The position numbers and the translations under genes are program-made. From positions 1 to 20,707 of IMG/VR virus record IMGVR_UViG_3300007229_000125: a DNA stretch of 20,707 nt; one strand, 5' to 3'. The notes beneath the pieces were generated by a model. The model did no database searches, had not been told where the DNA came from, and saw only the letters and a program-made list of their open reading frames with translations. This DNA is from a virus. Positions within the stretch are counted from its first letter, which is position 1; every line of letters begins with the position of its first letter. Positions 1 to 20,707 of this stretch are shown here, piece after piece.

Positions 1-16
1 AGGAATTGAAATGCCC

Positions 17-46
17 TTGACAAGCATTTGAATAGGGGTTTATAAA
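17..46 (+). promoter_or_regulatory. sigma70-like promoter ahead of the terminase small subunit
   Basis: A perfect -35 hexamer TTGACA (17-22) is followed by an 18-base spacer and TATAAA (41-46), which matches five of six bases of the bacterial -10 consensus. Transcription would start near 53-55, giving a leader of about 14 bases that contains the G-rich ribosome-binding stretch just before the TTG start at 67. This is the best promoter match seen in the window and sits at the head of the packaging and virion operon. It suggests that host RNA polymerase transcribes these late genes, an inference not tested by the sequence alone. Confidence 0.65.
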
Positions 47-66
47 GGGGGGTAAGGGGGGATCTC

Positions 67-438
67 TTGTTAACACAGAATAGAATTACAAAGAAACAGA
101 AGCTATTAGTTGATACGATCGTAGCAAGTGGTTGTAGTGTAACTAAAGCTAGTGCCATAGCAGGATACGCAAAAGGTGAATCAGGTAGAGTGACAGCCAG
201 TAAGACTTTAAGACTGCCTCATATCCAAGAGTATATGCAACAAAGGGTTAGAGAAAGTATAGGATTGAATGCTACGAAAGCATCTAATAAGATGTTACAG
301 CTAAGCAGTAGTGCTAAGAGTGAGTATGTTCAGCTTGAAGCTAGTAAAGACATACTAGATAGGGCAGGGTATAAGCCTATAGAGAAGTCCATGAACTTAG
401 TGACTGGTAATATAAATGTAAGTATAGACTTGACATAG
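67..438 (+). CDS. terS: Terminase small subunit (putative)
   Basis: This 123-residue protein probably recognises phage DNA and recruits the large terminase for packaging. Its N-terminal half looks like a helix-turn-helix (SVTKASAIAGYAKG, about residues 24-37), followed by KTLRLPHIQEYMQQRVRESIG, whose order is typical of phage TerS proteins that resemble the Terminase_2 family. The C-terminal half (SAKSEYVQLEASKDILDRAGYKP) is a helical segment of the kind that mediates oligomerisation. The TTG start is supported by the run AAGGGGGG about six bases upstream; no in-frame ATG exists nearer. It lies directly behind the strong promoter at 17-46 and upstream of TerL, with several small genes between. 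A DNA-binding regulator with similar architecture is the main alternative. Confidence 0.72.
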   Translation: MLTQNRITKKQKLLVDTIVASGCSVTKASAIAGYAKGESGRVTASKTLRLPHIQEYMQQRVRESIGLNATKASNKMLQLSSSAKSEYVQLEASKDILDRAGYKPIEKSMNLVTGNINVSIDLT

Positions 439-499
439 ATTGATGGGTAGAGCTACAGATAGATATGCAAAGTATGATATACTAGGGGTGGGGGTAAAA

Positions 500-568
500 A
501 TGTGTGCAAGTACTACTACAACACGACCCACACAAACATTAATAGCTGAAAAGGTACGTTATGGCTAA
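500..568 (+). CDS. Possible 22-residue micro-ORF
   Basis: An ATG at 500 follows a G-rich stretch (AGGGGTGGGGGTAAAA) that could act as a ribosome-binding site. It opens a 22-codon frame beginning MCASTTTTRPTQTL and ending in EKVRYG. Its stop (566-568) overlaps the start of the next gene (561) by eight bases, the overlapping arrangement seen at many junctions in this genome. The product is unrecognised. The rest of the gap from 439 to 499 shows no clear gene, terminator or tRNA. It could equally be a leader peptide that couples translation, or not translated at all. Confidence 0.35.
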   Translation: MCASTTTTRPTQTLIAEKVRYG

Positions 569-863
569 GACACCTGCATGGACAAGAAAAGCTGGGAAGA
601 ATCCTAAGGGTGGATTAAATGCAAAGGGTCGTGCCTCATATAAGGGTGGCACATTGAAAGCACCAGTTAAGAGTGGTGACAATCCTAGACGAGCTTCTTT
701 TTTGGCTCGTATGGCAGGAATGAGAGGTCCAGAGAAAGATGCTAAAGGCAAACCTACTAGATTATTATTATCGCTTCGTGCATGGGGTGCTTCGAGTAAA
801 GCAGATGCTCGTGCAAAGGCTAGAGCAATATCGAAACGAAACAAAGCAAAGAAAAAGGCTTGA
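561..863 (+). CDS. Small basic conserved phage protein (DUF6321-like)
   Basis: This 100-residue, strongly Lys/Arg-rich protein begins MAKTPAWTRKAGKNPKGGLN and continues with NAKGRASYKGG, KSGDNPRRASFLARMAGM and GKPTRLLLSLRAWGASS. From memory this ordered set of motifs matches the DUF6321 family, seen in marine phages and large viruses; its function is unknown. The C-terminus is a run of Lys, Ala and Arg (ARAISKRNKAKKKA), which suggests nucleic-acid binding. A fair ribosome-binding site (AAAAGG) lies about eight bases before the ATG. It is the first of four small basic genes between TerS and TerL. The function could be DNA condensation, packaging or host takeover, but nothing here decides that. 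Confidence 0.8.
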   Translation: MAKTPAWTRKAGKNPKGGLNAKGRASYKGGTLKAPVKSGDNPRRASFLARMAGMRGPEKDAKGKPTRLLLSLRAWGASSKADARAKARAISKRNKAKKKA

Positions 864-921
864 CGAGACTAAAAGAAAAGTTGAAGTATTAAGGAAACAA
901 CTTAAAGAAAGGAAAGCTAAA

Positions 922-1050
922 ATGCCAATGGGTAAAGGAACATATGGAACTACTAAGGGTAGACCACCAAAGAAGAAGATGACTGCAAAGCAAAAGACAT
1001 TACCTGCTTCTTTACAGAAAAAAATTATGGCATCTAAGAAGAAGAAGTAG
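922..1050 (+). CDS. Small basic protein MPMGKGTYG-type, N-terminus uncertain
   Basis: The safe part of this gene starts at ATG 922, after AAAGGA at about 908-913, and encodes 42 residues: MPMGKGTYGTTKGRPPKKK followed by a basic tail ending in KKKK. The GRPPKKK segment resembles an AT-hook (GRP core), so minor-groove DNA binding is possible. The same frame is open upstream and reads as a charged coiled coil (VEVLRKQLKERKAK) immediately before the Met, but it has no start codon after the previous gene. A TTG at 860, overlapping the TGA of the preceding gene, opens a similar helical peptide (TRLKEKLKY) in the -1 neighbouring frame and stops at 892. The true gene may therefore begin at 860 and cross a frameshift. 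Function is unknown. Confidence 0.6.
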   Translation: MPMGKGTYGTTKGRPPKKKMTAKQKTLPASLQKKIMASKKKK

Positions 1051-1215
1051 ATGGCAGTTAATGCAGCAGGTAATTACACTAAGCCTACAATGAGAAAGGC
1101 TTTGTTTAATAGGATCAAAGCGAGTAACAAAGGAGGCAGATCAGGACAATGGTCTGCTCGTAAGGCACAGATGTTAGCCAAACAATATAAGGCTAAAGGT
1201 GGTGGTTATAGATAA
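1051..1215 (+). CDS. Small basic conserved phage protein, 54 aa
   Basis: This gene encodes 54 residues, beginning MAVNAAGNYTKPTMRKALFN and containing GGRSGQWSARKAQMLAKQY before ending in KAKGGGYR. The SGQWSARKAQ-LAK-YK-GGGY pattern is one I recall from many marine phage and giant-virus small proteins, some of which carry DUF5872-type names; the family name is from memory and uncertain. The product is very basic and probably binds nucleic acid or protein surfaces. Its ATG directly abuts, in frame, the TAG stop of the preceding gene. Its TAA overlaps the ATG of the next gene by one base, so it is likely translated by coupling. Function is unknown. Confidence 0.75.
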   Translation: MAVNAAGNYTKPTMRKALFNRIKASNKGGRSGQWSARKAQMLAKQYKAKGGGYR

Positions 1216-1475
1216 TGGCACTTGCTAAATCACAAAGGTCGCTTCGTGCTTGGACAAGACAAAAGTGGAGAACGAAATCAGGTAAACCTAGTACACAAGG
1301 GTCAAAGGCAACTGGCGAACGTTATCTACCTGAAAAAGCAATTAAGGCTTTATCTTCCAGTGAATACTCCAAGACTACGGCTCTTAAACGCAAAGCAATT
1401 AGAGCAGGTAAACAAGTATCTAAACAGCCCAAAAAGATTGCAAGAAAAACGAAAAGCTATCGATCTTATTCATAG
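1215..1475 (+). CDS. Small basic conserved phage protein, 86 aa
   Basis: This 86-residue basic protein starts MALAKSQRSLRAWTRQKWRT and continues KSGKPSTQGSKATGERYLPE, then KAIKALSSSEYSKTTALKRK and a tail (GKQVSKQPKKIARKTKSYR). The motifs QRSLRAW, KWRTKSGKPS and GERYLPEKAIKALS are ones I recall from recurring small proteins of marine phages without an assigned function. The start overlaps the previous stop by one base (TAATG). It shares the SLRAW motif, including an identical 11-base coding stretch, with the DUF6321-like gene upstream. A second, overlapping frame (1222-1488) is open but has no family-like features and is treated as a shadow. Confidence 0.75.
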   Translation: MALAKSQRSLRAWTRQKWRTKSGKPSTQGSKATGERYLPEKAIKALSSSEYSKTTALKRKAIRAGKQVSKQPKKIARKTKSYRSYS

Positions 1476-1488
1476 GTTAAAAGAATGA

Positions 1489-1603
1489 TTAATATATATT
1501 TCGAACTATTTAGATTTTTTAATAAGATAGGTAATTATTTTTATAATAAATACTGTAGGGCATTACACAGCAAACAAGTGAGTCGCAAAACAAGAGTTGT
1601 TAA
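1489..1603 (+). promoter_or_regulatory. AT-rich gap with a possible weak promoter
   Basis: This 115-base gap is one of the longest non-coding stretches in the window and is markedly AT-rich. It contains a perfect -10 hexamer TATAAT at 1542-1547. The best -35 candidates at 16-18 bases upstream (around 1518-1525, for example TTTAAT) match the consensus poorly. No stem-loop with a T tract and no tRNA is seen. It separates the basic-protein cassette from the terminase and portal genes, so it may hold a secondary promoter. Confidence 0.3.
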
Positions 1604-1798
1604 ATGACATTCTTACATACTTTAAAGGTTGAAGAAAGACGAATACTTCGTGAAGTTGTAAAGCGAGTTCACCTGAAACATCACCCTGAACAATTCTGTA
1701 CTGATAGGGAAGCCGACAAAGTAATAGCTGTCATTGGTCCTGAGACTGTAGATACTCTTTTGAGAGTCGGAGTTAATACCAAAATTGATACAGTTTAA
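1604..1798 (+). CDS. Small conserved-looking protein preceding TerL
   Basis: The product is a 64-residue, mostly helical protein (MTFLHTLKVEERRILREVVK, then HLKHHPEQFCTDREADKVIA, then a short VIGPETVDTLLRVGV segment). The pattern of a short helical protein directly before TerL recurs, from memory, in related marine podoviruses, but I know of no function. It ends 14 bases inside the terL gene, so the two are probably translationally coupled. The ribosome-binding signal is weak (AAGAG about eight bases upstream of ATG). It has no membrane segment or signal peptide. A packaging accessory role is a guess from position only. Confidence 0.7.
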   Translation: MTFLHTLKVEERRILREVVKRVHLKHHPEQFCTDREADKVIAVIGPETVDTLLRVGVNTKIDTV

Positions 1799-3305
1799 AT
1801 ACAAACCTGATGGTCAAGTCATAAAAGACTTTATGAAAGACAATACATTTTTTCGTGGCATCAGAGGTCCAGTTGGTAGTGGCAAGTCTGTTGCTTGTAG
1901 TATAGAAATATTTAGAAGAGCCTTAATGCAAGAGCCTGATAAGAATGGCAGAAGAAAAAGCAGGTGGGCGATTATCAGAAACACTAACCCACAACTCCGT
2001 ACCACAACGATTAAGACTTGGCTTGACTGGTTTCCTGAGAATGAATGGGGAAAGTTTATGTGGTCAGTTCCCTATACACATATGATAACAGCAGGTGACT
2101 TGGAGATGGAAGTTATATTCCTTGCACTTGACAGACCTGAAGATGTTAAAAAATTACTTTCGTTAGAACTTACTGGTGTATGGGTCAACGAAGCTAGGGA
2201 AATACCTAAGTCAATTATTGATGCTTGTACTATGAGAGTTGGCAGATATCCTAGTGTTAAAGATGGTGGTGCATCTTGGAGTGGTGTTATCTGTGATACT
2301 AACAGTCCTGAAGAAGATCACTGGTGGTCTATTATGAGTGGCGAAGTTCCAGTTCCAGACCATATAACTTTGGAAGAAAGTCGTATGTTAATTAAGCCTG
2401 ATAACTGGCAGTTCTTTACACAACCTAGTGGTATGCTTGAAGAAAAAGATGAAGATGGTTCTGTCACTGGATACAAGCCAAACAAAAATGCAGAGAACAG
2501 ACATAATATATTAGAGTCATACTATCCTAACTTGGTACAAGGAAAGACTAAGAGTTGGATAGATGTTTATGTAATGAATAGGCTTGGTAGTATCCAAGAT
2601 GGTAAGCCAGTTTATAATATGTTTGTTGCCGATACCCATGTTGCAAAAGAAGAAATACCAGTAGCAGATGGTGTTCCAGTATATATTGGATTGGACTTTG
2701 GACTTACTCCTGCTGCAGTCTTTGGTCAAAAGGTTAGAGGCAGATGGAATATACTACAAGAGATTGTAGCTTTTGATATGGGTATTGTTAGGTTTGCAGA
2801 ATTGTTAAGAGCAGAAATAGCAACACGATATGCAAACTGTGAGGTGCATATCTATGGTGATCCTGCAGGAGACTTTAGATCGCAGACAGATGAATCTACA
2901 CCTTTTCAGGTTTTAAGAGGTGCAGGATTGAGTGCCAGACCTACAATGAGCAATGATGTTGCCTTAAGAATTGAATCTGTGGCATCTGTACTAAATAGAA
3001 TGGTTGATGGGTTATCAGGAATTTTGATTGACTTTAGGTGCAAAGAATTGGTAAAAGGGTTTGAGGGTGGTTATCAATATAGACGTATGCAGGTTTCAGG
3101 TGAACGATATGAAGATAAACCTCTCAAAGACCGATACTCACATATCCATGATGCTTTGCAGTATTTGATGTTGGGGTCAGGCGAGGGAAGGCAGGTACTA
3201 GGCATGAATAAAAAGATTGAAACTTTTAATGCTAGAGTAGAGTATGATGTCTTTAATCGTAGACCAAAGCAACAAAAGAGGCAGGGTCTATGGGCAAGAA
3301 TGTAA
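1785..3305 (+). CDS. terL: Terminase large subunit (packaging ATPase and nuclease)
   Basis: This 506-residue protein is the DNA-packaging motor, which docks on the portal, hydrolyses ATP and cuts the concatemer. The N-terminal ATPase has a Walker A motif GPVGSGKS (residues 28-35) and a Walker B-like strand TGVWVNEAREI (130-140) with the catalytic Glu. The C-terminal RNase H-like nuclease shows acidic residues in GLDFG (Asp304), YGDPAG (Asp359) and HIHDALQY (Asp456). The start is TTG at 1785, which gives an N-terminus of the family's usual type (MIQFKYKPDGQVIKDFM); the first in-frame ATG (1833) would shave off 16 residues. No strong ribosome-binding site precedes it, and the 14-base overlap with the upstream gene suggests coupling. 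Unlike T7, it lies upstream of the portal rather than after the fibre. Confidence 0.96.
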   Translation: MIQFKYKPDGQVIKDFMKDNTFFRGIRGPVGSGKSVACSIEIFRRALMQEPDKNGRRKSRWAIIRNTNPQLRTTTIKTWLDWFPENEWGKFMWSVPYTHMITAGDLEMEVIFLALDRPEDVKKLLSLELTGVWVNEAREIPKSIIDACTMRVGRYPSVKDGGASWSGVICDTNSPEEDHWWSIMSGEVPVPDHITLEESRMLIKPDNWQFFTQPSGMLEEKDEDGSVTGYKPNKNAENRHNILESYYPNLVQGKTKSWIDVYVMNRLGSIQDGKPVYNMFVADTHVAKEEIPVADGVPVYIGLDFGLTPAAVFGQKVRGRWNILQEIVAFDMGIVRFAELLRAEIATRYANCEVHIYGDPAGDFRSQTDESTPFQVLRGAGLSARPTMSNDVALRIESVASVLNRMVDGLSGILIDFRCKELVKGFEGGYQYRRMQVSGERYEDKPLKDRYSHIHDALQYLMLGSGEGRQVLGMNKKIETFNARVEYDVFNRRPKQQKRQGLWARM

Positions 3306-3314
3306 GGAGAAGCT

Positions 3315-3542
3315 ATGTGTTTACCAAGTGGTAGAAGTTCTCCTCCTCCTCCAACTAAAGAGGAGAAGGAAGAAGAAATGGAAAGAGAAGCAGTAAAAGA
3401 AATTGAAACTGAAAAGAGAGCAGATGCTCGACAAGATGTGCTTGAAGAAAATATCTCTCGAAAAAGAAAAGGTAGTGGTAGACGATCTTTGCTAAGAGGT
3501 TCAGGTGGTGGCATAGGTTTCTACAACGAATACGATAACTAA
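3315..3542 (+). CDS. T7 gp7.3/gp6.7-like small virion protein
   Basis: This 75-residue protein starts MCLPSGRSSPPPP, continues with a highly charged Glu/Lys helix (about residues 15-48), and ends in GRRSLLRGSGGGIGFY. The N-terminal Met-Cys start and the C-terminal basic, Ser-Leu, Gly-Gly-Gly-Ile order match T7 gp6.7 and gp7.3, small virion proteins encoded next to the portal and needed for tail assembly or infectivity. The match is by motif order from memory, not alignment. A good AAGGAG ribosome-binding site overlaps the terL stop, and its own stop overlaps the portal start by one base. The proline cluster followed by a helix could be an anchor to the head-tail junction. Confidence 0.65.
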   Translation: MCLPSGRSSPPPPTKEEKEEEMEREAVKEIETEKRADARQDVLEENISRKRKGSGRRSLLRGSGGGIGFYNEYDN

Positions 3543-5089
3543 TGCACGAAAAAACTGTAAGTCAAATGTTGCAAAGATATGAGAAAGCTCTTTCTGTAAG
3601 GTTAGAGTTTGAAGATCTTTATGATGAAATCTTTGAGTATTGTTTGCCACAACGTCAGGGTTTTAAAAACTATTCGGCAGGTGAAAGACGAGATGACAAG
3701 ATCTTTGATGAGACTGCAGTTGTAGGTATTCAAGAGTTTGCATCAAGACTTCAGTCAGGATTGACACCTAACTTTGCAAGATGGGCAGACTTTGTTACTG
3801 GTCAGGAAGTTCCTGAAGAAGAAAAAGATGATATCAATAATGCACTTGATGGTGTCACTGATTATGTATTTGAGATATTGCAGACATCAAACTTTGCTCA
3901 AGAGATACATGAATGCTTTATAGACTTGGCACTAGGTACTGCAGTCCTTTGTGTTATGGAAGGTGATGCAGTTAATCCCATTAGGTTTCAATCAATCCCA
4001 TTGCCTCATGTAGTTTTAGATACTGGACCTGATGGCAAGGTCGATCATGTATATCGTGAACGTATGTTAAAGAATGAAGATATACCAGTTGCCTATCCTA
4101 ATGCAGTCTTGACTCCACAGATGGCAGATAGAATAACTAGAAATCCTGAAAGTAAAACTAAGATACTTGAGGTATCATGTAGATTATATGATGATCCTAA
4201 TGTTGAAAAGTATGGATACTATGTCATAGATGTAGCAGATAAAGTTATGATAATGACTGAGATCTATACTGGTGTAGGATCAAATCCATTTATTGCATTT
4301 AGATGGAGCAAGGCAAGTGGCGAAGTATATGGCAGAGGTCCTGCATTAAATGCTCTTAGTGCAATCAAAACTTGTAACCTTACTATAGAAATGATTTTAG
4401 AAAATGCACAGATGTCTATATCAGGTATCTATCAGATTGATGATGATGGTGTAATTAATGTTGATACAATCAACCTAGTCCCCGGCACAGTGATTCCTAA
4501 AGCACCAAACTCACAAGGGTTGCAACCAATAAGATCAGCAGGATCATTTGATGTGGCTAACCTTATTTTAAATGATATGAGAAATAATATAAAGAGAGCT
4601 TTGTATAATGATATGTTAGGTGATCCCAACAGAACACCTGCATCAGCTACCGAAGTTGCAGAACGTATGGCAGATCTGTCTCGTAAGATAGGATCAGCAT
4701 TTGGCAGACTGCAATCTGAGATGGTGCAACCATTATTACAAAGAGTTGTCTATATATTACAGAAGCAGGGTCGGATAGAAATGCCGACAGTTAATGGTAG
4801 AGAAGTAAAGATTCGTAGTGTTTCTCCCCTAGCACAAGCACAATCCAATCAGGATATTGTGTCACTGAATAGATTTCTACAAACTGTGGCAGGATCATTC
4901 GGTCCTGAGATTTTAAATATATTAATATCTTCAGAAGAAACTGCATTGTATCTAGCCAAAAAGTTTGGTGTACCTGATAACTTAATAAGAGATGCAGATG
5001 AAAGACAGCAGTTAGTACAGATGGCACAGCAAGTACAACAGATGCAACAACAAGGAGAGTTACCAAATGCCTCAACACTTGGGGGTTGA
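3542..5089 (+). CDS. Portal protein (T7 gp8-like head-tail connector)
   Basis: This 515-residue protein forms the dodecameric ring at the capsid vertex through which DNA enters and leaves, and onto which the tail is built. It has the order and length of the bacteriophage head-to-tail connecting family (T7 gp8, about 536 residues). Features include an early YDEIFEYCLPQR segment, RRDDKIFDETAVVGIQEFAS, RLQSGLTPNFARWADF, then YGRGPALNALSAIKTCN and GDPNRTPASATEVAERM near the C-terminal third. The tail is glutamine-rich (QMAQQVQQMQQQGE). The ATG at 3542 overlaps the preceding TAA by one base. It is followed by the scaffold and capsid genes, the usual head order. Confidence 0.95.
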   Translation: MHEKTVSQMLQRYEKALSVRLEFEDLYDEIFEYCLPQRQGFKNYSAGERRDDKIFDETAVVGIQEFASRLQSGLTPNFARWADFVTGQEVPEEEKDDINNALDGVTDYVFEILQTSNFAQEIHECFIDLALGTAVLCVMEGDAVNPIRFQSIPLPHVVLDTGPDGKVDHVYRERMLKNEDIPVAYPNAVLTPQMADRITRNPESKTKILEVSCRLYDDPNVEKYGYYVIDVADKVMIMTEIYTGVGSNPFIAFRWSKASGEVYGRGPALNALSAIKTCNLTIEMILENAQMSISGIYQIDDDGVINVDTINLVPGTVIPKAPNSQGLQPIRSAGSFDVANLILNDMRNNIKRALYNDMLGDPNRTPASATEVAERMADLSRKIGSAFGRLQSEMVQPLLQRVVYILQKQGRIEMPTVNGREVKIRSVSPLAQAQSNQDIVSLNRFLQTVAGSFGPEILNILISSEETALYLAKKFGVPDNLIRDADERQQLVQMAQQVQQMQQQGELPNASTLGG

Positions 5090-5318
5090 TGGATACCCTA
5101 GATCCAAAGAACAAGACGAACAAATTTCAAAAGTAATAGAATCAGTATTCAAAACTCCTAATGGCAAGGAGATGTTACAGTATTTAAAGTCAGTTACTAT
5201 CGAAGCAATTAGTGGTGCTAATATATCTGATGCAGAACTTAGACACCTAGAAGGGCAAAGATATTTAGTGGCTTTAATAGTCAAGAGAATCAATCATGCA
5301 ATGAGGTTAAAACAATGA
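5067..5318 (+). CDS. Small Bbp19-like phage protein
   Basis: The product has 83 residues. Its core reads VFKTPNGKEMLQYLK, then a loop (GANISDAE), then LRHLEGQRYLVALIVKRIN. The order F-x-TP-x-G-x-x-(L)-L followed by an E-G-Q-R-x-L-V helix resembles the Bordetella phage Bbp19 family, commonly encoded between portal and scaffold in podoviruses; its role is not established. AAGGAG sits about ten bases upstream of ATG 5067, inside the end of the portal gene. The stop overlaps the scaffold start (ATGA). There is no signal peptide or membrane segment. Confidence 0.65.
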   Translation: MPQHLGVDGYPRSKEQDEQISKVIESVFKTPNGKEMLQYLKSVTIEAISGANISDAELRHLEGQRYLVALIVKRINHAMRLKQ

Positions 5319-6052
5319 GTGAAGAACAAGTTACACCAACAGAATCTGCTACAGATACCCCAACAGAAACTACTGCACCTCCAAGTGTTACTGAGTCTGT
5401 AGCAGAACCAACAAGACCTGAAGGACTACCTGAGAAGTTTAATACTTGGGAAGATATGGCTAAGTCATATTCTGAGATGGAGTCTTGGAAAGGTAAAAAG
5501 ACTGAGGATATAAAAGCAGAAGTCTTGCAAGAACTAGAGACAGAAGCCTACTCTAACAGACCTGCAAGTTCAGGTGACTATCAAATACCTGAAGTATTAG
5601 ATGAGGGTGAAGCTGCAACTAATCCACTTCTTAAATGGTGGGCAGATTATTCTTGGGAGAATGGCTTATCACAAGATGAGTTTAATGAGGGAATAACTAA
5701 ATGGGCAGAGCATACTGGATCAAATCAACCTGACCTTGAAGCTGTAAAGAAAAGTCTAGGTGACAATGCTAACCTAAGAGTAGAAGCTACACAGTTATTT
5801 GTGCAGAAGTTTTTTCCTGAAGAGTTGCAAGATGCAGTTGCAGAACTGGGATCAACAGCAGAGGGAATCAAAGCATTAGAACTAATACAAAGATCAATGC
5901 AACAAACTAATGTTAATCCACAAGCCACTGCACCTGCTAAAACAACTATTGAAGATCTTATGACTAAGATGAAAGATCCTAGATACTATGATCCTACAAG
6001 AAGAGATAGGGCATTTGTTCAAGAAGTGACAGATGGCTTTAAGAGAATTTAA
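5315..6052 (+). CDS. Scaffolding (capsid assembly) protein
   Basis: This 245-residue acidic protein is expected to guide procapsid assembly around the portal and then leave. The N-terminus is a low-complexity Thr/Glu/Pro segment (residues 1-35). It is followed by PEGLPEKFNTWEDMAKSYSE, a motif typical of T7-like scaffold proteins, then a helical middle and a short C-terminal region with basic residues (DPRYYDPTRRDRAFVQEVT). That kind of C-terminal helix commonly binds the coat protein in scaffold proteins. It lies between the portal and capsid genes, its ATGA overlap couples it to the gene upstream, and its end overlaps the next gene by 20 bases. Confidence 0.88.
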   Translation: MSEEQVTPTESATDTPTETTAPPSVTESVAEPTRPEGLPEKFNTWEDMAKSYSEMESWKGKKTEDIKAEVLQELETEAYSNRPASSGDYQIPEVLDEGEAATNPLLKWWADYSWENGLSQDEFNEGITKWAEHTGSNQPDLEAVKKSLGDNANLRVEATQLFVQKFFPEELQDAVAELGSTAEGIKALELIQRSMQQTNVNPQATAPAKTTIEDLMTKMKDPRYYDPTRRDRAFVQEVTDGFKRI

Positions 6053-6566
6053 AGGCGAGGGTATCTATGATGGATACCCAATCGTCAAAGCCAAAGTAAG
6101 TCATGTAGATTACCTGCAAAATAACTTAAGAGATGCAGATGTTAGGGAGTGCATTATACATGGTGCTACTCCTTTTCGTGCATTGATGGCAGGTATTAGA
6201 GAACCAAATGGCGAAAGTTATACTGTAATGGTAGACAAAAAACCTGCTTTAATGTTTGGTTGCAACCCAATATACAGTAATATGATAGGTAAAATATGGG
6301 CATTAGGCACATATGATATTGAAAAAATACAAAGAAAGTTTTTAAAATGGTGCAATCCAGTAGTGGATTACTACCAAAAACAATATTATCAACTAGAAAA
6401 TGTAGTACCTGCAGACCATGCCAATACCTTATCATGGCTTGATTTCGTAGGTTTTGAGATTCTTGATCCACCAGTTATGATAAATGGTTTTGCAGTTTTA
6501 CGATTTGTACGTTGCAAAGGCGAAGAAATTTTGGTAAACAAAGAATATAGCCCAGTTGTTAGCTGA
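6033..6566 (+). CDS. T7 gp13-like internal virion protein (DUF2833, GNAT-like)
   Basis: This 177-residue protein matches the T7 gp13 / DUF2833 pattern. It has an LRDADVRECI...G helix, then V...KPALMFGCNPI, then GKIWALGTYDIEKIQRKFLK, then YQLENVVPADHANTLSWLDF followed by VGFEILDPP and a final FAVLRFVRC strand. The layout is that of an acetyltransferase (GNAT)-like fold (LENVV...N..S..WL...GF), but no enzyme activity is known to me for the phage family. In T7 gp13 is needed for assembly of the internal core. Here the gene lies between scaffold and capsid, away from the other internal virion genes, which is unusual. The ATG at 6033 overlaps the scaffold gene by 20 bases; tandem stops TGA-TAG end it. 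Confidence 0.8.
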   Translation: MALREFKGEGIYDGYPIVKAKVSHVDYLQNNLRDADVRECIIHGATPFRALMAGIREPNGESYTVMVDKKPALMFGCNPIYSNMIGKIWALGTYDIEKIQRKFLKWCNPVVDYYQKQYYQLENVVPADHANTLSWLDFVGFEILDPPVMINGFAVLRFVRCKGEEILVNKEYSPVVS

Positions 6567-6576
6567 TAGCCCTTAC

Positions 6577-6611
6577 GGATAACTAGATGATGCTAAGATG
6601 GATAACTAGAT
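6577..6611 (+). repeat. 12-base direct repeat upstream of the capsid gene
   Basis: GGATAACTAGAT occurs at 6577-6588 and again, identical, at 6600-6611, with a start-to-start distance of 23 bases, close to two turns of the helix. It is in the 80-base gap between the gp13-like gene and the capsid gene. The two copies lie on the same face of the DNA, as paired protein-binding sites would, or they could shape the capsid mRNA leader. No good sigma70 promoter is seen around it. Confidence 0.6.
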
Positions 6612-6633
6612 AAAATGTAACATTAACTTTTTT

Positions 6634-6640
6634 GAGGAGA
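6634..6640 (+). promoter_or_regulatory. Ribosome-binding site fixing the capsid start
   Basis: GAGGAGA at 6634-6640 lies six bases before ATG 6647. It rules out the in-frame TTG at 6632, which would place the Shine-Dalgarno sequence inside the coding region, and supports the MANTIDTAF N-terminus. This is one of the strongest ribosome-binding sites in the window, as expected for the most abundant virion protein. Confidence 0.8.
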
Positions 6641-6646
6641 ACTATA

Positions 6647-7459
6647 ATGGCTAATACAATAGACACAGCCTTTATTACGCAGTTCGAGACAGAAGTTCAT
6701 TTAGCTTATCAAAGAATGGGTAGTAAATTAAGAAATACTGTCCGTACTGTAGCTAATGTGAGTGGAAGTACAGCACGATTTCAAAAGATCGGTACTGGAA
6801 CTGCATCAACTAAATCCAGAAATGGACAAGTAACACCAATGGAATTGGCACACACCACAGTAGATGTGAGTATGTCTGACTTCTATGCTGCTGAATTTAT
6901 CGATAAGTTAGATGAATTAAAGACCAACATAGATGAGAGACAAGCTGTTGCAACAAGTGCTGCGGCTGCTCTTGGTCGAAAGACTGACGAGATCTTATAT
7001 ACTGCTATGGACTCAGGTGCTAATAGTTCAGCATTGCATGACACAAGTTCTGCAGTTGAAAAGGCAGACTTACTAAGTGCGTTTGAAACCTTTGGTACAA
7101 ATAACATACCTGAAGATGGTGGCAGATATATTGCTATGCACCCAAAGGGATATGCTGACTTATTTTTAATTACTGAGTTTGCATCATCTGACTTTGTTGG
7201 TGAGCAAAACTTACCATTCGCAGGTGGCATGAGTATGAAAGAGTTCTTAGGATTTAAGATATTCTCTACTGCTGCAATTACTGCAGGTAAGAATATGGTC
7301 TATCATACAAGTGCAGTAGGATTAGGTATTGGTGCTGACGTAAGTACAGAACTAAATTATATACCTGAGAAAGTATCTCACTTAGCAACCTCAATGATGT
7401 CTATGGGTGCTGTTGTTATTGATAACAATGGTGTCTATGAACTTCTTGATAACAATTAA
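6647..7459 (+). CDS. Major capsid protein
   Basis: The product of 270 residues builds the icosahedral head. The sequence has the features of HK97-fold podovirus coat proteins: an N-terminal MANTIDTAFITQFETEVHLA arm, an SGSTARFQKIGTGTAS segment, SMSDFYAAEFIDKLDEL, a Gly/Ala-rich helix, then ENLTP-like later strands (GGRYIAMHPKGYADLFLI, FAGGMSMKEFLGFKIFSTAA) and a short C-terminal VVIDNNGVYELL. Position after scaffold and before the small candidate decoration gene agrees. The start at 6647 is preferred to a TTG at 6632 because GAGGAGA lies six bases before it. Tandem TAA/TAG stops follow. Fold assignment is from sequence style and position. Confidence 0.93.
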   Translation: MANTIDTAFITQFETEVHLAYQRMGSKLRNTVRTVANVSGSTARFQKIGTGTASTKSRNGQVTPMELAHTTVDVSMSDFYAAEFIDKLDELKTNIDERQAVATSAAAALGRKTDEILYTAMDSGANSSALHDTSSAVEKADLLSAFETFGTNNIPEDGGRYIAMHPKGYADLFLITEFASSDFVGEQNLPFAGGMSMKEFLGFKIFSTAAITAGKNMVYHTSAVGLGIGADVSTELNYIPEKVSHLATSMMSMGAVVIDNNGVYELLDNN

Positions 7460-7471
7460 TAGGAGGATCAA

Positions 7472-7735
7472 ATGGCTTACGCAGCAAGTGGACTTCATAA
7501 AATGGCAGGTGCTAGTGGTGTTCAACTCTTTATCTACCAAACAGCAGATGCTATTGCGACTGTAAATACTGCAGGGTATTTTAATGATGCAGCAGGTATG
7601 CTGAATATTAGAGATCTCATTATAGTGATGGATACTAATACACCAACAACAAGTTTTGTTTCAGTTTTATCTAATACTGGATCAGTGGTTGACGTTTCAG
7701 ACGGAACTGCTGTAGCAGAAACAGACTCAGACTAA
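7472..7735 (+). CDS. Small head protein after the capsid gene (possible decoration protein)
   Basis: This 87-residue protein begins MAYAASGLHKMAGASGVQLF and contains YQTADAIATVNTAGYFNDAA, MLNIRDLIIVMDTN and FVSVLSNTGSVVDVSDG. The composition (small residues, Val, Thr, Gly) and predicted strands suggest a compact beta-rich virion protein. I recall a similar protein following the coat gene in other marine podoviruses. Its place directly after the coat gene and its very strong AGGAGG ribosome-binding site suggest high-level expression, as for a capsid decoration or cement protein. The function is inferred from position and is not demonstrated. Confidence 0.7.
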   Translation: MAYAASGLHKMAGASGVQLFIYQTADAIATVNTAGYFNDAAGMLNIRDLIIVMDTNTPTTSFVSVLSNTGSVVDVSDGTAVAETDSD

Positions 7736-7758
7736 AGGGAGGGGGAGCAATCCCCCTT
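7735..7758 (+). promoter_or_regulatory. GC stem-loop overlapping the adaptor gene's ribosome-binding region
   Basis: AGGGGG (7740-7745) pairs with CCCCCT (7752-7757) around a six-base loop AGCAAT, with a possible G-T wobble extending it (7739/7758). The stem holds most of the G-rich Shine-Dalgarno stretch. AAGGG (7735-7739) lies just 5' of it, and the ATG at 7766 is eight bases after it. Folding would bring AAGGG to about seven bases from the start, as in bridged phage ribosome-binding sites. A terminator is less likely because no T tract follows. Confidence 0.5.
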
Positions 7759-7765
7759 ATCTTAC

Positions 7766-8353
7766 ATGGCAAGTACTGTAGCAAATTCAGCAATTGATAT
7801 AGCATCTAGGGCATTAGTTCTTATAGGTGCAGAACCAATTACATCTTTTGACTCATCTAGTACTGAAGCATTGGTAGCAAGTAATATGTATGAAGATACT
7901 GTTCGTGCTACATTGGCTACAGCAAGATGGAGGTTTGCATCAGAACAAGCTGTACTAAATCAACTTACAGATAAACCCACTGGTAGATTTGATATTGCTC
8001 ATCAACTACCAAGTGATCTTCTTGTTCTTCATGGTGTAACTATCAGTGATAGATTAATAGAATATACTGTGTATGGTGACAAAGTATTTAGTGATTCAAC
8101 TACTGCTGACACTTTGATAGCAGACTATACATTCAGAGCAGAAGAAGTAAACTTCCCAAGTTATTTTTCATTAGCATTGCAATACTCATTGGCATCTATC
8201 TTTGCAACATCTATAGCAAGAGATGATAGGCTTATGCAGTTAATGGAAACAAAAGCAAATATGTTAATGGCAAAAGCTAGAAACTTAGATGCACAACAAC
8301 AGACAACAAGAAAACTATCAACTTCAAGATTCATTACAAATAGGAGAAGTTAA
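7766..8353 (+). CDS. Tail tubular protein A, T7 gp11-like adaptor
   Basis: This 195-residue protein forms the ring between portal and nozzle. It has the usual family outline: an early IASRALVLIGAEPITSFDS segment, an EDTVRATLATARWRFASEQA helix, a PTGRFDIAHQLPSDLLVLHG segment, then FRAEEVNFPSYFSLALQYSL and a long C-terminal helix (RLMQLMETKANMLMAKARNL). T7 gp11 is 196 residues, so the length fits well. It is followed immediately by the nozzle gene with AGGAGA in its last codons. Translation start is at ATG 7766, next to a hairpin that may set its rate. The RWRFA helix and LPSDLLVLHG segment are particularly diagnostic. Confidence 0.93.
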   Translation: MASTVANSAIDIASRALVLIGAEPITSFDSSSTEALVASNMYEDTVRATLATARWRFASEQAVLNQLTDKPTGRFDIAHQLPSDLLVLHGVTISDRLIEYTVYGDKVFSDSTTADTLIADYTFRAEEVNFPSYFSLALQYSLASIFATSIARDDRLMQLMETKANMLMAKARNLDAQQQTTRKLSTSRFITNRRS

Positions 8354-10633
8354 ATGGCAAGAGTAAGAGTGCCATTAAATAACTTTCAGTTTGGAGAAGT
8401 TAGTCCTGCACTTACATCAAGAACAGATACTAAAGTATATACTAATGCTGCAGAGCAAGTAAGAAACTTTTTTATTAGATCAGAGGGTGGTCTAAAGAAA
8501 AGAACTGGCACAAAAAGACTTGCTAACTTTGGAAGCAACCCATCATTTACAGCAACAGCAAGTCTTAGACAGAGTGTTCGAATAGAACCATTTATATTTT
8601 CAGATGATGAAAAATATATAATAGCCTTTAGTAATACACGAATAGAGATCTTTCAGATAAATCCCAGTACTGGTGCAGTGGCATCTGTTCAGGCAATTAC
8701 CAGTCAATCATGGTTAGTGAATACAACATCAGCATCTTATCTTGAAGAGATTACCTTTGCACAACAAGGCGATCTAATGTTTATATGTCACAATACATTT
8801 CAGACTAGAATATTAGAACGTACTGGTCTTACAACTTTTGCAGTATCTACATTTAACTTTGATACATCACGAGATGATGAAGATATATTCCAACCATACT
8901 TTAGTTTTCAACCATTAGGTATGACTATGAGTTGTAATGCAACTACTGGAACAAGTAAGACCCTTACTGCTAGTGCTGATTACTTTGTGTCAGGTCATGT
9001 TGGTGTAGATCTTTTGATAGGTGAAACTCGTTGTCGTATTACTGCAGTAGCTAGTGCAACATCTGCTACAGTAGATATAGCAGGTACATTAAGACAGCAG
9101 TTAGAAATAGATAGTATAAAAACATTTGAAGGTAGTGGTACAGTAAGAGTTACCAAAGCCTTACATGGTTTAGCAACCAGTGCATCTATAACAATAGAAA
9201 GATCAGGTGCAGTTGGTGGTATTGCTAATAGTAATATCAATGGAAGCAGAACTATAACTGCTGTTCCTGATGAAAATACATTTGAATTTACTGCAGGTGG
9301 CAGTGCTACTGCTACATCTAGTGCCATTGGTGGAGGTAGTCCTCGTATTGTTACTGGTGCAGCTACTACTGAGTTTAGTGAAATGAGTTACTCACCCTTG
9401 AGAGGATATCCTGCGGCAGTTACATTTCATCAAAATAGATTATGGTTTGGTGGTACACTGGCACAACCTGATGGTATATGGGGTAGTAAGTCAGGACAGT
9501 TCTTTAACTTTGATGTAGGAGATGCAAGTGATAATGATGCTCTTGATCTTACTGCAAACGTAGGTGAGATATTTTCTATCAGACATTTGGTATCAAACAG
9601 AGATTTACAAGTCTTTACTACTGGTGCTGAGTTATTTGTTCAAGCACCAACTGATAAACCAGTGACACCTGCTAACGCACAGATACGCAGACAAACTCCT
9701 TATGGTGCATCATTTGTAAAACCTACAGTGTTTGATGGTGCGACTTTGTTTATACAGAAAACTGGTAGTGCATTGAGAGAGTTTCTATTTACAGACTCAG
9801 AGGCAGCATATACATCTGTGGCTGTATCAGGTCTTGCACCTCATTTAATATTAGATCCAGTACAGATGACATCAATCAAAGGTGCATTGAATAGAAGTGA
9901 GTCATATGCTTTTCTTATAAATAATGATGGCACTATAGCTGTATTCTATTCTGTTAGAGGAGATCAAAAAGCAGGGTGGACATTGTGGGATACACAAGGA
10001 ACATGGCATAGTATATGTGCAGTGCATGAAAGATTGTTTGTAGTTTGTGCTAGAGATGATGGATCAGGTACTACCAAGTTGTTTCTTGAGGAGTTCCAAA
10101 CAGATATGCCTATGGATTTCTGTGATACATTTAGTGGGAGCAGTAGTGCCTTTGGTAGTTTGGGGTCACACTTTGCCAATGATGCAGTCGTAAAGGCTAC
10201 AAATGGTAATGACTTTCTTGGATCATTTACTGTATCAGGTGCAGCAATAGATGCTAGTGCAGTAAAGAGTGGATTGTCTCAGGCATTTATTGGATATTCT
10301 TTTACACCTACACTTAAGACTTTACCTATAGATGCAAGTATACAAGGTGGTCCTTTGACTGGTGAGCCTAGACAAATACCTAAAGTCGTATTAGATTTGT
10401 TCTCAACATTAGCAGTTAGTGTTCAAGGCCCAAGTACAACATCAACAACAAGAGACTTGGTTATCAGGAATACTACAGATACAGTGTCAGGTGGCTTGAT
10501 GGAAAGGTCTGCTGTTACTGGCAAAGAGGAGTTTAGGTTATTGGGATATAGTCGTGATCCAAGAGTTATAGTATCACAGTCTTTTCCTTTGGATTTACAG
10601 ATTAACGGAATGATAGTAGAGGTGGCATTTTGA
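8354..10633 (+). CDS. Tail tubular protein B, T7 gp12-like nozzle
   Basis: This 759-residue protein forms the tail nozzle below the adaptor ring. It begins MARVRVPLNNFQFGEVSPAL with TSRTDTKVYTNAAEQVRNFF and EGGLKKRTGTKRL, the characteristic N-terminus of this family, and has the PAAVTFHQNRLWFGG motif (residues 353-367) and GSKSGQFFNFDVGD (377-390) of the middle region. Residues about 195-335 hold an extra Thr/Ser/Gly-rich beta insertion with the repeated-domain signature HGLA...VGGI...INGSRTI...NTFEFTAGG. The length is close to T7 gp12 (794). RBS AGGAGA sits about eight bases upstream of ATG 8354. The last bases overlap the next gene's TTG start. Confidence 0.93.
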   Translation: MARVRVPLNNFQFGEVSPALTSRTDTKVYTNAAEQVRNFFIRSEGGLKKRTGTKRLANFGSNPSFTATASLRQSVRIEPFIFSDDEKYIIAFSNTRIEIFQINPSTGAVASVQAITSQSWLVNTTSASYLEEITFAQQGDLMFICHNTFQTRILERTGLTTFAVSTFNFDTSRDDEDIFQPYFSFQPLGMTMSCNATTGTSKTLTASADYFVSGHVGVDLLIGETRCRITAVASATSATVDIAGTLRQQLEIDSIKTFEGSGTVRVTKALHGLATSASITIERSGAVGGIANSNINGSRTITAVPDENTFEFTAGGSATATSSAIGGGSPRIVTGAATTEFSEMSYSPLRGYPAAVTFHQNRLWFGGTLAQPDGIWGSKSGQFFNFDVGDASDNDALDLTANVGEIFSIRHLVSNRDLQVFTTGAELFVQAPTDKPVTPANAQIRRQTPYGASFVKPTVFDGATLFIQKTGSALREFLFTDSEAAYTSVAVSGLAPHLILDPVQMTSIKGALNRSESYAFLINNDGTIAVFYSVRGDQKAGWTLWDTQGTWHSICAVHERLFVVCARDDGSGTTKLFLEEFQTDMPMDFCDTFSGSSSAFGSLGSHFANDAVVKATNGNDFLGSFTVSGAAIDASAVKSGLSQAFIGYSFTPTLKTLPIDASIQGGPLTGEPRQIPKVVLDLFSTLAVSVQGPSTTSTTRDLVIRNTTDTVSGGLMERSAVTGKEEFRLLGYSRDPRVIVSQSFPLDLQINGMIVEVAF

Positions 10634-11103
10634 TAGAACTAGCAATAGCATCAGCATTTGTTTCAGCAATGGGATATCAACAAGCAGGTAAAGCAGCTAA
10701 GATGGAAGGTGCTTTAACTGCTCGTAATATAAAGACTCAAGGCAAAATAAGAAAATTACAAGCCTTACAAGAACATAATGATATTATGGCAAACTTAAAA
10801 TCATTTAAAGATCAAAATGCTGCATTAGCAGGAACTACTGGTAGAGCCGAAGATAGATCATATAAGGCATTAATAAAGAAAGCTGAAGAAGATAATAAAA
10901 CATTAGCACAAAGATCAAACTATCAAAATCTTGCAGAGCAAAGCAAGTATTCTCAACAAGCAGTTATGGCAGTTACAAAAGCCAACAATATATCTAGGGC
11001 ATATAGATATAAAGCATTTGGCACAATACTGAGTGCAGGATACAAAGCAAGTACTATGACTGGTGGTGGTATGGGTACAAGTAGAAGTGGAACTTATACA
11101 TAA
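10630..11103 (+). CDS. Internal virion protein, T7 gp14-like
   Basis: This 157-residue protein is expected to be ejected into the outer membrane region of the host as the first part of the DNA-transfer channel. The N-terminus has a hydrophobic helix (IELAIASAFVSAMGY, residues 2-16), then a long Gln/Lys/Ala-rich amphipathic helix, and it ends in a Gly/Thr/Ser-rich tail (TMTGGGMGTSRSGTYT). T7 gp14 is 196 residues with the same outline. The start is TTG at 10630, overlapping the TGA stop of the nozzle gene (TTGA). Its stop overlaps the next gene by one base. Position directly before two giant proteins fits the gp14-gp15-gp16 set. Confidence 0.82.
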   Translation: MIELAIASAFVSAMGYQQAGKAAKMEGALTARNIKTQGKIRKLQALQEHNDIMANLKSFKDQNAALAGTTGRAEDRSYKALIKKAEEDNKTLAQRSNYQNLAEQSKYSQQAVMAVTKANNISRAYRYKAFGTILSAGYKASTMTGGGMGTSRSGTYT

Positions 11104-14100
11104 TGGCAGAGTTTATTAGATCAAAACCTACTACATTTAGAAATAAACCAGTTGGTGTTGTTCGTGCTGACACTGGTGCAATTCAATTAGGCAATGCAGT
11201 TGCAGAATTAGGTAACTCTATGCAAAAAGTTTTTTGGGAAGAAGCTAGACAAGATGCTATAAAAGATGATGTGCAAAGAGCAAAGACATTAGCTGTTGCT
11301 GATAATGGTAAAGTTATATTTGAAAAAGCAAACTTTACGCAGGTAGGTACACCTTATGCAGAAAAAATATTAGCTCAAAGATATAGTGATGCTATTGGAC
11401 TTATGGCTAAAGGTGAGTTTGCAAAGTTACAAAGTGAAAACAGATATGATAAAGATACATTTGATACACAAGCAAATGGGTATATAGAAGCTCATGTAAA
11501 AAGTTTTAAAGATAATGGCATGGAACAATACATACCTGACTTTATAACTAAGATTACAAATCAAAAAGTTCTTCATTCTAATAAAATATTAAATGACACT
11601 ATTGCAAGAGATGAAAGAGTTGCAGCACAAAATACATTATTGACCACTAGAGATAATATAAATTCACTAGCAACCCTTACATATACAAAAGGAAACCTTG
11701 AAAAGAGTGATATAGAAGTAGAAGGTCCTGAAGTATTTACTCAAATAGATACAGATATAAATGAAACTGTTAATGAAATAACAGATAATATTAATAGTCT
11801 TGTGCAAGATGGACATATCAAAGCACCTGCTGCTGCTGATTTATTTTCAGAACTAAGAAGAAGTCAGGCACTTGGAACTGTGAGACAAGTAGTTGATCGA
11901 CTTGGTGAAAATGGTACTGCTATAAAAGGCATTGAACAGCTTATGCAAAGTAAGTATCCATCACAAAAACTTATTAATACAATTATAGAAATATCAGATG
12001 GTGCTGTTACTATAGATGATTTACAAAAAGTATTTGATCTTAAGAACAATTTAAATCTCTCAAGAACTGATATGGGCATTATTACTCGTGAAATTAGTAA
12101 TAGATCAGGTGATGCAGATAAACTAATGACTGCAATGGGAGATGATTATGCTACATCAAACTTTGCTAATTTATTAAATGGATCTGCAACATCACCTACT
12201 ATTTTACAGAATAATGATAAAACAAGAGATGGTTTAAATGCAGGTTTAAGCAAAGAGTTAGGCACAAAAATTACATCTATGAACTTATTAACTATGCCAC
12301 AAGAGCAATATGATATGGCATTACGAATGGTAAGAACACAACCTGTTGTACCTACATCAATGCACGAATTATTTAAACACCCTGATATAACAACATTAAC
12401 TGCTTTGGAAGGTGCTACACGATCACAAAAAACACAGTATCTTAATAGGGTATTAGATATGTGGAAAAATACTGCATATACAAAAGATGGTCGATCAAAG
12501 TTAAAAGGATATGATGATGAATACTTTAAGTTTATTGCTATTGATGCAGTAGCTAGGGCTAATGGTGGTGACATAGTTGATGCTTTTAATTATTTTTCTA
12601 GGATACCTGCTACTGAAAAAGATATTAATGAAAATATAAAACTTGTTGTTCAAGAGTTTTTACCTGAAGCTACCACTACTTCTGTTGATAAAAGTCTTGA
12701 ATCTGTATTAGCCAAGACAGATGTAAAGGCACAACATTGGAATCAAATGAAGCCTTATGTCCAAAAACTATTAGTATTTAAGAGATTAAAAGGTATTGGC
12801 AATGAAAAAATGGCAGAGTTTAATCTTGAGAATATGATTGATGTAATCAATGGCACTTATGATAAGTTATATATTGAAGATGAAACTATTTATGATGTGC
12901 AAAATCTAGGACTAAACGATCAAAGAACTAGATTTTCACCACAAAGAAAATATGTAGATGGCAACTATGATAAGTTTAAATTGTATGTAAACAATATGGT
13001 TGCTGAAACAACAAAGGTAGATGGTATTTTAGGATCAGAGTATTTTCTTTTGCCTGATTATAGAAATTCACAGTTTGGAGATCAAGCATACACAATAGTA
13101 AATGCAAATGGTATTCCAATATTAAATAATGAAGGTGTTGAAATATATTTTAACACTAAAGAATTTGATAAACAGTTGAGTTATGATGCAGAAGAAGCAA
13201 GAAAAAGAAGTATAAATCAAGTTTATAATTCAAGACTTTCTAAATTAAATGCAAAAGTGCCACCATCAGATCTCTCTTTATGGAAACCAAATGTCCAAAA
13301 TATAAAGTTTGCTGACTTTATTGGTAATGATAAAAGAGATCCTACTTATAACTCAACATTTAAATCAATAAAAAATCTTGAAACACCTATTATTTCAGGT
13401 GACTATGAATTAGCATCTGGAACTTTTAAATCAAAGTCACAACAAGAGTTTGAGGACTATGATAAATTTGGTGTAAGACAACAAGCAGGTACAAATAATC
13501 GTGTAGTTGATATACTGCAAAAGGGTACACTTAAAGAAGATGGCACAAGAGATAAATCATTTTCAGAATATGTTAATGGATTAGAAGATAGTTATATTGA
13601 AAAAAAGATAGCAGGTAAAGGATTTGAAAATCCATCTTGGCAATTAATAACTCGTGCCGAAACAATGAAAGAAGGTATGTTAGATGCATTAAGAGATATA
13701 AAAAGTTCTTTATTAACTCCTGATGTAGCTGTTGAAATACAAGATAACTTAATAGATATAGTAAACTATACTTCAGAAAAAGAAGATTTTAAAGTTGCAC
13801 CATATATAGATGCTAACACATTATCTATTGGTAGAGGTTTTAATATACAATATCTTACCGATCAAGATTATGAAAAGATGTCAGATAATTTAGCATCAAT
13901 GTTAAAACCACTTCAAGCATGGCTTAACTCAACACCCAAACGAACTACTGCACAACTTGTAGAAAAGATGAATGAGTTTAAAAGAAACTTAGGCGGATCA
14001 GAGGGCATGAAACAACAAGTAGCTGATTTAATTTATACAGATAAAATAAAAAAAATATATGAACAGTATAGTACTGAGTTTACAAATTTTGGAGAATTAG

Positions 14101-14399
14101 CTGTTGATAGACAAAAAGCTTTAATTGATTTTTCATATCAGTTTGGACATGACAGATTAAAGAGAGACTTTCCAAAGTATTATGAATCTATAACAAAAGC
14201 CATACTTACAGAAGATCCTGATTTAAGATCGTATTATTTTAGACAAGCAGGATTTCATCAAGCATATAATTATGGTGAGTTTGGTAATACAAAAACATTA
14301 ATACATAATCAAACAAGAAGCAGAGTTGGAGATAGAACTGGATTATTAGGGTTTTCTATAAGAGATGGTAGTAACTTTATGGATCAGGAGTACAATTAA
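11103..14399 (+). CDS. Internal virion protein, T7 gp15-like, with a C-terminal lysozyme-like domain
   Basis: This 1098-residue protein is placed as the gp15 equivalent by position between gp14-like and gp16-like genes. It is longer than T7 gp15 (747). Residues 1-880 are mainly helical, begin MAEFIRSKPTTFRNKPVGVV and lack recognised motifs. From about residue 880 the sequence resembles T4-type (GH24) lysozymes: Glu894, eight residues, Asp903, then LSIGRGFN (907-914), where Ser908 takes the place of the T4 Thr26. Further on, DRQKALIDFSYQFG (about 1003-1016) resembles the DALVSFVFNLG helix, and a final QTRSRV region resembles the NxxRRR end. The likely role is a local cut in peptidoglycan during DNA entry. 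The stop overlaps the next start by one base. Confidence 0.85.
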   Translation: MAEFIRSKPTTFRNKPVGVVRADTGAIQLGNAVAELGNSMQKVFWEEARQDAIKDDVQRAKTLAVADNGKVIFEKANFTQVGTPYAEKILAQRYSDAIGLMAKGEFAKLQSENRYDKDTFDTQANGYIEAHVKSFKDNGMEQYIPDFITKITNQKVLHSNKILNDTIARDERVAAQNTLLTTRDNINSLATLTYTKGNLEKSDIEVEGPEVFTQIDTDINETVNEITDNINSLVQDGHIKAPAAADLFSELRRSQALGTVRQVVDRLGENGTAIKGIEQLMQSKYPSQKLINTIIEISDGAVTIDDLQKVFDLKNNLNLSRTDMGIITREISNRSGDADKLMTAMGDDYATSNFANLLNGSATSPTILQNNDKTRDGLNAGLSKELGTKITSMNLLTMPQEQYDMALRMVRTQPVVPTSMHELFKHPDITTLTALEGATRSQKTQYLNRVLDMWKNTAYTKDGRSKLKGYDDEYFKFIAIDAVARANGGDIVDAFNYFSRIPATEKDINENIKLVVQEFLPEATTTSVDKSLESVLAKTDVKAQHWNQMKPYVQKLLVFKRLKGIGNEKMAEFNLENMIDVINGTYDKLYIEDETIYDVQNLGLNDQRTRFSPQRKYVDGNYDKFKLYVNNMVAETTKVDGILGSEYFLLPDYRNSQFGDQAYTIVNANGIPILNNEGVEIYFNTKEFDKQLSYDAEEARKRSINQVYNSRLSKLNAKVPPSDLSLWKPNVQNIKFADFIGNDKRDPTYNSTFKSIKNLETPIISGDYELASGTFKSKSQQEFEDYDKFGVRQQAGTNNRVVDILQKGTLKEDGTRDKSFSEYVNGLEDSYIEKKIAGKGFENPSWQLITRAETMKEGMLDALRDIKSSLLTPDVAVEIQDNLIDIVNYTSEKEDFKVAPYIDANTLSIGRGFNIQYLTDQDYEKMSDNLASMLKPLQAWLNSTPKRTTAQLVEKMNEFKRNLGGSEGMKQQVADLIYTDKIKKIYEQYSTEFTNFGELAVDRQKALIDFSYQFGHDRLKRDFPKYYESITKAILTEDPDLRSYYFRQAGFHQAYNYGEFGNTKTLIHNQTRSRVGDRTGLLGFSIRDGSNFMDQEYN

Positions 14400-17300
14400 T
14401 GAGATTAGAATATACTGGTACAAAACCACAAGGTTTTAATCCTACTGGTGATCTTGCTACTCTTGTTGAGCCATTACATTCTATTTATCCTGATAGTGAG
14501 GGTAGAGTTGATCCAACATTTTTTGAAGGATTTAAAGCTAATTTTAAATATCAATGGTTGCCTATAACAAATTCTACTGCAGAATATTTTAATTTTATAG
14601 ATACACCATATGATGAATCTTTTGATTGGCTTGGTGAAATACAAAAGAATGAAGATTATTTTTTTGCTGATGAATTATCAAGAGCCAAAAACATGGAGCA
14701 TTATCAATACATTAAAAATGATTTAATGGCTATGCAACAGAATCGTGAGGTGTTTCAACGATCAGGTATAGGTGCAACATTAGTGGCAGGTGTTGTTGAT
14801 CCATTAAATATTGCTTTCTTCCACCCAGTTTTTAATACTGGGATAAGAGCAGCATGGGCAGCTAAGTCTGCTTTTGGTGTGGCAAAGGAATCAGGCAAGA
14901 TAGGTTTTTTGTTTGGTATGGGGAGTGAAGCATTACGAGCGCCTTTTGATCCATTTAACACATATGCTGAATCAGTAACAAACATTGCAGGTAATACAGT
15001 ATTTGCAGGATTGCTTGGTGGTGGTGCAAGAGGAGTTACAAATAAATTTAGTAATATAGTAGCTAATCATAAAGCTAAAAAGAATCCTGATGCTAAAATA
15101 GGTAATAATAATTATAATTTAAAACAAACTATTATAGATGGTTTGAGTCAAGGTAAGCAGTTTCCTGATTATGTTTTTCATAGAACAACTAGAAATGTAA
15201 ATATTAATAAGCAAGGTTTAACTTCAGGAGGTGTGCAAGGTAATAATCCTATAGAAGATATGGGTTATGGTGATGTTGTTTATGTTTTTAAAAGAGAGGA
15301 CTTTCCGTTTGATAAAGGCTTTGATGGTGCTGATGTTGCTTTTATAAAAGAGGGATACACACCTGCTAAACCAGTTACAGCTTTTCATATAGACGAAATT
15401 GTAGATTCACAAGGTAGATACAAACAAGGTGGATCACGAACAGATGAACTGGGAGATGATCGAGTTCAAGAAGAAGCATATAGGAAAGCAATAGGACAGA
15501 GCAAAGAACAATATTATGGTGCTGAAGTTTTAAAAGCAGAAAGACAGAACTTTGAAGAACAAGTAAAGTTATTAGATAAAGACTTTAGAATGAATCAAAA
15601 GTTTGATGTGCCACTTGATAAAGAGCCAGTAATGAAAGGTTCTTCATTAAAAGAATTAACTATAGATAAACTTAGTTTTTTAAACAAGTTGATTCCATCA
15701 AGACGTTTGCACTTTGGTAAATATGATGGTCAGGAAGCACCTGCAAGTGTTAGAGATATTAATATGCAGATTGCTTTTAATGGTGCAGTAGGTATGAAAG
15801 GTAGACCAGTACAATCTATAGATGTTATGCAACAAGTATATAATGCTAAAGGTTTAGAGGTTGAGCAATTTATTGACAATCTTTATATGCAACAGTTTTA
15901 CAAAACACAAGGTACTGGCAAGATTGCAGGTGTAGATTATATATCTCCATATCAGTTTGCACAAGACAAGTTAGGTAAACAATTACAAACTAAATATTAT
16001 AATGATGCTACACAAGATTACTTTAAAGCTATGCCATCTAAAGAAGAATTTAGAGCTGAAATAGTTGAATTACAAATATTGAATGGTAATCCATCTTGGA
16101 ATAAATCTTATTTTGCAAACCTGCCTGAATATAAGAGACAAGGCATGGAACGTATATCTAAATTTTATAGAGACTTTGATGAGTTGGCACAAGATGTAGG
16201 AGTATTTCATACACCTGAAAGTGTAAAGACTGCACAAATAAAACTACAAGATCGTATTGATGAACTTGGTGAAAAGATTAAATCTGAAAGAGATCCTGCC
16301 TCTAAAGAAATATTTAGATTGAGTATGAAACAACTTTTGGAAAAAAAATCTTTCTATGATGGCTATCAACAAACTCGTAATAATTATAAGTGGGCAATCT
16401 ATTATGACAAGATGATGCTTATGAATGATCCTGAACAACAAAAAAAATTGGCAGGTGTGTTTGCCGATCATTATTTAGGTCAAGGTTTTATTACTAGATG
16501 GACTGGAACAAGTAATGAAAGACTACCAATAACAAGTTTGGAACAAGCACAAAAAGCTGCAGATGAAGATGTGTCACACATTCTTTCTATGGGTGATGAT
16601 CCTATGGGATATAGTACACCACTTGGTATTGGTAAAGGTAAACATATAATGATGAGAACTACCAATATACCTGAGTGGAAAGTAAAAGATTTTATTGTAA
16701 AAGATCTTGGTGTTTTATCTCAATATGCAAAGAACATGGGGTTTAGAATTGAATATGCTCGAAAGTTTGGTGATGATACTATTGATTATATAATGGATAT
16801 GCTTGAAGCAGAAATGCAATCTTCAAAAAAATATACGCAACGAGCAATAGCAAATATAAAGTCTGATCTTTTAGCTGATTATGAAAGAGTGGCAGGTCAA
16901 ATGACTAGAGAACCTAACAGATGGGATACAAAGTTTGCTCGTATATCTAAAAAGTTTTCAGGTGTTACCTATCTTACTGGTGCAGGTATTACTGCAGTAA
17001 CAGAAACAGTGGCAATGCCTATACTTGAGCATGGATTTGGCAATGTTATTAAAGGTGTATTTAGAAGTCTTGATGGTAATTTTGATAAGATGAGACTAAA
17101 TGCAAAACAAGTGTTGCATACTGGTGAAAGTTTGGAAATGGCTAGACCTATTGCTCAAGACAAATATCTTGGTGAAATGACACGACCATTGCAAATGGGG
17201 AAGATAGAAAAAGGTGCAGAGGCAATGGAAAACCTTTTTTATAAATTTAACTTTTTATCTATTGTTACAACGTTGGGAAAACGAGTTGATTCTGCTGTAA

Positions 17301-18229
17301 GAATACCAAAGTTTTACGATCAAATAAAAAATTATGATAGTCTTGATAGATTTGATATTGATGAACTTGAGAGATATGGAATAACAAGGGATCTTGCAAA
17401 AAGATTATATGAAAATGGTGCTTGGCAGTTTACTGATTCTGATACCCCTTTGTTAAATATACAAGGGTGGTCTACGAAAACTAAAGCTGATAGAGAGCTT
17501 AGATCACAAATGGAAACATATCTTAATAATGGTGCAAGAAATACTATTATGCACGCAACAGCATTTGATAGACCAACAATGGCAGATGGATTTGTATTTA
17601 AAAAGTGGAAACCATACATGGCAAAAATGGGAATACAACCTGATCCACGAGCATCTGTAGGTAAATTAGCAGATGGCACATATCGTTATCCTATTGCTAG
17701 AATTGAGTCAGGTGTAATGGCTTTTCCTTTTCAATTTTATAATTTTTCGTTTGCTGCAAATCAAAGGATATTAAGACCTATGTTTGATCCTAATAAAAAA
17801 CATAGATTAGCAGGTGCTATTGCTCTTATGGGTATGTCATACTTAGTACTAGCCACAAGAAAACCTGATTGGTGGTTTAAGGATAAAGATTATTCAGAAT
17901 TATTTATGCAAGTAGCCGATAGATCAGGAATAGCAGGTTTATATTCTGAAATTGCTTATAGAGGAATAGAAGCATCTGCTGCATTTGGGTTGCATAATCC
18001 TGATAATACATGGTTAAAAGGTAGATACAATGCTACTGGTTGGGATTCTGCATTTGGAATGTTAGGTGCTACACCAAACATGTATAGAGAATGGGTTGAT
18101 GGTGCTAACGATCTTCTTAATGATAGAACAGAAGAAGGATTAAAAACATTATCATATAATGCACCAATATTAGGTTTGTTAGGATTAGATGATGATTTGC
18201 GATCTATTGCAGGTGGTAGAAATAGATAG
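14399..18229 (+). CDS. Internal virion protein, T7 gp16-like, with an ART-like segment
   Basis: This 1276-residue protein is the likely gp16 counterpart, the largest ejected protein, which forms the inner-membrane channel and helps pull DNA in. Its size (T7 gp16 is 1318) and last place in the gp14-gp15-gp16 order fit. The N-terminus lacks the transglycosylase motifs of T7 gp16. Hydrophobic segments occur at about residues 124-141 (IGATLVAGVVDPLNIAFF), 196-210, then later (VTYLTGAGITAVTETVA) and near the C-terminus (LAGAIALMGMSYLVLA). Residues about 250-345 (VFHRTTRN...GL...VVYVF...VTAFHIDEIV) resemble an ADP-ribosyltransferase-like fold, with possible His261, Tyr295 and Glu333. The start overlaps the previous stop by one base. 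The ART call is tentative. Confidence 0.85.
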   Translation: MRLEYTGTKPQGFNPTGDLATLVEPLHSIYPDSEGRVDPTFFEGFKANFKYQWLPITNSTAEYFNFIDTPYDESFDWLGEIQKNEDYFFADELSRAKNMEHYQYIKNDLMAMQQNREVFQRSGIGATLVAGVVDPLNIAFFHPVFNTGIRAAWAAKSAFGVAKESGKIGFLFGMGSEALRAPFDPFNTYAESVTNIAGNTVFAGLLGGGARGVTNKFSNIVANHKAKKNPDAKIGNNNYNLKQTIIDGLSQGKQFPDYVFHRTTRNVNINKQGLTSGGVQGNNPIEDMGYGDVVYVFKREDFPFDKGFDGADVAFIKEGYTPAKPVTAFHIDEIVDSQGRYKQGGSRTDELGDDRVQEEAYRKAIGQSKEQYYGAEVLKAERQNFEEQVKLLDKDFRMNQKFDVPLDKEPVMKGSSLKELTIDKLSFLNKLIPSRRLHFGKYDGQEAPASVRDINMQIAFNGAVGMKGRPVQSIDVMQQVYNAKGLEVEQFIDNLYMQQFYKTQGTGKIAGVDYISPYQFAQDKLGKQLQTKYYNDATQDYFKAMPSKEEFRAEIVELQILNGNPSWNKSYFANLPEYKRQGMERISKFYRDFDELAQDVGVFHTPESVKTAQIKLQDRIDELGEKIKSERDPASKEIFRLSMKQLLEKKSFYDGYQQTRNNYKWAIYYDKMMLMNDPEQQKKLAGVFADHYLGQGFITRWTGTSNERLPITSLEQAQKAADEDVSHILSMGDDPMGYSTPLGIGKGKHIMMRTTNIPEWKVKDFIVKDLGVLSQYAKNMGFRIEYARKFGDDTIDYIMDMLEAEMQSSKKYTQRAIANIKSDLLADYERVAGQMTREPNRWDTKFARISKKFSGVTYLTGAGITAVTETVAMPILEHGFGNVIKGVFRSLDGNFDKMRLNAKQVLHTGESLEMARPIAQDKYLGEMTRPLQMGKIEKGAEAMENLFYKFNFLSIVTTLGKRVDSAVRIPKFYDQIKNYDSLDRFDIDELERYGITRDLAKRLYENGAWQFTDSDTPLLNIQGWSTKTKADRELRSQMETYLNNGARNTIMHATAFDRPTMADGFVFKKWKPYMAKMGIQPDPRASVGKLADGTYRYPIARIESGVMAFPFQFYNFSFAANQRILRPMFDPNKKHRLAGAIALMGMSYLVLATRKPDWWFKDKDYSELFMQVADRSGIAGLYSEIAYRGIEASAAFGLHNPDNTWLKGRYNATGWDSAFGMLGATPNMYREWVDGANDLLNDRTEEGLKTLSYNAPILGLLGLDDDLRSIAGGRNR

Positions 18230-18262
18230 ACATTTGAAACAAAAACTAGTAAAGGTAAAAGC

Positions 18263-19567
18263 ATGACTATAGCATTAAGTGCAAATACTCCACGAGTGAG
18301 TTACACAGTTAATCAGGGTGCGAGTCAAACCTCATTTGCTGTACCATTCGTATTTTTTACTGCATCAACAGATCTCAATGTTTTTGTTGACAATGTTGCA
18401 CGGACATTTGATGCCAGTACATCAAACACATCTCTATATACTGTGAGTGGTGGCAGTGGTTCTACTGGAACTGTAACAACTTCTGTTACTGGTGCTACTG
18501 GTGGCAGTACTGTTGTCATCACAAGAGCAGTGCCATTGTCTCGTACCACAGACTTTCCAAGTTCAGGTGCATTTGAGATATCAAAACTAAATACAGAGTT
18601 AGATACTGTTACTGCTATTCAGTCTGATTTCAATGATTCTGCATCAAGAGCAATAAGATTACAAGATTCTGACAGTGCAGTATCTATGGAGTTACCATTA
18701 CTGGCTAGTCGTAAAGGCACAGTTCTAGGATTTAATGCAAGTACTGGTGCTGCAGAGGCAGGACCTACAATTACTGCAGTGCAGTCTTTATCGGCAGTCA
18801 CAGCATCTATTGCTTTATTAGGTACTTCTGCTGTTGTTGAGGACATGGGTTTACTTGCCACATCTGCGGTCATAGAAGATATGGGGATATTAGCTACGTC
18901 TGCTAACGTAACAGCTATGGGATTACTAGGAACTAGTGCTGTTGTAGCTGATATGGCTTTGTTAGGAACTTCTGATGTTGTGGCAGACATGGCATTGTTA
19001 GCTACTTCTGATGTAATAGCTGATATGAATACATTAGCAACAAGTGATATAATTACTGATCTTAATACACTAGCTACCAGTGACATTGTTACTGATATGA
19101 ATCTATTGGCAACTAGTGATAATGTTACAGCAATGGGTTTACTTGGAACGTCAGGTAATGTTACGGCAATGGGTTTACTTGGAACAAGTGCTGTTGTTGA
19201 GGATTTAGGATTACTAGCTACAAGTACTGTCATTGAGGACATGGGAATACTAGCAACAAGTGCCAATGTAACTGCAATGGGATTGTTAGGTACAAGTGAT
19301 GTTGTTACTGATATGGGATTGTTAGGTACGTCTGCAGTTGTAGAAGATATGGGTTTGTTAGGAACAAGTGCTAACGTAACAAACATGGCAACATTGGGTG
19401 CAAGTGGTGTTGTTGCAAACATAGCCACAGTAGCAGGTGCAAATTCTAACATATCAACTGTTGCAGGCTCAATATCTAATGTGAATACAGTAGCAAGTAA
19501 CATAGCAACAATTTCATCTAAGGCATCTTTAGATGATGCAACTGCCTTAGCAATAGCTTTAGGATAA
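18263..19567 (+). CDS. Short tail fibre with T7 gp17-like anchor and repeat shaft
   Basis: This 434-residue protein begins with a T7 gp17-type N-terminal anchor. The segment VSYTVNQGASQTSFAVPFVF (residues 11-30) with VFVDNVARTF and GGSTVVITRAVPLSRTTDF, then a SKLNTELDTVTAIQSDF helix, follows the order of the domain that binds the tail tube. After a linker, 17 repeats of 12 residues (185-388) form the shaft, and a degenerate TVAG/SNVNTVAS region plus a short end (LDDATALAIALG) close it. No C-terminal receptor-binding domain is present, so tip functions must come from other proteins, probably the small genes that follow. RBS AAAGG lies about ten bases before ATG 18263. Confidence 0.85.
   Translation: MTIALSANTPRVSYTVNQGASQTSFAVPFVFFTASTDLNVFVDNVARTFDASTSNTSLYTVSGGSGSTGTVTTSVTGATGGSTVVITRAVPLSRTTDFPSSGAFEISKLNTELDTVTAIQSDFNDSASRAIRLQDSDSAVSMELPLLASRKGTVLGFNASTGAAEAGPTITAVQSLSAVTASIALLGTSAVVEDMGLLATSAVIEDMGILATSANVTAMGLLGTSAVVADMALLGTSDVVADMALLATSDVIADMNTLATSDIITDLNTLATSDIVTDMNLLATSDNVTAMGLLGTSGNVTAMGLLGTSAVVEDLGLLATSTVIEDMGILATSANVTAMGLLGTSDVVTDMGLLGTSAVVEDMGLLGTSANVTNMATLGASGVVANIATVAGANSNISTVAGSISNVNTVASNIATISSKASLDDATALAIALG
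18815..19426 (+). repeat. 17 tandem 36-base units (12-residue fibre repeats)
   Basis: Seventeen in-frame units of 36 bases encode LL(G/A)TSxVVxDMx-type dodecamers. Two forms alternate: one ending VVEDM or VIEDM, the other NVTAM. Units 1-4 (from 18815) and 11-14 (from 19175) have nearly the same order of forms, which suggests an ancient duplication offset by ten units. Units 9 and 10 are nearly identical in DNA (19121-19149 and 19157-19185), which suggests a recent copy. Synonymous differences, such as TCT versus AGT for Ser, separate most units. Confidence 0.9.
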
Positions 19568-19577
19568 GGAGTAAAAT

Positions 19578-19943
19578 ATGGCAAACACATTCAAGGTAGT
19601 ATCACATGATGTTATGCCTGCAACTGCAGGAACACCTGAGGATTTATATACTACACCAAGTAGTCCAAGTACAACGACTGTGGTACTGGGATTAATAATA
19701 GCGAATGTTCATACAAGCCAAGTAACAGCTAGTGTAAAGCTAGTATCTGATACAAGTGGTGGTGGTAGAACAGCTACGAATACAACGACATTCTTACTGA
19801 AAGATGCACCAATACCAGTTGGAGGTTCACTAGAGATATTATCTGGTAACAAAGTTGTGTTAGAAACTACAGATAAACTACAGATAGATTGTTCTGTGGC
19901 TGACAAGGTATCAATTACACTAAGCATAATGGAGATTACATAA
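19578..19943 (+). CDS. Small tail-associated protein
   Basis: This 121-residue protein begins MANTFKVVSHDVMPATAGTP with EDLYTTPSSPSTTTVVLGLI, then IANVHTSQVTASVKLV, FLLKDAPIPVGGSLEILSG and a closing DKVSITLSIMEIT. The pattern of strands and the TxYTTPxxxxTxVxGLxxAN and KDxPxPVGxxLxxLxG order recur, from memory, in proteins encoded just after tail fibre genes of marine phages. A role in the tail tip, or as a fibre-associated structural protein, is inferred from position. A strong AAGGAG ribosome-binding site lies about seven bases before the ATG. The stop overlaps the next gene's start (TAATG). Confidence 0.7.
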   Translation: MANTFKVVSHDVMPATAGTPEDLYTTPSSPSTTTVVLGLIIANVHTSQVTASVKLVSDTSGGGRTATNTTTFLLKDAPIPVGGSLEILSGNKVVLETTDKLQIDCSVADKVSITLSIMEIT

Positions 19944-20476
19944 TGCCTTATGTTGGACAAACCATAACTGATGTATTTCCTACGTCTATAAATGTTGATA
20001 CTGCAACGATTGCTACTGCTAATATATCTAATCAATTAACAGATGCTAATATGTCAGCAGGGTGTATTATACAAGTACTACAAGCTACAGATGAAGGACA
20101 ACGAACAATTAGTAGCACTTCATATGCTACTTGTAGTAATACTTTATCGGTTGATATAACTCCTGCTTCAGCATCAAGTAAATTTTTAGTTTCTTTTGAT
20201 ACCGAATCTTATTTTGCTACAGACAATGTTTCCCACTATCTTACAATATATAGAGATTCAACTGATATAGGTAATTCTTCTGGATATGGTTTAGCAAGAG
20301 GATTTTCAAGTTCTTCTGATATTTCTATGGGTATGGATGGAACAATATTAGATTCACCTAATACAACTTCAGAAATTACTTATCAAGTTTATGCAAAATT
20401 AGCAAGTGGTTCTGGCCCTGCCTATTTTAATAGTCAAACAATAGGAACTTTAACTGTATTGGAGATAAAAAGCTAA
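19943..20476 (+). CDS. Fibre/adhesin-like protein
   Basis: This 177-residue protein opens MPYVGQTITDVFPTSINVDT, a common N-terminus of marine phage fibre proteins, with a helix or linker rich in Ala, Thr and Asn up to about residue 37. It is followed by a beta-rich domain, SAGCIIQVLQATDEGQRTIS then STSYATCSNTLSVDITPASA and SSKFLVSFDTE. The domain order (VIQVV.. T..T.TS....L.V.ITP.S.SSK.LV) matches a C-terminal fibre-head domain I know from many phage adhesins. The remainder ends in YFNSQTIGTLTVLEIKS. It starts one base inside the preceding TAA. Receptor contact is likely but not shown. Confidence 0.75.
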   Translation: MPYVGQTITDVFPTSINVDTATIATANISNQLTDANMSAGCIIQVLQATDEGQRTISSTSYATCSNTLSVDITPASASSKFLVSFDTESYFATDNVSHYLTIYRDSTDIGNSSGYGLARGFSSSSDISMGMDGTILDSPNTTSEITYQVYAKLASGSGPAYFNSQTIGTLTVLEIKS

Positions 20477-20707
20477 TGGCATATATAGGCACAAGTCCAA
20501 GCAATGGTGTTAGACGAATACATACCTATACTGCTACATCAGGACAGACTACATTTACTGGCAGTTCTACAGAGGGTGTTACTCTATCCTATGCAGATAC
20601 AAACTACATAGATGTATTTCAGAATGGTGTATTGCTAGGTAGTGCAGACTATACAAGTACAAGTGGTACGTCTGTTGTATTGGCTCAAGGTGCTAGTGTA
20701 TCAGACC
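20476..20707 (+). CDS. Fibre-like protein, N-terminal part only
   Basis: Seventy-seven codons are present before the window ends. The sequence begins MAYIGTSPSNGVRRIHTYTA and goes on TSGQTTFTGSSTEGVTLSYA, DTNYIDVFQNGVLLGSADYT then STSGTSVVLAQGASVSD. This is a widespread N-terminal domain of tail-fibre proteins in marine and cyanobacterial phages, probably an attachment module, and is not itself a receptor tip. The start overlaps the previous stop by one base (TAATG). The gene is cut by the end of the window, so the length and tip domain are unknown. It may be the protein that carries the receptor-binding tip of the fibre cluster. Confidence 0.85.
   Translation, partial: MAYIGTSPSNGVRRIHTYTATSGQTTFTGSSTEGVTLSYADTNYIDVFQNGVLLGSADYTSTSGTSVVLAQGASVSD

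What the first reader, a model, noticed from the sequence alone, without database searches (positions are those of the whole stretch)
13740..14357. A T4-type lysozyme-like domain at the C-terminus of the gp15-like ejected protein
In T7 the murein-cutting activity of the ejected proteins is an N-terminal transglycosylase in gp16. Here the gp15-like protein has a C-terminal segment with Glu894, an eight-residue gap, Asp903, then LSIGRGFN, and a later DRQKALIDFSYQFG. This follows the E-8-D-5-T and DALVSFVFNLG pattern of GH24 lysozymes, with the Ser one residue nearer than Thr in T4. It suggests that another enzyme family, in another ejectosome protein, does the job. The match is by motif and not alignment.
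Basis: partly seen in the sequence, partly recalled or inferred. Interest (0 to 1): 0.75.

Follow-up and report, generated by a model that had tools for sequence, protein, structure and literature searches.

The report
Hidden lysozyme on a phage tunnel protein
A marine virus of bacteria appears to carry a very divergent T4-type lysozyme on the end of one of the proteins it injects to build a DNA tunnel, an arrangement already known from phages such as SP6 but here too diverged for standard annotation to see.

Summary
In detail: the 1098-aa ORF 11103-14399 has E894, D903 and S908 as described, and E-x8-D-x4-S is kept in 24 of 24 distinct domain sequences. The window protein has no Pfam or PHROG lysozyme match; 2 of 10 family members match Phage_lysozyme, below cut-off. 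Profile comparison with GH24 domains matches both halves in order, with E/D/S on the catalytic columns. C-terminal half: 0 of 200 column shuffles reach the score; catalytic half: 1 of 200 once a motif-selected GH24 row is left out. Segments of the gp15-like and gp16-like families outside the domain score far lower. An AlphaFold2 model (pLDDT 66, pTM 0.60) is closest to pesticin and T4 lysozyme by VIA-align; Foldseek against PDB is not significant, and the Glu/Asp stretch has pLDDT under 50. SLT, which T7 carries in gp16, is absent from 14 of 14 virus records searched, window included. Most likely a virion-borne muramidase for entry. The arrangement is known: SP6 gp36 and K1E gp35 have a GH24 domain at the same place and the same D-x4-S spacing. 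New, strongly diverged member of a known kind.

The parts
11103..14399 (+). gp15-like ejection (tunnel) protein, 1098 aa; its start codon overlaps the stop of the gene before by one base, and its stop overlaps the next start by one base
   Evidence: called gp15-like by place and size between gp14-like and gp16-like genes, not by sequence (no match of residues 1-800 to T7 gp15 or to Hodr's 783-aa protein)
13716..14396 (+). C-terminal GH24 (T4 lysozyme)-like module, residues 872-1098
13782..13784 (+). Glu894, predicted catalytic acid
   Evidence: aligned to the GH24 catalytic Glu column
13809..13811 (+). Asp903, predicted second catalytic residue
   Evidence: aligned to the GH24 Asp/Cys column
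13824..13826 (+). Ser908, in the place of the T4 Thr
   Evidence: aligned to the GH24 Thr column; Ser at the same D+5 place in SP6 gp36 and K1E gp35
14106..14147 (+). DRQKALIDFSYQFG, counterpart of the GH24 'FDALVSFxxNxG' helix
14298..14336 (+). LIHNQTRSRVGDR, possible counterpart of the T4 lysozyme 'QTPNRAxR' segment (T4 segment recalled; tentative)
   Evidence: sequence; Q, T, R and V in it are invariant in A4
14399..18229 (+). gp16-like internal virion protein, 1276 aa, without the T7-type SLT domain
   Evidence: phrog_342 E 1.3e-27, matched only at profile positions 223-1048 of 1235; no Pfam family at E<=10; no SLT in the record
10630..11103 (+). gp14-like internal virion protein (weak), 157 aa from a TTG
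   Evidence: phrog_418 E 0.01
8354..10633 (+). gp12-like tail nozzle protein
   Evidence: Phage_nozzle E 2.2e-14, phrog_376 E 9e-106

Best explanation
The last ~230 residues of the gp15-like ejection protein form a highly diverged GH24-type (T4 lysozyme-like) muramidase. It is packaged in the head as part of the ejected core. On infection it is carried into the periplasm on the gp15 tunnel and cuts the murein glycan locally so that the tunnel can cross the wall; it takes the role that the gp16 N-terminal SLT transglycosylase has in T7. Glu894 would be the general acid, with Asp903 and Ser908 completing the site. Shown here: the motif and its conservation, profile similarity to GH24 over both halves, a lysozyme-like predicted fold for the C-terminal lobe, absence of SLT from gp16 and from the record. 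Inferred: catalysis, packaging, ejection, and the role in entry rather than lysis.
For: Both halves match a GH24 profile in the right order, with E894, D903 and S908 on the catalytic columns. With all 36 rows: N-terminal half 24.9, C-terminal half 31.6, 0 of 100 column shuffles reaching either; whole domain 31.4 against a shuffle maximum of 23.2, reversed domain 13.3. Without L106 (a GH24 found by a motif pattern) and one duplicate, 34 rows: whole 31.5 (0 of 100), C-terminal half 31.8 (0 of 200), N-terminal half 21.1 (1 of 200). Of 29 sliding segments of the gp15-like and gp16-like families, the four gp15 segments that reach into the domain (starts 676-899) score 22-30, the other 9 at most 15.3 and the 16 of gp16 at most 16.7; domain against SLT 15.3. 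Model pLDDT 65.8, pTM 0.60: VIA-align pesticin Z 9.7 (rmsd 3.9, 160 aligned), T4 lysozyme Z 8.5 (rmsd 3.5, 135 aligned); 16 of Foldseek's top 20 PDB rows name T4 lysozyme, probability up to 0.77; BFVD rank 2 is a phage lysozyme, probability 1.00, E 0.053. E-x8-D-x4-S in 24 of 24 distinct domains. No SLT in 14 of 14 virus records (window and 13 relatives), nor in Hodr; T7 as positive control rings. SP6 and K1E have the same layout, and a review lists SP6 Gp36 as an internal head protein with lysozyme activity (passage). 4 of 15 records searched encode a separate GH24 endolysin, among them the three records of 31-33 kb, so lysis can be served elsewhere.
Against: No Pfam or PHROG lysozyme hit for the window protein; Phage_lysozyme only in 2 of 10 members, 18.3 and 18.4 bits against a cut-off of 22.3 and over the middle of the profile; endolysin PHROGs in 4 and 2 of 10 members at best E 0.012 and 0.014. 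hhalign probabilities are low: 42% whole, 12-35% N-terminal half, 59% C-terminal half, 7% for a forced global alignment. The N-terminal half loses strength without L106. Residues 1-34 of the model, which hold Glu894 and Asp903, have pLDDT under 50, and VIA-align's first aligned pair (model 23 with T4 residue 1) does not put Glu894 on T4 Glu11. The phages' own endolysins do not align with it over the catalytic half. No biochemical evidence.
Confidence: 0.78

Rival explanations
1. A GH24-fold domain that has lost or reduced catalysis and serves as a murein-binding or structural part of the tunnel.
For: Strong divergence from GH24 (sub-threshold in Pfam); Ser for Thr and a one-residue shorter D-to-S loop; extra residues between the hairpin and the C-terminal helices (global alignment).
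Against: Glu, Asp and Ser are invariant in 24 of 24 distinct domains (partly selected set) although identity to the window falls to 53%; SP6 gp36 and K1E gp35 have the same D-x4-S spacing, and so has a Pfam-positive GH24 (L106), which however was found by a motif pattern.
Confidence: 0.14
2. Not a lysozyme: a helical tunnel segment whose motif resemblance and model similarity are fortuitous.
For: No significant Foldseek PDB match; no family HMM above cut-off; low hhalign probabilities; VIA-align Z of 8-10 on a mostly helical model can be a common arrangement (tool note).
Against: Two half-profile matches in the right order with catalytic columns in register; no segment of the same proteins outside the domain scores alike; T4 lysozyme and pesticin lead the structural rows.
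Confidence: 0.06
3. An active lysozyme whose main role is at lysis rather than at entry.
For: GH24 is a usual endolysin family (recalled).
Against: It is fused to a gene that lies between gp14-like and gp16-like genes; relatives with longer contigs carry a separate ~148-aa GH24 endolysin (4 of 15 records).
Confidence: 0.02

Closest known systems
SP6 gp36 and K1E gp35 (gp15-like internal virion proteins with a C-terminal GH24 domain)
   Same: Same place in the gene order; GH24 domain near the C-terminus (Phage_lysozyme E 6.6e-10 at 770-905 of 978, and E 3.9e-10 at 776-910 of 982); D-x4-S-[VI]-G-Y-G; no Pfam SLT in the next gp16-like protein (SP6 at E<=0.1; K1E at E<=0.01).
   Different: Those domains pass Pfam's cut-off; their Glu-to-Asp stretch looks longer (Glu not assigned by alignment). 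Similarity to the window family is confined to the 'QRGLMDLSYNLG' part (score 30.9 for SP6, 21.0 for K1E, single sequence against profile).
phiKMV gp36 and PhiM1 OEP (PhiM1_42)
   Same: Reported with a C-terminal lysozyme domain (phiKMV Gp36, putative internal head protein; passages) or a lysozyme-like domain at Gly718-Ser903 of the OEP (PhiM1; passages).
   Different: PhiM1_42 showed no profile similarity to the window domain or to the GH24 set; phiKMV gp36 was not fetched, and that it is the gp15-like protein was not checked.
T7 gp16 N-terminal SLT transglycosylase
   Same: A murein-cutting domain carried on an ejected core protein.
   Different: Another family (SLT, Pfam E 1.7e-31, residues 15-127), in gp16; absent here.
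T4 lysozyme and pesticin (lysozyme fold)
   Same: Best VIA-align matches of the model (Z 8.5 and 9.7); E-x8-D spacing as in T4 (recalled).
   Different: About 14% identity; Ser in place of Thr, one residue nearer; extra residues after the hairpin.
Pelagibacter phage EXVC031P Hodr
   Same: Closest record of the phage collection by portal protein (57.9%); homologous gp16-like protein (E 3e-24).
   Different: Its protein in the gp15 place is 783 aa and shows no similarity and no lysozyme domain; no Phage_lysozyme hit in its record.

Membership tests
GH24 / Phage_lysozyme (PF00959) | Score above Pfam's curated cut-off | tested here: not met
   Window protein not listed at E<=10; best relatives 18.3 and 18.4 bits against 22.3. 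It is therefore called GH24-like, not a PF00959 member.
GH24 / Phage_lysozyme (PF00959) | Catalytic Glu, Asp and Thr in the E-x8-D-x5-T arrangement (recalled) | tested here: inconclusive
   Glu and Asp met at the right spacing; Ser at D+5 instead of Thr at D+6; invariant in 24 of 24; the same D-x4-S in SP6 gp36, K1E gp35 and the Pfam-positive L106.
GH24 / Phage_lysozyme (PF00959) | Profile similarity along the domain | tested here: met
   shuffles; segments; weaker for the N-terminal half (1 of 200 shuffles) without L106; hhalign probabilities low.
GH24 / Phage_lysozyme (PF00959) | T4 lysozyme fold with the catalytic residues in the cleft | tested here: inconclusive
   Fold of the C-terminal lobe supported; the Glu/Asp stretch is at pLDDT under 50.
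GH24 / Phage_lysozyme (PF00959) | Cleavage of the MurNAc-GlcNAc bond | not testable with these tools
   Needs an assay.
gp15-like ejection protein with C-terminal lysozyme (SP6 gp36 kind) | Gene between gp14-like and gp16-like genes in the virion operon | tested here: met
   Nozzle, weak gp14-like (phrog_418 E 0.01), the 1098-aa ORF, gp16-like; one-base overlaps.
gp15-like ejection protein with C-terminal lysozyme (SP6 gp36 kind) | Lysozyme-like domain at the C-terminus | tested here: met
   computed, not measured.
gp15-like ejection protein with C-terminal lysozyme (SP6 gp36 kind) | No SLT transglycosylase in gp16 | tested here: met
   (T7 positive control); N-terminal segments of the gp16-like family score at most 10.8 against SLT, T7 gp16 114.3.
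gp15-like ejection protein with C-terminal lysozyme (SP6 gp36 kind) | Sequence similarity of the tunnel part to T7 gp15 or SP6 gp36 | tested here: inconclusive
   None convincing (SP6 gp36 best at E 0.045, probability 1%); the review says gp15-like proteins are mostly matched by size and synteny.
gp15-like ejection protein with C-terminal lysozyme (SP6 gp36 kind) | Packaged in the virion and ejected | not testable with these tools
   Needs proteomics or cryo-EM.

The most novel reading that the evidence does not exclude
This clade of marine podoviruses defines a distinct, so far unannotated GH24-like subfamily (E-x8-D-x4-S, extra residues after the hairpin) that lives on the gp15 tunnel protein, one copy per tunnel subunit, so that a ring of lysozymes would sit where T7 places its gp16 wings. 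Comparable hidden hydrolases may be the rule in gp15-like proteins of marine podoviruses whose gp16 lacks SLT.
Probability: 0.4. Interest if true: 0.5.

Novelty: new member of a known kind. Interest (0 to 1): 0.35.

Why it matters
How a short-tailed phage breaches the wall is usually read from family HMMs; for the window protein both libraries scanned (Pfam, PHROGs) stay silent although a likely wall-cutting domain is present. The case adds a separate lineage to those in which the ejectosome's murein hydrolase sits on gp15 instead of gp16, and it names a residue (Glu894) to test.

Tried and rejected
Family scans of the window domain gave only chance hits (SRP54_N, Cro, RPN6_N). phmmer and hmmsearch of PDB sequences: nothing relevant. 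tblastn in 50,697 phage records: no match for the protein or the domain (the tool says that near records may be left out); a diverged relative gave four hits at E 5-8, three of them annotated lysozyme or endolysin, not counted as evidence. Genome contigs with the domain alignment: no relative. A broader Y-x-D-x3-L-x-IG-x-GF-[ND] pattern brought no further gp15-like relative among its six new loci, but one GH24 (L106). First AlphaFold2 model (pLDDT 58, pTM 0.52): no lysozyme in the Foldseek rows shown, though pesticin and T4 lysozyme led its VIA-align rows; the second model, trimmed and with 20 sequences, is used. hhalign of the domain against the phages' own endolysins (3 sequences): E 0.048, probability 1%, over 36 columns. 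hhalign against PhiM1_42: nothing. Host: a 148-aa endolysin at 67% identity lies in a contig of a Pelagibacter MAG, but none of ten window proteins matches that 19-kb contig, so no host is claimed. Promoter and terminator scans of 10500-14700 were at background. Literature: five searches; no listed title or abstract start reports a lysozyme on the gp15-like protein of this marine group; that is from listings only. Passages were seen of PMC8954989 (and its section 4 in full), PMC11440229, PMC10386132 and PMC5380687.
Full report
WHAT IS THERE. The window is a 20,707-base virus record. It carries a T7-like virion module on the + strand: terminase, portal, capsid, gp11-like and gp12-like tail genes, a weak gp14-like gene, the 1098-aa ORF 11103-14399, and a gp16-like gene 14399-18229. 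The three core genes overlap by one base each. The protein is gp15-like by place and size only: neither T7 gp15 nor the 783-aa protein at the same place in Pelagibacter phage Hodr aligns with its first 800 residues. A review says that gp15-like proteins are mostly matched by size and synteny (PMC8954989, section 4, read).

MORE THAN CHANCE. The first motif appears in 13 of 20,000 shuffles of the protein, the motif plus the later YQxG element in 0 of 20,000, and the first motif in 0 of 317 other six-frame ORFs of loci L002-L097. Relatives were found in IMG/VR contigs and, by structure, as one unnamed 1004-aa viral protein in BFVD; none was found in the phage collection or in genome contigs. Identity over the domain is 53-99%. 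With a profile of the C-terminal half alone, 74 ORFs were picked up; 8 were too short upstream and dropped; the other 66 are 24 distinct domain sequences, and 24 of 24 have E-x8-D-x4-S. The set is partly selected: patterns hold the D/S stretch or part of it, and some patterns hold Glu894; other patterns of the same calls, such as FRQAGFH, do not.

IS IT GH24? Direct family scans fail for the window protein. Of ten family members (window included), two match Phage_lysozyme at E 0.003, below cut-off, over profile positions 36-85 of 125. I then built a GH24 set of 36 domains from Pfam-positive loci of other genomes and from related phages. hhalign gives 31.4 for the domain against 13.4 +/- 2.4 (maximum 23.2) for 100 column shuffles, and 13.3 for the reversed domain. 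Split in two, the half with E894-D903-S908 scores 24.9 (shuffles: mean 10.9, maximum 21.7, 0 of 100) and the other half 31.6 (mean 12.6, maximum 21.0, 0 of 100); the alignment puts E894 on the GH24 Glu, D903 on the Asp/Cys column and S908 on the Thr. One of the 36, L106, had been found with a motif pattern, and L110 repeats L108. Without these two rows the whole domain scores 31.5 (0 of 100 shuffles), the C-terminal half 31.8 (0 of 200) and the catalytic half 21.1 (1 of 200, maximum 21.9), with the same residues in register. So the C-terminal half is the firmer part and the catalytic half is suggestive. hhalign's own probabilities are modest (12-59%), and a forced global alignment gives 7%. 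In 29 sliding segments of the gp15-like and gp16-like families, the four that reach into the domain score 22-30 and the others at most 16.7; against an SLT profile the domain scores 15.3 (this used the 36-row set).

STRUCTURE. The second AlphaFold2 model (20 sequences, trimmed) has pLDDT 65.8 and pTM 0.60, with residues 1-34 under 50. VIA-align: pesticin Z 9.7 (rmsd 3.9, 160 aligned) and T4 lysozyme Z 8.5 (rmsd 3.5, 135 aligned). Foldseek against PDB: T4 lysozyme first at E 0.57, probability 0.77, and named in 16 of the top 20 rows, but no row below E 0.001. BFVD: first the 1004-aa unnamed viral protein, 49% identical, E 9.3e-12; second a phage lysozyme, E 0.053, probability 1.00. The fold is likely; the geometry of the active site is open.

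WHERE IS THE USUAL ENZYME? The gp16-like protein matches phrog_342 only from profile position 223 on and has no Pfam hit. SLT was sought in 16 records: 0 of 14 virus records (the window and 13 relatives) and not in Hodr; T7 gives E 5.8e-33. Many of these records are fragments. Of 15 records searched for Phage_lysozyme, 4 have a separate GH24 protein, the three of 31-33 kb and one of 18.5 kb (the last with an in-frame TGA); the other 11, among them the window, two of 27-28 kb and Hodr, have none. Three of these endolysin ORFs are 148 aa. So the gp15-borne domain is not needed to explain lysis where the contig is long enough to tell.

HOW IT WOULD WORK. In T7, gp16-N with its transglycosylase forms wings on the gp15 tunnel (PMC8954989, passages). 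Fusing a lysozyme to the gp15 C-terminus would put a murein-cutting domain on the tunnel by another route. This is inference.

KNOWN PRECEDENT. SP6 gp36 and K1E gp35 have Pfam-positive GH24 domains near the C-terminus, D-x4-S spacing, and gp16-like neighbours without a Pfam SLT hit at the thresholds used. The 2022 review states that the hydrolase domain can swap from gp16 to the gp15 homologue and names K1E and K1-5. The 2017 review lists SP6 Gp36, K1-5 Gp38 and phiKMV Gp36 as virion lysozymes and reports lytic activity and a C-terminal lysozyme domain for phiKMV Gp36 (PMC5380687, passages). The PhiM1 cryo-EM paper describes a lysozyme-like domain in its OEP (PMC11440229, passages).

Noticed in passing
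15101-15601 (gp16-like ORF, residues ~235-401): A lineage-specific insert with FPDYVFHRTTRN...GDVVYVFKREDFP, present in 10 of 14 gp16-like proteins aligned and absent from the four 1120-aa ones (L096, L097, L045, L068); no Pfam hit at E<=1. The HR...GL...GDVxYVF pattern recalls ADP-ribosyltransferase-like folds (recalled, untested).
   Followed up: partly
18263-19567: ORF after the core genes with a sub-threshold LED-repeat match (Pfam E 4.2e-11, 43.4 bits against a cut-off of 59); perhaps a tail fibre by place.
   Followed up: no
6033-6566: A gene between the head-assembly-like and capsid genes matches phrog_308 'internal virion protein' (E 9e-28), away from the other core genes.
   Followed up: no
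L005 / L060 (IMGVR_UViG_3300025508_000122): A near-identical contig has the gp15-like frame broken inside the lysozyme-like domain (ORF ends ...KRDFPSIMNL); a sequencing or assembly error is likely, not checked.
   Followed up: no
L106:3-434 (-): A Pfam-positive GH24 (E 1.1e-11) has the same E-x8-D-x4-S-IG-x-GFN motif as the window; it was found by a motif pattern and the contig's origin was not checked.
   Followed up: partly
L099 (G006:C1:16826-17200): The GH24 endolysin match of one relative holds an in-frame TGA.
   Followed up: no
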